Below are positions 1-64,000 of a stretch of 64,000 nt of DNA, one piece after another. The notes beneath the pieces are model-generated. The model searched no databases, was not told where the DNA came from, and worked only from the letters and a program-made list of their open reading frames with translations. Position 1 is the first letter of the stretch. Each line of letters opens with the position of its first letter. The DNA comes from Terriglobia bacterium (lineage in GTDB: Bacteria > Acidobacteriota > Terriglobia > Terriglobales > Acidobacteriaceae): positions 62,001 through 126,000 of the forward strand of contig JAIQEU010000009.1 in assembly GCA_020073665.1 (NCBI GenBank). The letters are read 5' to 3'. The position numbers were made by a program, and so were the translations under genes.

Positions 1-178
1 GGCGCAGGTTGCGATCCTTCTGGCGGCCCTTGGCGGAATTGATTATTACGTGCGAGCCATCAAAGTCGCACCACACTGGTGTCACCTGCGGACGGCCATC
101 GGGCATGATGGTGGCCAGGCTGGCAAAGGCGCGCTTGTTGAACAGATCGCGGTATTTCTCGGGAATGGCTTCAGACAT
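1..178 (-). CDS. PPOX-class (pyridoxamine 5'-phosphate oxidase-like) flavin protein, N-terminal part
   Basis: The 59 visible residues start MSEAIPEKYRDLF and continue with a split-barrel pattern (ASLATIMPDGRPQVTPVW, then NSAKGRQKDRNL) typical of the PPOX class of FMN- or F420-binding proteins. In this family the barrel binds a flavin or deazaflavin and reduces or shields small substrates in the cytoplasm. The start is well supported by an AGGAGG motif a few bases upstream of the ATG. The gene runs off the left edge, so the cofactor-binding C-terminal half is not visible, and whether FMN or F420 is used cannot be decided. It is transcribed away from the non-coding region to its right. Confidence 0.8.
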   Translation of the reverse strand, partial: MSEAIPEKYRDLFNKRAFASLATIMPDGRPQVTPVWCDFDGSHVIINSAKGRQKDRNLR

Positions 179-532
179 GAATGCCTCCTCGAAATGTGAG
201 CAGATGGAAAAGGTCCACGGGAATTATAGCTGGTGCGTCCTCGAATCGATGCTTTGCTCATCAGGCGTATCTCCGCGATGGGAGCGATTTTCTCCGCGAT
301 ATTCACAATGGTTGGCACCGGTGCCGCAGCCGATTCTTCCGCTCCCAGAATTTCGTTGCTTCGAAAAACCGCGCCCCGGCTGGTCGCCCCGCAGCGATGC
401 CGGCCTGGCGCTGCACCAGTTTCGGTTCATATGCCTGTGAACCAGCTGCACTCGATTGATTTGTGGATAGATACAGCCGCACTGTTTTTGTTGACTCGAA
501 GAATGGAAAGAGTAAAAACATACTCGTTCTTT

Positions 533-672
533 GACAGCTTCTGAAGTTTTTCCGGTTGGCGCGGCGTCCGGGGCTCGAGCGTAGTCACTCTCCACATCGC
601 AAGATGATGGAGGGAGGGCGAGTGAGGGTCTATAGCAAAGCGCTGGTCGAGGAGAACAGGAAGATTTGTTGA
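533..672 (+). ncRNA. putative structured RNA motif, copy A of a tandem pair
   Basis: No convincing gene lies in this stretch. Its sequence shares ordered blocks with copy B about 160 bases downstream: TCCGGTTGGCG, a CCGG-GC-CGAGC block, a hairpin capped by a GCAA tetraloop, then AGGGTCTA-AGC and CTGG-CGAG. The hairpin arms (CTCTCCA with TGGAGGG) differ completely in sequence from those of copy B but still pair, the covariation expected of an RNA. A weaker closing helix (CTTCTG with CAGGAAG, one bulge) encloses it. Strand was chosen from the GNRA loop. The family is not recognised. Confidence 0.5.
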
Positions 673-681
673 AGGCAAGAT

Positions 682-845
682 AGAGTCCCGAGGCGTTACG
701 CTGGTTTGTCCGGTTGGCGGTGAGCCCGGAGCCCGAGCAACGATCGCGCGTCGTAACCCGCAAGGAAGCGACGCAGACAGGTCGGCAAGGGTCTAAAGCG
801 AGCTACTGGCCGAGAGGAATGAGCGTAACACCACCTCGGGACTCT
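682..845 (+). ncRNA. putative structured RNA motif, copy B, with long closing stem
   Basis: Copy B repeats the ordered blocks of copy A with compensatory changes. Its ends form a strong helix: AGAGTCCCGAGG (682-693) pairs perfectly with CCTCGGGACTCT (834-845), and GTTACGCT (695-702) with AGCGTAAC (822-829), giving 20 base pairs. Inside, GCGTCG/CGACGC forms a hairpin ending in a GCAA loop. A 164-nt closed structure like this is compatible with a small RNA or a tandem riboswitch-like element. 6S RNA was considered for its closed-rod shape, but the internal arrangement does not clearly match. No gene follows on the plus strand until 1853. Confidence 0.55.
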
Positions 846-866
846 TATTTTCTTGCGGTGGCTGGG

Positions 867-920
867 TGGTCAGCGCGGCCTCATACATCCTCTCCTCCCC
901 CGATCGTGGCTCGCTGACCA
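867..920. repeat. 9-bp inverted repeat with long loop
   Basis: TGGTCAGCG at 867-875 pairs with CGCTGACCA at 912-920 across a 36-nt loop. It lies just beyond the stop of the Ig-like protein gene, so it could act as a weak terminator for that gene; there is no T-tract. Confidence 0.35.
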
Positions 921-932
921 CTAGCCGCTCCG

Positions 933-1616
933 TTACGGCCCCTGCTTCACCTGCAGCTTCTCTTTCGTCACCAGGCGCGCGCGGTAGATCTGATTGATGG
1001 GAGCCACCTCGGCGACCGCATCCACGTTCACCTCGTAGGTGCCATAGGGCAAGGTCTCTCCGAACGCAATCTCGAACTCGCGTGCGTTCTTCTTCAGCTT
1101 GAAATGCTGGTATCCGAGCGCTGTGGCGCGCCCGGTCTCGTTCACGGCCACCACGATCACTGTTAGATCAAAATCTTGGGCGGTGTCATTGGAGGCCTTG
1201 ATTGCGCCTTCGATTCTTTGGCCCGTGATCCGGGGATACCGACTCCACTCGACGAACAGCGGGCTCACTACCAGCAACGTCAGGGCCTGGCTTCTCTGGT
1301 ACGCGGGGCGGCCGCTGTCGGTGACAGTGACCGTGAAGTGGAATTCCCCCGGCGCCGAGGGAGCGCCGCTCAGCATTCCATCCTTACTCAGCCCAACGCC
1401 GCCCGGCAGCGCGCCATCGGTGACCTCCCACTTCAAAGGGGCGATCCCGCCCTCCGCCTGTAACTGAAACCGGAACGGCTGACGCAGGAACGCTTTGGGC
1501 AACGTAGTCGTCCGGACAGCCAGGGGTGGCCCGGTGGCAGCCCCTTGTTGCCCCACTGCCAGCCCCGCCAGGCAGGCGCTCAAGAACATGGCCAAAATTG
1601 CTTTGCTCGGCATCAT
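933..1616 (-). CDS. exported protein with putative-Ig (He_PIG-like) domain
   Basis: Starting at the double ATG (MMPSKAILAMFLSACLAGLAVGQQ) gives a clean signal peptide and a protein of about 227 residues; the reading frame extends further upstream, but that part is low-complexity and unlikely to be translated. Residues about 40-110 show the Ig-fold pattern of the He_PIG family (PFRFQLQAEGGIAPLKWEVTDG, then GMLSGAPSAPGEFHFTVTVTDS), often found in cell-surface or secreted proteins. The C-terminal half looks like a second beta-sandwich. A surface or periplasmic binding role is inferred; the substrate is unknown. Confidence 0.7.
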   Translation of the reverse strand: MMPSKAILAMFLSACLAGLAVGQQGAATGPPLAVRTTTLPKAFLRQPFRFQLQAEGGIAPLKWEVTDGALPGGVGLSKDGMLSGAPSAPGEFHFTVTVTDSGRPAYQRSQALTLLVVSPLFVEWSRYPRITGQRIEGAIKASNDTAQDFDLTVIVVAVNETGRATALGYQHFKLKKNAREFEIAFGETLPYGTYEVNVDAVAEVAPINQIYRARLVTKEKLQVKQGP

Positions 1617-1852
1617 GATGATTTTCGAACGCCACAGCTCCGAGAACTTGCAATAGCGACACACCCAACCCATGGCAAACCACGAAACGGCCAGCTGTGC
1701 CTCTGGGACATTATAGGGTCGCATGCCAACTGCCTCTGCAATTACCCTCCTGGGGCCGCCCCAGCTCTTCCAGCGCACCCTCTGGCGGGCCCCCTCGACG
1801 CCCCCTCCGCCCTCACGATAAGCTAGATAGTTTTCGGAGGGAGGTCGCAAGC

Positions 1853-2410
1853 ATGCGTGAAGCAGTTGGCCGGTTGTGGCCCGAGATCCAGTGGATCGAG
1901 AACCCGAAATTGCGCGAGCAAGTCACCCAGACCTGGATCAAGGCGCTGGAGCGCAGTCCCCTGAAGCCCGATGACCTGAACCACATTCCGTTCACGCTGC
2001 TGATTCCCAACTGCCCCATTACTTTCATGGAGCATAAGCGCTGCGTGGTGCACATTGCCCGCCAGAGCGCCGAAGCCATGCAGGAGTTCATGGGGCGTGC
2101 GCTGCCGATCAAAATGGACACGGTGGTCGCCGGCGCCATTCTCGCCGACGTTGGCAAGTTGCTCGAGTACGAACTCGGCCCCGGAGGCAAGAGCCGCCAG
2201 AGCGAACGCGGCGAAGCCTTACGCCATCCCTTCACCGGAGTGGCCTTGGCTCTGGAGTGCGGTGTGCCCGACGAAGTTTGCCACATCATCGCCGCCCATG
2301 CTGCGGAAGGAGATCTGGTGAAGCGCTCGACTGAGGCGTACATCGTGCACCATGCCGACTTCATGGCCTATCTACCGTTCAAGAATCCGAAGAACGTGAA
2401 AGTGAAGTAG
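1853..2410 (+). CDS. HD-domain-like protein with altered HD motif
   Basis: About 185 residues. A GGAGGGAGG ribosome site lies 8 bases before the chosen ATG; the frame is open upstream but without a start context. The layout (a conserved His near residue 65, ILADVGKLLEYE around residues 98-109, HPFTGVALAL, IIAAHAAEGD and HHADF) follows HDIG-type phosphohydrolases. The His of the central HD pair is replaced by Ala (LADVGK instead of LHDVGK), so metal binding may be weakened or altered. It is the first gene upstream of, and in the same direction as, the tricarboxylate cluster, 174 bases before it. A regulatory or nucleotide-hydrolysing role is possible but not shown. Confidence 0.7.
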   Translation: MREAVGRLWPEIQWIENPKLREQVTQTWIKALERSPLKPDDLNHIPFTLLIPNCPITFMEHKRCVVHIARQSAEAMQEFMGRALPIKMDTVVAGAILADVGKLLEYELGPGGKSRQSERGEALRHPFTGVALALECGVPDEVCHIIAAHAAEGDLVKRSTEAYIVHHADFMAYLPFKNPKNVKVK

Positions 2411-2477
2411 CAGGTAGCGGGACGGAAGCTGCAGGTCGTGCGCCTGTGGTGAGCCGCGAAGCGGCGAAAGAATGAAG

Positions 2478-2497
2478 CCCACGGCGCAAGCCGTGGG
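2478..2497. repeat. 8-bp perfect hairpin with GCAA loop
   Basis: CCCACGGC-GCAA-GCCGTGGG, in the 174-base gap between the HD-like gene and the PrpD gene. It is followed by a CCCGGAAGGGAC segment that resembles the intergenic repeats near 32040 and 40950, so it is more likely a dispersed repeat than a dedicated terminator. Confidence 0.5.
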
Positions 2498-2584
2498 TCG
2501 TCGAGCACACGTGAGTGAGCCCCGGAAGGGACAAAAGAAAGAAGGGTCGTAACCACGGCCACAGCGCCTGATTCAGGAGACAAC

Positions 2585-4042
2585 TTGTCCGCTAAAGAGA
2601 CTGCTGTAACCAAAGAGACGATCACCGCGAAAATGTCACGCTGGGCCGCCGGGCTCGAATACCCCCAGCTCTCGCCCGAGGCGGTGTACCAGGCCAAACG
2701 CTTCCTGCTCGATTCAGTCGGCTGTGCGCTGGGCGGATACCAGCAGCACGACGTAAAAATCGCTCTCGAGGTGCTCGACGAAATTGCCGGGCGCGGCCTC
2801 GCCACTGTCATCGGCACCGGTAAGCGCATTGATGCCGTCTCCGCCTCGCTGGCCAACGGCCTCATGATCCGCTGCATGGATTACAACGACATTTACTGGA
2901 AGCAGGATCCGTCGCATCCCTCCGACATTTTCCCGGCCGCTCTGGCCGGTTGTGAGCGCGCCAAAAGCAACGGCAAAGAACTGATTGTTGGCCTGGTCCT
3001 GGGCCACGAATTCGAGATGCGTTTCTGCGAAGCTGCCTTCCCGGGGATTCGCGAACGTGGCTGGCACCACGCTACGCTGACCGCATTCGTTTCGCCGATC
3101 GTCGCCGGGCGGGTGCTACGTCTTCCCTGGGACCAGATTCAGCATGCCATCGGTATCTCGGCCAGTCGCCAGGCTACGCTGGGCGCGGTCACCGCCGGGA
3201 AGCTGACCATGATGAAGAACACCGTTGATCCCATGGCCACGCAAAGCGGCGTGCTCGCAGCGCTGATGGCCGAGAAGGGCTACACCGGTCCCGAGCACGT
3301 GGTCGACGGCAAAGAAGGACTAACGCACTGCTTCGGCCCGGATTGGAAACTGAACCTGCTGACCGATGGGCTGGGCGAGTCCTGGCGCATCACCCAATGT
3401 GGCATGAAGTTTTTCCCGACCGAGGCTCTGACCCACGCACCGATCTCCGCGGTGCTCGACTTGGTCAAGGATAACGACCTGCGTCCCGAGAATGTGGTGA
3501 AGATCCAGATCCGTTCGCTGGCCCGCGCAGCCGATATTTTGTCCGACCCCAGCAAGTACGATCCGCACACCAAAGAAACGGCGGACCACTCGCTGCCCTA
3601 TGTGATTGCGGCTGCCCTCGCGGAACGCCAGGTGACGCCGGTGCAGTTCACCATGGAGAAGATCATGGACCCGACCATCCGCGCCCAGTTGAAGAAGGTC
3701 GAGGTGGTCGCCGATCCCGAGATCGAGAAAGTTTTTCCCGCGTTGCAACGGGTGATCGTCAACATCACAACGACCGACGGCCGCACGTTCAGCAAGCAAC
3801 TCGACTACCCCAAGGGCGACCCGCGGAATCCTCTGAGCGATGCGGAAATTGAGGAGAAGTACGCCGCGCTGGCGGAAGGCGTACTGTCGAAGGGCGCGCA
3901 GAAGAAACTGAAAGACGCCATCTGGAACCTGGACAAAATAAGCTCGGTATCGAAACTCATGGCGCTGATGAAAGCGGATGTGCGCACGAAGCGAGCAGCC
4001 GGAAGATCGAAACCGAAGTCTAAGTCAAAGCGGAAAAAATAG
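2585..4042 (+). CDS. MmgE/PrpD family dehydratase
   Basis: 485 residues, close to the usual 480-500 of 2-methylcitrate dehydratase (PrpD) and cis-aconitate decarboxylase relatives. Family features include KRFLLDSVGCALGGY near the N-terminus, the DYNDIYW--DPSHPSD segment around residue 98-112, and GLVLGHEFEMR. Members eliminate water from, or decarboxylate, citrate-like tricarboxylates in the cytoplasm. The start is a TTG preceded by AGGAG; no ATG fits better. The C-terminus is Lys/Arg-rich. It opens a cluster with a homoaconitase-like hydratase, an isocitrate-dehydrogenase-like enzyme and citrate lyase subunits, which points to a dehydration step on citrate or a citrate analogue; the exact substrate is inferred. 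Confidence 0.85.
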   Translation: MSAKETAVTKETITAKMSRWAAGLEYPQLSPEAVYQAKRFLLDSVGCALGGYQQHDVKIALEVLDEIAGRGLATVIGTGKRIDAVSASLANGLMIRCMDYNDIYWKQDPSHPSDIFPAALAGCERAKSNGKELIVGLVLGHEFEMRFCEAAFPGIRERGWHHATLTAFVSPIVAGRVLRLPWDQIQHAIGISASRQATLGAVTAGKLTMMKNTVDPMATQSGVLAALMAEKGYTGPEHVVDGKEGLTHCFGPDWKLNLLTDGLGESWRITQCGMKFFPTEALTHAPISAVLDLVKDNDLRPENVVKIQIRSLARAADILSDPSKYDPHTKETADHSLPYVIAAALAERQVTPVQFTMEKIMDPTIRAQLKKVEVVADPEIEKVFPALQRVIVNITTTDGRTFSKQLDYPKGDPRNPLSDAEIEEKYAALAEGVLSKGAQKKLKDAIWNLDKISSVSKLMALMKADVRTKRAAGRSKPKSKSKRKK

Positions 4043-4088
4043 CGCCCGGCGTCCCGGCGGCCACCAGGCGGTACGCGCTAGGAACCAT

Positions 4089-6032
4089 ATGCCCCAGACC
4101 ATCGTTGAAAAAATCGCGCAGACGCATCTTGCCGAGGGCCCCAAGCGCCCTCTCCGCACCGGAGACTTCGTCTCTATCCGCCCGCACCGCGTCATGACCC
4201 ATGACAATACTTCTGCGGTCATGAGCAAGTTCAAGGCCATCGGCGCTAAGAAAGTCCACAACTCCCAACAAATCGTGTTCACCCTCGATCACGACATCCA
4301 GAACCGAGACGACGCCAACCTGAAGAAGTATCGTGCCATCGAAGCCTTTGCCAAGGAACACGGCATCGATTTCTATCCCGCCGGTTCCGGTATCGGCCAT
4401 CAGATCATGGTGGAGCGCGGATACGTTGTCCCTGGCTCATTCGTAGTGGCCTCCGACTCTCATTCCAACATGTATGGCGCCCTGGGGGCGGTTGGCACGC
4501 CGATCGTGCGCACCGACGCTGCCGCGGTGTGGGCGACGGGCGAATTCTGGTGGCAGATTCCGCGCTCGGTGCAGGTTGTGTTCGAAGGCAAGCTCGCTGC
4601 AGGTGCGACCGGAAAAGACGTCATCATCACTCTTTGTGGTCTCTACAACCACGACGAAGTCCTCAATGCTGCCGTGGAATTTACTGGGCCCGGCGTTGCC
4701 AGCTTGTCCATGGACGCGCGCCTTTCCATCTCCAATATGACCACCGAATGGGGCCCGCTGGTGGGCTGGTTTCCCGTGGACGCCGTCACCATCAGTTACT
4801 TGAAAGGCGTTCATCAACGGCTGAAGGCATCCGGCGTAGAGCGGTTCACGGAAAACGACATCGAAAGCTGGACGAAGAGCCCGCCGCAACCCGATGCTGA
4901 CGCTGCCTACGCCGCCCGCATCACCCTCGACCTCAACCAGGTCACGCCGCACGTCTCCGGGCCCGACACGGTGCAGGTGATGGCCTCGCTCGCCGAAATC
5001 GAGAAGCAGCACGTCGCGATTCAGAAGGCTTATCTGGTGTCGTGCGTAAACTCACGCGTGGAAGATCTCGCAGCGGCAGCCGACGTCCTGCAAGGCAAGA
5101 AGGTCGCGCCGGGCGTGAAGTTCTACCTGGGGGCAGCCAGCCAGTGGGTGCAGCAGGAAGCCGAGCGTAGAGGAATTTGGCAGACTCTGCTCGACGCGGG
5201 CGCCAATCCTCTGCCCGCGGGCTGTGGCCCGTGCATTGGTCTTGGCGTCGGGTTGCTCGAACCGGGCGAGGTCGGCATCTCGGCCACCAACCGCAACTTC
5301 AAAGGCCGCATGGGATCACGTGATGCCAAGTGCTACCTGGCCAGCCCAGAGGTGGTCGCGGCCTCTGCGGTCGCGGGCTACATCCGCGGCCCTTATCAGA
5401 TGGCGGATCGCGCTCCAGCGCGGAGCTATAGAGAATTTGCCACCGGGGCAGCCGCTGAAAAAGTTGAAATCCTGCCGGGCTTCCCCGAGCGGGTGCGCGG
5501 ACGGCTGGTGTTCATGCCGCAAGACAATGTCAATACCGATGCCATTTATGGAAAGGACTACACTTACCGCGACGACATGACGCGCGAAATGATGGCCAAG
5601 GTAGTGATGGAGAATTATGATCCGCAGTTTGCGGCCAGAACTCAGGCCGGCGATGTCATTGTCAGCGGATTCAACTTCGGCACCGGCTCCAGCCGCGAGC
5701 AGGCGGTGACTTGCCTCAAGGCCAAGGGCATTCCGCTGGTCATCGCGGCCAGCTTCTCGCAAACTTATCTGCGCAACGCGTATAACAATGGGTTCCTGTG
5801 CGTGGAAGTCCCGGAACTGGTGAAGCGGTTGCGCGAGCAGTTCGCAAAGGAGATCGCGGCGAAAGATAAGACGATCATTCCCGGAGATGAAATCAACATC
5901 GACTTCACTTCCGGCGTTATCGACTGGCGCGGTGAGAAATTTGCCTTCCCCGCGCTAGGCAGTGTGCCGCAGTCGCTGGTAATCGCAGAGGGAGTGGAAA
6001 ACCTGGTCGCGAAGCGATTGGGGCTGGCGTAA
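4089..6032 (+). CDS. aconitase-superfamily hydratase, fused large and small domains, homoaconitase (Lys4)-like
   Basis: About 647 residues from ATG 4089 (MPQTIVEKIA). The N-terminal part is the Fe-S domain: SDSHSNMYGALG near residue 122, a first cluster Cys in SCVNSR near 319, and the Cys pair of GCGPCIG near 379 and 382. From about residue 465 follows the swivel domain with FNFGTGSSREQA near 530. Bacterial LeuC and LeuD are separate proteins; this fused order and the run GISATNRNFKGRMGS resemble fungal homoaconitase. The family moves water across a citrate/isocitrate-type pair using a 4Fe-4S cluster. It lies 46 bases after the PrpD gene and before a decarboxylating dehydrogenase. Whether the substrate is citrate, homocitrate or another analogue is not decided by sequence. 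Confidence 0.85.
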   Translation: MPQTIVEKIAQTHLAEGPKRPLRTGDFVSIRPHRVMTHDNTSAVMSKFKAIGAKKVHNSQQIVFTLDHDIQNRDDANLKKYRAIEAFAKEHGIDFYPAGSGIGHQIMVERGYVVPGSFVVASDSHSNMYGALGAVGTPIVRTDAAAVWATGEFWWQIPRSVQVVFEGKLAAGATGKDVIITLCGLYNHDEVLNAAVEFTGPGVASLSMDARLSISNMTTEWGPLVGWFPVDAVTISYLKGVHQRLKASGVERFTENDIESWTKSPPQPDADAAYAARITLDLNQVTPHVSGPDTVQVMASLAEIEKQHVAIQKAYLVSCVNSRVEDLAAAADVLQGKKVAPGVKFYLGAASQWVQQEAERRGIWQTLLDAGANPLPAGCGPCIGLGVGLLEPGEVGISATNRNFKGRMGSRDAKCYLASPEVVAASAVAGYIRGPYQMADRAPARSYREFATGAAAEKVEILPGFPERVRGRLVFMPQDNVNTDAIYGKDYTYRDDMTREMMAKVVMENYDPQFAARTQAGDVIVSGFNFGTGSSREQAVTCLKAKGIPLVIAASFSQTYLRNAYNNGFLCVEVPELVKRLREQFAKEIAAKDKTIIPGDEINIDFTSGVIDWRGEKFAFPALGSVPQSLVIAEGVENLVAKRLGLA

Positions 6033-6040
6033 GAATTTAG

Positions 6041-6111
6041 CCACAGAGGACGCAGAAGAAGATAGACAAGCAAGACCCAAGTTACCTCTGTGTCCTCCGC
6101 GTCCTCTGTGG
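6041..6111. repeat. 13-bp perfect inverted repeat in intergenic gap
   Basis: CCACAGAGGACGC (6041-6053) and GCGTCCTCTGTGG (6099-6111) pair perfectly around a 45-nt loop that itself contains a partial copy of the arm. It fills the gap between the homoaconitase-like gene and the dehydrogenase gene. This type of CCACAGAGGAC word is a common dispersed intergenic repeat in bacteria of this kind. Confidence 0.7.
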
Positions 6112-6144
6112 CGAAAAGCTTTTTTTCTTAGGAGAATCGCAATC

Positions 6145-7332
6145 ATGGCAAAGCATACCGTTGTCTCGATGCCCGGAGACGGCATCGGCAATCAGGTCTT
6201 ACCCGAGTCCATCCGGGTTCTGAAGGCTGTCGGGTTCGACGCCGAATACATTCACGCCGACATTGGTTGGGACTGCTGGTGCCAGCAGGGCAATGCGCTG
6301 CCCGACCGCACCATCGAGTTGCTGACCAAGCACAAGCTGGGCCTGTTCGGCGCCATTACCTCGAAGCCCAACAAGGAAGCTCAAGCCGAGCTCAAGCCCG
6401 AACTGCGTGGCAAAGGTTACGTCTACTACAGCCCGATCGTGACCATGCGGCAGAGGTTCAATCTCGATATCTGCCAGCGTCCCTGCATTGGTTTCATTGG
6501 CAATCCTCTGAATTACATTCGCAAACGCACAGACGGCGGCTTCGACGAGCCCAAGATTGACACCACCATCTTCCGCCAGGGCACCGAGGGCATGTACGCC
6601 GGCATCGAGTGGACCAATCCCCCGGACAACGTCCGCGCTGCCCTCAACAGCCATCCCAAGTTCAAGAATTTTTCCAATATTCCCGGGCCAGACCTCGCGG
6701 TGAGTTGCCGCATCATCACACGTCCGGCCGCCAAACGCATCGTCACTGCGGCATTCGAGTACGCCAAGAAGCGCGGCTTTAAAGGTGTGACCATCTGCGA
6801 GAAGCCCAATGTGGTTCGCGAAACTTCCGGCATGATGGAAGAAACCGCCAAGGAAGTGGCGAAGAATTATCCCGGCATCGCGCTCTGGTCTACTAACATT
6901 GACGCGCAGCTGATGTGGCTGAACAAAAATCCCGAAGAGTACAACGTGATTGTGGCTTCAAATCTGTTTGGCGACATTCTTTCCGATGCCTTCGCAGGCC
7001 TCGTTGGTGGCTTGGGTTTCGCCGCTTCGGGCAACATCGGGGATGATGTCGCAGTGTTCGAGCCGACCCACGGTTCAGCCCCGAAATACGCGGAGCTGAA
7101 TCCGCCGATCGTGAATCCCATTGCCATGATCCTGTCAGCAGCTATGATGGTGGACCACGTAGGCGAGCGCGACAAAGGCGATCGCATTCGGAACGCTGTT
7201 GCCGCCGTGGTCAAGGAAGGCAAGGTGCGTACCTACGACATGATGCGCATCTCAGGAGGCGCGAAGTCGATCAGCCAGGGCGCAGCCAGCACGGTGCAGA
7301 TGACAGACGCCATCCTGGCCAAACTTAAGTAA
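6145..7332 (+). CDS. isocitrate/isopropylmalate dehydrogenase family enzyme
   Basis: 395 residues. GDGIG at the N-terminus, the substrate-site segment RQGTEGMYAGIEW around residue 145 and SNLFGDILSDAFAGLVGGLG near 270-290 place it in the beta-decarboxylating dehydrogenase family, which oxidises a 2-hydroxy acid and releases CO2 to give a 2-oxo acid. The coenzyme loop reads HGSAPKYA (Lys-Tyr near 314-315), the pairing that contacts NADP phosphate in E. coli isocitrate dehydrogenase, so NADP use is likely. AGGAGA precedes the start. In the cluster it would follow the hydratase and produce 2-oxoglutarate or a homologue. Isocitrate is the simplest substrate, but homoisocitrate cannot be excluded. 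Confidence 0.85.
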   Translation: MAKHTVVSMPGDGIGNQVLPESIRVLKAVGFDAEYIHADIGWDCWCQQGNALPDRTIELLTKHKLGLFGAITSKPNKEAQAELKPELRGKGYVYYSPIVTMRQRFNLDICQRPCIGFIGNPLNYIRKRTDGGFDEPKIDTTIFRQGTEGMYAGIEWTNPPDNVRAALNSHPKFKNFSNIPGPDLAVSCRIITRPAAKRIVTAAFEYAKKRGFKGVTICEKPNVVRETSGMMEETAKEVAKNYPGIALWSTNIDAQLMWLNKNPEEYNVIVASNLFGDILSDAFAGLVGGLGFAASGNIGDDVAVFEPTHGSAPKYAELNPPIVNPIAMILSAAMMVDHVGERDKGDRIRNAVAAVVKEGKVRTYDMMRISGGAKSISQGAASTVQMTDAILAKLK

Positions 7333-7380
7333 GTAGCGTCGGCGTCTCGCCCTCCGCATTGCGGGTGAGCAAGAAACTCT

Positions 7381-8592
7381 ATGCCCTCGACAGGAACCAA
7401 AGTACGCGCCGCCGAAGCCGGTCACTACGGCAAGGACATCCGCTCCGACCTGCACGTGGCTATCGAGCCGCGCGAGGGCGGCGGCCTGGAGATCACGCTC
7501 GAGTCTCGCGTTGCTCCTTACTACGGCAATTCCATCCTGACGCAGACACGGCAGACGCTGGAAGGTCTCGGGGTAAAACACGCCCGGGTGGCGGTACACG
7601 ACGAAGGCGCTTTGCCGTTCGTGATTTCCGCCCGCATCGAGACCGCTGCCAAGCGTGCGGGTCTGGCCTCTGGCCAGAAATCGCTGCCCGACAAGGTTGT
7701 GCTGCCCGAGCCTTCGGCGCGCGATCGTCTCCGCCGGTCGCGATTGTATCTCCCCGGCTCCGAGCCCAAGTACTTCATCAACGCCAGCCTGCACGGGCCC
7801 GACGCTATCATTCTCGATCTTGAGGATTCGGTGCACCACGGCGAGAAAGACGCGGCGCGCATCCTGGTGCGCAACACCCTGCGTGCGGTCGACTTCGGCG
7901 CGTGTGAACGCATGGTGCGCATCAACCAGTTGCCCCTCGGGCTGGAAGACCTGGTCGAGATCATTCCCGAAGCGCCGGACTTGGTGCTGATCCCCAAAGT
8001 CGAACGCCCTGAGCAGGTCGCGGAAATCGATCGCATGATTGTCGAGCTAAAGGCTCGCAGCGGCATCAATCGTCCCATCTGGCTCATGCCGATTCTTGAA
8101 TCGGCGCTCGGGATCGAGTATGCGATGCCGATTGCCGCCGCCAGTCCGAACGTGGTTGCGTTAACGATCGGCTTGGAGGATTACACCGCGGACATGGGTG
8201 TGGTAAAGACCCGGGAGGGCGGCGAATCTCTGTACGCGCGCACTCGCTTGGTGAACGCGGCCAAGGCACTGGGCTTGCAGGCCATCGATTCGGTCTTCGG
8301 CGATGTCGGCGACCTGGACGGCCTGCGCCACTGGGGAGAAAATTCCCGCGCGCTGGGATTCGAAGGCATGGGCTGCATCCATCCATCGCAGATTCCGGTG
8401 ATTCATGAGGCGTTCACTCCGTCGCAGGCGGAAATCGACAAAGCCCAGAAGATTGTTGCTGCCTTCGAGGATGCCCAGCAGCGTGGACTGGGCGTGGTGA
8501 GCCTGGGTTCGAAGATGATTGATCCGCCGGTAGTGCAGCGCGCCTTGAAACTGGTGGCACGCGCGAAGGCAATGGGGAAGGTGAATTCTTAA
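7381..8592 (+). CDS. citE: citrate lyase fusion: CitD acyl-carrier domain + CitE beta subunit
   Basis: 403 residues. Residues 1-95 match the CitD acyl-carrier protein (IEITLESRV-like strand, GNSILTQTRQTLEGL, then DEGALPFVISARIETAAKRA); Ser22 in IRSD is the likely attachment point of the phosphoribosyl-dephospho-CoA group. Residues about 115-403 are CitE (LRRSRLYLPGSEPKY, IILDLEDSVHHGEKDAAR, GLEDYTADMGV, GMGCIHPSQIPVI), the citryl-ACP lyase that releases oxaloacetate. CitD and CitE are normally separate proteins of about 98 and 300 residues, so the fusion is unusual. The ligase and prosthetic-group genes citC, citX and citG are not in this window. It sits between the dehydrogenase and citF genes. 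Confidence 0.87.
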   Translation: MPSTGTKVRAAEAGHYGKDIRSDLHVAIEPREGGGLEITLESRVAPYYGNSILTQTRQTLEGLGVKHARVAVHDEGALPFVISARIETAAKRAGLASGQKSLPDKVVLPEPSARDRLRRSRLYLPGSEPKYFINASLHGPDAIILDLEDSVHHGEKDAARILVRNTLRAVDFGACERMVRINQLPLGLEDLVEIIPEAPDLVLIPKVERPEQVAEIDRMIVELKARSGINRPIWLMPILESALGIEYAMPIAAASPNVVALTIGLEDYTADMGVVKTREGGESLYARTRLVNAAKALGLQAIDSVFGDVGDLDGLRHWGENSRALGFEGMGCIHPSQIPVIHEAFTPSQAEIDKAQKIVAAFEDAQQRGLGVVSLGSKMIDPPVVQRALKLVARAKAMGKVNS

Positions 8593-8716
8593 AGTGTTGT
8601 CATCCTGAGCGCGCTGTTTTTGCGCGCGAAGGACCGGAGCGCACTGCGCGGACGCCCTCGCGCTCTTGGCGAGGGCACAGATCGCGCGTTGAGTGCGCAT
8701 CATTACTGGAATCCTG

Positions 8717-10282
8717 ATGCCAGAACGAGTTGAACTAGCGCAGAATGCCGCGGGACGCAGCGTCCCCACCATGGTCAACGGCAAGCCGCAGATTCCCTAC
8801 ATCGGAGTCGGCAAGTACCAACCGCGCGGCCGCAAGCAAGCCCCTCCCATCCGCTCCAATAAGGACTATCCCGACAGCGGCGACAAGCGCGTTCCCGACC
8901 TCGAAACCGCGTTGCGCAATTGTGGCCTGCACGACGGCATGGTGATTTCCAATCATCATCACCTGCGTGATGGTGATCGCGTTGCGCTGATGATGCTCGA
9001 GGCGGCGGCAAGAATCGGCGTCAAAGACCTGATGTGGTTTCCCAGTGCGTCTTTTCCTTCGCAGCAGAGTGCGATTGCACTCATGGAGAGGGGCGTCATT
9101 CACCACATTGAAGGCAGCATGAATGGCCCCCTGGGCGACTACTGCACCCAGGGCAAGATGCGCGGCATGGGTGTACTGCGCTCGCATGGCGGCCGCTGGC
9201 AGGCCATCCAGGATGGAGAAGTTCACATCGACATCGCGGTGATCGCTGCGCCCACAGCCGATACCTTCGGCGATGCCGATGGCTCGCACGGAAAATCCGC
9301 CTGCGGATCGCTGGGCTTTGCGTTGGCGGATTCCATGTATGCCGACCATGTCATCGTGGTCACCGACAACCTGGTGCCGTTCCCCTGCATTCCCTGGCAG
9401 ATCCAGGGCAACAACGTCGACGCCGTGGTCGAGGTCGAATCCATCGGCGATCCCGCGAAGATTGTTTCCGGCACCACCCAGATCACGCGTTCCCCCGACC
9501 GGCTGCGCATCGCCGAATTTGTGGCCCGCTTCCTGCGCGACGCCGGCATCATGAAGAACGGCTTCTCCTTCCAGGCGGGCGCGGGCGGAATCGCCCTGGC
9601 TTTCGTAGACTATCTACGCCGCATGATGAAAGAAGATGGCGTGAAGGCCCGTTTCGTGCGCGGCGGATCCACCAAGTACCTGGTCGATCTCTTGCAAGAA
9701 GGGCTCACCGACTACATTCTCGACGGCCAGACGTTCGACCTGGATGCGGTAAAGTCCATTGCCGGCGATCCGCGGCATGTACCGACCTCGCCGTTTACCT
9801 CGTACAACTATCACGGCAAGGGAAGCTTCGCCTCCATGGTCGACGCCGTGGTGTTGGGCGCAACCGAAGTGGACGTGAACTTCAACGGTAATGTAGTCAC
9901 CCACTCCGACGGCCGTCTGCTGCACGGCATTGGCGGATGGCAGAACTGCCTGGCCGCGGGATGCACCATTCTAGCCGTGCCTTCCTTCCGTGACCGCATT
10001 CCGGTGATTGTGGATGAAGTGACTACGCTGACCGGCCCCGGGGAACTGATTGATGTGGTGGTAACGGAGCGGGGAATCGCCATCAACCCGCTGCGCAAGG
10101 ACCTGCTGGATGCGGTGAAAGGCTCGAAGCTGCCAATTCGCCCTATCCAAGACATCAAAGCGGAAGTCGAGCGCATCTGCGGAGGCAAGCCCACCCGTCC
10201 GAAGCTAGGTGATCGTCCAGTCGCGGTTGTGAAGTGGGTGGACGGCACGGTGCTCGACACCGTTTGGCAAGTTAGTGCCTAG
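8717..10282 (+). CDS. citF: citrate lyase alpha subunit (citrate:acetyl-ACP transferase)
   Basis: About 521 residues from ATG 8717, chosen because a GGAA motif precedes it; a GTG 24 bases earlier lacks one. The protein follows CitF along its length (E. coli about 510): NCGLHDGMVISNHHHLRDGD, SHGGRWQAIQDGEVHIDIAVIAAPTAD, GKSACGSLGFA, SFQAGAGGIALA and the C-terminal DRPVAVVKWVDGTVLDTVWQV. CitF swaps the acetyl group on the carrier domain for a citryl group, so it needs the CitD part of the preceding fusion as partner. A 124-base gap separates them, containing a GCGCGC-rich hairpin. The stop codon falls inside an iterated intergenic word. Confidence 0.9.
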   Translation: MPERVELAQNAAGRSVPTMVNGKPQIPYIGVGKYQPRGRKQAPPIRSNKDYPDSGDKRVPDLETALRNCGLHDGMVISNHHHLRDGDRVALMMLEAAARIGVKDLMWFPSASFPSQQSAIALMERGVIHHIEGSMNGPLGDYCTQGKMRGMGVLRSHGGRWQAIQDGEVHIDIAVIAAPTADTFGDADGSHGKSACGSLGFALADSMYADHVIVVTDNLVPFPCIPWQIQGNNVDAVVEVESIGDPAKIVSGTTQITRSPDRLRIAEFVARFLRDAGIMKNGFSFQAGAGGIALAFVDYLRRMMKEDGVKARFVRGGSTKYLVDLLQEGLTDYILDGQTFDLDAVKSIAGDPRHVPTSPFTSYNYHGKGSFASMVDAVVLGATEVDVNFNGNVVTHSDGRLLHGIGGWQNCLAAGCTILAVPSFRDRIPVIVDEVTTLTGPGELIDVVVTERGIAINPLRKDLLDAVKGSKLPIRPIQDIKAEVERICGGKPTRPKLGDRPVAVVKWVDGTVLDTVWQVSA

Positions 10283-10296
10283 TACCGAGTACCGAG
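10279..10296. repeat. iterated word overlapping citF stop
   Basis: CTAGTACCGAGTACCGAG: the word AGTACCG is iterated and the stop TAG of citF is its first part. A second block of iterated words (GAGCTAAGAGCTAGCAGCTAAGAGCT, 10341-10375 region) follows. This belongs to the class of intergenic iterated repeats seen elsewhere in the window. Confidence 0.6.
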
Positions 10297-10302
10297 AAAA
10301 TT

Positions 10303-10329
10303 AAGGGTATGCCCTGCGGCCATGCCCTT
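10303..10329 (+). terminator. possible intrinsic terminator after citF
   Basis: AAGGGTATG (10303-10311) pairs with CATGCCCTT (10321-10329) with one G-U pair, loop of 9 bases, followed by TGTTG rather than a long T-run. It lies 20 bases after the end of the tricarboxylate cluster. Confidence 0.45.
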
Positions 10330-10422
10330 TGTTGCTGCGAGCCAAGAGCTAAGAGCTAGCAGCTAAGAGCTTAGCTTCAATAGGCCCTCCGCTCTCCCCG
10401 CAGTTCAGGAGGAACGTAAGCA

Positions 10423-12921
10423 ATGGAAACTCCGCGAAAGCTAATACATTCAGTCACTTTGGCCGCTGCAGGTTGCTTTTTTCTCCTGCTTGGCGGCATC
10501 GCTGCAGCCGTTCCGGCCAGTGAGCCCGCAGCCAGGACCGAGCTCAGCAATACAGAGCTGGAGGTTTCGGCCCAACCGTCGGACGGTTCCTACCACGTAT
10601 CCGGGCGGTCAGGAGAGGGGCAGCTCTGGGCTCGCGTGGCAGCGCTGGTGGACCACCATTGGTTGCGATCGAGCGATTATCCCCGGCACGAGGTGACATC
10701 CGCTGCTTTCACTGACGGCTCCGGCGCTGGCCGGCAACTGACCATTCGTAACACTGGGTTAAGTGGCCAGCCCGATCTGCTTTGCACGCTGCGTTTGCAC
10801 GCGCAACCTGCTTATGTGGATGCAGTCGTCCGCGTCGCTAACACCACCGGCAGTCCCATCACGGTGCAGACGATTCGGCCGGTGGAGGCGGTTGGCAAGC
10901 TCATCGAGCTGGGCGGGCAGGAGGTTGCCGATCGCGTCCTTTCTGACAGCTTCAGCGAAGACCGCCCCAGCCTGGTCATCCACGACCTCGCATCCGCCCC
11001 CAACGGCACGCATCGCGGCGTCGGCAGCCAGCTCATCTATAACCGCGACAGCAAGCACAGTCTGTTCCTCGGGGCGCTGACCTCGGAAAAATGGCTCACC
11101 GTGCTGCGTTTGCACGTGGAAAATGTGGCCGGGCCTAAGATCACTGCTTATGAAGTCGATTCCACCGGGACTACCGAGCTGGCGAAAGAGAACTCGCTCG
11201 AGGGCGCACCCAAGGAGGACCAGATCGAACTCAGCCTGCCGGTCGCACCGGGAGAGGGCCTGGACTCGGAACGGATCCTCATCAGCATCGGTTCGGATTA
11301 TCACCACCAGCTCGAAACCTACGGCGCCCTCGTCCGCGACTTGCACCACGCCCGGGTGAGCGCACCCTCCGCCATGGGCTGGTGGAGTTGGACCGCATAC
11401 TACTTCGCCCTGAACCAGGGGACGGCGCTCACCAACGCACAGTTCCTGGCGGAGCACCTGAGGCACCTCGGCTACAACTTCTTCCACATTGATGAGGGCT
11501 ACCAGTACGCGCGCGGCGAGTACACAACTCCCGACGCGGCGCTGTTTCCCGACGGCATGAAGGCTTTGGAGGAGAAAATTCGTGCGCTAGGGCTTACCCC
11601 CGGAGTCTGGACAGCTCCGTTCGAGGTTTCCGAGCGCTCGTGGGTCTTTCAAAATCACAAGGACTGGCTGGTGGCAAACGCGGACGGCCAGCCCATTCAC
11701 GCCGGCTTCGTTACCCATCAGGATAAACTCTACATTCTCGACTCGACCAATCCGGGCGCTCAGGATTATTTGCGCAAAACTTACACTACGCTCACCAAGG
11801 ACTGGGGCATCCGCTACATCAAGCTGGATTTCATGGAAGACTCCGCCATCGAGGGCTACTACCACGTTCCACACACCACCGCGCTTGAGGCTCAGCGCAT
11901 CGGGTTGAAGATTATCCGCGAGGCCGTTGGCGAAGACGTGCTGCTCGACAAAGACGGTAGCCCCATGCTGAACCCGGTGGGCTTGGTGGACACCGGGCGG
12001 ATTTCCGTAGACACCGGGCACACCTTCGAGGCCTACCGCGAAGCTGCGCCCGCCATCGCCGCGCGCTACTACATGAATCGCAACTTCTACATCAACGATC
12101 CGGACGCATTCTCGGTTTCTCGGCAGACTGTCGTCGAGCAGGAGTGGCACGGCGGCAAGCGTCCTCTCACGCTCGATGAAGCCAAAGTCGCAATCTCTCT
12201 AGCCGCGGTGTCCGGAGGCATGTTCGAAATTGGCGACGACCTCCCCACTCTCTACCAGGACCCGGACCGCGTGGCGCTGGTCGAGAATCAGGACCTGATC
12301 AACATGGCCCGCCTGGGCAAGGCAGCGGTTCCGCTCGACCTGATGACCTACCTTCCCGAAGATGGAATGCCCAGCGTGTTCCTGTTGCAGGAGAGTCGTC
12401 GTCAGGCAATTCTGGCGGTGTTCAACTGGACGGAGAAAGAGCGCAAGCATGACATCGCGCTGGCTAGTCTCCCATTGCCAGTTCACGGGCCCAACCAGGT
12501 GTTTGATGTTTTTGCTTCCGCTCAGCCGACCAGCGAGAACCTCGACGTCATTTCCTTAAACCTGCCGCCACGTTCCGTGAGAGTACTTAAGATTGTGCAG
12601 GCTTCCGTGGCGCCGGGTGCACCGTCGGTGCAAGTCCATGCTCCTCAAAACGCCGAACTCGGGCAGACCGTTGGCTTTTCCGCGGAAGCCGACGCCAGTG
12701 GCGCGGCGGCGCTTGCCTATCACTGGGATTTTGGGGATGGCACCACTGCCGATGGTGCTTCCGTCAGCCACACCTTCACGCGGGCAGGTCAATTCCAGAT
12801 CCACGTGAACGCTGATGGAATTGAAGGATTGCCCTTCGAGAAGACTTTCTCGATAGCCGTGACCGGCGAAATAGACACGCGCTTCACGCCCAGCCGCAAC
12901 CGCCGTTACCAGGAGCGCTGA
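10423..12921 (+). CDS. secreted GH36/GH27-like (clan GH-D) glycosidase with C-terminal PKD domain
   Basis: 832 residues. Residues 1-32 form a signal peptide (hydrophobic stretch then AVPA). Residues about 35-300 are a beta-sandwich N-terminal domain. The TIM barrel follows with MGWWSWTAYYF near 317, DEGYQY, PDGMKALEEKIRALGLTPGVWTAPFE, and YIKLDF whose Asp469 is the expected nucleophile; an Asp near 530 (GRISVDTG) is the candidate acid/base, and NDPD occurs as in melibiases. A C-terminal beta domain and a PKD domain (about 735-820, WDFGDGTTADG---HTFTRAGQF) close the protein. It probably releases alpha-galactosyl or related sugars outside the cytoplasm. Specificity is not deducible. It stands alone, with its own promoter region and an AGGAGG-type ribosome site. 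Confidence 0.85.
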   Translation: METPRKLIHSVTLAAAGCFFLLLGGIAAAVPASEPAARTELSNTELEVSAQPSDGSYHVSGRSGEGQLWARVAALVDHHWLRSSDYPRHEVTSAAFTDGSGAGRQLTIRNTGLSGQPDLLCTLRLHAQPAYVDAVVRVANTTGSPITVQTIRPVEAVGKLIELGGQEVADRVLSDSFSEDRPSLVIHDLASAPNGTHRGVGSQLIYNRDSKHSLFLGALTSEKWLTVLRLHVENVAGPKITAYEVDSTGTTELAKENSLEGAPKEDQIELSLPVAPGEGLDSERILISIGSDYHHQLETYGALVRDLHHARVSAPSAMGWWSWTAYYFALNQGTALTNAQFLAEHLRHLGYNFFHIDEGYQYARGEYTTPDAALFPDGMKALEEKIRALGLTPGVWTAPFEVSERSWVFQNHKDWLVANADGQPIHAGFVTHQDKLYILDSTNPGAQDYLRKTYTTLTKDWGIRYIKLDFMEDSAIEGYYHVPHTTALEAQRIGLKIIREAVGEDVLLDKDGSPMLNPVGLVDTGRISVDTGHTFEAYREAAPAIAARYYMNRNFYINDPDAFSVSRQTVVEQEWHGGKRPLTLDEAKVAISLAAVSGGMFEIGDDLPTLYQDPDRVALVENQDLINMARLGKAAVPLDLMTYLPEDGMPSVFLLQESRRQAILAVFNWTEKERKHDIALASLPLPVHGPNQVFDVFASAQPTSENLDVISLNLPPRSVRVLKIVQASVAPGAPSVQVHAPQNAELGQTVGFSAEADASGAAALAYHWDFGDGTTADGASVSHTFTRAGQFQIHVNADGIEGLPFEKTFSIAVTGEIDTRFTPSRNRRYQER

Positions 12922-12974
12922 AAGCTGACGCGAGGATCAAGCCATAGCAGATCGATTGCCGCGCCGCTGTCGTA

Positions 12975-12994
12975 GGGCGGGCTTTCGCCCGCCC
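12975..12994. terminator. perfect 8-bp hairpin between convergent genes
   Basis: GGGCGGGC-TTTC-GCCCGCCC lies between the end of the glycosidase gene (+) and the end of the lipoprotein gene (-). It could stop transcription from both sides although no T-tract follows. Confidence 0.55.
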
Positions 12995-13004
12995 GCATCC
13001 ACAG

Positions 13005-14525
13005 CTACGGCTGCTTGCTCATGTTCCCGTCAATCTCCGTGCCGGTATCGGCCTGCAAAACGTAGCCGTCGTTGCCGGAGATCATGTAGAAAACGAGGTT
13101 ATTGGAGAGGGTGTTGACACTCCCCGTGTATCGTCCGGTTACGGTGCTCGTCACCGCATACGTCCCGGTAAGACTGATGGGAGTCGTAGTAACAGCGCCG
13201 GTGTTATTCAGGAAGTAGGTCAGTGTCATACCGCCATTGCCATTGGGTATCAGCGTGCCGTTGCGGTCGAACGTCGCCGGCGTGGTCGTGTACCCGTGCA
13301 TGAAGAAGGCGAACTGACCGGTCAGCGTGGAATTCGCGTAGGTGATGGCTTGCTGCGTGTCAGCCGAGCCATCTTCTACTCTCGATGGGTCATCCACCAG
13401 CAGGAACGCCCGGTTGGGGTTCACCATCCAGGAGATCTCGTGAATCGTCGAGCCGACCGATGGCGTCAGCGTTGCCGTTACTTCTCCTTTTCCATCCACG
13501 TTCGCGTTATAAGTCCCGGTGAAGGTGACATTGCCGGAAGGCGTGCCATCCTGCACCGAATCAAACGCCCCGGCACTGATCCCACCGATCCCGTCCGCTG
13601 TGAAGCGACCCGCAGTACCAACCCCATCCGTCCCAAAAATAAGCGTGTCTCCGCGGGTGCCAAAGGCGTAGCTGCCAGTCAACGAAGCGTTTGTGAACGG
13701 CGCTCCTGTTTGCGCCTCCGCCATGCCCAGGCCTATCACTCCCAAATCGCTTACCATGAGACGCACTGTACTCGCGTTCACCACGTAGTAGGTAAAGCTG
13801 GTCGTATGCAGGGCACTGTCGGTGATAGTTCCTGTTCCACGTCCCGCGGCGTCGGGGGTAAAGAAGGATCCAGTCAGGGTAAGCGGAGTTACCACTCCAC
13901 CCTGGGTGAGGCTGTCTTCGGTGCCGTTTGCGATCCCACTGGCCACGGTAAACGCGCCAACACTCGCCGTCGACCCTATGCCACTCTGGCTGTTCGCAGT
14001 GTGCATGTGGAAGGCAAAAGTGCCGCTCGGAACTAATGAAATGACATTGGTATCCTGTTGCACTGCGCTACCTGCCGCCGTAGCAAAGGTATCAACCTCG
14101 GTTACGTAGACCCTGGAGGAACTCACCAGGGTCAAAGCCAGCGTGATGCTCCCACCCAATCCAAAATTCACCGTGGCCACACCGATACCGTCATTGCGAA
14201 TCGTGTACGTACCCGAAATGGTGTCAGGAGACGGCCCAGAGTTCAACTCCAGGAAATCGTCCTCACCGCTGGTGATGTTTCCATTCCCGTCGGAGGTGAG
14301 TACGCCGGACTCCCGAAAGTCGAGGCCAGTGTTCAAGTCAATGCCCCTCAGAGTGTATGCATAGTGCCCGATGAAGCTGGCGTTGGTGAAGTTCCCCATT
14401 GGCGTCGGCCCGCCGCCGCTACTGCTACTACTTCCTGACCCGCAAGCGACGCAAAGTGCAAGCGATAGCAGACCCAAGGCAAGACAGAATTTCCTCATAG
14501 CGTGGCGCAGCACGTGCGGCTGCAT
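13005..14525 (-). CDS. large repeat-containing lipoprotein
   Basis: 506 residues. An AAAGGAG site 7 bases before ATG 14525 decides the start. The N-terminus has a lipoprotein signal (LGLLSLALCVACGSGS, lipid-modified Cys near 29) followed by a Ser/Gly linker. The rest is built from about four repeats of roughly 110 residues, each opening with a motif like FTNASLTGSYAF--RG (near residues 47, 167, 277, 397) and containing GNGNITSG or GIGGISAG loops, which suggests beta-rich repeats displayed outside the cell. Such repeat lipoproteins are common in acidobacteria but have no assigned function. Convergent with the glycosidase gene. Confidence 0.75.
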   Translation of the reverse strand: MQPHVLRHAMRKFCLALGLLSLALCVACGSGSSSSSGGGPTPMGNFTNASFIGHYAYTLRGIDLNTGLDFRESGVLTSDGNGNITSGEDDFLELNSGPSPDTISGTYTIRNDGIGVATVNFGLGGSITLALTLVSSSRVYVTEVDTFATAAGSAVQQDTNVISLVPSGTFAFHMHTANSQSGIGSTASVGAFTVASGIANGTEDSLTQGGVVTPLTLTGSFFTPDAAGRGTGTITDSALHTTSFTYYVVNASTVRLMVSDLGVIGLGMAEAQTGAPFTNASLTGSYAFGTRGDTLIFGTDGVGTAGRFTADGIGGISAGAFDSVQDGTPSGNVTFTGTYNANVDGKGEVTATLTPSVGSTIHEISWMVNPNRAFLLVDDPSRVEDGSADTQQAITYANSTLTGQFAFFMHGYTTTPATFDRNGTLIPNGNGGMTLTYFLNNTGAVTTTPISLTGTYAVTSTVTGRYTGSVNTLSNNLVFYMISGNDGYVLQADTGTEIDGNMSKQP

Positions 14526-14693
14526 GGCTCCTTTGATTAAGTGCGGGTAGAACTCAGGCCGTCCCCGGAAGAAACGGATTTCTTATTCTTCTAACACAAG
14601 TTGGCGAGAAAAGTTCCTCGGAGAGTCCGATTTGTACTGAGGATTATCAGCCGCGCGCCGTCACATGGAGGGCAACGCTGTTCGTCAGGTTGC

Positions 14694-15647
14694 TTAGTGT
14701 CCTGTGTTGCCGTGTATTTTGTTTTCCCGCAGGAACCGCTCCCGATGCTCCCGATCGCGGAAGGCCTCGGTGCCGCCCGGCCGGGTGGTGGAGAGCGCTC
14801 CGGCCCGGTTCCCGGCAGCCAGGCAGGTCTCAAGATCGGCTCCCATCACGTACTGAGAAAGGAATCCGGCGTCGAAGCTGTCGCCAGCGCCCACCGCATC
14901 CACCGCATTCACTTTCACGGGCGGACTGTTGAACCGCTCCTGGCAGCGTTGTGCCATGGCCCCTTTGCGTCCCAGTTTGACCACCACCAGGGGAACGATC
15001 GCGGCCAGACGCTCCACGGCAGCTTCCAAATCATCGGTTCCGGTGATCTTCTGCGCCTCGCGATCATTGGGCAGGAAGACGTCAACATACCGCAGCACGT
15101 CCAACAATCGGCCCTGCCATAGACCGTCAGGATCATCGTTGGTGTCGAGCGAGATGGTCAGTCCAGCGGCTTTCAATTTCTTGAACAGCTCAGGGACCCG
15201 CGGTTGCAACGCCTTTTGCAAATAGAAGGACGAAAGATGGAAGTGTCGCGCGTCGGTGAGGTATCCAAAGTCCAGATCTTCAAGCCTGAGTTCGGAAATT
15301 GTGCCGGAATAGGTCACCATGTTGCGCCATTCCGCGCGCTGCAGAATCACGGTAAGCCCAGTCTTGATCCCGTCCTTCACCCGCAACACCTTCGACACAT
15401 CCGCGCCGCTCTCCCCCAGGCGATCGAGCGCAATCTGCCCGAGTTGATCCTCTCCGATCTTGGCCACGAACCCTACCCGGCTGCCCAGCGCCGCCAGGTT
15501 GTGCGCCACAATGGACGACGACCCGCCCAGCGTCAGCATCATGTCGTCGGCGAGCAACTCCTGCTCGTGCGGCATTTCCTCGGGCACGCCGTAAAGGATG
15601 AGGTCGAGGTTGAGCTCGCCAGCAAGCGTAATGTCAAAACGTGGCAT
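14694..15647 (-). CDS. PfkB-family sugar kinase
   Basis: 317 residues. The N-terminal GELNLDLI and GGSSSIVAHNLAALG segments and the C-terminal signature VDAVGAGDSFDAGF (catalytic Asp in GAGDS, near residue 250) define the ribokinase/PfkB family, which phosphorylates sugars or nucleosides with ATP in the cytoplasm. It lies 48 bases downstream of a DeoR-type repressor gene in the same direction, a classical pairing in which the repressor senses a sugar phosphate. The specific sugar is not clear. Its stop overlaps nothing; the ~170 bases between it and the lipoprotein gene are empty. Confidence 0.88.
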   Translation of the reverse strand: MPRFDITLAGELNLDLILYGVPEEMPHEQELLADDMMLTLGGSSSIVAHNLAALGSRVGFVAKIGEDQLGQIALDRLGESGADVSKVLRVKDGIKTGLTVILQRAEWRNMVTYSGTISELRLEDLDFGYLTDARHFHLSSFYLQKALQPRVPELFKKLKAAGLTISLDTNDDPDGLWQGRLLDVLRYVDVFLPNDREAQKITGTDDLEAAVERLAAIVPLVVVKLGRKGAMAQRCQERFNSPPVKVNAVDAVGAGDSFDAGFLSQYVMGADLETCLAAGNRAGALSTTRPGGTEAFRDREHRERFLRENKIHGNTGH

Positions 15648-15695
15648 GTCGGAATTTCTTCACCGATTTGTTCGCGGCGAACCGAGCCGGCCGGC

Positions 15696-16532
15696 TCACA
15701 CCAGGGTTACCTCAATGCCGGCTTTCTTAAGCGCGCGCAGGTCCGACTTCGGGATGCCGCGGTCGGTAATGACTTCGTGCAGCGCTGTCGGCGGGACAAT
15801 CAACGACAAACTGCGGCGGCCAAACTTGCTCGAGTCACACACCACCACGGTACGCTTGGCCACTTCCACCATCACCCGATTCACCTTGGCTTCCAGCAGG
15901 TTGGGCGTGCTCAGTCCGTACTGGACGTCGAAACCATCCACGCCCAGGAACAGGGTGTCGGCACTAAGCCGGCGCAAGGTCTCCTCCGCAATCGGGCCCA
16001 CCAGCGAAAACGAGTTCTTGCGCAGCGTGCCGCCGGTGAGGATCACCTCGACGGCCGTACCAGCCAGCTCGGCTGCGATGTTCACCGCATTGGTGATTAT
16101 TGTCAACTGCTGGGAATTACGCAACGCGCGCGCCACCGCGGTCGTGGTAGTACCGGAATCGAGAATTACTACCTGCCTCTGCTGCACCATGCGCGCCGCT
16201 GCCGTGGCGATGTGCAGCTTTTCCTTGTGGTGAAGTTTTTCCTTCTCCCGCAGCGTCAGGTCTTCCAGCGCACTTTGCCGCGCCGGCAGCGCACCGCCAT
16301 GGGTGCGGTGCAGCAGTCCCTGGGAATGCAGGATCTCCAGGTCCTTGCGAATCGTAACCTGGGAGATATCGAATTGCCGCCCCAACTCCCTGACCAGCAC
16401 ACGGCCGTGGTGTTGCAAGGTCTCGAGAATGGCTCGTCGACGTTCTTCGTTCAGCACAGGGTCGCTCGGGAGATCAGCTGCGCCGTGGTCAAATCCGCAC
16501 TCGCGCTGCGATTGTTTTTTATATCGTTTCAT
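15696..16532 (-). CDS. DeoR-family transcriptional regulator
   Basis: 278 residues. Residues about 28-85 are the DeoR helix-turn-helix (NEERRRAILETLQHHGRVLVRELGRQFDIS, then VTIRKDLEILHSQGLLHRTHGGA). The C-terminal sensor domain has the DeoR pattern (ILDSGTTTTAVARAL, IITNAVNIAAELAG, GG-LRK-SFSLVGPIAEETL) and binds a sugar phosphate in relatives. It most likely represses itself and the following PfkB kinase gene. The first ~25 residues are basic and not conserved, so a later start is possible. Confidence 0.88.
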   Translation of the reverse strand: MKRYKKQSQRECGFDHGAADLPSDPVLNEERRRAILETLQHHGRVLVRELGRQFDISQVTIRKDLEILHSQGLLHRTHGGALPARQSALEDLTLREKEKLHHKEKLHIATAAARMVQQRQVVILDSGTTTTAVARALRNSQQLTIITNAVNIAAELAGTAVEVILTGGTLRKNSFSLVGPIAEETLRRLSADTLFLGVDGFDVQYGLSTPNLLEAKVNRVMVEVAKRTVVVCDSSKFGRRSLSLIVPPTALHEVITDRGIPKSDLRALKKAGIEVTLV

Positions 16533-16646
16533 TTCGTTTGTCCAATGAAAAGGGAAAGTGAGAACAACTGAAATCGGAAGCTAGCCGCGACGCGGCGCGA
16601 GATGGAGGGAAGAGAGAGCCCGGAGGGGCGCAATAAGCGGCTGCGG

Positions 16647-17276
16647 CTAGCCTTCCGATGCTTCCGCACGTCGACGCGGGAGTATCGGTGCGGACTGAAT
16701 CTTGGGTCCTGCCCAGACGACCAACCGATAGGCAAGCAAGACTCCCAGCACCGTGGCGTACTCCAGCGGCTTGCGCAGGTCGGCTTTTACCAGCCAGATG
16801 TAATGGATGACGCCCGCTATGGCGGTGGCGTATATCAGCCGGTGCAGCTGGTTCCAGCGCTTGCCCCCCAGGCGGCGAATCCAGCCAGTGGTCGAGGTGA
16901 TAGCCAGCGGGATCAGCAGCACGAATCCGGTGAACCCCACAGTGATAAAGCGCCGTTTGGCCACGTCTGCCAGCATTTCATGAAGATCGAAGAATTTGTC
17001 CAGCCAGATATAGGTTAGGAAATGCAGCACCACGTAGAAGAAGGCGAACAGGCCCAGCATGCGTCGGTAACGGATGAGCCACAATTGCCCGGTCAGCTTT
17101 CGCAGAGGAGTGATGGCCAACGTGATCAGCAGGAAGATCAGCGTCCAGTCTCCGGTCGAGTGTGTAATCACCTCAATCGGATTGGCGCCCAGATTGCCCG
17201 CATAGGCCTTCCACGCCAGCCGCGCCAGCGGCCCGAGGCAGCCCAGAAAAACCCCGACTTTGAACCAGCGAATCAT
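16647..17276 (-). CDS. msrQ: MsrQ, haem-binding membrane subunit of periplasmic methionine sulfoxide reductase
   Basis: 209 residues from ATG 17276 (MIRWFKVGVFLG); E. coli MsrQ has 211. About six transmembrane segments with the ferric-reductase-like order: TGDWTLIFLLITLAITPL, RRMLGLFAFFYVVLHFLTYIW (haem His), and LHRLIYATAIAGVIHYIWLVKAD (two haem His). MsrQ passes electrons from the quinone pool to MsrP, which repairs oxidised methionine in envelope proteins. It follows msrP after 77 bases that hold an inverted repeat. An upstream ATG at 17291 is part of that repeat and is less likely to be used. Confidence 0.92.
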   Translation of the reverse strand: MIRWFKVGVFLGCLGPLARLAWKAYAGNLGANPIEVITHSTGDWTLIFLLITLAITPLRKLTGQLWLIRYRRMLGLFAFFYVVLHFLTYIWLDKFFDLHEMLADVAKRRFITVGFTGFVLLIPLAITSTTGWIRRLGGKRWNQLHRLIYATAIAGVIHYIWLVKADLRKPLEYATVLGVLLAYRLVVWAGPKIQSAPILPRRRAEASEG

Positions 17277-17281
17277 AAGAA

Positions 17282-17338
17282 ATTGAGCCATTGAATCACT
17301 GAGACATTGAGGGATTACACCGCACAAAATGGCTCAAT
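17282..17338. repeat. iterated-word inverted repeat between msrP and msrQ
   Basis: ATTGAGCCAT (17282-17291) pairs with ATGGCTCAAT (17329-17338); the region is made of variants of the words ATTGA, TCAAT and CACTGAG. The same words build the repeats near 59131-59190 and 61285-61372. Confidence 0.65.
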
Positions 17339-17353
17339 GATTCATTGACTCAA

Positions 17354-18313
17354 TCAGAAGTTTTTCTTCAAATCCATCCCGCTATACAAACTCGCCACCT
17401 GATCATAGCCGTTGAACATCAACGTCGGACGCTTGGTGAATTCACCCAACCGCCTCTCCTTGCCCTGGCTCCAGCGGGGATGGTCCACGTTGGGGTTCAC
17501 ATTCGAGTAGAAGCCATACTCGTTGGGCGCCGATTTGTTCCAGGTGTTGACCGGCTGGCTGTCGGTGAAACGGATGCGCACGATCGCTTTTGCACTCTTG
17601 AAGCCGTACTTCCACGGCACCACAATACGAAGCGGCGCGCCATCCTGGTTCGGCAATGTCTCTCTGTACATGCCGAAGCACAGCAGCGCCAGCGGGTGCA
17701 TGGCTTCATCCAGCCGCAAACCCTCAACGTACGGCCATTCCAGCACTGGCACCCGTTGTCCCGGCATCTGTTTCGGATCATACAGGGTCGTGAACTCTAC
17801 GAACTTTGCTTTGCCCAGGGGTTGGGCGCGTTTGATGAGTTCACTCAGCGAAAATCCCACCCACGGCACCACAATCGACCAGCCCTCGACGCAGCGGTGG
17901 CGGTAAATTCGCTCTTCCGGTGCCGCCATCTTCAGGATGGCGTCCACATCCAGCACTTGCTTTTCGCTCACCAGTCCATCAATGGTTACCTTCCACGGTG
18001 TGGTCTTAAAATCCTTGGCCAGGCCGGCGGGTTCGTACTTGTCGGTAGAGAATTCGTAGTAGTTGTTGTAGTTGGTGACGTCCTTGTAAGGCGTGACCTT
18101 TTCCGAGGTGGAGAAAGAACTCTTCTGAAGCCCGTTGATGGCCGCCTTGGCTTCAACCGCGGTCGCCGGTGAGAGCAGGTTTCGCAATCCCACTCCGGCC
18201 AGCGCGGCTGCACCGGCCAGCGCGGTTCCTGCAAGAAAAGTGCGCCGATTCAGGTACAGGCTCTTGGGCGTGATCTCGGACGACGCAATATCCGCGGCTT
18301 TCTTTATCAGCAT
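17354..18313 (-). CDS. msrP: MsrP, molybdopterin-containing periplasmic methionine sulfoxide reductase
   Basis: 319 residues from ATG 18313 (E. coli MsrP 334); the frame is open further upstream but only this start gives a Tat signal, LNRRTFLAG followed by a hydrophobic stretch. The molybdopterin ligand region [18 protein letters not shown] contains the conserved Cys; the C-terminus [10 protein letters not shown] and [20 protein letters not shown] matches MsrP closely. It is exported folded and reduces methionine sulfoxide in periplasmic proteins with electrons from MsrQ, encoded next on the same strand. No two-component pair next to it is dedicated to it as far as can be seen. Confidence 0.93.
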
Positions 18314-18496
18314 GAAAACAGTCCCTTGAACGATGTACGGGCAGTCTACCCCGCTGGATTGACCCAGTGCCGTACTAGATAAGACGCCGGCCAACGGGAA
18401 AAGTTGCATGGCGGGCTCGGATACCCAAAATAGCTGGGGGACAATCATTTCAGAGTAGATACAACCTGGTGAGTTCGCGGGGATCGGATAGCTTCG

Positions 18497-21025
18497 TTAC
18501 TCGCGCTCAGTACGCAGTACATCTCGCACTTTGCGTGACAAGGCTTGCAGGGTGAACGGCTTTTGCAGGAAGGCGGTACCGGGATCGAGCACGCCCTGGT
18601 GGACGATGGCGTCCTCGGTGTAGCCAGAAACATAAAGCACCTTGGTGCGGGGGTGCGACCCGCTCAGCCGTTGCGCCAGTTCACGGCCGCTCATTCCCGG
18701 CATCACCACGTCGGTGATCAACATGTCGATCGAACCCTGGTGGGCCGCGGCAATCTCCAGCGCGCTGTGCCCCTGTTCGGCTTCCAGGACTTTGTATCCC
18801 TTGGCCTCCAGCGTTTCCCGCACCAGTTGCCGCACCGATTCTTCATCCTCCACCAGCAGCACCGTCTCCGAGCCACCGGAAGCCGCTTGCGACGCGCGCA
18901 CATGACTCAGAGGCTCCGCCGGTTCGTCGGCCTGGGGCAGGTAAATGCGGAAGGTGGTGCCGCGGCCCAGTTCGCTGTGCACGAAAACATAACCACCACT
19001 CTGCTTGATGATGCCGTATGCGGTCGAGAGCCCCAGTCCTGTGCCTTTGCCTTTTTCTTTGGTGGTGAAAAACGGCTCGAAGATGCGGGATTGTGTTTCC
19101 TTGTCCATGCCCACGCCGGTGTCGCTGATGGACAGCATCACGTAGGGCCCGGGCCGGATGTAGCTGTATTCGCGGCGCAGGTCATCGTCCAGGCTCACAT
19201 TTGCGGTCTGAATAATGATTTTCCCGCCGTTCGGCATGGCATCTTTCGAGTTCACCACCAGATTCATAATGACTTGTTCGATCTGGCCGGCATCGGCGCG
19301 AGTCCGGCTCAGGTTCATCGCCAGCTTGGCGATCAACTCGATGTTCTCTCCGATCAGCGGGCGCAGCAGCCGTTCCATGTCACTCACGATCGCGTTTACA
19401 TCCACCAGCTTCAGTTCGAGAAATTGTTTACGGCTGAAGGCCAGCAGTTGCCGGGTCAAGGTGGTGGCCCGATCGGCAGCCTGCTGAATAGCTTCGATCT
19501 TTTGCCGAAAAGGATGGCTGGCGTCGGTCTGCTCCAGCAGGACTTCGGTGTATCCGTTGATCACCATGAGCAGGTTGTTGAAGTCGTGCGCCACGCCCCC
19601 GGCCAGGCGGCCCACGGCTTCCATCTTCTGCGCCTGGCGAAATTGGTCTTCCAGAACGCGCCGCTCGGTGACGTCCTCGGCAATGATTTCCAGGACTTCA
19701 CAGGGCTCGCCCGGAGAACTGACGGCCCGGCCGCTGAGGCGCACTGTAATCGGGCTGCTGTCCTTGCGTTTCCACTGGACCTCGAGGTTGTCCCGCCGCA
19801 CCCCGCTTTGAAACTCCCGCATCAGGCGGCCCTGCTCGTTGGGATCCAGAAAGACGTCATGTTTCGGATCCAGGCTCAGCACCTCGTCCGCGGTGCTGTA
19901 TCCCAGCATCGCAATCAGCGCCGGATTGACGTCGAGGAACCTGCCGTCCAGGCTGGAACGATAAATTCCGTACACCGCACTTTGCACCAGCGAGCGGTAG
20001 CGCGCCTCCGACCGCCGCAGTGCTTCTTCATTTCGCTTGTGTTCGATGGCAGTCGAGAGTTGCCGCGACACGAAGGTGAGGATCTCTTTGTCATTCTCGC
20101 GAAAGCGTACGTTGTCGCTGTAACTCTGCAGCACCAGCACACCGAAGGTATGGTTCGCCGCCTTTAAGGGCACCCCGAGCCAGTCCACCGAGGGCGCGCC
20201 GATCAATTCCACTTCGCCGCGTTGCACCAGCGCATCGAAAACTTCTGGCGAACAAAGCAGTGGTTCGCCGGTGCGCAGCACGTATTCTGTCAGTCCGCGG
20301 CCCATTTTCTTGGGTGCCGGCGTGGGGTCTTCCGCATCCACGAAATAGGGGAAGCTGAGCATTTGAGTCAGCGGATCGTACAAGGCGATATACAAGTTGC
20401 GGGCATAGGTAAGTTCACCCACAATCGCATGAATCGCCGCGTAGAACTGCTGCAGATCTTCCGCGGAGCTGGTCTTTTCCGCAATGCGGTAGAGTGCGGA
20501 ACTGACCGCTTCCGCCCGCTTCTGTTCGGTGATGTCGCGATACATCACGTAAGAGGCAACCCGACGCCCGCCGATGACCACAGGGGCTGCCGCCACGAAT
20601 ACATCCACCTGGGTTCCGTCTTTGCGCTGCCGCTTGGTTTCCAGCGTGACTTTCTTCCCCTTGGCGAGGTTCTCTCCGATCCAGGAGGTTTCCGAACTTC
20701 GGTCCGGAGGTACGATCAGCGAGTCAATCCGCTGCCCAATTGCTTCCTCCGCTTTGAATCCGAACAGCCGGCTGAATTCGTCGTTGATCCGGGTGACGAC
20801 ATAGTTTTCCAGAATGCTGGCCGCTTCCGGCGCGCATTCCACCAGATCTTCGAGGAAAGCCTTTTTTAAGGCGAGGCTTTCCGGGGTCGTTGATTCGATT
20901 GGGGTTGCGGTAGAAACATCAGATGGACGGGACAGCGCCGGGGTGCCCCGTTGCAGGGCCTGCTTCAGGAATTTGGCGCGCGCAAGGTCAGCCGGAGTCG
21001 CTGGCCGGGTGATTCTGTCACCCAT
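18497..21025 (-). CDS. hybrid sensor histidine kinase: PAS-GAF-PAS-HisKA-HATPase-REC
   Basis: 842 residues, no transmembrane segment seen, so probably a cytoplasmic sensor. PAS about 60-175 (NEYVV-like ILENYVVTRINDEFSRLFG), GAF about 185-340, second PAS about 345-465 (RYRSLVQSAVYGIYRSSLDGRFLDVN), HisKA with phospho-acceptor His480 in VAHDFNNLLMVINGYTE, HATPase boxes NSKDAMPNGG, DTGVGMD and GTGLGLSTAYG, and a C-terminal receiver with phospho-acceptor Asp772 in DMLITDVVMPG. A signal input through GAF/PAS would drive phosphotransfer from His to the fused receiver; no output partner is encoded beside it. The FNNLL motif is typical of hybrid kinases of this class. Confidence 0.9.
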   Translation of the reverse strand: MGDRITRPATPADLARAKFLKQALQRGTPALSRPSDVSTATPIESTTPESLALKKAFLEDLVECAPEAASILENYVVTRINDEFSRLFGFKAEEAIGQRIDSLIVPPDRSSETSWIGENLAKGKKVTLETKRQRKDGTQVDVFVAAAPVVIGGRRVASYVMYRDITEQKRAEAVSSALYRIAEKTSSAEDLQQFYAAIHAIVGELTYARNLYIALYDPLTQMLSFPYFVDAEDPTPAPKKMGRGLTEYVLRTGEPLLCSPEVFDALVQRGEVELIGAPSVDWLGVPLKAANHTFGVLVLQSYSDNVRFRENDKEILTFVSRQLSTAIEHKRNEEALRRSEARYRSLVQSAVYGIYRSSLDGRFLDVNPALIAMLGYSTADEVLSLDPKHDVFLDPNEQGRLMREFQSGVRRDNLEVQWKRKDSSPITVRLSGRAVSSPGEPCEVLEIIAEDVTERRVLEDQFRQAQKMEAVGRLAGGVAHDFNNLLMVINGYTEVLLEQTDASHPFRQKIEAIQQAADRATTLTRQLLAFSRKQFLELKLVDVNAIVSDMERLLRPLIGENIELIAKLAMNLSRTRADAGQIEQVIMNLVVNSKDAMPNGGKIIIQTANVSLDDDLRREYSYIRPGPYVMLSISDTGVGMDKETQSRIFEPFFTTKEKGKGTGLGLSTAYGIIKQSGGYVFVHSELGRGTTFRIYLPQADEPAEPLSHVRASQAASGGSETVLLVEDEESVRQLVRETLEAKGYKVLEAEQGHSALEIAAAHQGSIDMLITDVVMPGMSGRELAQRLSGSHPRTKVLYVSGYTEDAIVHQGVLDPGTAFLQKPFTLQALSRKVRDVLRTERE

Positions 21026-21117
21026 CTAACCCCCTCTAGGTCTCTCCACCAGAGCCAACTAGAGATGTTAGATCGCCCGCCTGTTACTCGAAAGTTACGG
21101 AGGTAATTCAAGCCACG

Positions 21118-21471
21118 CTAGGATCCCGCTGCCAGCATCTCGCATACCCGCTGGATGGTGGCGTGCTGATCGGCATTCAAGGCGAGAAATTCAAACCCAT
21201 GACGCAGGCCCATGCGGTAGCGTACGATCGCCCGCACCTTCAGGGGGTAGGCCGCCAACGGCAAAACGATCTCCATGGACACCACTTCTCCCGGTTCTAC
21301 TTCCCCGGTGAGTGTGCCGCCGATGCCGTCTTCGCCCAGTTCATTGGAACGTCCCCACAACGCGAGGCTCTGCCCGGAGCGAAATACGTGGACGGAAATG
21401 CGAACATCGAGTGCGTGCCGCGCAAAGCGGCGCGATGCTGAAGGCTTGGGGTTGGGCGCGGTGCCGCTCAT
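21118..21471 (-). CDS. PilZ-domain protein
   Basis: 117 residues. The pattern RRFARHAL near the N-terminus, followed about 25-30 residues later by NELGEDGIGG and then beta strands (VSMEIVLPL, VRAIVRYRMGLRHGFEF), follows PilZ domains that bind cyclic di-GMP through RxxxR and (D/N)xSxxG. The second motif is degenerate (no Ser at the usual place), so c-di-GMP binding is uncertain. The ATG overlaps no neighbour; it is 92 bases downstream of the histidine kinase gene on the same strand. Confidence 0.75.
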   Translation of the reverse strand: MSGTAPNPKPSASRRFARHALDVRISVHVFRSGQSLALWGRSNELGEDGIGGTLTGEVEPGEVVSMEIVLPLAAYPLKVRAIVRYRMGLRHGFEFLALNADQHATIQRVCEMLAAGS

Positions 21472-21512
21472 GTCACCTCATTTCTTCCCGAAAATCTCGA
21501 CCTTGCTGCAAG

Positions 21513-21983
21513 CTAGTTTCCGTGGAGGGGATAACCGGATTCCAGAGGCAACTTGCCGCCCACCCGCAACACGGCAATCCCGCCGGTAATGGAATACACA
21601 TCGACCAGGCCTACCGATCCGGGAGTGCTTTCCACCTTGCGCACCAGGGCCTCGTCGGAGTCCACCACCACAATGGCGGGATGGCTGCCCCGTCCCCGGT
21701 TGGCGGCCACAATCAAGTCGGCCACTTCCTCCTTCGATAAACTGTAGACCTTTTCCAAGACGAGTTTCATATCCGGAGACGCCGGATTGCGGGTGACGAA
21801 CGTGACCGGTTTCCCGTCGGGCCAGCGAGGAGTCTGGCCTTTGCACACCTTCACCAGATCTGTCAGCGAGAGCCCGGTCGTCGGGTTCGACTTGTTGCTC
21901 ACCAACGCTATGTCCTTGCACGCTGCCAGCGTGGTCCAGCCCAGGATCATGATCGCAATGGCAATGACACGCACAGCAGGCAC
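21513..21983 (-). CDS. short PstS-like substrate-binding lipoprotein
   Basis: 156 residues. A GTG at 21983 is preferred over an ATG 66 bases upstream because AAGGAG lies 6 bases before it and a lipoprotein signal follows directly (VIAIAIMILGWTTLAACKD, lipobox LAAC). The remainder (IALVSNKSNPTTGLSLTDLVKVCKG, PVTFVTRNPASPDMKLVLEKVY, GSVGLVDVYSITGGIAVLRVGG) resembles one lobe of PstS-type phosphate-binding proteins, such as those found as solitary exported proteins. It is much shorter than PstS (about 320), and no transporter genes are adjacent, so a phosphate-uptake role is unlikely to be complete here. Confidence 0.7.
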   Translation of the reverse strand: MPAVRVIAIAIMILGWTTLAACKDIALVSNKSNPTTGLSLTDLVKVCKGQTPRWPDGKPVTFVTRNPASPDMKLVLEKVYSLSKEEVADLIVAANRGRGSHPAIVVVDSDEALVRKVESTPGSVGLVDVYSITGGIAVLRVGGKLPLESGYPLHGN

Positions 21984-22195
21984 GGCTGCTCCTTGGCCCG
22001 TCGGATTCCGTCCGCCTCCGATTCTCCTAGAAGCCGGCGTGCCGCTCAATGCCCAGAAGTCTCATGTACCACCCGAGGTAATACGAAGGCGGGGTTGGAA
22101 AGAGGCGGAGGTGGGCAGCGCTGGTCCCGAAATCGAAGCAAATCGGCTTAGGGCGTTCGTGCCAACGCCGCAACCCAGCTTCTGATCACCCCTTC

Positions 22196-23164
22196 CTACA
22201 GTTTCATGTCCCAGATTTCGGCCACCAGGTCGTGGCCCCAGCTATGGTGCCGCTTCTTCTTGACTACGCGAAACCCTGTCCGCTGGTAGATGCCTCGCGC
22301 CTCTTCCAGGTCGCTCTGGGTCCACAGCGTGATTTTCTTGTATCCCACCTGCCGCGCGAAGCGCACACATTCCTCTACCAGCCGTTTGCCAATTCCTAGT
22401 CCGCGCGCCTTGGGCTCGACCAGCAGCAGGCGCAACTTGGCGACTGTCTTGGACTGCTTGACCAGGAACACACAGCCCACAATCTCTCCATCCTTCTCCG
22501 CAATCCAGCAACGCTCTGCTTTGGGATCAAAGTGCCGAGTGAATTTGGCCACGATTTCGGCCACCAGCGCCTCGAAGCCCTCGTCGTACCCACGTTCCTG
22601 GGCGTAGAGAACCCCGTGGCGGTGGACTATCCAGCCCATGTCTCCGGGTTGGTGAGGTCTCAAGATGTAGGGAGTCCTCGGTTCTGGCGGGTTCCCGAGT
22701 ACAGTCTCGATGGTGTGCATGGCCTCCATCAGGCGAGCCTGTTCGGCGGCGGACAACTTGCCCAGCATGTCACCCACCTCATCGCGGGAGCGCCGGTCGA
22801 GCGGAGCAAACACCTTTTTCCCCTGGTCGGTGAGCGACAGCAGGCTCTGCCTCCCGTCGGATGCGGACGGCTTCCGGGTAATCAGTTTGCGCTTCTCAAA
22901 GCCTCGCAGGATGCGGCTCAGGTACCCGGGGTCGAGCCCCAGGTCTTTGCTCAGTTCCGTGGCCGTGGGCCGGACGCGGTTGGCCAGTTCATAAAGTACC
23001 CGCACCTCGCTGAGTGAAAACGGGCTCTGGTACATCCGGTCGTGCAGCAGGCCGATTTGCCGGGTATAGAAGCGGTTGAAGCCGCGCACGGCCGCAATGT
23101 GCTGGTCGAACGTGCTGGGGTCGACGACGCGCGGGGCGAAGCCCGAGACGGGTGTGGCCATCAT
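22196..23164 (-). CDS. MarR-type regulator fused to a GNAT acetyltransferase
   Basis: 322 residues from ATG 23164, with GGGAGG 9 bases upstream. Residues about 15-150 form a MarR winged helix (SLSEVRVLYELANRVRPTATELSKDLGLDPGYLSRILRGFEKRKLITR). Residues about 165-322 are a GNAT domain with the acetyl-CoA loop ARGLGIGKRLVEECV. Such MarR-GNAT fusions are known in bacteria and presumably sense a small molecule and acetylate it or a protein. A perfect 19-bp palindrome lies 40 bases upstream and is likely its own operator. No partner gene is divergently placed except the VOC cluster upstream. Confidence 0.88.
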   Translation of the reverse strand: MMATPVSGFAPRVVDPSTFDQHIAAVRGFNRFYTRQIGLLHDRMYQSPFSLSEVRVLYELANRVRPTATELSKDLGLDPGYLSRILRGFEKRKLITRKPSASDGRQSLLSLTDQGKKVFAPLDRRSRDEVGDMLGKLSAAEQARLMEAMHTIETVLGNPPEPRTPYILRPHQPGDMGWIVHRHGVLYAQERGYDEGFEALVAEIVAKFTRHFDPKAERCWIAEKDGEIVGCVFLVKQSKTVAKLRLLLVEPKARGLGIGKRLVEECVRFARQVGYKKITLWTQSDLEEARGIYQRTGFRVVKKKRHHSWGHDLVAEIWDMKL

Positions 23165-23203
23165 GGGGAGCAACCTCCCAAGTTGATGCCATCGTCACAT
23201 AAG

Positions 23204-23222
23204 TAGTTGACTACGTCAACTA
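23204..23222. promoter_or_regulatory. palindromic operator for the MarR-GNAT regulator
   Basis: TAGTTGAC-TAC-GTCAACTA, two perfect 8-bp arms with a 3-bp centre, the size and symmetry bound by MarR dimers. It sits 40 bases upstream of the MarR-GNAT start codon, where it could overlap the promoter and allow autoregulation. The assignment is by symmetry and position only. Confidence 0.65.
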
Positions 23223-23244
23223 TCGCGGCCCATCTCCTTCCACG

Positions 23245-24699
23245 CTACGGCGCCACATCCTTGATGTGAGTGGCAATGTACCACTGGTTGCCGAACGGAT
23301 CCTCGACGCCGGCGTTGCGGTCGCCATAGTCCTGGTCAGTCGGTTCGCCGATCGATTTCGCTCCCGCCGCCAGGGCCCGATGGTAGAGCGCGTCCACATC
23401 CGGAACGTAAAGGTAGAACATCGACCTCATCGCCTGATAGGGCCCATGCGCTTCGCCCATTTCCATTAATGACGTGCCGATTTTCACCCTGGCGTGATGG
23501 ACCACCCCATCCGGCGTCGCGTGCCGGGCCAGCTCTTGCGCTCCGAAGGCGCGCTTCAGGAAGATGAGCACCGGTTCCGCGCGCAACGGATGCAAGTACG
23601 GTTGCACGTCGGGCGCACCTTCCCACTTGTAGCTGGGTCCCTTGGAGGTGGCGATGTACCAGTGGTTGCCAGCGAAGTCCTTCACGCTGGCGGAGCGCTC
23701 ACCATAGGCCTGGTCTGCCGGTTCATCGATGGAGGTAGCTCCCGCCTGCAGAGCGCGCCGGTAAGTCGCGTCGCAATCCGGCACGTAGATGTGCAAGGCC
23801 GCGATGTTCGGTGTGGCGCGCCACGCCTTGCCCGGAATGCCCCCGCCCATCATCAGCATGGTGTCACCGATGCGCACTTCGCCGTGGATCCCGCCTGCCG
23901 AGCCAATGGCACGGAAGATCTCTTCTGCGCCGAACACATTCTTGGCAAAATCGAGCAGCGCCGCTCCGTCGGGCGCGCTCAAGTACGGTGTCACGGTACG
24001 GAATCCCTTGCGAATCGGGTCCACGCCCGGCTGCTTCGGCTCCGCCGGCTTCATTACTTCATTGAACCGCCTCTGCATCTCCTCGGCCGAGACGGCCTCG
24101 GTCTGCGTGGACACGATCCAGGTGTAGCCGAACGGATCGGAGATCTGCCCCGAGCGCTCGCCGTAGAACTGGTCCGCGATCGGCCGCACGATGGTTGCTC
24201 CAGCCGCCACCGCCTGCCGCACAAATTGGTCGACGTTGGCCACGCTCAGGTCGATCTTCACCGGGGAGCCGCCCAGGGTCTGGGGACTGATGGCGTCGTA
24301 ATCCGGGTACTCGTCGGAAAGCATGATGCTCGAACCGCCAATCGCGATCTCGGCATGCCCGATCTTGCCCGTGGAGTCGACCAGGCGCATGATTTCTTTT
24401 GCTCCAAATGCTCGCGTGTAGAAGTCAATGGCGCTAGCGGCATGCTTCACCGCCAGGTAGGCGGTGACCGCTTGCCGCGCCGCCACCACCGGTTCTGCCA
24501 GGGTTGCCATGGGTCTTCTCCTTTCGAAATCCGTCTTCAGACGTGCCTTGAACCCCTCGCGCGGAAGATCGCGCAACTCGGCCGCAATCCGCAGCAGGGG
24601 CGCCAGTTCCGCGTCCGCCGATGGAAGCACGGCGTCCGGGTGAGCCAGCATCGCCTGTACGGCGTCATCGAGTTGATCAAAGCGGGTGCGCTTAGCCAT
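23245..24699 (-). CDS. triple VOC-domain protein with N-terminal helical segment
   Basis: 484 residues. The ATG lies inside the end of the sigma factor gene (overlap ATGGCTAA), so the two are translationally coupled. Residues 1-65 (FDQLDDAVQAMLAHPD---LLRIAAELRDLPREGFKARLKTDFER) form a helical segment like the front part of some anti-sigma or ECF-associated proteins. Three PhnB-like VOC domains follow (about 75-205, 230-355, 365-484), each ending with a YGER/YGDR-----DPFGN-W segment. VOC domains bind metal or small antibiotics and aldehydes. Three in one chain is unusual. The role as sigma partner is inferred from overlap and the N-terminal segment. Confidence 0.85.
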   Translation of the reverse strand: MAKRTRFDQLDDAVQAMLAHPDAVLPSADAELAPLLRIAAELRDLPREGFKARLKTDFERRRPMATLAEPVVAARQAVTAYLAVKHAASAIDFYTRAFGAKEIMRLVDSTGKIGHAEIAIGGSSIMLSDEYPDYDAISPQTLGGSPVKIDLSVANVDQFVRQAVAAGATIVRPIADQFYGERSGQISDPFGYTWIVSTQTEAVSAEEMQRRFNEVMKPAEPKQPGVDPIRKGFRTVTPYLSAPDGAALLDFAKNVFGAEEIFRAIGSAGGIHGEVRIGDTMLMMGGGIPGKAWRATPNIAALHIYVPDCDATYRRALQAGATSIDEPADQAYGERSASVKDFAGNHWYIATSKGPSYKWEGAPDVQPYLHPLRAEPVLIFLKRAFGAQELARHATPDGVVHHARVKIGTSLMEMGEAHGPYQAMRSMFYLYVPDVDALYHRALAAGAKSIGEPTDQDYGDRNAGVEDPFGNQWYIATHIKDVAP

Positions 24700-25249
24700 T
24701 CTTGCCACCCATCGGGACCCGCAGCTTCTCCAGGGCACGGAATTGCAACTGCTTCACCGCACCCTCGGTTCGACCGAGTTCCTGCGCAATGTCGCGGATA
24801 CTTTTCTCTTCCGCAAAGCGCGAGACGATGACCTGCCGCTGCCCTTCCGGAAGCCCGTCCACCAGGCGGAATAGCTGCGCCCGATGTTCGATTTCGTCGT
24901 AGTTCGGTTCCGTGCTGCCCTCCGGAGGGTCGTCAACAATTTCTTTCGCGCCCTTTTTCCACTGATCAGCGACCAGGTTCGCGGCAATCCGGTAGAGCCA
25001 CGCCGCGAACGGGATGCCCCGCCAGTCGAAGCGCGACAGATTCGCCAGTGCTTTGTGGAAGACGTCAGCGGTCAGGTCCTCGGCAACTGCCCGATCGCGG
25101 ACCCGGTGCGCAATGAAGGCATACACCCGCTCGAAGTGGCTCTCGTAGAGCTCGGCAAACCGCTCGGGGTCTTTTTGCGCAGCCTGCACCAGGAGGCGCT
25201 CGTTCGCCTCATCCCTCGACCCCTTGCTGGCAGGTTTTCCGACGGCCAT
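24692..25249 (-). CDS. ECF-type RNA polymerase sigma factor
   Basis: 185 residues from ATG 25249 (MAVGKPASK, GAAGG upstream); the open frame begins earlier but without a ribosome site. Region 2 is FAELYESHFERVYAFIAHRVRDRAVAEDLTADVFHKALANLSRF with FDWRGIPFAAWLYRIAANLVADQWKK; region 4 is LPEGQRQVIVSRFAEEKSIRDIAQELGRTEGAVKQLQFRALEKL. It would direct transcription of a small regulon, probably including its own promoter. No classical anti-sigma factor is adjacent; the overlapping triple-VOC gene takes the position where one would be expected. Confidence 0.92.
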   Translation of the reverse strand: MAVGKPASKGSRDEANERLLVQAAQKDPERFAELYESHFERVYAFIAHRVRDRAVAEDLTADVFHKALANLSRFDWRGIPFAAWLYRIAANLVADQWKKGAKEIVDDPPEGSTEPNYDEIEHRAQLFRLVDGLPEGQRQVIVSRFAEEKSIRDIAQELGRTEGAVKQLQFRALEKLRVPMGGKNG

Positions 25250-25383
25250 CTTGCCTTCTCTTCCAGGTAAACTGTCGGGGAACAAAAAGGTTACGGCAGG
25301 TCTTTCGCGCCCCATCCCGTGCTAGGATACCGCCCGGCCATCGGGCCGGGAAACCAGCCCGCTTGCTGAAAACGGAGACAACC

Positions 25384-25783
25384 ATGAGTGTCGTGCCCAA
25401 GTTGTTCCGCGTAATTCTCGAGGTGTCTGATTTGATCGGGCGAGCGCGTTCTACTCCCAGCTTCTCGGCATCGAAGGCCGCAAAGTCGGCGGCGGCCGCT
25501 GCTACTTCGATTGTGGCCCGGTGATCGTAGGATTAGTGGAGGTTGCGCTTGGCAGGAAAACGCCTACCCCGAATCCTCAGGACCTCTATTTCTCCGTGCC
25601 TGACCTCGAGGCTATCCATGCCCGGGCCAAGGCCTTGGGAGGCTTGTCCAAACAGCAGGTGCACGGCGAGAGCGGCGGCGACATTGTCACCCGCCCTGGG
25701 GCGAGCGCTGTTTCTACGCCGAAGATCCTTTTGGAAACGGCCTGTGCTTCTCAGACGAGAAGACACTGTTCACCGGCAAGTGA
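25384..25783 (+). pseudogene. VOC/glyoxalase-family gene with two frameshifts
   Basis: Read with two one-base corrections this would encode a normal ~133-residue VOC protein: MSVVPKLFRVILEVSDL, then FYSQLLGIEGRKVGGGRCYFDCG, VEVALGRKTPTPNPQDLYFSVPDL, IVTRPWGERCFYAEDPFGNGLCF and a stop at 25783. A base is missing near 25435 (after TCTGATTTG) and another near 25698 (CGCCCTGGGG). Both are single-base losses in an otherwise intact family sequence, so it is either a recent pseudogene or two sequencing errors. It lies beside the triple-VOC gene but on the other strand. Confidence 0.75.
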
Positions 25784-25790
25784 GGCCGGT

Positions 25791-27140
25791 TCACCCTTCG
25801 ATCTCGGCGACCAGGGGAATATCCTCTTGCGGCCTGCTCATCCACATCCGCAGTTCGTGCATATCCTGCGCTACCGTCCGGGCTGCGGCAAACAGCACCG
25901 CGGCGAGCACCAGTGCACCGGCCGGGATGATGTACATGGCACTGTGCAAACCGGCGGCGCGAAATGCTTCGGTCATGGATGTCGCCCCCGCCGTGGTCAG
26001 CGCCAGCCGCGCAAAGTAATCGCTCGTCCTACCCGTAATCACCGGACCGAAGCTTCCACCGAGCAGGTACATGGCCATGAAATACAGGGCCATGGCTGTG
26101 CCCCGCAGCGTGGGGGGGATCACATCCTGGATGGCTGCGTACACCCCACCGTAGTACATAAACTGAAATAAGCTTGCGATTGCCATCAGTACAATGAAGC
26201 CCGCCAAGTCACCCGCCGGACGACCCAGCGCCAGGTAAAGGCAAGGTGCGTTTACCAGGAAAGCCACCGCCGGAAACAGCAGCCGCACATTAGCCCAGCG
26301 ATTCTTCAGGTGGTCGACTGCCCACCCTCCCAACATCATTCCGAGAATACCGACGCCGCTGTAGACCACGGCCGTGACTGTGTTGGCATCTTTCAGACTG
26401 AGGGAATGGATCCGGCTGAGAAAAGCCGGCAGGAACGTGGTGAGTGCGTACGCATTGAAGTTGAACACCGCGCCCGAGAGGATCACCCACCGCATGGTGG
26501 GAATCTTCAGCACCCGCCAGTAGGGGGAGCCCTTCACTGGACCTTCGGCAAGGCCCGCCTCCTCAGCCGCACCTCGCACCGGCTCCACGATGCGCAGAGC
26601 GAGAATCGCCAGTATGAGTCCCGGAATGCAGGCCGCGTAGAAAGCCATACGCCATCCGTAGGTCCCAGCCAGTTGTCCACTGACGTAGGTGCCAATCAAT
26701 CCGCCGATCGGCAATCCCAGCATGAACAGTGAAATTGCGCGGCCGCGGCGGCTGGCCGGATAAAGGTCTCCGATCAGCGAACTCGATGCCGGCGCGCAGC
26801 TCGCCTCCCCGATTCCGACTCCCAAGCGCGCCGCAAACAGCGAGCCGTAGCTCCACGCCAGCCCGGAACCGGCCGTCAGCAAGCTCCAGGCGGCGACCCC
26901 GAGGCCGAGTATGGTGGGGCGCTTCCAGCGGTCCGCCAGTCTTCCCAGCGGCACGCCCACCACGGCATAGAGCAGTGTGAAAGCCGTGGCCAGCCAGCCG
27001 ATCTGCGCGTCGCTGAGCGTCCATTCTTTGCGGATTGGTTCGGCAACCGCCGCGAAAATGTACCTGTCCCAGAAATTGAGCAGGTTGATGGCGAACAGAA
27101 TACCGAGGATCCACCGCGCCTGGCTCTTCGCGTCCGCCAC
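25791..27140 (-). CDS. MFS transporter, spinster/hexuronate-like
   Basis: 449 residues from GTG 27140; GGAGG is 7 bases before this GTG, whereas it abuts the alternative ATG directly. Twelve hydrophobic segments are visible with the MFS loop 2-3 signature (GRLADRWKRPTILGLGVAAW) and the helix 4 stretch ARLGVGIGEASCAPASSSLIGDLYPASRRGRAISLFMLG, which is the spinster-like subgroup. A cytoplasmic-membrane exporter or importer of organic anions or lipids is likely; no substrate can be named. Transcribed divergently from the racemase gene. Confidence 0.85.
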   Translation of the reverse strand: MADAKSQARWILGILFAINLLNFWDRYIFAAVAEPIRKEWTLSDAQIGWLATAFTLLYAVVGVPLGRLADRWKRPTILGLGVAAWSLLTAGSGLAWSYGSLFAARLGVGIGEASCAPASSSLIGDLYPASRRGRAISLFMLGLPIGGLIGTYVSGQLAGTYGWRMAFYAACIPGLILAILALRIVEPVRGAAEEAGLAEGPVKGSPYWRVLKIPTMRWVILSGAVFNFNAYALTTFLPAFLSRIHSLSLKDANTVTAVVYSGVGILGMMLGGWAVDHLKNRWANVRLLFPAVAFLVNAPCLYLALGRPAGDLAGFIVLMAIASLFQFMYYGGVYAAIQDVIPPTLRGTAMALYFMAMYLLGGSFGPVITGRTSDYFARLALTTAGATSMTEAFRAAGLHSAMYIIPAGALVLAAVLFAAARTVAQDMHELRMWMSRPQEDIPLVAEIEG

Positions 27141-27284
27141 GCCCCATCCTCCCAACGTGCCGCTTAGTGTACCTGTAAACCGAATCTGTCACCTGTTCAA
27201 AAAACTAGAAGCCGATCCCCAGCGAACGAATCTAAGCACGGGGTACGAGTTGACCGTTACCATAACACTCAAGGACACTCTCCA

Positions 27285-28001
27285 ATGACTCCTCACACCA
27301 TTGGCATCCTCGCCGGCATGGGCCCGCGCTCCACCGCGCCGTTTGTTGACCTGGTGGTCACCGAGTGCCAGAAGCAGTACGGGGCCCGTCACGTGGAAGA
27401 TTTTCCCCACATGCTCATTTATTCGCTGCCTGCGCCTTTGTCCTCTAACCGGCCGGTCGACCACCAGCGAGCACAACGCGTGGTGCTCGAAGGGCTGCAG
27501 CGGCTCGAAAGCATGGGCGTCGACTTCATCGCCATGCCGTGCAACAGCGCCCACACCTACTTTCAAAGTCTTGTCGCGAGCGCGGGAGTTCCGCTGCTGA
27601 ACATGGTCAACGAAGGCGTAGGTGCCCTTGACTGCTTCCACCGCGTCATGGTCTGTGCCACTCCAATGACTATGGCTTCCGGTCTCTACCAGCAGGGAAT
27701 CGCCGCTGCCGGTAAGCAATGCCTGCCCACCGATGGCGTGCAAAGCATGGTGAATGAACTTATTGCCGGGATTATTGCGGGAGTTGATCGCGTCCGCTTG
27801 CGCAGGCTGTGGAACGACATTATCACAGTTGCCGTCGCGCAGTGCGCCGACGCCATCCTGGTTGCCTGCACGGAACTGAATGCCCTGGGAAACCTGCAAG
27901 ACGAACGCATTGCGATGGCTGATGCTACCGTTGCCTTGGCCCGAGCCACGGTGAAGAAATATCTGGAAGGAAATCGCGCACTGCGCCAGGCTGCGATTTG
28001 A
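27285..28001 (+). CDS. aspartate/glutamate racemase family protein
   Basis: 238 residues. The two catalytic Cys are in place: MPCNSAHTY near residue 86 and VACTELNAL near residue 194, with GILAGMGPRSTAPFVDLVV at the start. Such enzymes exchange L- and D-aspartate (or glutamate) without a cofactor through two cysteines in the cytoplasm. Divergent from the MFS transporter, which might move an amino acid or related product, although this is a guess. The gene ends just before a strong hairpin. Confidence 0.88.
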   Translation: MTPHTIGILAGMGPRSTAPFVDLVVTECQKQYGARHVEDFPHMLIYSLPAPLSSNRPVDHQRAQRVVLEGLQRLESMGVDFIAMPCNSAHTYFQSLVASAGVPLLNMVNEGVGALDCFHRVMVCATPMTMASGLYQQGIAAAGKQCLPTDGVQSMVNELIAGIIAGVDRVRLRRLWNDIITVAVAQCADAILVACTELNALGNLQDERIAMADATVALARATVKKYLEGNRALRQAAI

Positions 28002-28012
28002 CTCGGCGAAAC

Positions 28013-28043
28013 CTTCCCGCCCTTGCGCCGCAAGGGCGGGAAG
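28013..28043. terminator. bidirectional hairpin terminator
   Basis: A 13-bp stem (CTTCCCGCCCTTG with CAAGGGCGGGAAG) around a 5-base loop lies between the racemase gene (+) and the beta-barrel gene (-), which converge here. Confidence 0.7.
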
Positions 28044-28058
28044 CCTGGCGGTTATGGT

Positions 28059-28604
28059 CTAGAACTTGAATACGATTCCCGCCGAGTAGCGGAAATTGTT
28101 CTGGCTGTCACTGAAGAACTTGGTCTGCACGAAGTCGGCTTGGGCAACTCGCACCGCAACTTTGGAGTTCAGGTTGACGTCCAGCCCACCTCCCGCTGCC
28201 CAGGTAAACCCGCTGTCCGTGGCGCTCACCCCCAGCACTTCACCCTTGAAATGCCCTCCGCCGAACAGTGCATGCGCGAAAGGAGTGAACTTGGAATTAT
28301 TGGTAAGGCGAACGACCGGTCCAAACATGTAAGTGTAGACCGTCGTCTTGAGTCCGACGCCTAGGATCGTTGGTGTGCCATAAGCACCACTGAAATCACC
28401 CGTCACACCCAGGTAGTGATTGAAGTATCCGCTGAACGAGGCATTCCATCCATTGAGATTCAAGCTATCCACACCGCTTACCCCAGTGCTGGCTCGCAGG
28501 TACTGGTAGCCGCCGAACACCTCTGCTCGGGGAGCATCCTGACTGAAGGCGATGCAGGAACAGACCAGCAGCACCAAGGTGATCAAACACGTAATGCGAA
28601 ACAT
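28059..28604 (-). CDS. outer-membrane beta-barrel protein
   Basis: 181 residues from ATG 28604, preceded by AGGAGG at 8 bases. A signal peptide (MFRITCLITLVLLVCSCIAFSQ) is followed by alternating-residue strands (AEVFGGYQYLR, NGWNASFSGYFNHYLGVTGDFSGAYG, YTYMFGPVVRL, FTPFAHALFGGGH, FTWAAGGGLDVNL) and ends in SAGIVFKF, a typical C-terminal Phe signal for the Bam machinery. It belongs to the OmpA-like small barrels. The function is unknown, probably structural or adhesive. Confidence 0.82.
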   Translation of the reverse strand: MFRITCLITLVLLVCSCIAFSQDAPRAEVFGGYQYLRASTGVSGVDSLNLNGWNASFSGYFNHYLGVTGDFSGAYGTPTILGVGLKTTVYTYMFGPVVRLTNNSKFTPFAHALFGGGHFKGEVLGVSATDSGFTWAAGGGLDVNLNSKVAVRVAQADFVQTKFFSDSQNNFRYSAGIVFKF

Positions 28605-28862
28605 ACTTTTCCTCCTACTAATAGATTTATATGAGTTGTTAAGAACAAACATGGTTGCCTACCGCCCGGGGACGCAGAACGCCCCCCACACCGCGAGAAG
28701 GTACAACAACATGCTACAGCAAGGAGCGCCTGCTTTTGCAAGGACAAGCGCATCCGAAAGGCTACCTACTTTGGTGATATCGCTCACCGAGCAAGGTGAT
28801 TTGTGCGGGCAGTCAACAACTCACAGCTGCTCGATGTCTGCCGGATGAGGCGGTGTTCTGGT

Positions 28863-29789
28863 TCAGTGCAGCCCCGCCAACGCCAACATTTCCAGAAACT
28901 GTTTCCGCGTGCGCATGTCCACCGATTGCGCCACCAGCTTGCCATCCCGGTCGTAGACAAAACTCTTGGGGATGCCTTCCACCTGGAACAGCTGGTGTAT
29001 TTTTCCGCCATCGAGCAGGACGGGATACGTAATATTGCGCTCCGCCAGGAACGGAGTCACCTTGCTGGCTTCTTCGTCTGAAATGGCCAGGATGACTAAC
29101 CCTCGGTCCTGGAAATTTTTATATAGTGCCTCCAGGTCGGGCATCTCTTTGCGGCAGGGCGGACACCACGTGGCCCAGAAGTTCACCAGTACCACCTTGC
29201 CGCGCAGGTCTTGCAGGGTCCAGCTTTTTCCCTGCAGGTCGGTCAGGGTGAAGTCGGCTTTCTGGCGCTGCTGGTCATCGGCTTCCAGCTTGGCCATGGC
29301 CGCTGCAAACTGAGGCACGTCTAAAGAAGTCTGCATATGCTCGTAGCGCACCAGTTGTGCCAGCACAACATAGGGCGGGGCAGGTGCACCGCGCTCGTCC
29401 GGTTGCGGTTGCTCGCGCAGCGCGTCGGCCAGCGTGGTCGCTACCTCCTGCAGAGTATCGCGGCCAAAATCGCCCTCCGTAGACAAGTTAGCCAAGCCGT
29501 TCGCCAGGCGCATCTTGTTCGGGGTCTTGGGCAGCTCGCGAATCTGGAGCGCAAGTTGCTTGGTGGTGCTGGCTCTCACGTCATCGGGCAATCCGCGAAG
29601 CCCGCGCAGTTGCGCGATAAGAGGCTTCTCCCGCTCGCTCCAGACGATTTCTTTCTTCTGCGCGAATAGCGCCGCGGGCCCTAACCCTGATGCCACCATG
29701 GCGGCGCAGCACAAAATGGCTGCCAACCGGACAGCGGAAACCATCCGCCGCCCGGCCACATGCTGACTCCAGTTCGCTGGCTTTGCCAT
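28863..29789 (-). CDS. TlpA-like thioredoxin, exported
   Basis: 308 residues from ATG 29789 with AGGAGAG upstream. An N-terminal signal (VRLAAILCCAAMVASGLGPAALFAQ) is followed by a helical region of about 130 residues without family match, then a TlpA/AhpC-TSA domain (FTLTDLQGKSWTLQDLRGKVVLVNFWATWCPPC, active-site Cys near residue 205-209). TlpA-type proteins reduce disulfides in the periplasm, for example during cytochrome c maturation. It directly follows the DinB-like gene (29797-30375) by 7 bases on the same strand, so the two are probably cotranscribed. Confidence 0.87.
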   Translation of the reverse strand: MAKPANWSQHVAGRRMVSAVRLAAILCCAAMVASGLGPAALFAQKKEIVWSEREKPLIAQLRGLRGLPDDVRASTTKQLALQIRELPKTPNKMRLANGLANLSTEGDFGRDTLQEVATTLADALREQPQPDERGAPAPPYVVLAQLVRYEHMQTSLDVPQFAAAMAKLEADDQQRQKADFTLTDLQGKSWTLQDLRGKVVLVNFWATWCPPCRKEMPDLEALYKNFQDRGLVILAISDEEASKVTPFLAERNITYPVLLDGGKIHQLFQVEGIPKSFVYDRDGKLVAQSVDMRTRKQFLEMLALAGLH

Positions 29790-29796
29790 CTCTCTC

Positions 29797-30375
29797 CTAC
29801 TTCTTCGGACGCGACTCGGGTGGCACCATCCCCGCGACCCGGTAATAAACCGCCAGCTGCCCATAAATCTCTCCGGCATGCTCGATCAGTCCATAGGCCA
29901 GATCGCCCACTCGGGTTTCCTGGTTCGCGTCGGGATCAACCACCACTTCGGTCATTCCCTTGTCGCCCCTGGCCTTGATCGCGGCCGCACCGTCGGCAAA
30001 GGACTTCTTCACGAAGGCCACCACGTCGGCTTTGGTTTTGAACTGGTCACGCTTTGGGTCTTCCTCGGCGGGAGGCTTCTGCCCCATGGCCAGGTTGGTG
30101 AAGAAATAGTTCACACCGGCCACGTGGATCAGGCGTTCGGAGAAGCTTTTCTGCGCCGGGGTCGGCTTGAACTCGTACTTGTCTTCCGGGAAATCTTCCG
30201 CCATGGCGATCAGCTTCCTTCCAATCTCGTTCCAGGAATCGAGCACCGCTTGCGACGGGCTGGGGGCTGGCTTGACCACCGTGTCCTTTTTCTTGGCCAT
30301 GTCCTGTGCGTGCGCGGGAAGAACCAAGAGCCCGGCTGCCAGGATCAACGCAGTCCATAAACATGTCTTCTTCAT
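29797..30375 (-). CDS. exported DinB-family protein (1 of 2)
   Basis: 192 residues with a signal peptide (MKKTCLWTALILAAGLLVLPAHAQ). The rest is a four-helix DinB fold: WNEIGRKLIAMAEDFPEDKYEFKPTPAQKSFSERLIHVAGVNYFF with a metal-binding His, and a second His in GLIEHAGEIYGQLAVYYR. DinB-like proteins include metal-dependent thiol transferases; most are cytoplasmic, so an exported one is unusual. It is closely similar to the next gene upstream (30528-31100) and probably arose by duplication. It is coupled to the TlpA-like gene downstream. Confidence 0.85.
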   Translation of the reverse strand: MKKTCLWTALILAAGLLVLPAHAQDMAKKKDTVVKPAPSPSQAVLDSWNEIGRKLIAMAEDFPEDKYEFKPTPAQKSFSERLIHVAGVNYFFTNLAMGQKPPAEEDPKRDQFKTKADVVAFVKKSFADGAAAIKARGDKGMTEVVVDPDANQETRVGDLAYGLIEHAGEIYGQLAVYYRVAGMVPPESRPKK

Positions 30376-30527
30376 CGTTCCTCCTTACGTGTCTCTCTTA
30401 AATGTCTCTCTGGGAGGTACATCTTAGCCGTTATTCTTCGAACTATGCACGAAAAGTGGAGTCGGCGGTCGCCGGCCGTATGCGGGCCTCGTCCACAAGA
30501 AATTATGAGGCACGTGAGTTTCGGCAA

Positions 30528-31100
30528 CTACTTCTTGGGACGTGACTCCGGCGGCACCAGTCCGGCTACGCGGTAGTAAACCACCAGCTGGCCGTAGTGC
30601 TCTCCGCAGTGCTCGACGACCCCCCACGCCAGGTCGCCGACGCGGGTCCGCTGCTGGCTCTCCGCATCGGTCACCACGTCGTTCATGCCCCGATCCCCTT
30701 TCGCCTTAATCAGCGCGGCGCCATCGGCAAACTGTTTCTTTACGTAGGCCACTACGTCGGCCTTGGTCTTGTAGTTTGCCCGCGACTCATCATCGGCCGG
30801 TTTCCGTCCTTGGGCCACGTCTGTGAATAAATCGTTCGATCCGGCCAGGTGCAGCAACTGCTCGGCAAAACTCCGCTGCTCCGGATTGGGCTTGAAATCG
30901 TACTTGTCTTCGGGGAAATCTTCCGCCATGGCGATCAGCTTCCGTCCAATTTCGTTCCACGCCTCCAGCACCGCCTGCGACGGACTGGGCGCCGGCTTCC
31001 GTGCCACTTCTTTCTTGGCCATATCCTGCGCCCCTGCCGGGAGCGTCAAAAGGCCAATCGCAAGGACCAGGGTGGCCATCGAGCCGAAATAGTTCTTCAT
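30528..31100 (-). CDS. exported DinB-family protein (2 of 2)
   Basis: 190 residues, a paralogue of the gene at 29797-30375 with the same length, signal (MKNYFGSMATLVLAIGLLTLPAGAQ) and core (AWNEIGRKLIAMAEDFPEDKYDFKPNPEQRSFAEQLLHLAGSND). The His residues of the DinB metal site are at LLHLAG and VEHCGEHYGQLVVYYR. Between the two copies are about 150 bases that hold no gene. Tandem duplication of an exported DinB gene is the simplest reading. Confidence 0.85.
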   Translation of the reverse strand: MKNYFGSMATLVLAIGLLTLPAGAQDMAKKEVARKPAPSPSQAVLEAWNEIGRKLIAMAEDFPEDKYDFKPNPEQRSFAEQLLHLAGSNDLFTDVAQGRKPADDESRANYKTKADVVAYVKKQFADGAALIKAKGDRGMNDVVTDAESQQRTRVGDLAWGVVEHCGEHYGQLVVYYRVAGLVPPESRPKK

Positions 31101-31243
31101 TGTTTCTTTCCTCCACCGAGTGTGACGGGGCGACAGGAGTTTAGGTTAGTCGAGAATTTCCGCCCAGGGGAGAACTGGAAGGACTCACGTCGCTTGAATA
31201 CAGCTGGTGCTTGGACTACGATGCAGCCGGGAGGAACCGACCC

Positions 31244-31666
31244 ATGGGTTCGCGTCTTTTACTCTGCGCTACCGTTCTGCTCATGTCGATTTCATTGGCG
31301 GCAGTGCCGCCGAAGCCCGGAGATCCCGCGCCGCACCCCAAATCGACAGCCTCCGGTAAAGCATTGTTCATCAATCATTGCGCCTCCTGCCATGGTGAAG
31401 ATGCCAAAGGGGCCGGCCCGGCGGCGATCGCGCTCAAGGTGCAGCCTCCCGACCTTACCGCCCTGACCAAGCTCAACCACGGAAAGTTCCCTTACGAGAA
31501 TATCCGCAAGGCCATCAACGGTGAGACTGCCGTGGCCGCACACGGCTCGCGCGAAATGCCCACCTGGGGCGTCATGTTTCTGGCCATCAATGGAGTCAAC
31601 CAGCACGACGCCGAGCAGCGCATCACCGATCTGACCGGTTACCTCAAGTCAATTCAGGGCAAGTAG
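31244..31666 (+). CDS. small class I c-type cytochrome
   Basis: 140 residues from ATG 31244; GGGAGGAACC lies just upstream. A signal peptide is followed by the haem motif CASCH (Cys46, Cys49, His50) with the preceding ALFINH and an axial Met105 in REMPTWG. Such single-haem cytochromes carry electrons between respiratory complexes in the periplasm. It diverges from the second exported DinB gene. Its stop is 10 bases before a parS-like palindrome. Confidence 0.9.
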   Translation: MGSRLLLCATVLLMSISLAAVPPKPGDPAPHPKSTASGKALFINHCASCHGEDAKGAGPAAIALKVQPPDLTALTKLNHGKFPYENIRKAINGETAVAAHGSREMPTWGVMFLAINGVNQHDAEQRITDLTGYLKSIQGK

Positions 31667-31679
31667 AAAGCCGCTGTAA

Positions 31680-31695
31680 TGTTCCACGTGGAACA
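31680..31695. promoter_or_regulatory. parS-like palindrome (candidate ParB-binding site)
   Basis: TGTTCCACGTGGAACA is a perfect 16-bp palindrome matching the bacterial parS sequence (TGTTTCACGTGAAACA and its TTCC variants). ParB binds such sites to load and segregate the origin region. No parA, parB or dnaA is in the window, so distance to the origin cannot be judged. A chance palindrome of exactly this sequence is improbable but cannot be excluded. Confidence 0.6.
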
Positions 31696-31739
31696 CTCTC
31701 TCGTGCTATAGCTATAAGATATTAGATGTACACTCCCAA

Positions 31740-32065
31740 TAACACATGACTTGGAATCTCCGCGTGTGGTGTTTTCGCCACGCGGGCAGGTAGCGACCCT
31801 GGGGCGCGTCCCGAAGCGGAAACGGGCGGAGTTGGCAGGCGATCAGGTTTGGGTGGCGGGAAACGCGATCCCACCCTTCGCAAAAAGCGCGAAGGATGGG
31901 CCACCCATCAGAAGAGCAGAAGCCAGCGAAGGCTGGGCGGCACGTGTGGACGCGGGCGACTCGCCCGCGACGCCCCGAAGGGGCGGGTCCAAGGTAGCCC
32001 AGCGCTTTAGCGCCGGGTCGGCATGAGAAGAAAACTTAGTCCCTTCAGGGACGACAGAAAGCACG
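31740..32065. repeat. non-coding stretch with dispersed hairpin repeats
   Basis: The ~390 bases between the cytochrome gene and the PEGA gene hold no credible gene. They contain a copy of CCACCCTTCGCAAAAAGCGCGAAGGATGGG (a hairpin with CCTTCGC/GCGAAGG arms, near 31870-31907) and a GTAGCCCAGCGCTTTAGCGCCGG segment followed by CCCTTCAGGGACGAC. Versions of both recur near 32961 and 40930. Confidence 0.6.
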
Positions 32066-32078
32066 ATCTCCCCCCAAG

Positions 32079-32804
32079 CTACTGCGCCTTCTCCAAGTCT
32101 GGTGACAAGTTAATCGCCCCGCTCATGATTTTCATCTTTCGCTGCCACGGCTGGTAGCCGGATTTCTTGATTGCAATCTGATGCTCTCCGGGGGGTAGCT
32201 CGACCATCGAAGGCGTGGTGCCTACGAAACTGCCGTCAATCTCAATATCAGCGCCGGTGGGGTTGGAAGAGACTGATACCTTGCCCACGGCCGCCGGAAC
32301 CTGTGCCGGGGCGGATGCGACTGGAGTTAGTTTTGGAGCGGGTGCTCGAAGTTTGGCCGCGCTACTCGGCCAATCTTTCGTGATGGCCTCGCATGCATCC
32401 TTGACCGAACTGCCCAGAGACATCGTCGAGTGGCTCACAATCGAATCGCCATCCTTGTTGAAGACAGCGACTTTGTTGTCGTGCCGCAGAAATCCTTTGC
32501 CGCCTTCGTGGTCAAGAAGCACGATGTAGTCCGCTTTGTCTTGCTTGTTATTGACGATCACCAGAGGACAGCGCTCGCTGAAGGTCTTAATGATCTCGGC
32601 TGTCTGAGGACGCGCTCCTCCCTTTACGACGCCGGCTGATGCTCCGTTCGCCCCGCCGCTGGCTCCGGAGATTTCCCACGACTGGCTGTCAGTAATAAAG
32701 ACACGAGGCTTCTCATCCGCAGGGCTGCTGCCAGACTTCTCCTGGGCCACGGCGGGAAGAATAGTCAGAAGGCATAAGACGAAGGGCCACAATCCAGATC
32801 GCAT
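32079..32804 (-). CDS. exported PEGA-domain protein
   Basis: 241 residues with a signal peptide (LWPFVLCLLTILPAVAQ) and an AGGAGAG site upstream. The middle part is similar to a periplasmic module found with DUF-type exported proteins of acidobacteria (ISGASGGANGASAGVVKGGARPQTAEIIKTF, KADYIVLLDHEGGKG). The C-terminal ~70 residues form a PEGA domain (GKVSVSSNPTGADIEIDGSFVGTTPSMVELPPGEHQIAIKKSGYQPW), a surface-layer-type beta module that relates to PEGA-containing kinases and lipoproteins. The function is unknown. Confidence 0.82.
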   Translation of the reverse strand: MRSGLWPFVLCLLTILPAVAQEKSGSSPADEKPRVFITDSQSWEISGASGGANGASAGVVKGGARPQTAEIIKTFSERCPLVIVNNKQDKADYIVLLDHEGGKGFLRHDNKVAVFNKDGDSIVSHSTMSLGSSVKDACEAITKDWPSSAAKLRAPAPKLTPVASAPAQVPAAVGKVSVSSNPTGADIEIDGSFVGTTPSMVELPPGEHQIAIKKSGYQPWQRKMKIMSGAINLSPDLEKAQ

Positions 32805-32855
32805 TTTCTCTCCTCTTCTTGAACTATTTTAGGAGGCCCAACTTCTGGTCCCAAA

Positions 32856-32944
32856 CAAAAAGGCCACGGCATAGCCGTGACCCCCTTCACAGTCGAGTCC
32901 CTTGTACTCTTCTCTACAAATCCTGTCCAGGCACTTTCGTGCCA
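32856..32944. repeat. left flanking repeat of the HD islet
   Basis: An ~89-bp element beginning with an A-run and a CCACGGC-ATA-GCCGTG hairpin, then CCCCCTTCACAGTCGA, and ending CACTTTCGTGCC. A related element with the same ordered parts is at 35698-35792. Together they enclose three genes. Confidence 0.7.
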
Positions 32945-32960
32945 GATGAGATTGTGGCGC

Positions 32961-32998
32961 CCCACCCCTCGCAAAAAGCGCGAAGGATCGGCCACCCA
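32961..32998. repeat. second copy of the CCACCC-GCAAAAAGCGCGAAGG hairpin repeat
   Basis: CCCACCCCTCGCAAAAAGCG continuing to the pairing arm GCGAAGG and a final GGCCACCC is almost identical to the copy near 31870-31907. A partial third copy (GGGTGGGCCACCCG) follows near 33020. Confidence 0.7.
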
Positions 32999-33050
32999 AC
33001 AATTGTTTAAGGTTCAAGGGTGGGCCACCCGTCTGCCGGACTGACTGGGA

Positions 33051-33620
33051 CTATGCCGAGTCTTCCTCTATTTCCCTCAGACTGACCTGTCGAGATTTTG
33101 CTATCAGTTCATCAACAATCTCAGTAGCCCAACGCGCTTCAGCCATGGATACATGGGGCTTAAGGTCCACGAGCCTTTGAGCGCGGCGTTCGAAATGCTT
33201 GATACCTTCTCGATCGACAATGAAGAACGCGGTGGCGAGCTTCTCAAGTTCAACCACCCCTCTGTTACCCATCTCATCCGCCACGAACTGCACTTGTTCG
33301 GAGTAGCGAGAGGTGGTGCTCGGGAATCTCTCCTGGAACGTCACGCCAAAGGATGTAGGGACGTATGTTGGCCCGTAGCCAGGCTGCCTCACCGCGAGTT
33401 CTAGCAGTTGATCTGCTTGCATGGACAAGAGCTCATCACGAAGCTCAAATGAGAACGGCCCATGTTTGTAGAGAATGAATTCGAACCCCAAGTCTACACC
33501 GAGCAATTCCTGAAGGAAGTACGTTGCCTTCTGGATGTGGGTTTCCCCACACCAACTGCCTCTTCTAAGCATCTCACGGTTCAGCAGGGTGAGTAGGGCG
33601 AATCTTTGGGTCTGCTTCAT
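33051..33620 (-). CDS. YwgA-like protein, partner of the HD gene
   Basis: 189 residues from ATG 33620; AGGAGG is 9 bases upstream of this ATG and directly abuts the alternative one. The segment HIQKATYFLQELLGVDLGFEFILYKHGPFSFELRDEL recalls the YwgA family of Bacillus, where the gene sits beside the HD enzyme YwfO. Here too it overlaps the end of the upstream HD gene by 47 bases, so both are cotranscribed. The role of YwgA is unknown. Its codon use is less GC-rich than the neighbours. Homology is from motif memory, so moderate. Confidence 0.7.
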   Translation of the reverse strand: MKQTQRFALLTLLNREMLRRGSWCGETHIQKATYFLQELLGVDLGFEFILYKHGPFSFELRDELLSMQADQLLELAVRQPGYGPTYVPTSFGVTFQERFPSTTSRYSEQVQFVADEMGNRGVVELEKLATAFFIVDREGIKHFERRAQRLVDLKPHVSMAEARWATEIVDELIAKSRQVSLREIEEDSA

Positions 33621-34962
33621 GCTTCTCATCCTCCTGTTCTTCTCGTTGCGCCTTTGCCAGGATCGTATCCTGATTGTTGTTGAGCCAACTCTTCGCCTTC
33701 GCCCGTAGTTGAGGGTCGACGAACACATACTCCTGGGATGTCGGCTGCAATTTTGACAACGTCTCTGAGGCGGAAATTGCTGGCTGAATGCGGCCATCAC
33801 GTCCACGCACAGGAAAATCGGGCGCTACATTTTTCACTCTGGGCTTGCTGTAACGTATCGCCTCTGTGCCGAACTCGATTTCTGCAGCGTTCGCTATGGC
33901 AGCACCTGGATCTGAGTGTACCTTAGCATCTTGTGGATTTTTTTCATACAGCACCTTGAAGTGGCTGTGCCTCATGATGCAACTTGCGGGACGATGCCCG
34001 CGGAGGTTTGGAGCGGAGGCCGCTAGGCGCATCGCCGCGTTCACTTCGTCATCCGTAATTCTGAGGTGACCTTCGACATCAGTCGGGAATGTTCCCTCGC
34101 TCAGCAAGCTATCCCGAGACAGCCAAACGCTCAAAAAATCCTTCAGATGGTGATCGTAAATCAACCGAATTGAATGGTAGTACACCTGCGAAAACATGAA
34201 ATAGCGGGCAAGTGCCAACGCTTCGGCTGAATAGATTCCGCCTCCGTTGATACCCAAAGCGGGTTCAGTAGACCCATCGAAACTTGGCAAAATACGAAGC
34301 TCGTCCACTAGCCTGTAATGGTCAAATTTTCCGTAGCCAACGCCTGTGTGGTGCGAATCCCGAAGGAGATAGTCTATGCGGTCTACGCCGAACGCATCCC
34401 CGACAATTATTTCTGACAATATGGCTTCCCATTTTGAGAATCGGAGGTCTTTTGCCTTTCGGGCCCCAACTGCGAGCTTCACGATGTGTTCGGGCTCAAG
34501 TGGTGGCACCATACTCTTCCAAATGGTGCGCATTTCATCGCTCTCGATCAGTAGCCGAGAGAGGCGCTCATGACTCCAACCTTTCGGCAGTAACTCGTCT
34601 TCGGCGGCGTGCGAAAAAGGCAGATGCCCGACGTCGTGACATAGTGCAGCCATCCGCAAGACCTGCTTCCAATAGGAGAGAGCGTCTGGGTTTCCCAAGT
34701 CTGGCAAAAGCTCTCTGACCTCATCCGTCACGTTCGCTGGCTTCGTAATTACCTCGAAGACACGCCCAGCCAGTTCCATGACGCCTAGAGAGTGTTCGAA
34801 TCTCTTGTGAGTTGCCCCAGGGTAGAGCAGGTATGTGAGCGCCAATTGGGTTATGTTTCGAAGGCGCTGAAACGGACGAGAGTCGAGAACCATCTTCTCA
34901 TACCAGTTCAGATGGATGAACACATGAATTGGGTCTCGAATTTCGTGAAAAAGCTTAGTCAT
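33574..34962 (-). CDS. SAMHD1/YwfO-like HD-domain dNTP hydrolase candidate
   Basis: 462 residues. The HD residues are present: RFEHSLGVMELA near residue 57, ALCHDVGHLPFSH with His109-Asp110, and a distal Asp in VDRIDYLLRDSHHTG near 196. This follows SAMHD1 and the bacterial YwfO/EF1143 group, which remove triphosphate from dNTPs; such enzymes can starve phages of nucleotides. A ~100-residue C-terminal tail is outside the usual catalytic core. It sits between a YwgA-like gene (overlapping) and an unknown gene on the same strand. Catalytic activity and an antiviral role are inferred. Confidence 0.83.
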   Translation of the reverse strand: MTKLFHEIRDPIHVFIHLNWYEKMVLDSRPFQRLRNITQLALTYLLYPGATHKRFEHSLGVMELAGRVFEVITKPANVTDEVRELLPDLGNPDALSYWKQVLRMAALCHDVGHLPFSHAAEDELLPKGWSHERLSRLLIESDEMRTIWKSMVPPLEPEHIVKLAVGARKAKDLRFSKWEAILSEIIVGDAFGVDRIDYLLRDSHHTGVGYGKFDHYRLVDELRILPSFDGSTEPALGINGGGIYSAEALALARYFMFSQVYYHSIRLIYDHHLKDFLSVWLSRDSLLSEGTFPTDVEGHLRITDDEVNAAMRLAASAPNLRGHRPASCIMRHSHFKVLYEKNPQDAKVHSDPGAAIANAAEIEFGTEAIRYSKPRVKNVAPDFPVRGRDGRIQPAISASETLSKLQPTSQEYVFVDPQLRAKAKSWLNNNQDTILAKAQREEQEDEKHEADPKIRPTHPAEP

Positions 34963-35014
34963 ACGGGCTCAGCTCCAATATTCGCTTTTTGTTCGCCATT
35001 AGTCAATGGGCGCC

Positions 35015-35659
35015 CTAAGCCTCAGATTCCATTGCGGAAATGAATCGGGAATACAAGCGGGCGGCTGTTTCGCATTTGTGGCGCAGGCGTGAACTGGGCC
35101 GAACCTTCTCCTCTTTTCCCGTTCTCAAGTTCATGCACCAAATGCTCGACGGAGGCTTGTCGAATCTCATCTGCACGATTTCTGACAGCAGGTCTAAGTA
35201 GGCACGCAACTCCTCCGGCTTCCAATCTGCAGCGTGAAGAACAACGAACCGATCTCGACCGTGACTATCTAGTACCTCCAGATGGGGGTGTCCAAATATG
35301 ACAACGGCGTCTGCGAAAGGCACGCCCACGTGCTCATCCCGCAGAAAGTCGTGCTTGAATTTCTGAATCTCTGGGAAGAATGAACCTTCGAAGACTCGGA
35401 AAGCCTCCTCGTTATCGCGCGCTATCTTGTCCCCGCGCTTGCCACTGGTTGCCCGTGCCCGGGAGCTCATCTGCGTAACAATTCGGTTTCTATCCAGTCC
35501 CTTCTTTCTGCAGAACTGAACGATAGCTTCGCGTAGAGGAAGGTAATACTTGAACGCTCGCAATTTCCCTTCCTCTATTTCTCTAAGCAATTTCTCCCAT
35601 TTAGTTGGCGAGGCGTGCACAAGTTTACTAAGCGGAACTATGTGTACGCGCTTGTGCAA
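35015..35659 (-). CDS. unknown protein of the HD islet
   Basis: 214 residues from a TTG (AGGAGG is 4 bases before it). No family is recognised. The protein has a helical, basic N-terminal half (WEKLLREIEEGKLRAFKYYLPLREAIVQFCRKKG) and a central stretch with FADAVVIFGHPHLEVLDSHGRDRFVVLHAADWKPEELRAYLDLLSEIV. It ends with Arg-rich helices. The lower GC content resembles the two genes it precedes on the same strand, suggesting joint arrival. It could be a sensor or nuclease partner, but no motif proves it. Confidence 0.6.
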   Translation of the reverse strand: MHKRVHIVPLSKLVHASPTKWEKLLREIEEGKLRAFKYYLPLREAIVQFCRKKGLDRNRIVTQMSSRARATSGKRGDKIARDNEEAFRVFEGSFFPEIQKFKHDFLRDEHVGVPFADAVVIFGHPHLEVLDSHGRDRFVVLHAADWKPEELRAYLDLLSEIVQMRFDKPPSSIWCMNLRTGKEEKVRPSSRLRHKCETAARLYSRFISAMESEA

Positions 35660-35697
35660 TGATCCTCCTAGTGAGCACTAAGGCTCTTGTACCGGGA

Positions 35698-35792
35698 AAA
35701 TAAAAAGGGGCCGCGGCGTGGCCGTGCCCCCCTCACAGTCGAAATACTTTTTACTAACTGAAGCAAAGCTTGACTAGACCACTTTCGTGCTA
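35698..35792. repeat. right flanking repeat of the HD islet
   Basis: Contains AAAAAGG, a GGCCGCGGCGTGGCCGTG hairpin, CCCCCCTCACAGTCGA, a TACTTT-CTAACTG part and the end CCACTTTCGTGC. The same parts in the same order form the left copy at 32856-32944, with about 60-70% identity. The promoter of the unknown islet gene lies between this repeat and its TTG. Confidence 0.7.
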
Positions 35793-35828
35793 CTAGTTGC
35801 CAAGCACGACACGCGTCAACCCAGCGAT

Positions 35829-36056
35829 CTAACCCCTTGGAGGGAATGGGTCGTTCCCGTAGCTGTTTCTCTCCCGAATTCTTCCCTCTCGGTTGTGGAT
35901 GAAGTGCTCGGTCTCTTGCCTGATTGCTTCACGCCGACCAGTCTCAATTGCTGTTTCCTGGGTGCGATGGTGACTGAGGGTTCTGCCGCCAGCCTCGTTG
36001 ATCCATCCACTCCCACCAGAGTTTGGAACAGTGTGTACACCGTTGTTCTTACTCAT
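35829..36056 (-). CDS. DUF2188 small protein
   Basis: 75 residues from ATG 36056 with GGAGG 7 bases upstream. The C-terminal pattern QETAIETGRREAIRQETEHFIHNREGRIRERNSYGNDPFPPRG is the DUF2188 signature, and the start contains the family's VVP-like VHTVPN-GG-GW. DUF2188 proteins are cytoplasmic, of unknown function, and spread widely, often on mobile DNA. It lies between the HD islet and nrdJ, in a stretch otherwise filled by repeats. Confidence 0.85.
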   Translation of the reverse strand: MSKNNGVHTVPNSGGSGWINEAGGRTLSHHRTQETAIETGRREAIRQETEHFIHNREGRIRERNSYGNDPFPPRG

Positions 36057-36164
36057 CGAACCTCCAAAATCTCGGCGTTTAAAGCCGTCGAGATCAGCTT
36101 CATTCTTCGGCACGGCCGAAGCCGTGCCCTTTCCAAATCCACCGTTGCTGGCGAGATGCCTGCC

Positions 36165-39100
36165 TTACGAGCACCCGCTCGTGCTCCCACAACTCATGCA
36201 CCGATAGCAACTCCCATTTCTCGTCATGATCGACCCGCAGAAGCTACACGTGGGGGCGTCGCCCAGGTCGATGATTCCGGAGAGCGCGTCGGCAGCGTGG
36301 GTGGAACCAGTTTCAAGTTTCGGGTTTCGAGTTTCGAGAGACGAGCCGTTCAGGTCTCCGATGCCCTCCCCTTGCGGGAGCGCGGCCGGCTTCATGCGCA
36401 GGTTCTCGAACAGCATTTGCTGCTGGCCGCTCAGGAAGCGCAGGTGCAGCCAGCGGAAGATGTAGTCCATGATCGACTTGGCGTAGCCGATGTCGGGATT
36501 GTTGGTCCAGCCGCTGGGCTCGAAGCGGGTGTGCTCGAATTTTTCGCACAGCAGTTTCAGCGGGACGCCGTGTTGCAGCGCGATCGAGACTGCGCAGGCG
36601 AAGCTGTCCATCAGGCCGCTGACCGTCGATCCTTCTTTGGCCATGGTGATGAAGATTTCGCCCGGAGTCTGGTCGCGATACAGGCCGACGGTAATGTAGC
36701 CTTCGTGTCCGCCGACGTTGAACTTGTGGGTGATGGACGCGCGCTCTTGTTCCAACTTGTGGCGCACCGCGCGCGGCGGGCCGTTCAGGTTTTCTTCCTC
36801 GCGCGACGCGGACACGGCTGTACGAGCATCTTCTTTCGTGGACATCGCGGTCTTGGTGCCGGCGGCGCTCAGCGGCTGGCTCTTCTTGCAGCCGTCGCGG
36901 TAAATTGCCACCGCCTTCAGCCCCAGCTTCCAGGCCTGCAGATAGGCTTCCATGATGTCTTCGACCGACGCGTTCTCGGGCAGGTTGACGGTCTTCGAAA
37001 TCGCGCCCGAGATAAACGGCTGCGTGGCGGCCATCATCCGCAGATGCCCCATGAAGTTGATGGAACGCGTCCCCTTCGAGGGCTTGAACGAGCAATCAAA
37101 CACCGCCAGATGCTCGTCTTTCACATCCGGCGCGCCTTCAATCGTCCCGGTCGCGTCAATGTAGCTGACAATCTTGTCGGCCTCATCGTGCGAGTATCCC
37201 AGCTTGAACAAAGCGGTAGGCACGGTATTGTTGACAATCTTAATCATCCCGCCACCCACTAGCTTCTTGTACTTAATCAGCGCCAGGTCCGGCTCGATCC
37301 CGGTAGTGTCGCAATCCATCATGAAGCCAATGGTGCCTGTAGGGGCTAACACTGTTACCTGGGAGTTGCGGTAGCCGTGCTTTTCGCCGTGGGCCAGGGC
37401 TTCGTCCCAGCATTGTTTGCTGGCTTCATAAACCGCCGTGGGAACGTTGTTCTTGTTGATGTTATTGACGCTGGCGCGGTGCATGCGGATGACGTCCAGG
37501 AACGGCTCGCGATTGATGTACCAGCCGGGGCAGGCGGCGCCGGGAGTTACTTTCTCTCCGAGATTGTTCTCAGCCAGGCCTTTTCTGGTGGGCTCGGTAA
37601 TGGGGACAAGCGGCTCGCAGAGTTCGGCGATCTTTGACGACTGCAGATACGCCTGACCGCACATGATTGCGGTTACACAGGCAGCATAGTCGCGTCCGGC
37701 GTCGGAGTCGTACGGGAGGCCCGCGGCCATCAGCAGAGCGCCCAGGTTGGCGTAGCCAAGGCCCAGCGGACGGTAATCGTGCGAGTTCTTGGCGATCATC
37801 TCGGTGGGATATCCGGCGTTGTCGACCAGGATTTCCTGCGCGGTGATGACCACGTCTACAGCGTGGCGATAGGCTTCGACGTCAAACGTCCCATTGGGAG
37901 CGAACTTCAGCAGATTCAGGCTGGCCAGGTTGCAGGCCGAGTCGTCCAGGAACATGTACTCGCTGCACGGGTTCGAGGCGTTGATGCGGGCCGTGTTTTT
38001 CGAAGTGTGCCAGCGGTTCACCGTGGTGTCGAACTGCATGCCGGGATCGCCGCACTGCCAGGTGGCCTCGGAGATGTTCTTCAGCAGATCTTTGGCTTTG
38101 TAAGTGGTAACTACGCTGCCGTCGCGAATGGATTTAGTCGAGAAATCAGTGTCGCGGACCACCGCGTACATGAAGTCGTCGGTGACGCGCACGGAGTTGT
38201 TGGCGTTCTGAAAGAAGATGGAGCTGTAGGCTTCGGAGTCGGGGCTGGAGCCGTCGTATCCAGCGGCCACCAGGGTGTGCGCCTTGGCTTCTTCTTTGGC
38301 TTTGCATTCGATGAAGTCAACGATATCGGGATGGTCGATGTTGAGGATGACCATCTTGGCGGCGCGGCGGGTCTTGCCTCCGGACTTGATGACGCCGGCG
38401 AAGGCGTCAAAACCTTTCATGAAGCTGAGCGGGCCGGACGCGGTTCCGCCGCCGGACAAGCCTTCGGTCGACGAACGCAGCGGCGACAGATTGGTGCCGG
38501 TGCCGCTGCCCCACTTGAACAGCATGCCTTCGGTCTTGGCCAGGGTGAGGATGGAGTCGAGCGAATCCTTCACCGAGTTGATGAAGCAGGCCGAACACTG
38601 CGGCGTCTTGTAGCCGGTCACGCTGAATTCGACGCGGCCCACGGCCGGATTCCAGTGCCAGTTTTGCGCGTCGGAGTTGGGCTCGATGCGATCGCAGCCC
38701 ACGTTGAACCAGACCGGCGAATTGAATGCCGCGTACTGGCGGACGAGGATGTGCACCAACTCGTCGTGGAACGTGGCACCGTCCTCGGGGCTGCGGAAGT
38801 AGCCTTGGGCTAGACCCCAGTCGCGAATGGTTTCGGCGACGCGACTTACCAACTGGCGCACGCCGGTCTCGCGCTCGGGCGTGTCTAGCGTGCCGTGCAG
38901 ATATTTGCTGGCCACGATATTGGTGGCGGTCATGGACCAGTCTTTGGGAACTTCGACGTCCTTCTGCTCGAAGATCACGTTGCCCTGGGCGTCGGTGATC
39001 TGAGCGATGCGCTTTTCCCATTCGACCTGGTCATAGGGGCTCTCGCCGGGCTTGGTGAAGAAGCGGCGGAAGGCGAGGCCGGGAGCCTTCTTCTTGCTGA

Positions 39101-39176
39101 CGGACGTAGTCGTCAACGGAGTGACGGCCGTTTGGGGGGGCGTTTGGACGTCGGTTTTTGCGCTCACGTCGGACAT
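36165..39176 (-). CDS. nrdJ: adenosylcobalamin-dependent (class II) ribonucleotide reductase
   Basis: 1003 residues. Class II features are FNSPVWFN near 150, ACFINSVKDSLDSILTLAKTEG, NPCSEYMFLDDSACNLASLNLL near residue 405 with the catalytic Cys, LAPTGTIGFMMDCDTTG, and a C-terminal Cys pair block (CSFCGSIMTRNGSCYRCMSCG) that returns electrons to the active site. The enzyme makes deoxyribonucleotides using adenosylcobalamin as the radical source. Long for NrdJ, with an ~100-residue N-terminal extension and C-terminal ribbon. Preceded after 67 bases by a small gene (39244-39780) on the same strand; a NrdR-box-like site lies upstream of both. Confidence 0.95.
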   Translation of the reverse strand: MSDVSAKTDVQTPPQTAVTPLTTTSVSKKKAPGLAFRRFFTKPGESPYDQVEWEKRIAQITDAQGNVIFEQKDVEVPKDWSMTATNIVASKYLHGTLDTPERETGVRQLVSRVAETIRDWGLAQGYFRSPEDGATFHDELVHILVRQYAAFNSPVWFNVGCDRIEPNSDAQNWHWNPAVGRVEFSVTGYKTPQCSACFINSVKDSLDSILTLAKTEGMLFKWGSGTGTNLSPLRSSTEGLSGGGTASGPLSFMKGFDAFAGVIKSGGKTRRAAKMVILNIDHPDIVDFIECKAKEEAKAHTLVAAGYDGSSPDSEAYSSIFFQNANNSVRVTDDFMYAVVRDTDFSTKSIRDGSVVTTYKAKDLLKNISEATWQCGDPGMQFDTTVNRWHTSKNTARINASNPCSEYMFLDDSACNLASLNLLKFAPNGTFDVEAYRHAVDVVITAQEILVDNAGYPTEMIAKNSHDYRPLGLGYANLGALLMAAGLPYDSDAGRDYAACVTAIMCGQAYLQSSKIAELCEPLVPITEPTRKGLAENNLGEKVTPGAACPGWYINREPFLDVIRMHRASVNNINKNNVPTAVYEASKQCWDEALAHGEKHGYRNSQVTVLAPTGTIGFMMDCDTTGIEPDLALIKYKKLVGGGMIKIVNNTVPTALFKLGYSHDEADKIVSYIDATGTIEGAPDVKDEHLAVFDCSFKPSKGTRSINFMGHLRMMAATQPFISGAISKTVNLPENASVEDIMEAYLQAWKLGLKAVAIYRDGCKKSQPLSAAGTKTAMSTKEDARTAVSASREEENLNGPPRAVRHKLEQERASITHKFNVGGHEGYITVGLYRDQTPGEIFITMAKEGSTVSGLMDSFACAVSIALQHGVPLKLLCEKFEHTRFEPSGWTNNPDIGYAKSIMDYIFRWLHLRFLSGQQQMLFENLRMKPAALPQGEGIGDLNGSSLETRNPKLETGSTHAADALSGIIDLGDAPTCSFCGSIMTRNGSCYRCMSCGSTSGCS

Positions 39177-39243
39177 TTGTCTCTCCTGATTAGATTCTTG
39201 CCAATGAAACAGGATCTTTTCTGTGACGGCTGACCGTCATCTC

Positions 39244-39780
39244 CTAAAATCCCGCCGGAATGGGTGCAGGCGGCTCGATGTCGGTGCGAACTTCTCCGGT
39301 TGCTTCGACCGGTTGCGAGGCGTTGCCCTCGAACGGAGTCGACTTAAGGGCGAGCTCGCTGCCCAGCCCGGAAGCCGCTTCTGCGGAACTCGCCAGCCAT
39401 TGCTGGAAGGCGGCATGGGCGGCGTGGCGCTGAACGGCATCTTCAATCACGACATAACGCGCAAAGCAGCGGCCACTCGCCATGCGCTCGCGTTCCGGGT
39501 TGCCCGGCAGGTACAAACGTCCCAGAGCCATGCCCAGATCGCTGGCTTCGGCGACCTGGTACAGGGCCAGCATGCGCTTGCCGCCGGCGGCCGGGATTTC
39601 GCCGGGAGCGATCACCTCTTCGGCCAGGGCGAACAGACCCGGTTTGCTGGGAACCAGCAGAAAACTGAAGCTGGACTCGCAGCGAAACCACTTGGACCAC
39701 TGCAGGCGGCGGTGATCGAGAGAAGTCTCAAAGCCGTTGCGGGTCAACGACTCAGCAACCAGACTAGCCAGACCTTCCAT
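39244..39780 (-). CDS. conserved small protein upstream of nrdJ
   Basis: 178 residues from ATG 39780 with AGGAG 6 bases upstream; the frame extends upstream without a site. The sequence (MEGLASLVAESLTRNGFETSLDHRRLQWSKWFRCESSFSFLLVPSKPGLFALAEEV) is a compact, mixed fold with a low-complexity C-terminus. No named family is recognised. Its place as the first gene of a probable operon with nrdJ suggests a linked role, for instance as an accessory or regulator, but this is an inference. Confidence 0.7.
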   Translation of the reverse strand: MEGLASLVAESLTRNGFETSLDHRRLQWSKWFRCESSFSFLLVPSKPGLFALAEEVIAPGEIPAAGGKRMLALYQVAEASDLGMALGRLYLPGNPERERMASGRCFARYVVIEDAVQRHAAHAAFQQWLASSAEAASGLGSELALKSTPFEGNASQPVEATGEVRTDIEPPAPIPAGF

Positions 39781-39949
39781 GGGGGCTCCTGCTCTACCGG
39801 CGAAGAAAGGGACTGCGAGCCCTCTTCGCGAGGCTTTTTGCACACCTAGGTTGTCAAGAGTTGTCGTTCCCGGAGGGGAGGGCCAGCCGGGGAACGGCCA
39901 CCGCACAAGCAATCCCGTTCCTATGCGGGACGGGAACCCAAATTAGCGG

Positions 39950-40016
39950 GGCGGCGCAGGGTCACCTCAACCACGGCGTCCGCCCCTGTTTCCTTCCTTA
40001 CCCTTGTCTTGCCGCC
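39950..40016 (-). promoter_or_regulatory. possible structured 5' leader upstream of the nrdJ operon
   Basis: On the minus strand GGCGGC pairs with GCCGCC (40011-40016 with 39950-39955) and, inside, AGGGT pairs with ACCCT (40000-40004 with 39958-39962), enclosing a small GGC-GGAC-GCC hairpin. Other stems (CGTTCCC/GGGAACG, 39865-39896) lie between it and the gene. It does not contain the conserved sequence of a cobalamin riboswitch as far as can be seen. Confidence 0.35.
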
Positions 40017-40059
40017 TCCGTTTCCGGAAGCGTTACATCGCCTTGGGATGCAAACAGTA

Positions 40060-40075
40060 CGCCTGTAGATTGGGC
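40060..40075. promoter_or_regulatory. degenerate second NrdR-box-like site
   Basis: CGCCTGTAGATTGGGC matches most of the core positions of the NrdR box but few of its flanks. It is 30 bases from the better site at 40090, near the usual spacing of paired boxes. Confidence 0.3.
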
Positions 40076-40089
40076 CTGTCAAGAGGGTA

Positions 40090-40105
40090 CCCCTATATAT
40101 TGTAT
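40090..40105. promoter_or_regulatory. NrdR-box-like palindrome upstream of the nrdJ operon
   Basis: CCCCTATATATTGTAT keeps the central CTATATATTG core of the NrdR consensus (ACACWATATATWGTGT). NrdR represses ribonucleotide reductase genes when dATP is high. It is 310 bases upstream of the small nrdJ partner gene. No nrdR gene is in the window. Confidence 0.5.
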
Positions 40106-40168
40106 CTCAAACAATTAACTGCCAGGATGCCCCATCAAGCGGCGTGTTTTCCACAGCTTAAGTTCAGC

Positions 40169-40471
40169 TCAGACCCCCCTCCCCAGGGATGCCACGAAAA
40201 CGCCGGGGGATGACAGGGGCAATTCGCGCCGGGAGAGAGCGAGCCAGTTCTCGTCGGCGGGGCCCATGGCTACATAGACGTCTTCGAAGAACTCCCGCGG
40301 CGCAATGCGACGCATGCCGTTGGAACTCTCCAACAGGTAGTCTCCTGCCGCCCCGCAGTGTTCGCGACCCAAGGCATCGACGAACATAAGCGGTTCGGTA
40401 AGTTGTCTGGCTCGGATCAAAAAACGCGTACGATAAATCTTCCATTCTGAAGTTGCTTTGCTCACTTGCAT
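40169..40471 (-). CDS. small conserved protein of unknown function
   Basis: 100 residues from ATG 40471 (MQVSKATSEWKIYRTRFLIRARQL). The sequence continues PLMFVDALGREHCGAAGDYLLESSNGMRRIAPREFFEDVYVAMGPADENW, with the look of a real small domain. No family is recognised. The gene stands alone; the next gene upstream is divergent. Confidence 0.7.
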   Translation of the reverse strand: MQVSKATSEWKIYRTRFLIRARQLTEPLMFVDALGREHCGAAGDYLLESSNGMRRIAPREFFEDVYVAMGPADENWLALSRRELPLSSPGVFVASLGRGV

Positions 40472-41060
40472 CCACCCTTGGGGGAGGGAGGTTGAGGTTT
40501 TCGGGCTTACGATTTTTGACTGGTGAGTTCGCAAAGTAGTTGATCCCGATTGGTGGTCTCGGGACTGCTGAATTCTGTCTCGAGGGTGACGACGAATCTA
40601 CGCGGCGGATGATGCAGGGTCAATTCCATAAGATTGGTGCAGTGAGGAAATTCCGGCCTACTGATTTGGCGGCGGAATACGGATTAAGCCGATGGTTAAG
40701 GAAGTGTGGCTAAGCCGCGCTAGGACGCAGTTTCGGTTGCAGGGACCGAGAAAGGGTATTACCCAGCGGCGGATTTTCCACAGCGGGCGCACAGGAAATG
40801 CAGGAAAGGCGGTAGCGAGAAGCGAGCGCCTAGGGCTCAGGAGACGATGAGTTTCGCAAGAGCTTTAACCACCGAGCCACCGAGCCAGAAAGAGAGCTAT
40901 GCGGAATCGTTTGGGCATGATTACTCCTAACGGGATTGTACCCGTTAGCCGTCCCTCCGGGACTTGGTCACACTTTCTCAACTTCCCAGCGCTGAAGCGC
41001 TGGGCTACTATCGCAACGCCCCTCCGGGGCTCAGTCCGAAGAACCGAATTGCACACGCCC
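40472..41060. repeat. 589-base gap with palindromic repeats and DnaA-box-like 9-mer
   Basis: No gene is visible. A TTTTCCACA 9-mer (one mismatch to the DnaA box) is at 40774-40782; another lies at 40146-40154. From 40925 to 41040 are palindromes AACGGG-ATTGTA-CCCGTT, a CCCAGCGCT-GA-AGCGCTGGG 9-bp hairpin (40985-41004) and CCCCTCCGGGG, which resemble the repeats near 32000. Confidence 0.6.
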
Positions 41061-41987
41061 ATGAAGCTCAGCAAGTCTCTCAACGTGACCCTCGTTTCCG
41101 TCGTTTTAGTTGTCGGCATTCGCGCCACCGGGCAAGCATCGGGTCCGGTAACACCGCACACCCAGGTCGTGGTGCTCGGCACCGGCAACCCCAATGCCGA
41201 TCCTGACCGTTCGGGGCCGGCAGTGGCGGTGGTGGTCAACGACACGGCTTACCTGGTCGATTGTGGGCCGGGGGTAGTGCGGCGAGCGGCTGCGGCGGAA
41301 AAACTTGGCATCAAGGCGCTCGCGGCCAAGCAACTCAAGACGGTATTCATTACCCACCTGCATTCGGACCACACCCTGGGGTATCCCGACCTGATCTTCA
41401 CTCCGTGGGTGCTGGACCGTGCCGATCCTCTCACCGCCTACGGGCCGCGCGGCCTCCGCGCCATGACGGACCACATCGAGAAGGCGTGGAAAAAGGACAT
41501 TCAAGTCCGCATCCACGGGCTGGAGCAGGCCAACCAGACCGGCTACAAAGTGGTGGTGCACGAGATTGCGCCGGGCGTGGTGTATCGCGATGCCAACGTG
41601 ACGGTAACGGCGTTCGCGGTGAAGCATGGCACGTGGGACCAGGCCTTCGGGTACCGGTTCGACACCGCCGACCGCAGCATTGTGATCTCGGGCGACACCG
41701 CGCCGGTGGAAAGCGTGGTCGACGCCTGCCACGGCTGCGATGTGTTGCTGCACGAGGTCTACAACCCCAAAGGAGAGGAGATGAAGGAAGCGCATTGGCA
41801 GCAGTACTTCAAGACGTTTCATACTTCTCCCGAAGAACTGGGCGACATCGCGCGCCGGGCACATCCCAAGCTGCTGGTGCTGTATCACCAGGTGCTGCAC
41901 AAGCAGCCGGAAGAGGATCTGGTGGAGCAGGTGCGGCGGAGTTACTCGGGGACGTTTGTTTCGGCGAAAGACCTGGGGATGTACTGA
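41061..41987 (+). CDS. exported MBL-fold metallo-hydrolase
   Basis: 308 residues from ATG 41061, where a signal-like N-terminus begins (MKLSKSLNVTLVSVVLVVGIRATG). The metal-binding motif is THLHSDHTLG near residue 97, with further ligands in HGTWDQAFGYRF and HEVYNPKG. This is the lactonase/RNase Z-like class of MBL proteins. It probably cleaves an ester or lactone in the periplasm; substrate unknown. Preceded by a repeat-rich region and followed by a shared hairpin. Confidence 0.83.
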   Translation: MKLSKSLNVTLVSVVLVVGIRATGQASGPVTPHTQVVVLGTGNPNADPDRSGPAVAVVVNDTAYLVDCGPGVVRRAAAAEKLGIKALAAKQLKTVFITHLHSDHTLGYPDLIFTPWVLDRADPLTAYGPRGLRAMTDHIEKAWKKDIQVRIHGLEQANQTGYKVVVHEIAPGVVYRDANVTVTAFAVKHGTWDQAFGYRFDTADRSIVISGDTAPVESVVDACHGCDVLLHEVYNPKGEEMKEAHWQQYFKTFHTSPEELGDIARRAHPKLLVLYHQVLHKQPEEDLVEQVRRSYSGTFVSAKDLGMY

Positions 41988-42027
41988 CGCGATTTTAGAT
42001 TGCAGATTTTCTTGCTGCTGAAATGAA

Positions 42028-42053
42028 AAGCCCCGGCTTTGGTACCGGGGCTT
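42028..42053. terminator. bidirectional terminator
   Basis: AAGCCCCGG (42028-42036) pairs with CCGGGGCTT (42045-42053) in a 9-bp stem. It lies between the MBL gene (+) and the superoxide dismutase gene (-), which converge; it has an A-run on the left and short T-rich flanks. Confidence 0.7.
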
Positions 42054-42097
42054 GATTGAAATCCTGCCGAGGGCGGCTGCCCCTACGTGGCTTGGAT

Positions 42098-42742
42098 TTA
42101 GCGGCTGGCCAGTTCCGGCACTTGGTGCGACTTGAACGATTCCAGGCGCTGATTGATCTCGTCCCAGTTGACCACGTTCCACCAGGCCTGCAGGTACTCG
42201 GGACGGCGGTTGTTGTACTTCAAATAGTAGGCGTGCTCCCACACATCGTTGCCGAAAATCGGGAACAGGCCCTGGGAGATGGGGCTGTCCTGGTTGGGCG
42301 TGCTGATGATCTGCACTTCTGCACTGCGTGGTTTGCCCACCAGCCATACCCAGCCGCTGCCGAATTGCTTAGCGCCGGCATCGTTGAACTTAGCCTGAAA
42401 GTCTGTGAAGTTGCCGAAGGCCTGCTTGATCACCTCGGCGATAGGCCCGGCGGGTGCGCCGCCGCCCTTGGGCTTCATAATTTTCCAGAACATGGAGTGG
42501 TTTACGTGTCCGCCGCCATTGTTGCGCACCGCAGTGCGGATGTCTTCCGGAATCGCACTCAGGTCGCGCAACAACTCTTCGCCGCTCTTCGACTGCAACG
42601 CGGGATATTTTTCCAGCGCGGCATTCAGGTTCTTCACGTAGGCCGCGTGGTGCATGTCGTGATGCAGTCTCATGGTCTGGGCATCAATGAAGGGTTCAAG
42701 GGCAGAGTAGTCGTAAGGTAGGGGAGATACTTCGAATGCCAT
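42098..42742 (-). CDS. sodA: superoxide dismutase, Fe/Mn family
   Basis: 214 residues. Metal ligands are in the usual places: [13 protein letters not shown] near residue 27-34, NHSMFW near 80, and [11 protein letters not shown] near 168-178. The GSGWVWLV and NQDSPI runs point to manganese or a metal-swapping enzyme rather than iron. It removes superoxide in the cytoplasm. Slightly extended N-terminus compared with E. coli SodA (206). Single gene, with a GGAGG-type site before the ATG. Confidence 0.95.
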
Positions 42743-42884
42743 GATATTTCCTCCAGGGTTGGTTAGATGTCGGAATGGGTTTCAGCGATGCAGCTTGCGG
42801 GCAGGAGACACAAGTTCCCTCGACTCCGCGAGAGCGTCGCTTTACGAGGCTCTTGCTATGCTCGGGATGACAGATCTGAGAAAG

Positions 42885-43367
42885 TCACGCCGCGCGCGCC
42901 ATGCGGTCGTATTGCGGGCCGGCATCGTTCGACAGCAGCACCCACAGCGTGTAGATGCCGAGCGCGGTGCCAAACGGGGGATGAAACAGCGTGATCACGC
43001 CCAGGACCACCGCGGTGACGCGCGCCCATGGCAGCCGTTCCATCAGCCCCCACCCTACGCAGATGCCGCCGGCTGCAACCACCAGTAGACTGCCTCCAAG
43101 CAGGTTGAGAAACAGCGGGGCCATGTGGCGCACGAGTTCGTTGCCCTGGATGGCGAAATGGGCGGCGCTGCCGATGAGCAGAAGGATAATCGAGGGGATC
43201 AGGAACAGCGCTCCCGCGATCATCCAGAGGGTCCCGAGAATACGCAGGTGACGATCAAGCCGGCTCGGGTCGGATACTGCGACTACCGGGTGCAACAACC
43301 GCTGGCCGCACTTCGGGCAGAGATTGTAGTCGGGCTGCACCGGGGTTCCACATTGATTGCAGAACAT
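42885..43367 (-). CDS. zinc-ribbon membrane protein
   Basis: 160 residues from ATG 43367 (MFCNQCGTPV) with GGAGG at 9 bases. A double CxxC zinc ribbon at the N-terminus (CNQCG, then CPKCG) is followed by four hydrophobic segments (LGTLWMIAGALFLIPSIILLLI, LFLNLLGGSLLVVAAGGICVG, VTAVVLGVITLF, LGIYTLWVLL). This architecture is common among uncharacterised bacterial membrane proteins. Function unknown. Confidence 0.8.
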   Translation of the reverse strand: MFCNQCGTPVQPDYNLCPKCGQRLLHPVVAVSDPSRLDRHLRILGTLWMIAGALFLIPSIILLLIGSAAHFAIQGNELVRHMAPLFLNLLGGSLLVVAAGGICVGWGLMERLPWARVTAVVLGVITLFHPPFGTALGIYTLWVLLSNDAGPQYDRMARAA

Positions 43368-43583
43368 AGCGACTTCCTCCACAGGCCTTCTTCCACCTAT
43401 TCTAGATTACGCAGAAGGTCCAGGATAAGTTCGCCCAAGAGGAAATAGCGCAGTTTGTGCGGTTTGCGGGCAGTGATTCCTTCATTGCGTCCATGAGAAC
43501 TTTGAATTTCCCATTGCGCGCCAGACACCGTGAACCATGGCCCGCAAACCACATGGCTTTACCCAGCTGCCAGATACCACCAC

Positions 43584-45248
43584 CTACTGCAGCTGAGGCG
43601 GTTCGGGCTCGGCAGAGCCATCGGTGCGAGGGTCGGAGCCGCCGTAGTTCACCTTGGTCGCTGAATCGTGCAGCACGGCTTGACCACGACCCATGGCGGT
43701 AGAGTATTCGCGGTCCACGCGCAGCCGGTGTCCCATGCTGGTTAGTTTCGCGCGCACTTCGGGCTTTACCCGGGACTCGATCACGATGTTGCAACCTCGA
43801 TCGGGATGCACGGTGAAGCGCGCGTTCTCCAGCGCCGCCTGGATGTTCATCCCGTAATCCACCACGTTGGAAACGAACTGGGCGTGCGCGAGCGGTTGGT
43901 TCGCTCCTCCCATGATGCCGAATCCGATGTGCTGATCGCCGTGCTCCATGAATGCCGGAATGATGGTGTGAAAGGGACGCTTGCGCGGCGCCAGCACGTT
44001 GGGAGACGCCGGGTCGAGCGAGAACAGTGCGCCCCGGTCCTGCAAAACAAATCCCATGCCGCGCACGGTGACGCCTGACCCGAATCCCTCATAGTTGCTC
44101 TGGATCAGCGAAACGATGTTGCCGTCGCGATCGACGACAGAAAGATAAGTGGTATCGCTCGCGGGCGTGCCGTAAGCGACGTCGCAGTTGGCCTTGTTGG
44201 GATCGATCAGCTTGGCGCGCTCCTTGGCGTAGTCTTTCGAGAGCAATCCCTTCACCGGAACTTTGGCGAAACGCGGATCGGCGTTGTAGCGGTCCAGGTC
44301 GGCATACGCAAGCTTCATCGCCTCGATCTTCTTATGCAGTTCGGTGACGCTCAGCGGGCCGTCGGGCGACGGCGCAGACGCCTCCATGATGTTGAGCATC
44401 TCCAGGGCGGCCATGCCCTGGCCGTTGGGTGGCAATTCGTAAATCGTCCAGCCGCGGTAGGTAGTGGAGACGGGTTCCACCCACTCCGGAGAGAACTCGG
44501 CGAGATCCTCCGCCGTCATGGTTCCGCCCAGAGCCTGCGAGGTGGTTAGGATGGCTTTGGCGATGTCGCTTTTGTAGAAAGCATTCGCGCCATCCTGCGC
44601 GACCAGGCGCAACGCCTTGGCGACATCCGGGTTGCGAAAGACCTGTCCCAGGGTCGGGACTTTGCCGTTCGGTAGAAATACGCGCTGGCCTTCAGGATCG
44701 TGGGCAAAGGCTGCCGGCGCGTCCTCCCAGAAACCCTGAATGAGTTCGGGGACGGGATATCCCTGTTCGGCGTAGAAGATTGCCGACTGGAACAGGTCTT
44801 TCCACGGTGCGTGACCGAATCGTTGATGCAGCGCATTCCAGCCTGCCACCGCGCCCGGTACGGTGACGGCGTCAATGCCGTAGGTTGGCATGGCGGAGCC
44901 TTTGGCCTTCATGCGCTCGAGAGCGAGGCCTTTGGGCGCCCATCCGCTGGAATTCAGGCCGTAGAGCTTACCGGTCTTAGCGTCCCAATAGATAGCAAAC
45001 AGATCGCCGCCCATGCCATTCATCATGGGTTCCGTGACACCCAACACGGCGTTGGCTGCGATAGCGGCGTCGACGGCGGAGCCTCCGCGGGCGAGGATTT
45101 GCGCACCCGCGACCGAGGCCAGCGTGTGGCTGGTGGCGACGATGCCGTAGCGGGTAACGACCATGGAGCGGCCGTAGGAGCGGTCCTGCGCTACGGTGAC
45201 GGCCACCAGAGTGAACAGGGAGACAAGAAGAACGAGCAATGCACGCAT
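43584..45248 (-). CDS. ggt: gamma-glutamyltransferase
   Basis: 554 residues. A signal peptide (MRALLVLLVSLFTLVAVTVAQ) leads to the mature heavy chain. The predicted self-cleavage Thr is in DTTYLSVVDRDGN near residue 366, where the small subunit starts, and the catalytic-loop region contains QSNYEGFGSGV. It transfers glutamyl groups from glutathione in the periplasm. Residues 42-80 carry SGWAPKGLALERM-like family blocks. It stands alone on its strand. Confidence 0.93.
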   Translation of the reverse strand: MRALLVLLVSLFTLVAVTVAQDRSYGRSMVVTRYGIVATSHTLASVAGAQILARGGSAVDAAIAANAVLGVTEPMMNGMGGDLFAIYWDAKTGKLYGLNSSGWAPKGLALERMKAKGSAMPTYGIDAVTVPGAVAGWNALHQRFGHAPWKDLFQSAIFYAEQGYPVPELIQGFWEDAPAAFAHDPEGQRVFLPNGKVPTLGQVFRNPDVAKALRLVAQDGANAFYKSDIAKAILTTSQALGGTMTAEDLAEFSPEWVEPVSTTYRGWTIYELPPNGQGMAALEMLNIMEASAPSPDGPLSVTELHKKIEAMKLAYADLDRYNADPRFAKVPVKGLLSKDYAKERAKLIDPNKANCDVAYGTPASDTTYLSVVDRDGNIVSLIQSNYEGFGSGVTVRGMGFVLQDRGALFSLDPASPNVLAPRKRPFHTIIPAFMEHGDQHIGFGIMGGANQPLAHAQFVSNVVDYGMNIQAALENARFTVHPDRGCNIVIESRVKPEVRAKLTSMGHRLRVDREYSTAMGRGQAVLHDSATKVNYGGSDPRTDGSAEPEPPQLQ

Positions 45249-45366
45249 AAGGGCGAATTGTGGTTGGCGGCGGCCCGGATGTCAATTCAAAATCTGAAAC
45301 CTCAAGATTTTGAGCCGCAGAGCGCAGAGAACGCTGAGAAATGCGTTGGCGTGGCGGTGCCACGGT

Positions 45367-45567
45367 CTACAGCCTGAACGGTGCGCTCAGAAGTCGTGCG
45401 GGGAACATGACTACCGCCCAGAGCAGCGCCAGTACGCCATGCACGGCGATCCCGACGATGCGGAAGGGCAGCAGCAACAACCACACGAAGGGATAGGCGA
45501 CCAGCGCCATCAGTGCAAGCGGCCAGCACAGCACGAACAGAATGCACCAGAGGAGGAAGGTGAACAT
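45367..45567 (-). CDS. small hydrophobic membrane protein
   Basis: 66 residues from ATG 45567 with GGAGG 7 bases before. Two or three hydrophobic helices (FTFLLWCILFVLCWPLALMALVAYPFVWLLLLPF, then VLALLWAVVMF). No recognised family. The gene is oriented the same way as the dienelactone hydrolase gene upstream, 71 bases away. Confidence 0.65.
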   Translation of the reverse strand: MFTFLLWCILFVLCWPLALMALVAYPFVWLLLLPFRIVGIAVHGVLALLWAVVMFPARLLSAPFRL

Positions 45568-45637
45568 GTTGTGCCTCCACAGTAATCTACGCATATCTGT
45601 GGGGAAAAGTTCAAGGTAGGATGACCCGGACGCAGGT

Positions 45638-46300
45638 TCAGGCTGCCAGATACTTTTGCAGAAACGCCAGCGTGCGCACCCCGGCGTCGTGCCAGACTTC
45701 GTCGTCGAATCCGTGTCCGGCGCCGGGGTAGATCTGCATCTCGTAGGGGATGTTCTTCTTCTCCAGAATTTTCTGGAGATGGTAGGCCTCCTCGACCGGG
45801 ACGGTGGGATCGGCGTCGCCGTGCAGGATCAGCACCGGGCACAGCCGGCGCATGAAGAATCTCATCTCCTTGGGTAGCCCGCCGAAGAATTCCACCACCG
45901 CACGCACCCGCGTATCGACTGCCGCATCGGAAAGCGACAGGTATGCGCCGAGGGAGAACCCGAGCAGTCCTATGCGCTGCGGATCGACTTGCGGTTGCCG
46001 CTCGACGTAGCTGACTGCGTCCCAAACCGTCTTCACCCAGATGGGAAAGTGGCGGAAGATGGTTTCCTTGTCGGCGAAAGTTGTACCGGTGCGGTCAAAG
46101 TAATGAAGGACGTACACGGCGAATCCCTGTGCAGCCAACATGCTGGCATGAGCGTTCGTACCGGCGACGCCTCCGCCGGAGCCGTGCAGGCTAATGACCG
46201 CCGGGAAGCGGTTGCCATTGCCGCTGGGCAGAAAGCAATCGAGGCGGATGGATTCTTTGCCGCTTTCGAAGGTGGTTTGGGTTTGGGTGATGGGGAACAT
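45638..46300 (-). CDS. dienelactone hydrolase family protein
   Basis: 220 residues from ATG 46300 (MFPITQTQTTFESG). The alpha/beta-hydrolase core shows the nucleophile elbow GFSLGAYL with Ser near residue 125, then HGDADPTVP with the acid, and the His in GAGHGFDD. This is the dienelactone hydrolase group, which hydrolyses lactone or ester bonds. No signal peptide. Divergent from the methyltransferase gene. Confidence 0.85.
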   Translation of the reverse strand: MFPITQTQTTFESGKESIRLDCFLPSGNGNRFPAVISLHGSGGGVAGTNAHASMLAAQGFAVYVLHYFDRTGTTFADKETIFRHFPIWVKTVWDAVSYVERQPQVDPQRIGLLGFSLGAYLSLSDAAVDTRVRAVVEFFGGLPKEMRFFMRRLCPVLILHGDADPTVPVEEAYHLQKILEKKNIPYEMQIYPGAGHGFDDEVWHDAGVRTLAFLQKYLAA

Positions 46301-46382
46301 GGAAATGCAACGATGAGCAACGGGCAAGTACAGCTTACCTCATCGGTGTCTACGAGATAGGATGGTAGGGGGAGATTACGGG

Positions 46383-47009
46383 ATGGCGATGCAACAATTC
46401 TTGGCGGCCCAACTGCGCAAGCCGCAGGGATGGTTTGGCTCGCTGGTGATGAGCCGCATTCTGAATCGAGTCAATGGAAAGATTGTTGACGCGACCCTCG
46501 CCCTGCTGAACGTGAAGCCGGAGCACGATGTTCTAGAAATCGGATTCGGTGGCGGCTCGGCCGTGCGCTGGCTGGCAAAGCGGGCCAGCAGCGGTGTCAT
46601 TACCGGGGTGGATATTTCGCCGGAAATGGTGCAGCGGGCAGAACGGCAATTCCATACTGAAATCCAAAGCGGGCGAGTTAAAGTGCAGCTGGGAGACGTT
46701 GCTCACCTCCCGTTCGGCGATTCTGCTTTCGATCGCGTGTTTACCGTCAACACGATCTATTTCTGGCCTGACACCAAACAAGGCTTGGCAGAGATTTATC
46801 GAGTGCTTAGGCTGGACGGCATCGCCGCTATCTCCATTCGCAGCAGAGAAAAGATGGAAAAGCGTGGAGTCACTAAGCACAACTTCAGATTATTTTCGGC
46901 TGATGAGGTTGCGGGTTTCATGCGCGCTGCCGGGTTCCGCAACGTTTCCATAAATCATCGCGACCGTGACAGAGCGTGGGATCAGGCCATCATCGTCGGT
47001 GCGCGCTGA
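46383..47009 (+). CDS. class I SAM-dependent methyltransferase
   Basis: 208 residues from ATG 46383 with GGGGGAG 10 bases upstream. Motif I is VLEIGFGGGSAVRWLA near 50, motif II VDISPEMVQRAERQF, and GDVAHLPFGDSAFDRVFTVNTIYFW gives the post-II block. These match ubiquinone-methyltransferase-like (UbiE-type) enzymes that methylate small molecules. The substrate is unknown. An acceptor cannot be suggested from the neighbours. Confidence 0.88.
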   Translation: MAMQQFLAAQLRKPQGWFGSLVMSRILNRVNGKIVDATLALLNVKPEHDVLEIGFGGGSAVRWLAKRASSGVITGVDISPEMVQRAERQFHTEIQSGRVKVQLGDVAHLPFGDSAFDRVFTVNTIYFWPDTKQGLAEIYRVLRLDGIAAISIRSREKMEKRGVTKHNFRLFSADEVAGFMRAAGFRNVSINHRDRDRAWDQAIIVGAR

Positions 47010-47075
47010 CCATGGTTGAAAAAGACGGCTGGCTACATATCGCACCGCAATCCCGCCTCATCCGCGAAGAGTAAA

Positions 47076-47549
47076 TCATTCTTTCTGGAGGGAGGAGGGG
47101 GCTCCAAACGTCCCATCCACGATCTCCAGAAATGTTCTTTCTTCCCGAAGTATCAGGCGCTTGCCCTGCGCCATGGTGAAATTTTCCTTCGCTTCCGGAT
47201 CGCTCCTTAACCGCGCGCGGTAAGCCTCATACGCAGCGAGGCTGTCGAACGCGATCAAGCCCCAGGCAATATCGTTAGTGCCTTCGTCCGGCAGAAAGTA
47301 TCCGACGAGGTGTCCGCCACAGCGCGGAATGATTCGGCCCCAATTCTCAGCGTATGTCTTAAATGCGTCGCGCTGGAACGGATCGATCTGGTAACGAATG
47401 AAGCAGGTTATCTTCATGTGATTCCTCTTGCTGTCCGGAGTAGCCGGGACCTGGCCGCTGGCAACGGTCAATGCCGCTCCGGCGATCACAATCGCTTTGA
47501 TGGCTTCGCGGCGGCTGATGCGGCCTGCGGACGGGTCGATTCGATGCAC
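47076..47549 (-). CDS. NIPSNAP-family protein with possible Tat signal
   Basis: 157 residues if started at 47549, where GGGAG lies 9 bases upstream. The first 45 residues hold a twin-arginine type signal ([22 protein letters not shown]). A start at 47417 ([30 protein letters not shown] upstream) would give the normal-length cytoplasmic NIPSNAP protein, so either may be used. NIPSNAP proteins are small ferredoxin-fold proteins of unclear role. It is divergent from an ArsR-type regulator gene, a pairing that suggests control by it. Confidence 0.8.
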
Positions 47550-47601
47550 ATTCGCTAGTCTCCCATTTACCTGACACGCACACTTCGTTTACCATCAAAC
47601 T

Positions 47602-48309
47602 ATGGCTGTCGCGCTTCAAGCAGATGACGCAATCTCCCGAATCGCGGCAGCCATCGCCGAGCCGGCACGAACTCGTATGCTCTACTCGCTGGTGGACGGC
47701 CGCGCCAGAACCAGTACTGAGCTTGCCGCGGTCGCCGCCGTCTCCCCTTCCACGGCCAGCGTGCACTTGCAGCGGCTGACGACCCAGAGATTGGTGAAGG
47801 TATTCGCTCAAGGAAAGCATCGCTACTACAGTCTGGAAGGCGCCAATGTAGCAGCCGCGCTCGAAGCCTTGAGCGTGCTGGCCGGGGCATCCCGCAACCC
47901 ATTCGTGCCCAATACGCCAAGCCGGTTGCGTGCCGCACGCACTTGCTACGATCACATCGCTGGCACCCTGGGCGTGTCGCTCCACGACCGTTTCAAGGCA
48001 CTCGTGTGGCTGTCAGCAAGTTCGACTCATGGAAACAACCGGTACGATCTCACCCCGAATGGCGCGAACGCGCTTGAGGCTCTGGGCATCGATGTTGAGG
48101 CGGCTCGAAAATTGCGTCGCCGCTTCGCGAGCGCGTGCCTGGATTGGAGCGAGCGCCGGCCTCACATCGGCGGTGCGTTGGGGGCAGCTCTGCTGGAACT
48201 CGCCCTCAAGAAAAAATGGGTGACACAGGATCTCGACAGCAGGGCTCTGGATATCACGAAGCACGGACGGCGCGAGCTGTCGACCAGGTTTGGCCTGGAC
48301 CTTGAATAG
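47602..48309 (+). CDS. ArsR-type transcriptional regulator with C-terminal extension
   Basis: 235 residues. The N-terminal winged helix (ISRIAAAIAEPARTRMLYSLVDG, STELAAVAAVSPSTASVHLQRLTTQRLVKVFAQGKHRYYSLEG) is ArsR-like. A long C-terminal part of about 130 residues (RAARTCYDHIAGTLGVSLHDRFKAL) is longer than classic ArsR and shows no metal-binding Cys pair. It diverges from the NIPSNAP gene with 52 bases between, so the site it binds probably lies there. Confidence 0.87.
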   Translation: MAVALQADDAISRIAAAIAEPARTRMLYSLVDGRARTSTELAAVAAVSPSTASVHLQRLTTQRLVKVFAQGKHRYYSLEGANVAAALEALSVLAGASRNPFVPNTPSRLRAARTCYDHIAGTLGVSLHDRFKALVWLSASSTHGNNRYDLTPNGANALEALGIDVEAARKLRRRFASACLDWSERRPHIGGALGAALLELALKKKWVTQDLDSRALDITKHGRRELSTRFGLDLE

Positions 48310-48407
48310 GTTCCAAACGTACATCCAACCGTGCTCACTGGTGAACTCCGCTGGGTGATGTTTCCTGCGCCGGCCAGTCTAAGAGACTGTCACCTGGAGC
48401 CGTTGGA

Positions 48408-48944
48408 ATGCGTTCGAGACTGCTAGTCTTCCTCTCTTGTTTTCTCTTCCCATTGATCGTGCCGGGAGTGTGCCACGCGCTCGATCCGCAGCAATCGGTT
48501 TGCCAGCAAGATCCGGCTTACCGCCAGCTTGATTTCTGGGTTGGACGTTGGGACGTTTTCGATAGCCACGACGGCAGCAAGGCCGGAACCAGCGTGCTGC
48601 AGAAAATCCTGAATGGCTGCGCCATCGCAGAAGAATGGCACGAAGCAGATGGCCGCGGCGAGGTCCGAGAACTCTTCTATTACCAGAAAGCGAAGAAGCT
48701 ATGGCACCAGATCTGGATCTCTGACGCCGGCCCGACGAAAGAGCGGCTATTGATCGAGACTCTGAAAGACGGCAGCGTGCGTTTTCAGGGCGAGGTGGCG
48801 CAGTTGGATGGCGGTTCGCATCTGGATCGTTCAACGGTCACGCCGCTCCCTGGAGACCGCATTCACCAGGTAATTGAGATTTCCCGCGACGGCGGCAAAA
48901 ACTGGCAAGCCACTTTTGACGCTGAGTATCGAAAGCAGAAGTGA
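48408..48944 (+). CDS. exported DUF1579-like protein
   Basis: 178 residues with a signal peptide (LLVFLSCFLFPLIVPGVCHA). QLDFWVGRWDVFDSHDGSKAGTSVLQKILNGCAIAEEWHE is the pattern of a small lipocalin-like family (DUF1579 type) found in exported proteins, and ERLLIETLKDGSVRFQGEV continues it. Function unknown. It follows the ArsR-type gene in the same direction but with a 98-base gap. Confidence 0.8.
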   Translation: MRSRLLVFLSCFLFPLIVPGVCHALDPQQSVCQQDPAYRQLDFWVGRWDVFDSHDGSKAGTSVLQKILNGCAIAEEWHEADGRGEVRELFYYQKAKKLWHQIWISDAGPTKERLLIETLKDGSVRFQGEVAQLDGGSHLDRSTVTPLPGDRIHQVIEISRDGGKNWQATFDAEYRKQK

Positions 48945-48971
48945 GAGCGTAAAGAAGCAGGCTAAAACGCC

Positions 48972-48987
48972 AAGTGCTAAGTGCTAA
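48972..48987. repeat. iterated word at the mtnA stop
   Basis: AAGTGCTAAGTGCTAA consists of two copies of AAGTGCT. On the minus strand it supplies the last codons and the TAG stop of mtnA. Confidence 0.6.
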
Positions 48988-50032
48988 CCACCGCTGCCTC
49001 GTCGGCCAGCTTCCGCAGCGAGTCTTCATACGGTGCCCGCGCAATCCCGCGCTCAGTGACGATCGCGGTCACATACTTTGCAGGCGTCACGTCGAACGCC
49101 GGGTTCTCAATCTCGACGCCGTCCGGCGTCATCTGCTTGCCGGCAATGTGGGTGACTTCGCGGGCGTTGCGCTGTTCGATGGGGATCTTGCTGCCGTCGG
49201 GCGTCTGGAGGTCGACCGTGGAGAGCGGAGCCGCCACATAAAACGGAATGTTGTGCTCTTTGGCCAGAACCGCGACGGTGTAGGTGCCAATTTTGTTGGC
49301 GACGTCGCCGTTGGCCGCGATGCGGTCTGCGCCGACCACGACCGCGCCGATCTTGCCTTGCCTCATCATTGCGCCCGACATGTTGTCGGAGATGACGGTG
49401 GTCGGAATGCCGTCCTTCATCAGTTCCCAGGCGGTCAGGCGTGAGCCCTGCAGGAAAGGGCGGGTCTCGTCGGCATAGACGTGGATTTTCTTGCCTTGCT
49501 CGACTGCCGCGCGGATGACTCCGAGAGCGGTGCCGTATCCGGCTGTGGCCAGCGCGCCCGCGTTGCAATGGGTGAGTACGCCGCCGCTGGCAGGCATGAG
49601 CGTGGCTCCGTGACGGCCCATGGCCTGGTTGGCTGCGATATCTTCGGCGTGCATGCGCTGGGCTTCCTCGATGAGCGCCTGCTTGATCTGCGGCAGCGGA
49701 CGCACTCGGAGATTCTCGAACTTGTCTTGCATGCGGCGAATGGCCCAGAACAGATTGACCGCTGTCGGACGGGTCTTGCCGATGACGTCGCAGATCTGGT
49801 CGAAGTCCTTCTTCAGGTCGCCACCGTTTTCCGCTTTGGAGTTTTTCACTCCCAGGGCAATGCCCATAGCCGCCGCCACACCGATCGCTGGTGCCCCGCG
49901 CACCACCATGTTGCGGATCACGTCCGCGACCTGGTCGTGGGTTTTGCAGGTGACGTAGGTCTCTTCGGTGGGCAGCTTGGTCTGGTCAATGAAACGTACG
50001 CCGGAGTCGGTCCATTCGAGAGTGTTGATCAT
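48977..50032 (-). CDS. mtnA: methylthioribose-1-phosphate isomerase
   Basis: 351 residues from ATG 50032 ([17 protein letters not shown]). It has the eIF2B-like MtnA blocks: [34 protein letters not shown] with the catalytic Cys, and [18 protein letters not shown]. The enzyme isomerises methylthioribose-1-phosphate in the methionine salvage route. The other salvage genes are not in the window. The C-terminus and stop are supplied by an iterated intergenic word. Confidence 0.94.
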
Positions 50033-50051
50033 TAAAGTCCGTGTCTGTGAC

Positions 50052-50291
50052 CTAGTGGCCCTGGTTTCCGGCGGGCCACCTTTGGAAGTAGAGAACAACC
50101 GACCCTAGTAGGCCCATCGCTAATCCGTCGAAGAAAATTTCGCCCAGATCTCCGCCGTGTCCGTAGTGGCGCAGAAGACTAACGGATCGCAAGGCCACCA
50201 CGATGGATAAGACCAGGAAGAAAATCAGAAAACATAGCCTTCCTCGTGTGACAGTAGCTGTCTCCTTAAGGCGATTCTTAAGGCTTATCAT
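50052..50291 (-). CDS. small two-helix membrane protein
   Basis: 79 residues from ATG 50291; TCGGAGG lies 6 bases before. A first helix ([16 protein letters not shown]) and a second ([17 protein letters not shown]) are separated by a short polar loop ([17 protein letters not shown]). The sequence has lower GC than its neighbours. No family known. It sits between mtnA and pyrE on the same strand. Confidence 0.65.
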
Positions 50292-50368
50292 GATTGCCTC
50301 CGACATGGTCTCTAGAATTCCAATGCCTGAATTTGTGACTTGCAATGTCCCAGCCAAGGGGCTCTTGC

Positions 50369-50968
50369 TCAGTCTTTTATCGCCGGCATGCCGGGAGAAG
50401 TCTCGTCATTCTGCAGGACGTGTTCTTTGCGGACGTCTGCAGCAGTGAAGACCGATATAAACGACGCGGGAGCAGCGGCTTTCTCTACGCTGGGCCGACC
50501 TCCGGCGTCCTGGCGCTCCACCAGGCACATCACGCCGACAACGTTGAATCCGAACTCGCGGGCGGCTTCGATCGCCTGGACGGTCGATGCCCCGGTGGTA
50601 CAGACGTCATCGACGATCACTACACGCGCACCCTTTTCCCGAAAACCCTCGATGCGCTGCCCGGTGCCGTGCTCCTTTTCGGCTTTTCGCACCAGGAAGC
50701 CATGCACTTCCCCGCTTACCACCGAGACTGCTACCACGATGGGATCGGCGCCCATGGTCAGGCCGCCGATGGCCTGCGGCCGCCAGCCGCGGCGGTTGAT
50801 TTCTTCCAGAAACACCATGCCGGTAAGCTTGGCACCCCGGGGGTGCAGCGTGGTGGTGCGGCAGTCCACGTAGTAATCGCTCATGGCGCCGGAAGAGAGC
50901 TTGAATTCTCCTAACCGGAAGGACTTGGCCGCCAACAAGCCTAAGAGTTCCTGGCGTGGGGAGGGCAT
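50369..50968 (-). CDS. pyrE: orotate phosphoribosyltransferase
   Basis: 199 residues. The PRPP-binding motif VVIVDDVCTTGAST is at residue 115-128, with the N-terminal SSGAMSDYYVDCRTTTLHP hood of OPRTase. It joins orotate to PRPP to give OMP in pyrimidine synthesis. Alone here, separate from other pyr genes. The 61-bp gap upstream and the iterated repeat at 50982-51077 separate it from the CPBP gene. Confidence 0.93.
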   Translation of the reverse strand: MPSPRQELLGLLAAKSFRLGEFKLSSGAMSDYYVDCRTTTLHPRGAKLTGMVFLEEINRRGWRPQAIGGLTMGADPIVVAVSVVSGEVHGFLVRKAEKEHGTGQRIEGFREKGARVVIVDDVCTTGASTVQAIEAAREFGFNVVGVMCLVERQDAGGRPSVEKAAAPASFISVFTAADVRKEHVLQNDETSPGMPAIKD

Positions 50969-50981
50969 GGAAATACCATAA

Positions 50982-51077
50982 CAGTAGCTGGTGGCTGGTA
51001 GCTAGTCGCTGGGACCGGGTGGCAGGTGGCATCAGGCAAGCGGCGGGTCGCAGGTCGCGGGCAGCTACCAGCTACTG
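50982..51077. repeat. iterated-word inverted repeat
   Basis: CAGTAGCTGGT (50982-50992) pairs with ACCAGCTACTG (51067-51077); the interior is built from variants of TAGCTGG, GGTGGCAGG and CGGGTCGC. The CPBP gene ends in it (its TAG is part of the right arm). Confidence 0.65.
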
Positions 51078-51878
51078 ATTTAGTTTCTCCAGATGTCGAA
51101 ATCCGTCGGTGGCTACGAACAGCAGGGCTGAAATCGTGCCGTTGTAGGCGACGTGCATCACGACGCCGGCGGCGACTGACTTGGTCTTGGCGCGGACGAA
51201 GGTCAAGACCAGTCCCACCAGGAATATCACCAGCACCGGGCCCCAGGCTTTCCCCAATTGTGGGGCGTGGATGAGGCTGAAGCCCGCCGCGGTAAGCACG
51301 ATGGCGATGGTCACGCCGGCCCGCCGCACCAGCACCGGGTAAAGGAATCCGCGGAAGAACAATTCTTCGAGCAGCGGAGCCAGGGTCACGCCAAACACCG
51401 CCAGCGCCCAGGCTTCCCCGGTGGTCTGGAAAAAACGGTCCATGGGCAGTTCCTTGGGGATGGGAACCAGGTGAGCAATGCCTTGCAGCCCAAATGACAG
51501 CACCACCCCGCCGAAGAAGTACGGCGCCCAATTGTCCGGCCAATTCCATTGGATGGCGTCCGAAAAACTCCGGTGGGACTTGTTCTTCACGATTGCGACC
51601 ATGAAGGCCAGCACGAACCCGTAAGCCAGCACCTGGGCCACAATGGTCACCAGCGGAAACTTGGCGACGTCAATGATGGCCTTACGCGGATAAAGCAGGT
51701 GCTGGGCCCCTAAGGTGACGACCAGCACCAGCACGAAGGTGGCGACCAGGGTGAGGACCGCGATCTGCAGCACGTCCCAGCCGGTCCATGGCGGATCTTC
51801 GGAGATGGACGGCGGTGCGGCCTCAGGTGTAGGGCCGAGAGGGTTGATTTCTGGCAGCGAGTTCGGGGTCAGAGACAA
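51072..51878 (-). CDS. CPBP-family intramembrane metalloprotease
   Basis: 268 residues. Eight hydrophobic segments are visible. The family motifs are EELFFRGFLYP near residue 177 (Glu-Glu and Arg), SLIHAPQLG with the first His, and VVMHVAYN with the last His, all within the membrane. Members (Rce1-like) cleave prenylated or bacteriocin-type peptides, and others have unknown targets. It precedes pyrE on the same strand by about 100 bases. Its stop lies in an iterated repeat. Confidence 0.87.
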   Translation of the reverse strand: MSLTPNSLPEINPLGPTPEAAPPSISEDPPWTGWDVLQIAVLTLVATFVLVLVVTLGAQHLLYPRKAIIDVAKFPLVTIVAQVLAYGFVLAFMVAIVKNKSHRSFSDAIQWNWPDNWAPYFFGGVVLSFGLQGIAHLVPIPKELPMDRFFQTTGEAWALAVFGVTLAPLLEELFFRGFLYPVLVRRAGVTIAIVLTAAGFSLIHAPQLGKAWGPVLVIFLVGLVLTFVRAKTKSVAAGVVMHVAYNGTISALLFVATDGFRHLEKLNQ

Positions 51879-51927
51879 GGTGATGTGTTGAATTTACATG
51901 AAAAGCGGGGAGGATGCAGGGGTCGCC

Positions 51928-54762
<2,835 letters not shown>

Positions 54763-54972
54763 GAAACCTGCGAGTAATGTCCTTCCGTAATGTGGACGGG
54801 TCCCCAGAAATGTTGGAAAGTGGGGGTGCGGACTTCTTCACATGTATCTTAGTTGCTAACAGCAGCGAGCGTCAACGCGGGTACAGTCAGGGGTCGCGGC
54901 AACAATCAACGCATATGGAGTTCAGTACGTCGGAGTTGCGGCTGCGGCATCTCCTGAAAAGGTGGATAGAAC

Positions 54973-55149
54973 GTGAACGGGTCGCTGTCTGCTTTGGTGC
55001 TCTGCCTTACGGTGGTTAGTGCGGTCACAGTCGGCATTTTTGCTGCCTACTGGGCCGTCAACGGAATCCTGTCCGCTTTCGCTCACCAGTCCCGCCCGCA
55101 AAGCAGTGGGGCAGCTGTCCTAGTAGAGACCCACGCCAGCGGCGACTAG
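54973..55149 (+). CDS. small single-helix membrane protein
   Basis: 58 residues from a GTG with AAAAGGTGG 7 bases upstream. The sequence VNGSLSALVLCLTVVSAVTVGIF, then AAYWAVNGILSAFAH, is one transmembrane helix followed by a short polar tail rich in Ser and Gly. Codon use is consistent with a coding gene. No family known. It stands between the uvrA gene, transcribed the other way, and the STN-domain gene. Confidence 0.5.
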   Translation: MNGSLSALVLCLTVVSAVTVGIFAAYWAVNGILSAFAHQSRPQSSGAAVLVETHASGD

Positions 55150-55311
55150 GTCGGCCCTGGCACATCAGACTTCGGACTCCAGGCTCGCCCCGTTCGATTC
55201 CGGAAAAACAGGCACCCAATAGCGCACAGTTTGCAGATGGCCTCGCCTAGACCGGAGGTTGAGGCCGACACCCGATGTCTGAGGGCCGAGGTCTGAAGTC
55301 CGACGCTTGCC

Positions 55312-56133
55312 TTACTGCGGCGGTGGTTGCGGCTGCTGGTTGGGCGGAAGTGGGACCCCTGGCGGTAGGCCGTTCGGACCAACCTGTCCTGGTTGCACCA
55401 GCTGTTGCTGTTGTTGCTGCTGTCGCTGCAGTTCCTGCAGCAACTGCTCAGGGGTTTTGGCGCCGGGCTGGACGTTGGCCGGGAACTGTTCCTGGGATTG
55501 TGCCGGCTGGTCGGGGGATTGGTCATCGTCGGCCTCGTCAGCGGTGGAGAAGTCGTCGTCGGATACATCTTGGGGATCTGGCTGCTGTGCCGCCAGGCCC
55601 GGCTGAGGCTGCGGAGTTGACTCGGCTGGCTGGGCTGTGGCCTGGTAAACGGGGGTGGGTTCAGGGGCGGTCCCCGTCTTGGAGGTCAGAATTATCCGCT
55701 CCACGGCGCCGGGGTTCGCCACCGACCCCAGCATTACGTAATCGAAATGCGATCCATTCAGCAGCGCAGCCAGTACATCGCGAGCCGGTCCGGGACCAAA
55801 GTGGGCCGCCACCCGCTCGGTGGCGTTTGCGGGAAAATCCACCGCGGCTCCTGTCTGGTTACGCACCGCTCGCAGAATGTCACTCAAATTCGAATTCGGG
55901 GCGACGATAGTGAGTTGATTATCGTGGTATGTCACCTGGGGCGGAGTCGCTGGCATCTGCTCCAGACTGAGGGGAGCGGGCGCGGGCGCGGGCTGAGCGA
56001 CTGGGGCCGGTTGCGGCTTGACCGGATGCTTGCGCGCATGATGCTGAGGGGCAGCAGAACTTGGGCTCGCGGCCGACAGGCACAGCAGGATGACGAGCAA
56101 GGGAAACAGGACCTTCGGTCGCGCAGCTGGCAT
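55312..56133 (-). CDS. exported STN/secretin-N-like protein with Gln/Pro-rich tail
   Basis: 273 residues from ATG 56133. A signal peptide (KVLFPLLVILLCLSAASPSSA) and a Pro/Lys linker lead to a STN-type short domain (VTYHDNQLTIVAPNSNLSDILRAVRNQTGAAVDFPANATERVAAHFGPGPARDVLAALLNGSHFDYVMLGS). This module is found in secretins and TonB receptors, where it recognises a periplasmic partner. After about residue 155 the chain is disordered, with QQQQQQ and PGV-P repeats. It is likely part of an envelope system whose other parts are not in this window. Confidence 0.8.
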   Translation of the reverse strand: MPAARPKVLFPLLVILLCLSAASPSSAAPQHHARKHPVKPQPAPVAQPAPAPAPLSLEQMPATPPQVTYHDNQLTIVAPNSNLSDILRAVRNQTGAAVDFPANATERVAAHFGPGPARDVLAALLNGSHFDYVMLGSVANPGAVERIILTSKTGTAPEPTPVYQATAQPAESTPQPQPGLAAQQPDPQDVSDDDFSTADEADDDQSPDQPAQSQEQFPANVQPGAKTPEQLLQELQRQQQQQQQLVQPGQVGPNGLPPGVPLPPNQQPQPPPQ

Positions 56134-56348
56134 GGGAACCCCCGATTGTGGCGCACCGGCGGCGTTTGCGTGGCCATCAACGCCGCTCACGAACTGTCCA
56201 AATTGTAGCACTCCCGCGGGCCTCCACGGCAGGGCGTTGTTTCCCCCGATCCCGCATCTTTCCGCCGAAATGCCGCCGTTCATAGAACGCTTTCGAATCC
56301 ACAGGCTTGCGGCGATTTAACAACCGGTAGAGACGAAAGACTCTATGC

Positions 56349-56526
56349 CATCCCATCCTGCGCGCTTATGACGCGACCGATCTCTCGAAAGAGCTGTACA
56401 ACACCTTGCAGAATCCCTCCGACGATGATCCCGTCCGAGCCGTGGAGTTCACCGTGCCGATGATTGCCAAACGCGAGGGTGTACGTGCCGGCAGCGAAGA
56501 AACTGAGTGTGTGGGCTGCTGGGTGA
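56349..56526 (+). pseudogene. remnant of a PQQ/beta-propeller protein C-terminus
   Basis: The stretch reads as ILRAYDATDLSKELYNTLQN---AVEFTVPMIA then, after a frameshift near 56472, as VYVPAAKKLSVWAAG and a stop TGA at 56524-56526. This is the typical end of PQQ-like repeat proteins of acidobacteria (-LRAYDA-NLSKELYN-), here without any N-terminal part. It is a decayed fragment next to a VWA gene, without a ribosome site. Confidence 0.65.
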
Positions 56527-56554
56527 AAATACAGCGCGAAGCAGACAGGAGCTT

Positions 56555-57541
56555 TTACTGCCGAGGTGCGAAGTAGCCTTTGCGGGAGCGTACCTGCAGA
56601 TCTTTCTTGAGAGCCGTGATTTCGATGGAACGGTAACGGCCGTCGGCATCGAAATTTGCCGGCCGGTAGGAAACCACATACTGGCTGCGGAGTTCGTCTT
56701 CAATCGCGGCAAAGGAGTTCTTGATGTCCTTCATCTTGAAGGGGAAGAACGCCCGCCCGCCGGTGGCGTCGGCCAGTTGCTGCAGGACCTGGTCGCCACG
56801 CAGAATCAAGCCGCTATCGTCGGTAGAAATCGCATAAATGATCACTTCGGCGCGCTGCGCCATTTCCAGGGCCTGGGCCCGGCTGACTTCACTCTGATTG
56901 TCTTCGCCATCACTGACCACAACAATGGCACGGCGCACGGGATGGTCCTCGTGGCCTTTGATCAGCTTGTCGCGGCAGGCGCGATAGATAGCATCATAGA
57001 GTGCCGTGCCTCCGCCGTCATGCAGGCGATGCACGCCAGTAGAAAGCAACTGCACGTTGTCGGTGAAGTCCTGGGTGATCTGGCTGTGGCTGCTGAAGCC
57101 CATCACAAAGGCTTTATCGAAATTGGCGCGTAGAGTGTGCTGCAGGAAATCGATGGCGGCCGTCTGCTCGAAGTCGAAGCGACCGCGTACCGATCCGCTG
57201 GTGTCCACCAGCAAGCCCAGTTGAAGAGGCAGATCGGTTTCCCGGCGAAAATTCTCGATGGATTGGGGTGGCTGGTGGTCGTCGAGAATGGTGAAGTCCC
57301 CCTGGTTCAGGTTGCGAACGAACTTGCCATGCCGGTCGGTAGCAATAAAGAGGACGTTGACCTCATCGACACGTTTCTTAATGGTGAGAATGGCATCGCC
57401 GCCGGCCTGGTCGGACTCGCTGCTGGGGGAAGTGACTGGAGGAGTGCTAGTGGCCACAAACGACGACTGTGCCGGCACCTGCGCCGGAGCCGCTGCCAGC
57501 ATGGCAATCCCGAGACAACAAAGCCACCTTGTGTACTTCAT
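56555..57541 (-). CDS. exported VWA-domain protein, acidobacterial type
   Basis: 328 residues from ATG 57541. A signal (LCCLGIAMLAAAPAQVPAQ) leads to a short beta region (VNVLFIATDRHGKFVRNLNQGDFTILDD) and a VWA domain with MIDAS DTSGSV near residue 116 and VVVSDGEDNQSE near 210. The order matches the VWFA-related acidobacterial family, present in many copies in these genomes. A cell-surface adhesion or binding role through a metal site is inferred. Confidence 0.87.
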   Translation of the reverse strand: MKYTRWLCCLGIAMLAAAPAQVPAQSSFVATSTPPVTSPSSESDQAGGDAILTIKKRVDEVNVLFIATDRHGKFVRNLNQGDFTILDDHQPPQSIENFRRETDLPLQLGLLVDTSGSVRGRFDFEQTAAIDFLQHTLRANFDKAFVMGFSSHSQITQDFTDNVQLLSTGVHRLHDGGGTALYDAIYRACRDKLIKGHEDHPVRRAIVVVSDGEDNQSEVSRAQALEMAQRAEVIIYAISTDDSGLILRGDQVLQQLADATGGRAFFPFKMKDIKNSFAAIEDELRSQYVVSYRPANFDADGRYRSIEITALKKDLQVRSRKGYFAPRQ

Positions 57542-57825
57542 TCCCATCCCGTCCAAAATTTTCACAGCAAACCACGGCTGCGACACCCTTCAACCAATTA
57601 GATGCACGTAGCGGGCCGAATGGGGCGTCAGAAGCGGTTTTTGCTAGTTCGACTGTAGGCGAGGCCCCCAGCAGCGCCAAGTTACAAAAGGAGCACACGT
57701 TTGGTCATGGCCGGTAACGCGTGCTGTCTCTGTCGATTAGCCATGGTCGGACTGGATGACCAAACGGCTTTCAGGTTCCAGCAGTGCAAGCGTAGAATCG
57801 GCGTACACCAACAATGGAGGGATTC

Positions 57826-58536
57826 ATGAAGATAGCTGGGGCTTTTTTCCTGGTGTGGGTCTTATTGCTCCCCGCCTTTGCCGCGGACAACGAAAAGGAA
57901 TCGGACCGCGTAAAAGAAGCCGGCCAGGTGATGAAAGAAATCATCAATATCCCGGATGACATTCCCAAGGATCTGATTGACCGTGCCGAGTGCATCATTG
58001 TGCTGCCCTCGGTAAAGAAAATTGCCATCGGAATTGGCGCCAGCTACGGCCGCGGCGTGATGACCTGCCGCAGCGGTGAGCATTTCACCGGACCTTGGGG
58101 TGCTCCCGCGATGTACGCCCTGGAAGGGGGCAACATCGGTTTGCAGTTGGGAGGACAGGCCACGGATTTCGTTCTGCTGATAATGAATCCGCATGGGGCC
58201 GAATCCTTGATGGGCAGCAAGGTAAAGCTAGGTGCCGATGCCGCCGCCGCTGCTGGCCCCAAGGGACGGAGCGCGCAGGGATCCACGGATGTGGTGATGC
58301 GAGCCGAGATTCTCTCCTACTCCCGATCGCGCGGCCTGTTTGCCGGCGTCTCGCTGGAGGGCTCTACGCTGCGGCCAGACAATCGCGCGAACCAGAAACT
58401 TTACGGCCGCGACTTGAGCGTGAAAGAAATCGTACGCCAGGGGAAAGTTGGAGTGCCGCCCTCGGGACAGCTGCTGGTCTCGACCCTTGAGAAACATTCG
58501 CCCAAGAACAAGTCGGACCCGAAATCGCTGGAGTAG
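57826..58536 (+). CDS. exported SYLF-domain lipid-binding protein
   Basis: 236 residues from ATG 57826 with GGAGG 6 bases upstream. A signal (IAGAFFLVWVLLLPAFAA) precedes a SYLF (Ysc84/BPSL1445) domain: IPKDLIDRAECIIVLPSVKKIAIGIGASYGRGVMTCR, WGAPAMYALEGGNIGLQLGGQATDFVLLIMN. The C-terminal tail is basic. SYLF domains bind phosphoinositides or membranes. It is transcribed with the tag gene, 22 bases downstream. Confidence 0.88.
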   Translation: MKIAGAFFLVWVLLLPAFAADNEKESDRVKEAGQVMKEIINIPDDIPKDLIDRAECIIVLPSVKKIAIGIGASYGRGVMTCRSGEHFTGPWGAPAMYALEGGNIGLQLGGQATDFVLLIMNPHGAESLMGSKVKLGADAAAAAGPKGRSAQGSTDVVMRAEILSYSRSRGLFAGVSLEGSTLRPDNRANQKLYGRDLSVKEIVRQGKVGVPPSGQLLVSTLEKHSPKNKSDPKSLE

Positions 58537-58558
58537 CGGCGCGCCCTCCAGTCGAGCC

Positions 58559-59140
58559 ATGAAAGCCAACTCCACAGATCTGGTGCGCTGCGGCTGGGCG
58601 CGCAACGACCTTTCCATTCACTACCACGATGAAGAATGGGGCGTGCCCGCGCACGACGACGGCGTACTTTTCGAATTCCTGATCCTGGAAGGTGCGCAGG
58701 CCGGGCTAAGCTGGGACACCATCCTCAAGAAGCGCGAGAATTACCGCGCCGCGCTCGACGATTTCAATGCGCAGCGCGTCGCGAGATATGACAGCCGCAA
58801 GATTCAGGCGCTGCTGCGCGATCCGGGTATCGTGCGCAATCGCTTGAAGATCGCTGCCACGGTGCAGAATGCCAAGGCGTTTCTTGCCGTGCAGAAGGAG
58901 TTCGGCTCGTTCGACCGCTACATCTGGCAGTTCACTGGCGGGCGCCCGCGCATCAATGCCTGGAAATCCATGAAGCAGGTTCCGGCGCGCACGGTGGAAT
59001 CCGATGCCATGAGCAAAGACCTGAAGAAACGCGGATTTTCTTTCGTCGGATCCACCATCTGCTATGCATTCATGCAGGCCGTGGGAATAGTGAACGACCA
59101 CCTGGTCGGTTGCTTCCGGTATGACGCATTGAGAGATTGA
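58559..59140 (+). CDS. tag: DNA-3-methyladenine glycosylase I
   Basis: 193 residues. The zinc ligands RCGWAR (Cys) and HYHDEEWG (His) open the protein, and the damage pocket contains WDTILKKRENYR and the VGSTICYAFMQAVGIVNDH region with the later His and Cys (CFRY). It removes 3-methyladenine from DNA in base excision repair. It immediately follows the SYLF gene and is convergent with scoB. The last residues (DALRD) and the stop come from the start of an iterated repeat. Confidence 0.93.
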   Translation: MKANSTDLVRCGWARNDLSIHYHDEEWGVPAHDDGVLFEFLILEGAQAGLSWDTILKKRENYRAALDDFNAQRVARYDSRKIQALLRDPGIVRNRLKIAATVQNAKAFLAVQKEFGSFDRYIWQFTGGRPRINAWKSMKQVPARTVESDAMSKDLKKRGFSFVGSTICYAFMQAVGIVNDHLVGCFRYDALRD

Positions 59141-59184
59141 ATCACCGAAAGACGTTTCGCGCAGGGTTTCAATGAATCAATCTC
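59131..59184. repeat. iterated-word inverted repeat at tag/scoB junction
   Basis: GAGAGATTGAATCA (59131-59144) pairs with TGAATCAATCTCTC (59171-59184) with one mismatch. Its left part holds the stop codon of tag. The words TTGA and ATCAATG match those in the repeats near 17282 and 61285. Confidence 0.65.
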
Positions 59185-59201
59185 TCAATGATTCAACTTG
59201 T

Positions 59202-59891
59202 TTAGCTCTCCATTGTCTTCAGTGTCGGACTGATGATCAGAGTGGGTTCGGTAGCGCGCTGCACGTCATCGGCAGTCAGTCCCGGCGCGACTTCTTCCAG
59301 CACCAAGCCGGTTGGAGTGACGTTGATGTAAGCCATCTCGGTCACGATGGTGTGCACCACCCGCACACCGGTTAGCGGCAGCGAGCATTTCTTCAGGATT
59401 TTGGGTTGGCCGTCGCGACTGCTGTGCTCCATGGCGATGATCACGCGGCGCGCGCCGGCCACCAGGTCCATGGCGCCACCCATGCCTTTAACCATCTTCC
59501 CCGGGATCATCCAGTTGGCGAGATTACCTTCCTCGTCCACTTCCATGGCGCCGAGCACGCTCAAATCGATGTGGCCGCCGCGAATCATGGCAAAGGAATC
59601 AGCGCTGGAGAAATAGGCAGTGCCTGGCAACTCAGTAATGGTTTCCTTGCCGGCGTTGATCAGGTCGGCGTCTTCCTGGCCCTCAGGCGGATACGGCCCG
59701 ATCCCCAGCATGCCATTTTCCGATTGCAGAATTACATCCATGCCTGGAGGCACGTGGTTGGCCACCAGCGTGGGCATGCCGATGCCCAGGTTCACGTAGT
59801 AGCCATCGCGCAGTTCGCGGGCGATGCGCTTAACGATGCGTTCACGTTTCTCGACGTCTTTGACCGGCTTTCTTATTGAGGGTGAATTCAT
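59202..59891 (-). CDS. scoB: 3-oxoacid CoA-transferase subunit B
   Basis: 229 residues. It contains the catalytic Glu region [11 protein letters not shown] near residue 71-85, [16 protein letters not shown], and the SAGA-like [50 protein letters not shown]. It moves CoA between succinate and acetoacetate or similar acids with subunit A encoded further upstream. Its start overlaps the end of an unrelated gene (ATGA), so scoA, that gene and scoB probably form one operon. Confidence 0.92.
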
Positions 59892-60535
59892 TTGGGAGTT
59901 TTCTTCGCGAGGTCATTTGGATTGACCAGGTCCGCATCAAAGTAGCCATTCGGTCGGTTAAAGGTTTGCGCCATCTTTTGCATTCCGAGCTGATGATTTC
60001 TGTTAATCGCCGCGGCAGTATCGGAATAATGTTCCTTAGAGAGAGCCATCTGAACTTGGCTAAAATTCTCTCGAAACAATTCTCCCAGTTCGGCCAGGTT
60101 TATGTAGCTGGGTTTGCGGCGGGAACCTTCTTGCTCATAAACAGCTTCCAGGACCGAAGCGAGACTCTCCTTGATTTCGGGACTTTCCCGTCGGGCCACA
60201 CTAATCCCGTAATCTCCATGGTGTTGGCTAACCACTATGCGCAAGTCCGCTGACTCCACAGTCACCAGGGTTGCATACCCAACCGTTCGCTCGTTTGGCA
60301 CAAACCGTCCATCAAAATCATGAAAGAGAAACGCCAGATCAGTCCTCACTTGTTCCCGGAGTCTCTTTTCGTAGGACCTGTCTAAGAGTGGATTCAACCA
60401 CCATCCAAAAAAAAGTTTGTAAGCCAGAACGAATGGCCCGAAGACGACTACTACGAGCGGTGCAAGCACGTAGAACTGCCAACGTCTTCCGCGCATACGA
60501 GGCGTGAGCCTCAACCATGGTCGTTCGGGCCGCAT
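59888..60535 (-). CDS. unknown membrane-associated protein inserted in the CoA-transferase operon
   Basis: 215 residues. A hydrophobic segment ([28 protein letters not shown], residues 19-46) suggests membrane anchoring; the rest is polar, with [19 protein letters not shown] and [28 protein letters not shown]. The GC content is lower than in scoA or scoB. No family is recognised. It overlaps the scoB start (ATGA) and follows the scoA stop by 40 bases, which separates two subunits of one enzyme. It may have entered by insertion. Confidence 0.7.
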
Positions 60536-60575
60536 TTCGGTTATTCAGCAATCGCAGACAATCGCGCAAACAAGC

Positions 60576-61274
60576 CTAGCTCACTTTTCTTACCGTCCTC
60601 TTCTCGATCCTTTTCTCGTACAGCTCTCCCTGGAAAATCCGCTTCACGTACACGCTCGGAGTATGCACCAGGTCGGGATCGAGTTCGCCCGGTTCCACCA
60701 GGTGCTCGACTTCGGCGATAGTTACCTTGGCGGCGGTCGCCATCATGGGACTGAAATTGCGCGCGGTCTTGCGGTACACCAGGTTGCCCCACTTATCGCC
60801 TTTCCAGGCTTTGACGAAGGCGAAGTCGGCTTTCAGAGCGTGCTCCATCACGTAGAGGCGTCCATCGAATTCGCGTGCTTCCTTGTTCTCGGCCACCATG
60901 GTGCCTACACCGGTAGGGGTGAAGAACGCGGGAATGCCGGCGCCGCCGGCGCGAATGCGCTCAGAGAACGTGCCTTGCGGTACCAGATCAAGTTCGATCT
61001 CGCCCTTTAGAACCTTTTCCTCCAGCAACTTGTTCTCACCCACATAGGTGCCAATGTGTTTGCGAATCTGGCCGGCCGCCAGCAGCAGTCCCATGCCGAA
61101 GCCGTCTACACCGACGTTGTTGCTGATGGTTGTGAGGTTCTTGACGCCCTTGTGTACGAGCGCGCGGATCAGATTCTCCGGAATGCCGCACAAGCCGAAG
61201 CCGCCGACCATAATGGTGGCGCCATCAAAGACGTCGCGAATGGCCTCGTCTGCGTTGGCAACGACCTTGTTCAT
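60576..61274 (-). CDS. scoA: 3-oxoacid CoA-transferase subunit A
   Basis: 232 residues. The CoA-binding segment is GATIMVGGFGLCGIPENLIRALVHKGVKNLTTISNN, followed by GTFSERIRAGGAGIPAFFTPTGVGT. Paired with subunit B (59202-59891). Together they activate acids with CoA. The first gene of the operon. Upstream is an iterated repeat. Confidence 0.92.
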   Translation of the reverse strand: MNKVVANADEAIRDVFDGATIMVGGFGLCGIPENLIRALVHKGVKNLTTISNNVGVDGFGMGLLLAAGQIRKHIGTYVGENKLLEEKVLKGEIELDLVPQGTFSERIRAGGAGIPAFFTPTGVGTMVAENKEAREFDGRLYVMEHALKADFAFVKAWKGDKWGNLVYRKTARNFSPMMATAAKVTIAEVEHLVEPGELDPDLVHTPSVYVKRIFQGELYEKRIEKRTVRKVS

Positions 61275-61284
61275 AAGCAGTCGA

Positions 61285-61372
61285 TTCTAAATGAATTGAG
61301 ACATTGAGTCATTGAGGGATTGAATCATTGGTCCAGTGCTTCAATGACTCAATGATTCAATCCCTCAATTTC
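61285..61372. repeat. iterated-word inverted repeat between scoA and tyrA
   Basis: Words such as ATTGAGACATTGAGTCATTGAGGGATTGAATCATTG on one side and GACTCAATGATTCAATCCCTCAAT on the other form an inverted repeat. Its right part is the coding end of tyrA (RKLRD and stop). Confidence 0.7.
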
Positions 61373-62226
61373 CGCGGTGGATTTTTTCTTAAGTGGTGCG
61401 CCCGGTCGAATTCCAGCGCCAGTTCTTTGGTTCCCAGGTTCTCGCGGATATGCGCTAGCCGCTGCTCCAGCGCGAGCAGGGCGTCGCCGATATTTTTCTT
61501 GTTGGTGAGTGCGATGTCGCGCCACATGGAGTACGGACTGGCCGAGATGCGCGTCATCTCCCGCAGTGCTCGGCCCCCGGCATCGAGCAAGGGCGCGTCC
61601 GGCCCAAATTCATCTACCAGCGAGGCGGCGAGTGCGGTCGAAATCATTTGCGGCAAGTGGCTGATCCAGCCGCACAGCCGGTCGTGTTCCTGGGGATCGA
61701 GGCTGGCGATCAGGGCACCAATCTTCTCCACCCATTCCAGGAACTTGCCGCACAAGCCGTCGTAAACATCCTGCCCAGGCGCGGGAGTCACGAACCACGC
61801 CGCCCCCTGGAACAGGTCGGGGTCGGCGAACTCCATGCCCGCCTGCTCTTTCCCCGCCATGGGATGTCCGGCCAGGAAACGGTGACCCAGCTTTTTTCCG
61901 AAAACCTTCTGGGCGCGTGCCATGACCTCGGCCTTGGTGCTGCCAACGTCGGTGAGCAGAGTATTCGGGGGCAGCGCCGGACCAAGGCGGTCGATGAGAT
62001 CAATCACCGCTAACACCGGGGTCGCGAGAACAATGATGTCGCTACCGCGCGTTGCATCGGCAGGATCGGTATGGCCTTTATCGATGGCGGCCTTGCTGCG
62101 TGCGCGCTCCAGCACGGGCGCACGATCGCAGCCCACGATCTGGCCAGGGAATCCGTACTTCTTCAGCGCCAGCCCGAGTGAGCCCCCGATCAGGCCGGTT
62201 CCGATGATAGTGATTTGGCGAACCAT
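61357..62226 (-). CDS. tyrA: prephenate dehydrogenase
   Basis: 289 residues. The NAD-binding loop ITIIGTGLIGGSLGLALKK starts the Rossmann fold; HPMAGKEQAGMEFA and HDRLCGWISHLPQMISTALA are the TyrA substrate-binding blocks. The enzyme oxidatively decarboxylates prephenate to hydroxyphenylpyruvate for tyrosine. Directly downstream of aroF (90 bases with a repeat), which follows the order trpA, chorismate mutase, aroF, tyrA, a logical aromatic block. The last residues KLRD and stop come from an iterated repeat. Confidence 0.93.
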   Translation of the reverse strand: MVRQITIIGTGLIGGSLGLALKKYGFPGQIVGCDRAPVLERARSKAAIDKGHTDPADATRGSDIIVLATPVLAVIDLIDRLGPALPPNTLLTDVGSTKAEVMARAQKVFGKKLGHRFLAGHPMAGKEQAGMEFADPDLFQGAAWFVTPAPGQDVYDGLCGKFLEWVEKIGALIASLDPQEHDRLCGWISHLPQMISTALAASLVDEFGPDAPLLDAGGRALREMTRISASPYSMWRDIALTNKKNIGDALLALEQRLAHIRENLGTKELALEFDRAHHLRKNPPRKLRD

Positions 62227-62236
62227 TAAAAAAGTC

Positions 62237-62311
62237 TTCCGTCGTCCGTCGTCCGTCGTCAGTCATCACTCAAACGTGAAACCTGACGACTGACGACCGA
62301 CGACGGACGAC
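62237..62311. repeat. iterated-word inverted repeat between aroF and tyrA
   Basis: TCCGTCGTCCGTCGTCCGTC and a short ATCACT part on the left (near 62238-62264) pair with GACTGACGACCGACGACGGACGAC on the right (near 62287-62311). Words CGTC and GACGAC are repeated. Confidence 0.7.
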
Positions 62312-62315
62312 TGGT

Positions 62316-63335
62316 TCAAGCGATCTCGCGGCCCACCACCGGCGCGATCAGGCGCAGTTCATCCATCAGCTTCGCAAACTGATCGGGGAAAAGCGATTGG
62401 GCGCCGTCCGACAACGCCTTGTCCGGGTCGTGATGCACCTCAATTAGCAGCGCATCTGCGCCGGCCGCCACCGACGCTCGTGCCATGGGTGCAACCTTGT
62501 CGCGCAGTCCGGTGCCATGCGAAGGATCGGAGGTCATGGGCAGGTGCGAAAGTTTCTTGATAATCGGTATTGCAGAAATGTCCAAGGTGTTGCGGGTGTA
62601 GGTCTCGAACGTCCGAATGCCGCGTTCGCACAGGATCACGTCGTAGTTCCCGCCCGACATGATGTATTCCGCCGATAACAGCAACTCTTCGAGTGTGGCC
62701 GCGATCCCGCGCTTGAGCAGGACGGGCTTCTTGATCTTGCCCAACTCGCGCAGCAAATTGAAATTCTGCATGTTGCGCGCACCCACCTGAAGGATGTCGA
62801 CGTAAGGCACCATCATCTCGATCTGCGAAATCTCCATGACTTCGCTGATTACCAGCAGGCCAAAACGGTCGCCCGCCTCCCGTAGCAATTTCAGGCCTGC
62901 CAGGCCCATGCCCTGGAAGGTGTAGGGTGAACTGCGAGGCTTAAACGCGCCGCCACGCAGCACCCGCGCGCCCGCAGCGGCCACCTGCTCCGCCACGGTG
63001 AACAGTTGCTCCCTCGATTCGACCGAGCAGGGGCCGGCCATAACGACGACTTCGGTGCCGCCAATCTTGAGCCCGTTGGCGAATTCCACCACCGTGCCCT
63101 GCGGACGAAAACTGCGTCCCGCCAGCTTGTAAGGCGCGCTGATGCGGTGGACTTCCTGCACCCCGCTGAGCACCATCAGGTTGCGGGTATCGAAATCAAT
63201 GCGCGCGCCTACCGCTGCCAGCACGGTCTGCACGGCGCCGGTGGTGCGATGCACCGAGAAGCCCATCCGCACCAGGTGTTCGATGACCTGCTGGATCTGC
63301 TCCTCGGTCGCGCTGTCTTGCATGGCAACAATCAT
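62316..63335 (-). CDS. aroF: DAHP synthase (3-deoxy-7-phosphoheptulonate synthase), AroF type with N-terminal regulatory-like domain
   Basis: 339 residues. An N-terminal ~70-residue ferredoxin-like domain ([33 protein letters not shown]) is followed by the DAHP synthase barrel with [40 protein letters not shown], and [17 protein letters not shown]. This is the typical two-domain thermostable type. It starts the shikimate pathway by joining PEP and erythrose-4-phosphate. The front domain may sense an aromatic amino acid. It stands between chorismate mutase and tyrA. Confidence 0.95.
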
Positions 63336-63344
63336 AAGAAGTTG

Positions 63345-63668
63345 TCAGTCGTTTACTTCCGAATCTAGTTCCGTGTCGCCGGCGCCTTCTGCGGTGGTCT
63401 GGGGCGCGATTTCTTCCTGCTGAATCTTGCGCATGATATCCATCACACGCTCGTAGATTCGTATCAAGTCGCGCTCGGGCAACGGCCCCCGGTTTGCCCG
63501 CGATGCATTGGCGAACACTGCCTGCTCGCGGTCGGGTTCGTAGATGGGCATGCCGGCCCGGCGCTTCAACTTGCCGATCTCATGGGCAGCCTGGGCGCGC
63601 TGGTTCAGTAATTCGACCAGCTTGTGATCGATCTCATCGATTTTCTTACGCCAGTCCGCGATGTCCAT
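63345..63668 (-). CDS. chorismate mutase, AroQ class
   Basis: About 107 residues from ATG 63668 (MDIADWRKKIDEIDHKLVELLNQRAQAAHEIGKLKRR). The helical AroQ fold is recognised by KKIDEIDHKLVELLNQR, IGKLKRRAGMPIYEPDRE and LIRIYERVMDIMRKIQ. It converts chorismate to prephenate. It lies 9 bases upstream of aroF and after trpA; an inverted repeat separates it from trpA. Its acidic tail (DTELDSEVND) is not needed for the fold. Confidence 0.88.
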   Translation of the reverse strand: MDIADWRKKIDEIDHKLVELLNQRAQAAHEIGKLKRRAGMPIYEPDREQAVFANASRANRGPLPERDLIRIYERVMDIMRKIQQEEIAPQTTAEGAGDTELDSEVND

Positions 63669-63676
63669 AAGAACCG

Positions 63677-63752
63677 GTAGCTGGCAGTTGGTAGCAGGTA
63701 GTTGGATAAACCGGGTTCCGTGCCCAGCCACCAGCCACTAGCTGCCAGCTAC
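63677..63752. repeat. iterated-word inverted repeat at the trpA 3' end
   Basis: GTAGCTGGCAG (63677-63687) pairs with CTGCCAGCTAC (63742-63752), with CCAGCCACCAGCCACTAG between. The trpA stop and its last codons (AGS) are in the right arm. Similar words build the repeat near 50982. Confidence 0.7.
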
Positions 63753-64000
63753 AAGCCCTTTTATGAATTGTGCCACAGCCGCGGCTTCTTGTCCGTGATT
63801 GCGCTCGATGGTTTCGACTATCGCGCTGCCTACCACCGCTGCGTCGGCAAATTTTCCGATGGCAGCGAACTGTTCCGGGGTCGAGATGCCGAAGCCGACC
63901 GCGATTGGCAGTTGCGTATATTTACGCAGACGGCGGACGAGGTTTTTCGCATCGTCGGGCAACTGTTTGCGCGCGCCAGTCACCCCGGTACGCGAAACTG
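63738..64000 (-). CDS. trpA: tryptophan synthase alpha chain, C-terminal part
   Basis: The visible end, VSRTGVTGARKQLPDDAKNLVRRLRKYTQLPIAVGFGISTPEQFAAIGKFADAAVVGSAIVETIERN, is the C-terminal half of TrpA, with the phosphate-binding loops VGFGIST and VVGSAIV. TrpA cleaves indole-3-glycerol phosphate to release indole for the beta subunit. The gene runs off the right edge. Its stop and last residues come from an iterated repeat. It begins the aromatic block on the minus strand. Confidence 0.9.
   Translation of the reverse strand, partial: VSRTGVTGARKQLPDDAKNLVRRLRKYTQLPIAVGFGISTPEQFAAIGKFADAAVVGSAIVETIERNHGQEAAAVAQFIKGLVAGS

Follow-up and report, generated by a model that had tools for sequence, protein, structure and literature searches.

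The window, i.e., the whole stretch of 64,000 nucleotides analysed here, carries at 526-845 on its forward strand a unit of two related domains, A and B, together about 325 nt long, to which the Ig-like gene downstream is convergent (Table 1). The first-pass annotation had proposed two tandem copies of a structured RNA at this position, and that proposal stands: ordered blocks are common to the copies at 533-672 and 682-845, and each copy folds better than its dinucleotide shuffles (z -3.45 for A, -6.12 for B). In the predicted fold of the whole unit (524-852; z -5.94 against shuffles) the two form separate domains. The start of the unit was moved 5′ to about 525 because part of the boxA-like word, 529-535, pairs with 668-674 and closes domain A. 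A second A + B unit, 84% identical by BLAST, is present in the same genome (G000:C11:86710-87037).

Table 1. Features of the RNA locus, in window coordinates
Feature	Position	Strand	Basis
Conserved upstream element, CTGTGR-N4-GCTGCACTCGATTG	435-458	+	Only two places in own genome, both 5′ of RNA loci
Presumed promoter: TTGACT (491-496), 16-bp spacer, TAAAAA (513-518)	491-518	+	Conservation across loci
boxA-like GTTCTTTGACA, presumed RNA 5′ end	526-536	+	Fit to GYTCTTTRANA in 98/115 loci
RNA domain A: closing stem 529-535 with 668-674; core 547-656; GCAA loop 599-602	529-674	+	Covariance-model match, 98.3 bits; 35-pair structure, 81 homologues
Interdomain linker	675-681	+	Domain alignments A4 and A5
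RNA domain B: closing stem 682-693 with 834-845; core 705-819; GCAA loop 760-763	682-845	+	Covariance-model match, 111.8 bits; 47-pair structure, 90 homologues
T-rich tail 3′ of closing stem, presumed 3′ end/terminator	846-854	+	T-rich run after CCTCGGGACTCT in most A4 loci

A and B both form long, irregular hairpins, in which the core is almost constant, the internal loops are small and conserved, and the variable stem at the cap is usually GNRA-tipped. Both apical stems in the window do end in GCAA, as had been annotated, while the closing stem of copy B, taken at first for 20 perfect pairs, is instead one of 12 and 8 pairs with a 1×4 internal loop between them. What of the covariation that had been read from the two copies? 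Two copies alone could not prove it, but 90 homologues of B and 81 of A, the former non-redundant, now show it. A 47-pair structure of domain B, drawn on one relative and then scored on the 90, has 96.8% of its cells paired, with 21 pairs changed on both sides (206 such cells); not one of 500 shuffles equalled it by any measure, and when the structure was slid along the alignment the paired share dropped to 32-48%. As related sequences can beat such shuffles, most weight goes to the number of pairs altered on both sides and to the drop on sliding. The covariation of B is mostly in helices 1 and 2. Its core, where three G-U wobbles follow one another (two present in 90/90 sequences and the third in 89/90), is so nearly invariant that pairing there is neither supported nor opposed by covariation, and the variable stem ends in a GNRA loop in 75 of the 90 predicted folds. 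For domain A a 35-pair structure matching that of B is 96.7% paired, with double changes at 9 pairs. That this is a structured RNA is near certain. The domains also vary by addition: the apical hairpin region of A carries long insertions in several lineages (L011, L016, L017, L020, L021, L022), and a further small hairpin occurs 3′ of GAGC in domain B of L015, L023, L035, L046, L066, L077, L092, L205 and L206.

The homologues with compensatory changes came from other acidobacterial genomes, where the first-pass annotation had suggested looking for them. BLAST matches to copy B occur in 23 of 61 genomes, its own included, and a covariance model built from 44 domain cores matches 116 among 300 genomes from the family to which the window belongs, usually with two or four domains in each, i.e., one or two units per genome and rarely three. 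In a class-wide sample of 299 genomes the model's matches are confined to that family, under strict filters that may lose weak ones. In a collection that represents each species by a single genome, a pattern scan gave at least 116 stretches, and among the matches listed 80 of 80 are from Acidobacteriota; across the genome samples and the matches listed from that scan, the domains are found in Acidobacteriota only. In 88 sources an A is paired with a B on the same strand, their cores mostly some 49 nt apart, except at a contig or locus end or where domain A is too divergent or is split by an insertion. One relative, G028, has two units with equal domain A scores, each near a contig end (C12:836974-837281 and C27:558013-558320), possibly a recent duplication or gene conversion.

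Flanking genes differ between loci, and many loci fall in two upstream and two downstream groups, which are rough, being formed by single linkage on ORFs from a simple script. As these groups broadly track the RNA tree, inheritance appears to have been mainly vertical. That bears on whether the unit might be mobile or repetitive DNA, of MITE or REP-like type, with inverted repeats that merely resemble RNA. Its long inverted-repeat ends and the different flanks of the two copies in its own genome would suit such an element; the low number of units per genome, mostly at a few inherited sites, the conserved promoter, the pairing-preserving changes inside the domains and the lack of any match when viral contigs were pattern-scanned do not, and we regard it as highly improbable.

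How might the unit be transcribed? A scan for consensus promoters and terminators called neither at it, the promoter being missed because its -10 departs from TATAAT. TTGAC is nonetheless present in 114 of 115 distinct upstream regions, with TANAWN 16 bp downstream of it in 104 of the 115 loci and 17 bp in a further five. The upstream element is found, allowing up to three mismatches, at 95 of the 115, and of the 91 loci with both it and the -35 placed (the element by its 3′ half, at up to two mismatches), 90 have 31-32 bp between them. From this conservation the RNA gene would appear to be driven by its own sigma-70-type promoter, accompanied by an upstream element at a fixed distance. The 3′ end does not have the form of a canonical short-loop terminator.

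The word placed directly at the presumed RNA start in most loci fits GYTCTTTRANA, which we take to be the boxA consensus. 16S was looked for in the window's genome and four relatives and was absent from the former and three of the latter, so that comparison with an rRNA leader was made with G028 alone; there the leader has GGTCTTTGACA, identical at 10 of 11 positions to the boxA-like word of the RNA unit. 5′ of the rRNA promoter in that leader (L209) is a DnaA-box-like CTGTGGATAAC, and the RNA genes have CTGTGGA 5′ of theirs. With a TTGAC promoter and a putative boxA near the 5′ end, the RNA gene resembles an rRNA leader and looks like a transcription unit of rRNA type, and it may be subject to rRNA-type antitermination through that boxA; it is unlike such a leader in having two folded domains downstream and no rRNA gene. 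boxA elements are reported to raise the expression of long untranslated RNAs (PMC7862264, PMC10250234). In rRNA leaders, sequence near boxA comes to lie in a long helix (PMC10250234), and the same is predicted here. In 79 of 80 units the CUUUGAC of the boxA can pair, counting G-U, with the end of domain A; shuffled words match on average 5 of 80 linkers, though at least one shuffled 7-mer also matches 80/80. Given this complementarity, the word may first recruit antitermination factors and later close domain A.

Is the unit then a leader of some other kind? Tandem arrangement had prompted the suggestion of a riboswitch, i.e., two ligand-sensing aptamers controlling a downstream gene in cis, and the NAD+-I (nadA) riboswitch does have two homologous tandem domains (PMC10702441, PMC7297122); a helix followed by T at the 3′ end of the unit is a further point of likeness. 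However, among 126 loci with a downstream ORF called, the nearest runs opposite to the unit at 94 and in its direction at 32, neighbours vary, and the flank groups show no one gene that the unit regularly precedes as a 5′ leader, nor does it match any riboswitch in Rfam. With a promoter region of its own, a boxA-like start, and three quarters of the nearest downstream ORFs, as well as the Ig-like gene of the window, facing it, the suggestion is unsupported and a cis-acting leader seems decidedly unlikely, even if at the 32 same-strand loci read-through is possible. The opposed ORFs, together with a unit length that varies out of phase with 3, speak against both a leader and a protein gene. Overall the context favours a non-coding gene that stands alone and has been inherited mainly by vertical descent.

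To which known RNA is it related? The family had been left unassigned and stays so: in Rfam 15, at gathering and at permissive (E≤10) thresholds, nothing beyond chance matches the unit, no family is over the cut-off in eight homologous loci, and literature searches found no description of the RNA. It is an RNA family of Terriglobales absent from Rfam; the Soil-1 and Solibacter-1 motifs of PMC2864571 have no Rfam accession in the table of that paper. Many microRNA families match below the cut-off on both strands of L066 (7484-7579) and L091 (1201-1297), as expected of a long inverted repeat. Acido-1 and Acido-Lenti-1 (RF01686, RF01687) are candidate structured RNAs of Acidobacteria judged not to be cis-regulatory (PMC2864571), and in both respects the present RNA appears similar, but neither model matches window 450-920 at E≤10. 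Acido-Lenti-1 is 46 nt and is placed elsewhere in the window, where two are above the Rfam cut-off, at 2452-2497 (-) and 40985-41031 (+). OLE, ROOL and GOLLD, which are reported to form homo-oligomers (PMC12286853), are large bacterial RNAs and likewise highly folded; the present one is far smaller than these and differs in its two repeated domains and want of an Rfam match.

Long rod-like hairpins, an own promoter and at most two paralogous loci per genome, as in some such RNAs, would also be in keeping with a regulatory RNA of known type that titrates or steers one global protein, be it a 6S-like polymerase decoy, a CsrB-like sponge or a Y-RNA-like tether. 6S RNA (RF00013) is, like this RNA, a long irregular hairpin from a standalone gene, and lacks its two domains and boxA-like start; the genome's sole RF00013 match is at C27:278159-278347, away from the unit. 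A CsrA sponge of CsrB/RsmY type would have no CsrA to bind in its own genome or the 24 family relatives tested, and Ro60/TROVE protein, the partner of a Y RNA, is absent from its own genome and present in only 2 of 41 genomes. Hfq, being in nearly all genomes, is uninformative about the RNA's partner. A known type is thus rather unlikely, with the same action through a protein other than CsrA or Ro possible.

The reading preferred here is that the unit is probably a standalone gene for a trans-acting structured RNA that uses antitermination of the rRNA type and works as an RNA-protein particle, its standalone action in trans being likely. Transcription of the ~325-nt RNA would start from the sigma-70-type promoter and fixed upstream element, and the boxA-like word at its start would load an NusB/S10 antitermination complex, as in rRNA, letting RNA polymerase pass an untranslated and highly folded region. 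On completion of domain A the word, complementary as it is, would be taken into that domain's closing helix. The RNA may then act in trans, most plausibly by scaffolding an RNA-protein particle, in which the core would bind protein or fold on itself and the GNRA cap would dock as a tertiary contact. More tentatively, and with some doubt, it may be an abundant, previously undescribed RNA of Terriglobales that borrows the antitermination of rRNA, forms a stable two-domain housekeeping particle and keeps boxA also in the mature fold.

Rfam thus lacks a strongly supported structured RNA, one conserved in a large group of soil bacteria that are mostly uncultured. The rRNA-like start of transcription, the fixed pairing of an A with a B domain and a core that scarcely changes suggest that its role in the cell is important, and this is open to test in a cultured relative.

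What the first reader, a model, noticed from the sequence alone, without database searches (positions are those of the whole stretch)
2585..10282. Five-gene tricarboxylate cluster joining PrpD, homoaconitase-like hydratase, IDH-like dehydrogenase and a citrate lyase with a CitD-CitE fusion
All five genes are in one direction with gaps of 48-124 bases. Seen in sequence: family motifs of each enzyme, the fused order large-small domain in the aconitase-like protein, and the CitD-CitE fusion with Ser22. Established: PrpD-type enzymes dehydrate citrate analogues, fungal homoaconitase only does the hydration half and leaves the dehydration to another enzyme, IDH-like enzymes make 2-oxo acids, citrate lyase splits citrate with a carrier group. 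Inference: the set could interconvert citrate or homocitrate-type acids with 2-oxo acids and also cleave or form them, which is not a standard TCA, methylcitrate or lysine pathway order.
Basis: partly seen in the sequence, partly recalled or inferred. Interest (0 to 1): 0.78.

Follow-up and report, generated by a model that had tools for sequence, protein, structure and literature searches.

The report
Split-aconitase citrate-cleavage operon
A six-gene bacterial operon, found in varying form across about a dozen phyla and not described in the papers I could search, looks like a self-contained set for turning citrate-type acids into 2-oxo acids and for splitting them, with two separate enzymes doing aconitase's job and a citrate-lyase-like complex whose carrier attachment site is gone.

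Summary
The five genes are real and the order is conserved. A sixth gene, an HD-family protein at 1853-2410, belongs to the cluster. The set recurs, in varying form, in records labelled Acidobacteria, Gemmatimonadota, Latescibacterota, Planctomycetota, Bacteroidetes, Ignavibacteriae, Anaerolineales, Myxococcota and others. Parts are swapped in a telling way: PrpD or an aconitase-like protein in one slot, the homoaconitase-like protein or a LeuCD pair in the other, and in three loci an ATP-citrate-lyase/citryl-CoA-lyase-type enzyme instead of CitDE-CitF, two of these runs starting with KorAB. This supports a module: 2-oxo acid <-> isocitrate-type <-> citrate-type acid <-> acetyl unit + 2-oxo acid. 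The lyase therefore probably runs on free CoA thioesters. The substrate is open: citrate is favoured by genome complements and ACL/KorAB neighbours, homocitrate by the homoaconitase profile, the split hydro-lyases and two L-piperidine-6-carboxylate dehydrogenase neighbours. Nothing was tested biochemically.

The parts
1853..2410 (+). HD-family protein, 185 aa, HD motif degenerated to AD (ILADVGK); sixth gene of the cluster
   Evidence: an HD-family gene is present in 71 of 98 IDH-bearing loci; HDIG TIGR00277 29.4 bits over cut-off 27.6, no Pfam match; motif counts; coordinates
2585..4042 (+). MmgE/PrpD-family protein, 485 aa, proposed citrate-type dehydratase
   Evidence: Pfam PF03972 + PF19305; below PrpD equivalog cut-offs; three active-site-like stretches strongly conserved across the loci aligned
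4089..6032 (+). homoaconitase-like protein, large + small domain fused, 647 aa, proposed aconitate-type hydratase
   Evidence: TIGR00139 781.5 bits, cut-off 529.9; PF00330 + PF00694
6145..7332 (+). beta-decarboxylating dehydrogenase of a separate clade (IDH-like), 395 aa, S-P-I in place of the ICDH S-x-N gamma-pocket motif
   Evidence: PF00180; one clade, 100/100 support; motif invariant in 95 of 95 aligned rows
7381..8592 (+). CitD-CitE fusion, 403 aa; R21-S22-D23 at the carrier position
   Evidence: PF06857 + PF03328; alignments; model mean pLDDT 91.4
8717..10282 (+). CitF, citrate lyase alpha / CoA-transferase-like, 521 aa
   Evidence: PF04223 426.5 bits; TIGR01584 472.8 bits, cut-off 501.45

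Best explanation
The operon is a movable, self-contained version of the citrate limb of the TCA/reductive TCA cycle. PrpD dehydrates the citrate-type acid and the homoaconitase-like protein hydrates the aconitate-type product to the isocitrate-type acid, so aconitase is split into two enzymes. The IDH-like enzyme interconverts that acid with a 2-oxo acid + CO2. CitF and CitDE open or close the citrate-type acid to acetate + a 2-oxo acid. The lyase most likely works without the phosphoribosyl-dephospho-CoA group: CitF would act as acetyl-CoA:citrate CoA-transferase and CitE as citryl-CoA lyase on free CoA thioesters, the CitD remnant being structural. The likeliest substrate level is citrate/isocitrate/2-oxoglutarate, used reversibly or in the reductive direction beside the ordinary TCA-type enzymes that the own genome also encodes. 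Shown here: gene content, conservation, swaps, the Arg at the carrier site, absence of CitG from the genomes searched. Inferred: every reaction, the substrate, the direction, the use of free CoA.
For: 98 loci with the IDH, of which L071 and L161 are one contig: HD 71, CitDE 56, CitF 50; PrpD+Hac 43, T2acn+LeuCD 11, PrpD+LeuCD 2; in none of the 98 PrpD with T2acn or Hac with LeuCD, so two hydro-lyase slots are filled independently. For T2acn-only Bacteroidales loci, the 4 genomes I followed up all hold a LeuC-like gene elsewhere, 3 with LeuD. An ACL/CCL-type enzyme stands in for CitDE-CitF in L172, L199 and L200; KorAB directly precedes IDH in L199, L200 and L205. Genome complements: in 9 of 22 cluster genomes no other ICDH-type PF00180 member, in 7 of those 9 also no monomeric ICDH; G430 and G070 have a citrate-synthase-family protein while their only aconitase-family members are the cluster's, plus a LeuC in G430. 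Carrier: Arg in 71 of 71 fusion rows, Ser in 3 of 3 standalone CitD. CitG: 3 of 47 genomes, exactly the three with separate citC-D-E-F genes; over cut-off in 0 of 38 further genomes, 25 of which show CitDE in the fetched stretch.
Against: Substrate: Hac scores as homoaconitase, not aconitase; a split dehydratase/hydratase is known for chain-lengthened acids (PMC3556520); the IDH lacks the ICDH S-x-N motif and groups with 18 rows that include the LeuB-type ones rather than inside ICDH; an L-piperidine-6-carboxylate dehydrogenase lies in or beside two clusters. The own genome has two citrate-synthase-family proteins and, besides the cluster's, three aconitase-family and four IDH-family proteins, one with the ICDH motif (L106), so it does not need the operon for an ordinary TCA cycle. 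Nearly all named records are MAGs, so absences may be gaps. Lyase: Ser22 itself is kept in 68 of 71 rows, which a purely structural role does not explain.
Confidence: 0.46

Rival explanations
1. Homocitrate level: the same chain one carbon longer (homocitrate, homoaconitate, homoisocitrate, 2-oxoadipate), cleaving homocitrate to acetate + 2-oxoglutarate or making 2-oxoadipate, tied to lysine or glutaryl-CoA metabolism.
For: TIGR00139 781.5 bits over cut-off; best PDB sequence match of the IDH is homoisocitrate dehydrogenase, also top by fold (1x0l Z 42.5, 41% identity, tied with an isocitrate dehydrogenase at 41.7); fungal homoaconitases only interconvert homoaconitate and homoisocitrate (PMC3556520); two L-piperidine-6-carboxylate dehydrogenases over the equivalog cut-off, in L176 (28 bases behind PrpD) and L197 (758.3 and 749.4 bits, cut-off 730).
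Against: The position that should correspond to Arg85 of T. thermophilus HICDH (placed from recall, not aligned by a tool) is Val in 94 of 95 cluster enzymes; no homoisocitrate equivalog cut-off is reached; only 2 of 80 named loci have the lysine-type neighbour; G430 and G070 have a citrate-synthase-family protein but no other aconitase besides a LeuC in G430; the only citrate-synthase-fold domain found in G424 and G425 is the cluster's own ACL-type protein.
Confidence: 0.27
2. C5 level: citramalate, citraconate, 3-methylmalate and 2-oxobutyrate, linking propionyl-CoA or 2-oxobutyrate with acetyl-CoA + pyruvate.
For: Hydrophobic gamma pocket of the IDH (I98 where the isocitrate dehydrogenase 6lky has Asn, alignment; invariant); closest folds of CitE include citramalyl-CoA lyases.
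Against: Hac scores as a tricarboxylate enzyme; PrpD-type enzymes act on tricarboxylates (recalled); the ACL-type swap points to citrate-type acids.
Confidence: 0.08
3. A citrate lyase of the classical mechanism whose carrier is charged on Ser22 by an unknown enzyme that replaces CitG/CitX.
For: Ser22 kept in 68 of 71 fusion rows within a strongly conserved AGxxGxx[VI]RSD stretch; the loop precedes a strand in the model, as Ser25 of MdcC lies at the tip of a loop between strands.
Against: Ala at that place in 3 of 71 rows (L041, L071, L161; the last two are one contig); Arg at the canonical serine position; no CitG in the 43 phylum genomes with the fusion-type lyase and none over cut-off in 38 others; no CitX in the own genome.
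Confidence: 0.2

Closest known systems
Classical citrate lyase (citCDEFXG)
   Same: CitE and CitF homologues side by side; CitD-type domain present
   Different: CitD fused to CitE; Arg at the carrier-serine place; no CitG in the genomes searched, no CitX in the own genome; no CitC match in the fusion loci
Reductive TCA cycle with citrate cleavage (ATP-citrate lyase; citCDEFXG proposed in Geobacter bemidjiensis, PMC2996986, passages)
   Same: IDH + aconitase function + citrate cleavage; KorAB and ACL-type genes join in some loci
   Different: split aconitase, separate IDH clade, carrier-less lyase, HD-family protein
Alpha-aminoadipate pathway, first half (fungi, Thermus)
   Same: homoaconitase-type hydratase with a separate dehydratase, HICDH-like enzyme
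   Different: PrpD or aconitase-like protein as dehydratase, lyase instead of homocitrate synthase; I noticed no lysine biosynthesis genes beside it but did not search for them
Itaconate/citramalyl-CoA degradation (CoA-transferase + CitE-like lyase)
   Same: CoA-transferase + CitE-type lyase working on free CoA thioesters, as proposed here
   Different: CitF-type transferase, CitD remnant, hydro-lyases and IDH attached

Membership tests
Classical citrate lyase | CitE and CitF subunits | tested here: met
   PF03328, PF04223; but under the equivalog cut-offs: citF 472.8 of 501.45, citE 258.5 of 443.4 bits
Classical citrate lyase | CitD carrier serine at the canonical position | tested here: not met
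   Arg in 71 of 71 fusion rows with the region (70 distinct); SSD in 3 of 3 standalone CitD
Classical citrate lyase | CitG (triphosphoribosyl-dephospho-CoA synthase) in the genome | tested here: not met
   own genome 0; 3 of 47 phylum genomes, all three with separate cit genes; over cut-off in 0 of 38 others, one sub-threshold match
Classical citrate lyase | CitX and CitC | tested here: inconclusive
   CitX absent from own genome, not searched elsewhere as a family; CitC seen by tblastn only in L061-L063, not searched genome-wide
Homoaconitase (TIGR00139) | profile cut-off | tested here: met
   781.5 bits against 529.9
Homoaconitase (TIGR00139) | acts on homoaconitate | not testable with these tools
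   needs enzyme assay
2-methylcitrate dehydratase PrpD | equivalog cut-off | tested here: not met
   best 94.7 bits against 950; others 80.2 against 575 and 56 against 458
Isocitrate dehydrogenase | equivalog cut-off | tested here: not met
   best ICDH model 238.8 bits against 510
Isocitrate dehydrogenase | S-x-N gamma-carboxylate motif (recalled as S113/N115 of E. coli) | tested here: not met
   S-P-I in 95 of 95 cluster enzymes; aligned with 6lky
Isocitrate dehydrogenase | catalytic Arg/Tyr/Lys/Asp set | tested here: met
   R102, R112, R144, Y151, K220, D253, D277, D281 present in 95 of 95; residue roles recalled
Homoisocitrate dehydrogenase | equivalog cut-off | tested here: not met
   268.7 against 540 and 264.9 against 500
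Reductive TCA cycle | citrate cleavage + IDH + 2-oxoglutarate:ferredoxin oxidoreductase | tested here: inconclusive
   KorAB-IDH adjacent in L199, L200, L205; a KorA fragment also in L153; KOR not searched in the own genome

The most novel reading that the evidence does not exclude
A widespread, undescribed TCA-like half cycle one carbon longer than the known one: glutaryl-CoA or 2-oxoadipate is carboxylated to homoisocitrate, isomerised to homocitrate by two separate hydro-lyases and cut by a carrier-less, CoA-dependent lyase (or an ACL-type enzyme) to acetyl-CoA/acetate + 2-oxoglutarate, or the same chain in reverse.
Probability: 0.2. Interest if true: 0.92.

Novelty: new variant of a known kind. 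Interest (0 to 1): 0.74.

Why it matters
If right, many bacteria carry a second, movable citrate limb that annotation would read as unrelated aconitase, isocitrate dehydrogenase and citrate lyase fragments. [quoted passage not shown] of the M. roseus MAG held here I saw only the IDH locus (L175). It would also show a citrate-lyase complex that has given up its covalent carrier, a step toward plain CoA-thioester lyases, and make the split of aconitase into two enzymes testable outside fungi.

Tried and rejected
Rejected: chance neighbourhood (same set in many record labels). Rejected: ordinary TCA duplicate (own genome has other citrate-synthase-, aconitase- and IDH-family proteins; the cluster IDH is a clade of its own). 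Rejected: methylcitrate cycle proper (PrpD models far from cut-off; no PrpB noticed in the cluster, not searched; 2-methylisocitrate is a tertiary alcohol that an IDH cannot oxidise, recalled). Considered: the YTYx residue of the Hac/LeuD small domain as a substrate marker; it varies (R, K, I, N, E in Hac; T, S, Q in LeuD) and decided nothing. Counted first as an ACL swap and withdrawn on recheck: L314, a second IDH locus of genome G424, has SucC- and SucD-like genes only, the match stopping before the citryl-CoA-lyase part, and saw no second citrate-synthase-fold domain in G424, so it may be plain succinyl-CoA synthetase; ACL-type loci are three. Plasmid-collection searches with Hac and IDH gave only distant IPMI or IDH relatives; the Legionella and Collinsella regions hold other IDH-family genes without the cluster. 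Paper searches listed no title or abstract start describing the cluster, but most listed papers were not opened, among them the only one; one search returned 0 papers. PMC12137691 (passages) was looked at and not used. Gene calls by longest frame were misled by antisense frames and replaced by codon-model calls. In one search, 4 of 75 HD proteins did not fit the motif pattern. Structure models came without coordinates, so distances in the IDH pocket were not measured; no family was excluded by being unlisted. Rows left out: 10 CitDE-cluster rows without the carrier region, four of them standalone CitE. In G079 the CitD part is cut off by the contig end, so its fusion is assumed.
Full report
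WHAT IS THERE. Five plus-strand frames without internal stops lie at 2585-4042, 4089-6032, 6145-7332, 7381-8592 and 8717-10282, with gaps of 46, 112, 48 and 124 bases. NCBIfam puts only the second protein over an equivalog cut-off: homoaconitase TIGR00139, 781.5 bits against 529.9. The PrpD-like, IDH-like, CitDE and CitF proteins stay below every cut-off listed. The window lies in contig C20 of a 5.4 Mb genome given as 100% complete, 1.87% contaminated.

A SIXTH GENE. An HD-family protein of 185 aa at 1853-2410 precedes PrpD. Such a gene is present in 71 of 98 IDH-bearing loci examined, so it belongs to the module. Of 75 of these proteins the motif reads HD in 20, none of them in a locus with PrpD or Hac, AD in 40, among them the window, and ID in 11; 4 did not fit the pattern. 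In most lineages the protein is therefore unlikely to be an active HD phosphohydrolase. Its role is unknown.

CONSERVATION AND SWAPS. A CitDE relative at E <= 1e-60 is in 47 of 396 genomes of the phylum. Stretches of 40 of these 47 were fetched and mapped. They are 62-91% identical and come from records titled Acidobacteria, Gemmatimonadota, Latescibacterota, Planctomycetota, Bacteroidetes, Ignavibacteriae, Anaerolineales, Myxococcota, Calditrichota, Krumholzibacteriota, Eisenbacteria, Aminicenantes and others. Over 98 loci with the IDH, window included (L071 and L161 are one contig): CitDE 56, CitF 50, PrpD+Hac 43, aconitase-like 'T2acn' + LeuCD-like 11, PrpD+LeuCD 2 (L170, L176, Anaerolineales), T2acn alone 13, Hac alone 10, LeuCD alone 5, none of these 14. 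In none of the 98 fetched stretches does PrpD stand with T2acn or Hac with LeuCD. The simplest reading is two hydro-lyase slots, a dehydratase (PrpD or T2acn) and a hydratase (Hac or LeuCD), which is which being inferred. For the T2acn-only Bacteroidales, four genomes were followed up; all four hold a LeuC-like gene elsewhere (46-50% identical), three with a LeuD neighbour, the fourth cut by its contig end. Many loci end at contig ends, so presences are lower bounds.

LINK TO CITRATE CLEAVAGE AND KOR. In L199 and L200 the run is KorA-KorB-IDH-HD-T2acn-LeuC-LeuD followed by a SucC-like protein and a SucD-like + citryl-CoA-lyase fused protein. In L172 a citryl-CoA-lyase-like protein, a 495 aa protein without NCBIfam match and a SucD-like protein follow LeuD. 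These three loci have an ACL/CCL-type enzyme where others have CitDE-CitF. L205 has KorAB-IDH-Hac; L153 has CitDE-CitF followed by an acyl-CoA-ligase-type protein and, at the end of the stretch, a KorA fragment. This is the chain acyl-CoA - 2-oxo acid - isocitrate-type - citrate-type - acetyl-CoA + 2-oxo acid. Precedent for reverse TCA flux through citrate lyase: the Geobacter bemidjiensis citCDEFXG proposal (PMC2996986, passages).

THE LYASE HAS NO CANONICAL CARRIER SERINE. In the three standalone CitD proteins of the phylum (L061-L063) the aligned columns read S-S-D, the first S being the carrier serine by the recalled Klebsiella Ser14. In the fusion-type proteins they read R-S-D (68) or R-A-D (3), that is Arg in 71 of 71 rows with the region, 70 of them distinct; in L071/L161 a stop separates the CitD part. 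Ten further rows lack the region, four of them standalone CitE. Two CitD models also put residue 22 at profile position 15. The loop precedes a strand in the predicted structure; in MdcC, Ser25 lies at the tip of a loop between strands (PMC5534430, passages). CitG is absent from the own genome. Among the 47 phylum genomes it is in 3, exactly those with separate CitC, CitD, CitE, CitF and a CitX-CitG protein (Pfam in L061; tblastn in L062 and L063). Four of the 47 (G097, G193, G292, G208) match only outside the CitD part or, in G208, from residue 91 on, so 0 of 43 genomes with the fusion-type lyase have CitG (in G079 the CitD part is cut off). Of 38 further cluster genomes, 25 with CitDE in the fetched stretch, 0 have a CitG match over the cut-off and one a sub-threshold match. 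CitX is absent from the own genome. The best structural matches of CitDE are lyases solved with free CoA thioesters, malyl-CoA lyase and CLYBL. Hence the proposal: CitF transfers CoA from acetyl-CoA to the acid, CitE cuts the thioester. Against a purely structural carrier remnant: Ser22 itself is kept in 68 of 71.

THE IDH. Cluster enzymes form one clade (22 of 22 rows, 100/100 support, stem 2.12 changes per site) against 37 other IDH-family rows. They group with 18 rows that include the LeuB-type ones, the root being a midpoint only; characterised homoisocitrate dehydrogenases were not in the tree. Where ICDH has S-x-N, all 95 aligned cluster enzymes have S-P-I; N120, L122 and N123 are invariant and R126 is in 94 of 95. 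The model's best matches are homoisocitrate, isocitrate and isopropylmalate dehydrogenases at nearly tied Z (42.5 to about 39 over the 50 rows shown), so the fold does not decide the substrate.

WHICH ACID. For citrate: among 22 cluster genomes, 9 have no other ICDH-type PF00180 member (type judged from the pocket motif, unfetched rows by position), and 7 of these 9 have no monomeric ICDH either (present in G414 and G400). Of the 7, G070, G411 and G430 have a citrate-synthase-family protein, G081 and G418 none, G424 and G425 only the cluster's ACL-type protein. In G070 and G430 the only aconitase-family members are the cluster's, plus a LeuC in G430. For homocitrate: the TIGR00139 score; the finding that fungal homoaconitases do only the hydration half (PMC3556520, abstract and passages); and an L-piperidine-6-carboxylate dehydrogenase over the equivalog cut-off in two clusters (L176, 28 bases behind PrpD; L197, within the cluster's span on the other strand). 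The own genome has two citrate-synthase-family proteins and, besides the cluster's, three aconitase-family proteins (open frames of 953, 697 and 475 aa) and four IDH-family proteins, one with the ICDH and one with the LeuB-type motif, so there the operon adds something to an ordinary TCA cycle. I put citrate first at a little under one half and homocitrate at about one quarter.

NOVELTY. I saw no paper describing the cluster in the listings; most listed papers were not opened and most subscription journals are not held. [quoted passage not shown] The M. roseus MAG held here shows the IDH in L175 without the rest nearby, while Melioribacter sp. (L174) and Melioribacteraceae CHB1 (L211) have IDH-HD-Hac-PrpD-CitDE-CitF. 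I file it as a new variant of a known kind: a citrate limb with split aconitase and a carrier-less lyase.

Noticed in passing
window 1853-2410 and 74 relatives: HD-family protein of the cluster has lost the motif histidine in most lineages (AD 40, ID 11, HD 20, 4 not fitting, of 75); role unknown.
   Followed up: partly
L176:13584-15038 (+) and L197:4375-5829 (-): L-piperidine-6-carboxylate dehydrogenase (ALDH7 type) inside or right behind the cluster in two unrelated groups, a hint toward lysine/2-aminoadipate metabolism.
   Followed up: partly
L051, L053, L054, L056: AT-rich Acidobacteriota stretches carry CitDE-CitF without the other genes, preceded by a conserved ~200 aa protein with no Pfam or NCBIfam match for the one tested (L051).
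   Followed up: no
L172:15866-17350: Between the citryl-CoA-lyase-like and SucD-like genes lies a 495 aa protein with no NCBIfam match; its end holds a cysteine-rich stretch that looks ferredoxin-like.
   Followed up: no
L050:7293-7622 (-), L069:6776-7063 (+): Related small proteins of ~100 aa next to CitF in two loci; the L069 one is a GYD-domain protein.
   Followed up: no
L062:2369-4297: An aconitase-family protein of 643 aa stands upstream of a classical citrate-lyase gene set.
   Followed up: no
G424 (L199 and L314): One genome holds two cluster-type IDH loci; the second (L314) has SucC/SucD-like genes and LeuC/LeuD pieces beside it.
   Followed up: partly
window 10423-12921: Melibiase-type glycosidase with a C-terminal PKD domain directly downstream of CitF on the same strand; probably unrelated.
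   Followed up: no
window 36168-39176, 51931-54762, 62319-63335 (all -): Ordinary neighbours: class II ribonucleotide reductase, UvrA, DAHP synthase.
   Followed up: no

What the first reader, a model, noticed from the sequence alone, without database searches (positions are those of the whole stretch)
32856..35792. Three-gene HD-nucleotidase islet bracketed by related ~90-bp repeats
Left (32856-32944) and right (35698-35792) elements have the same parts in the same order: A-run, a GGC-GCCGTG hairpin, CCCCC-TCACAGTCGA and a final CACTTTCGTGC. They enclose a YwgA-like gene, a SAMHD1/YwfO-like HD gene and an unknown gene, all in one direction and of lower GC. The HD plus YwgA pairing is also seen in Bacillus (from memory). 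dNTP-removing HD enzymes can be antiviral, so this could be a small mobile or defence module of undescribed type.
Basis: partly seen in the sequence, partly recalled or inferred. Interest (0 to 1): 0.74.

Follow-up and report, generated by a model that had tools for sequence, protein, structure and literature searches.

The report
Shared leader element of acidobacterial defence operons
The two "repeats" are copies of one 95-base switch-like leader (promoter followed at once by a transcription stop signal) that sits in front of many different, mostly defence-like, operons in one family of soil bacteria; here it heads an operon with a probable nucleotide-destroying enzyme.

Summary
Observation confirmed: two related ~95-bp elements in the same orientation flank a three-gene minus-strand operon (unknown protein, SAMHD1-like HD enzyme, YwgA-like protein). 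Relative G049 has the requested "empty site": nrdJ, one element, PEGA gene. The bracket reading is replaced. Covariance models find 51 matches (about 47 convincing) in 31 genomes, all in one family, 1-4 per genome. Each has an inverted repeat GCAC-N4-GTG, a sigma70-like -35/-10, then CGAC..GAGGGGG and an intrinsic terminator with strong covariation, usually followed within 60 nt by a start codon. So an element is a per-operon leader, not the end of a mobile unit. Of 29 element-led operons scanned, 21 hit PADLOC defence models against 2 of 20 upstream neighbours. Several sites (3' of nrdJ above all) carry the element with different cargo in different genomes. HD has all catalytic residues; YwgA folds like the DarG antitoxin domain; the HD-YwgA pair recurs without the element; the unknown protein is rare. 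Most likely: a trans-regulated promoter-attenuator leader gating costly defence operons. Regulation and antiphage activity are inferred, untested. No Rfam family matches; limited literature searches found no description.

The parts
35698..35794 (-). Right element (R): leader of the UNK-HD-YwgA operon: inverted repeat GCAC-GAAA-GTG, -35-like TAGTCA, 17 nt, -10-like TAAAAA, CGACTGTGAGGGGGG, terminator hairpin and T-run
   Evidence: CM score 105 bits R1 / 88.5 bits R2; promoter scoring; closest to the single G049 element (score 56 vs 43 to L)
35015..35659 (-). Unknown protein (UNK), 214 aa, TTG start preceded by GGAGG, starts 39 nt after the R model end
   Evidence: one homologue found, 52% identity in G098; no Pfam/NCBIfam/PADLOC hit; AF2 model poor, pLDDT 41
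33574..34962 (-). HD-domain predicted dNTP triphosphohydrolase, 462 aa; H57, H109, D110, H118, E121, H131, D194 all present
   Evidence: Pfam HD and HD_assoc_2; PDB relatives 2hek, 2o6i and SAMHD1; invariant residues in A8
33051..33620 (-). YwgA-like protein, 189 aa, same fold as the C-terminal antitoxin domain of DarG; overlaps the HD gene's 3' end
   Evidence: PADLOC DarG 4.7e-9, NCBIfam DarG 4.6e-7, below cut-off, AF2 pLDDT 93.7, Foldseek 7yk3 E 2.4e-5, TM 0.69-0.70
32851..32946 (-). Left element (L): leader of the PEGA gene
   Evidence: CM 89.4 bits; same position before the PEGA orthologue in G049 and G694
32079..32804 (-). PEGA-domain protein, 241 aa, with an N-terminal hydrophobic stretch like a signal peptide; follows an element in G000, G049 and G694
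   Evidence: Pfam PF08308; 72% identical orthologue next to nrdJ in G049
36165..39176 (-). nrdJ, class II ribonucleotide reductase: anchor of the insertion hotspot
   Evidence: Pfam; upstream of an element in 7 genomes
35829..36113 (-). DUF2188 small ORF (PADLOC PDC-S16) between nrdJ and R; not found in the G049 locus; relation to the islet unclear

Best explanation
The two repeats are copies of a ~95-bp, lineage-restricted leader element. It consists of (1) an inverted repeat GCAC-N4-GTG(C), centred at about -42 from the predicted start, the classical place for a dimeric transcription activator; (2) a sigma70-like -35/-10 with ~17-nt spacing; (3) a conserved first transcribed stretch CGAC..GAGGGGG; (4) an intrinsic terminator about 10 nt into the transcript; then usually, within 5-60 nt, the start codon of an operon, most often a defence-like one. 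With no room for another promoter in most cases, transcription starting in the element must pass the terminator, so the element works as a promoter-attenuator that keeps costly or toxic operons low and can raise them together under one trans-acting signal. Here copy R drives UNK-HD-YwgA: the HD protein is a predicted dNTP triphosphohydrolase effector (as in dGTPase and Clover defence) and the DarG-CTD-like YwgA protein is its likely partner or restrainer. Copy L drives the neighbouring PEGA gene. The operons sit at hotspots, above all 3' of nrdJ, where cargo differs between genomes while the element stays. Shown by sequence: element family, anatomy, covariation, cargo enrichment, hotspot behaviour, catalytic residues, YwgA fold. 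Inferred: promoter activity, activator, regulated read-through, dNTPase activity, antiphage effect.
For: 51 CM matches (A6) in 31 genomes, none outside the family in a 339-genome class sample. Covariation: 10 pairs with double changes against 4.3 in shuffles, 95% of cells paired against 49-62% when slid. Element identity 0.76 within genus g29 against ~0.5 in flanks, so sharp edges. Nearly fixed distance from inverted repeat to -10. 23 of 23 inverted-repeat-plus-(-10) matches also carry the G-run of the terminator. In 21 operons with a clear start codon the distance from model end is median 25, at most 59 nt. Defence enrichment: 21/29 element-led operons PADLOC-positive (E<=1e-5) against 2/20 upstream genes (both a GlgB-type model), Fisher p = 2.4e-5; counting the three PEGA cases as negative 21/32, p = 1.2e-4. 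Hotspots: 45 element pairs share upstream genes, only 8 of these also share downstream genes; the nrdJ cluster spans 7 genomes. HD. YwgA; YwgA lies directly behind HD in the closest HD loci, in families where no element was found.
Against: No expression data: start site, promoter strength and read-through are predicted. No conserved antiterminator hairpin was found (3 of 48 could form the one tested), so the mode of attenuation is unknown and the terminator may only insulate. For copy L a promoter-like site lies after the terminator (32854-32826). PEGA, the cargo behind the leader in three genomes, is not defence-like, and 8 of 29 operons had no PADLOC hit. PADLOC holds generic ATPase and methylase models, and more than one gene was scanned in some element-led operons. 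Some elements (for example L146, L174, L176) have no clear same-strand gene behind them.
Confidence: 0.7

Rival explanations
1. The repeats are recombination sites (attC/att-like) of a cassette system: defence cassettes are inserted and exchanged between copies of the element, and promoter/terminator features are incidental.
For: Tandem copies in G000, G694, G821 and G833; the same chromosomal site with different cargo in different genomes; empty site with one copy in G049; high similarity of elements, spacer included, across different cargo in genus g29.
Against: Most copies are single; no integron integrase over the curated cut-off in 29 element-bearing genomes; no recombinase seen beside the elements; the element lies 5' of cargo with fixed promoter spacing and a U-run terminator, whereas attC lies 3' of its gene; arm changes preserve a terminator hairpin.
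Confidence: 0.12
2. The element is only a constitutive promoter with an insulating terminator or leaky stop; there is no dedicated regulator, and the elements spread as convenient promoter parts by homologous recombination.
For: No regulator found; no conserved antiterminator; insulation is useful at sites of changing cargo; sharp edges and high identity suggest copying.
Against: The terminator is downstream of the -10 and upstream of the ribosome-binding site, so it stops its own promoter's transcripts; an inverted repeat at about -42 is conserved in three sequence sub-types.
Confidence: 0.3
3. One reading: a self-contained small mobile module of three genes delimited by its own terminal direct repeats.
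For: Two direct elements bracket the three genes; module absent from relatives; GC somewhat lower.
Against: An element precedes PEGA also in genomes without the module (G049, G694), and 51 matches elsewhere mostly stand alone in front of unrelated operons.
Confidence: 0.04
4. The HD-YwgA pair is a housekeeping dNTP-pool enzyme with a regulator, placed beside nrdJ for dNTP balance and not for defence.
For: Adjacent to ribonucleotide reductase; HD-YwgA pairs are widespread, and Bacillus ywfO-ywgA is such a pair (own knowledge).
Against: Sporadic in the class (16/250 genomes); nrdJ is a hotspot with changing cargo such as Sir2 and PHP-ATPase genes; the leader is shared with defence-like operons.
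Confidence: 0.2

Closest known systems
Clover (CloA dGTPase + CloB; PMC12265719) and anti-phage dGTPase
   Same: HD dNTPase effector with the H..HD..D and HE catalytic residues, next to a possible regulatory protein
   Different: The HD protein is of the HD_assoc_2 type, far below the dGTPase family cut-offs (32 vs 152 bits); the partner is a DarG-CTD-like protein, not a nucleotidyltransferase; a third unknown gene
DarTG toxin-antitoxin (DarG C-terminal domain, PDB 7yk3)
   Same: YwgA-like protein has the DarG C-terminal fold (TM 0.69-0.70)
   Different: No macrodomain and no DarT in the operon; partner is an HD enzyme
JUMPstart/ops leader of RfaH operons and LoaP leaders (own knowledge)
   Same: One conserved short leader placed before many different operons, with transcription elongation as the likely control point
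   Different: Includes promoter and terminator in 95 bp; precedes defence-like rather than polysaccharide operons; no NusG paralogue link shown
Integron attC cassettes carrying defence genes (own knowledge)
   Same: Repeated element with exchangeable defence cargo, sometimes in tandem
   Different: 5' of the gene, promoter and intrinsic terminator, no integron integrase
Operators of BrxR/CapW-type regulators of defence operons (own knowledge)
   Same: Inverted repeat upstream of defence operons
   Different: Here the element is shared by unrelated systems and no regulator gene was seen to travel with the cargo

Membership tests
SAMHD1/YwfO-like HD dNTPases | HD domain with metal ligands H..HD..D and catalytic His/Glu | tested here: met
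   H57, H109-D110, H118, E121, H131, D194 invariant; PDB relatives 2hek, 2o6i, SAMHD1
SAMHD1/YwfO-like HD dNTPases | dNTP hydrolysis | not testable with these tools
   needs an enzyme assay
dGTPase / Clover CloA | score over the curated dGTPase model cut-off | tested here: not met
   TIGR01353 32 vs 152 bits; NF041026 16 vs 400
Clover | adjacent Pol-beta nucleotidyltransferase CloB | tested here: not met
   neighbours are UNK (no family) and YwgA/DarG-CTD-like
DarTG | DarG with macrodomain plus DarT next door | tested here: not met
   only the C-terminal domain fold is present; NCBIfam DarG 29 vs 250 bits
Integron attC | integron integrase in the genome | tested here: not met
   TIGR02249: 0 of 29 over cut-off, general tyrosine recombinases only
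Any Rfam RNA family | gathering score | tested here: not met
   nothing at the elements
Promoter-attenuator leader | promoter followed by an intrinsic terminator before the first gene | tested here: met
   sequence anatomy, spacing and covariation in 51 matches; activity itself not tested
Promoter-attenuator leader | alternative antiterminator structure | tested here: not met
   3 of 48 could form the hairpin tested; protein-mediated control not excluded

The most novel reading that the evidence does not exclude
A single trans-acting regulator acts through one shared promoter-attenuator leader to switch on a whole lineage-specific, exchangeable set of unrelated defence operons during infection: an immune regulon whose members are recruited by acquiring the leader, possibly sensing phage interference with host transcription termination.
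Probability: 0.3. Interest if true: 0.92.

Novelty: new variant of a known kind. Interest (0 to 1): 0.78.

Why it matters
Defence systems are usually thought to bring their own regulators, and how cells coordinate many costly systems is open. A leader shared by Sir2, OLD, PARIS-like, ubiquitin-like, R-M, dNTPase and deaminase operons gives a concrete handle: find what binds it and when its terminator is passed. It also works as a search key: genes behind the element without known function (UNK, the 368-aa nuclease-like family, the 'ILQANPWLSRFYAD' family and others) become ranked candidates for new defence genes.

Tried and rejected
Dispersed acidobacterial repeats such as Acido-Lenti-1: two copies in the window but not at the elements. 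Simple pattern search of the own genome at 2 mismatches: background level (36 vs 34 control), so pattern counts alone are useless. Relatives of UNK in plasmids, phages, viral contigs and GTDB genomes: none apart from G098. AF2 of UNK: pLDDT 41, not interpreted. Integron integrase and NusG paralogue tests: no specific link. Alternative antiterminator hairpin: not conserved. PEGA orthologues in other genomes: no element. Literature searches for YwgA, DarG with YwgA, attenuation of defence operons and acidobacterial leaders gave nothing relevant except Clover.

Full report
Observation. The two elements are real and homologous. Read on the coding (minus) strand, each runs GCAC-GAAA-GTG(C), ~24 nt, GTAxAA, CGACTGTGAnGGGG, hairpin, T-run. 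The combined exact pattern occurs only here in the 5.4-Mb genome and once more among 299 genomes of the class. That third place, in G049, is decisive: nrdJ (90% identical), one element, then the PEGA gene (72% identical), with no three-gene module between. The left element is thus the leader of the PEGA gene, and the right one leads UNK-HD-YwgA. The right copy is more similar to the G049 element than the left copy is.

What the element is. A covariance model from the three copies (R1), then from 21 copies (R2), found 34 of 150 family genomes with matches at E<=0.1 and 43 of 329 at E<=1e-3. 51 matches at E<=1e-4 in 31 genomes were aligned; about four (L172, L175, L177, L178) are weak, L172 probably false. 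In a sample of 339 class genomes all matches were in the same family. The alignment shows an inverted repeat GCAC-N4-GTG, a -35-like hexamer (TTGGCA, TGGACA, TAGACA in the best cases), about 17 nt, a -10-like GTAxAA or GATAAT, then CGAC..GAGGGGG and a G+C-rich hairpin ending in CCC and T-runs. The hairpin is supported by compensatory change: 10 pairs with double changes (shuffles 4.3), 51 cells (17), 95% paired cells against 49-62% when slid. Distances from the repeat to the -10 and from the -10 to the G-run are nearly fixed. If transcription starts 6-8 nt after the -10 (established promoter knowledge), the repeat is centred near -42 and the terminator begins about 10 nt into the RNA. In 21 operons with a clear start codon, the start lies a median of 25 nt and at most 59 nt behind the model end, so most operons have no room for a second promoter; copy L is an exception with a promoter-like site behind the terminator.

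What it leads. Genes behind the element include PHP/SMC ATPases like Ppl, AriA/PtuA/OLD-type ATPases with an AriB-like partner, a Z1 helicase with a methylase, a DruM-like cytosine methylase, Sir2-like proteins, E1-E2 plus JAB, dCMP/dCTP deaminase-like proteins, a dGTPase (behind one of the weak matches, L178), a nuclease-like family found behind three elements, and several PADLOC candidate families. 21 of 29 scanned operons had a PADLOC hit at E<=1e-5; among 20 genes on the other side of the same elements only two did, both an alpha-amylase-like gene hitting a GlgB model (Fisher p = 2.4e-5, or 1.2e-4 with the three PEGA cases as negatives). Limits: PADLOC contains generic ATPases and methylases, and sometimes two or three genes were scanned per element-led operon; a count of first genes only gave p = 5.6e-5, partly hand-assigned.

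Where it sits. 45 pairs of elements share an upstream gene but only 8 of those share downstream genes. The largest cluster is the 3' side of nrdJ, in G000, G049, G677, G684, G694, G723 and G874, with different cargo: UNK-HD-YwgA, PEGA, PHP-ATPase, a small unlabelled operon, Sir2; in G723 no clear cargo follows. Tandem copies occur in G000, G694, G821 and G833. Element sequence stands out from its flanks (identity 0.76 vs 0.50 in genus g29). The picture is exchange of cargo at fixed sites with the leader kept; the mechanism of exchange is not shown, and integron integrases were not found.

The operon itself. The HD protein keeps all metal-binding and catalytic residues and its nearest solved relatives include 2hek, 2o6i and SAMHD1. 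It is not a dGTPase/Clover family member by curated cut-offs. The YwgA-like protein was modelled with pLDDT 93.7 and has one significant structural match, the DarG C-terminal domain of the DarTG complex. The HD-YwgA pair is a recurrent unit: the six closest HD matches, and several distant ones, have YwgA directly behind, without UNK, in families where no element was found. UNK had one homologue (G098), beside a DUF7002 gene. By analogy with Clover (PMC12265719), where an HD dNTPase is restrained by its partner, the likely role is dNTP depletion under control of YwgA; this step is inference.

How it works. Shown: shared leader, anatomy, covariation, link to defence-like cargo, hotspots, intact catalytic residues, YwgA fold. 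Inferred: the leader is an activator-dependent promoter whose transcripts are stopped at once unless read-through is allowed, which keeps costly operons low. No antiterminator hairpin is conserved, so control by a protein, by the state of RNA polymerase during infection, or simple leakiness remain open. No expression or phage data exist here.

Novelty. Leaders shared by many operons (JUMPstart/ops) and defence operons with their own operators are known; I found no described leader common to unrelated defence systems, neither in Rfam nor in limited literature searches. I rate it a new variant of a known kind (promoter-attenuator leaders).

Noticed in passing
L037:10080-13507 (G098): The only UNK homologue lies near a DUF7002 gene and an adenylosuccinate-synthetase/kinase gene that appears to be split by a transposase-like insertion.
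   Followed up: partly
L155:5860-6966, L161:4440-5546, L171:3494-4600: A 368-aa family with a type II restriction-enzyme match recurs directly behind the element in three genus-g29 genomes.
   Followed up: partly
L135:2048-2830, L137:2522-3349, L151:3267-4043: An unlabelled second-gene family (motif around 'ILQANPWLSRFYAD') recurs in element-led operons with different first genes.
   Followed up: no
window 35829-36113: DUF2188 / PADLOC PDC-S16 small ORF between nrdJ and element R, not found in the G049 locus.
   Followed up: partly
window 2452-2497 and 40985-41031: Two Acido-Lenti-1 RNAs (RF01687).
   Followed up: no
L088, L089 upstream of the HD gene: HD-YwgA pairs preceded by a short BrnA/CopG-like ORF, suggesting toxin-antitoxin-like regulation there.
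   Followed up: no
L141:3406-4182 and L149:3078-3854: Two related unlabelled ~258-aa proteins downstream of elements in different genera (G365, G684).
   Followed up: no
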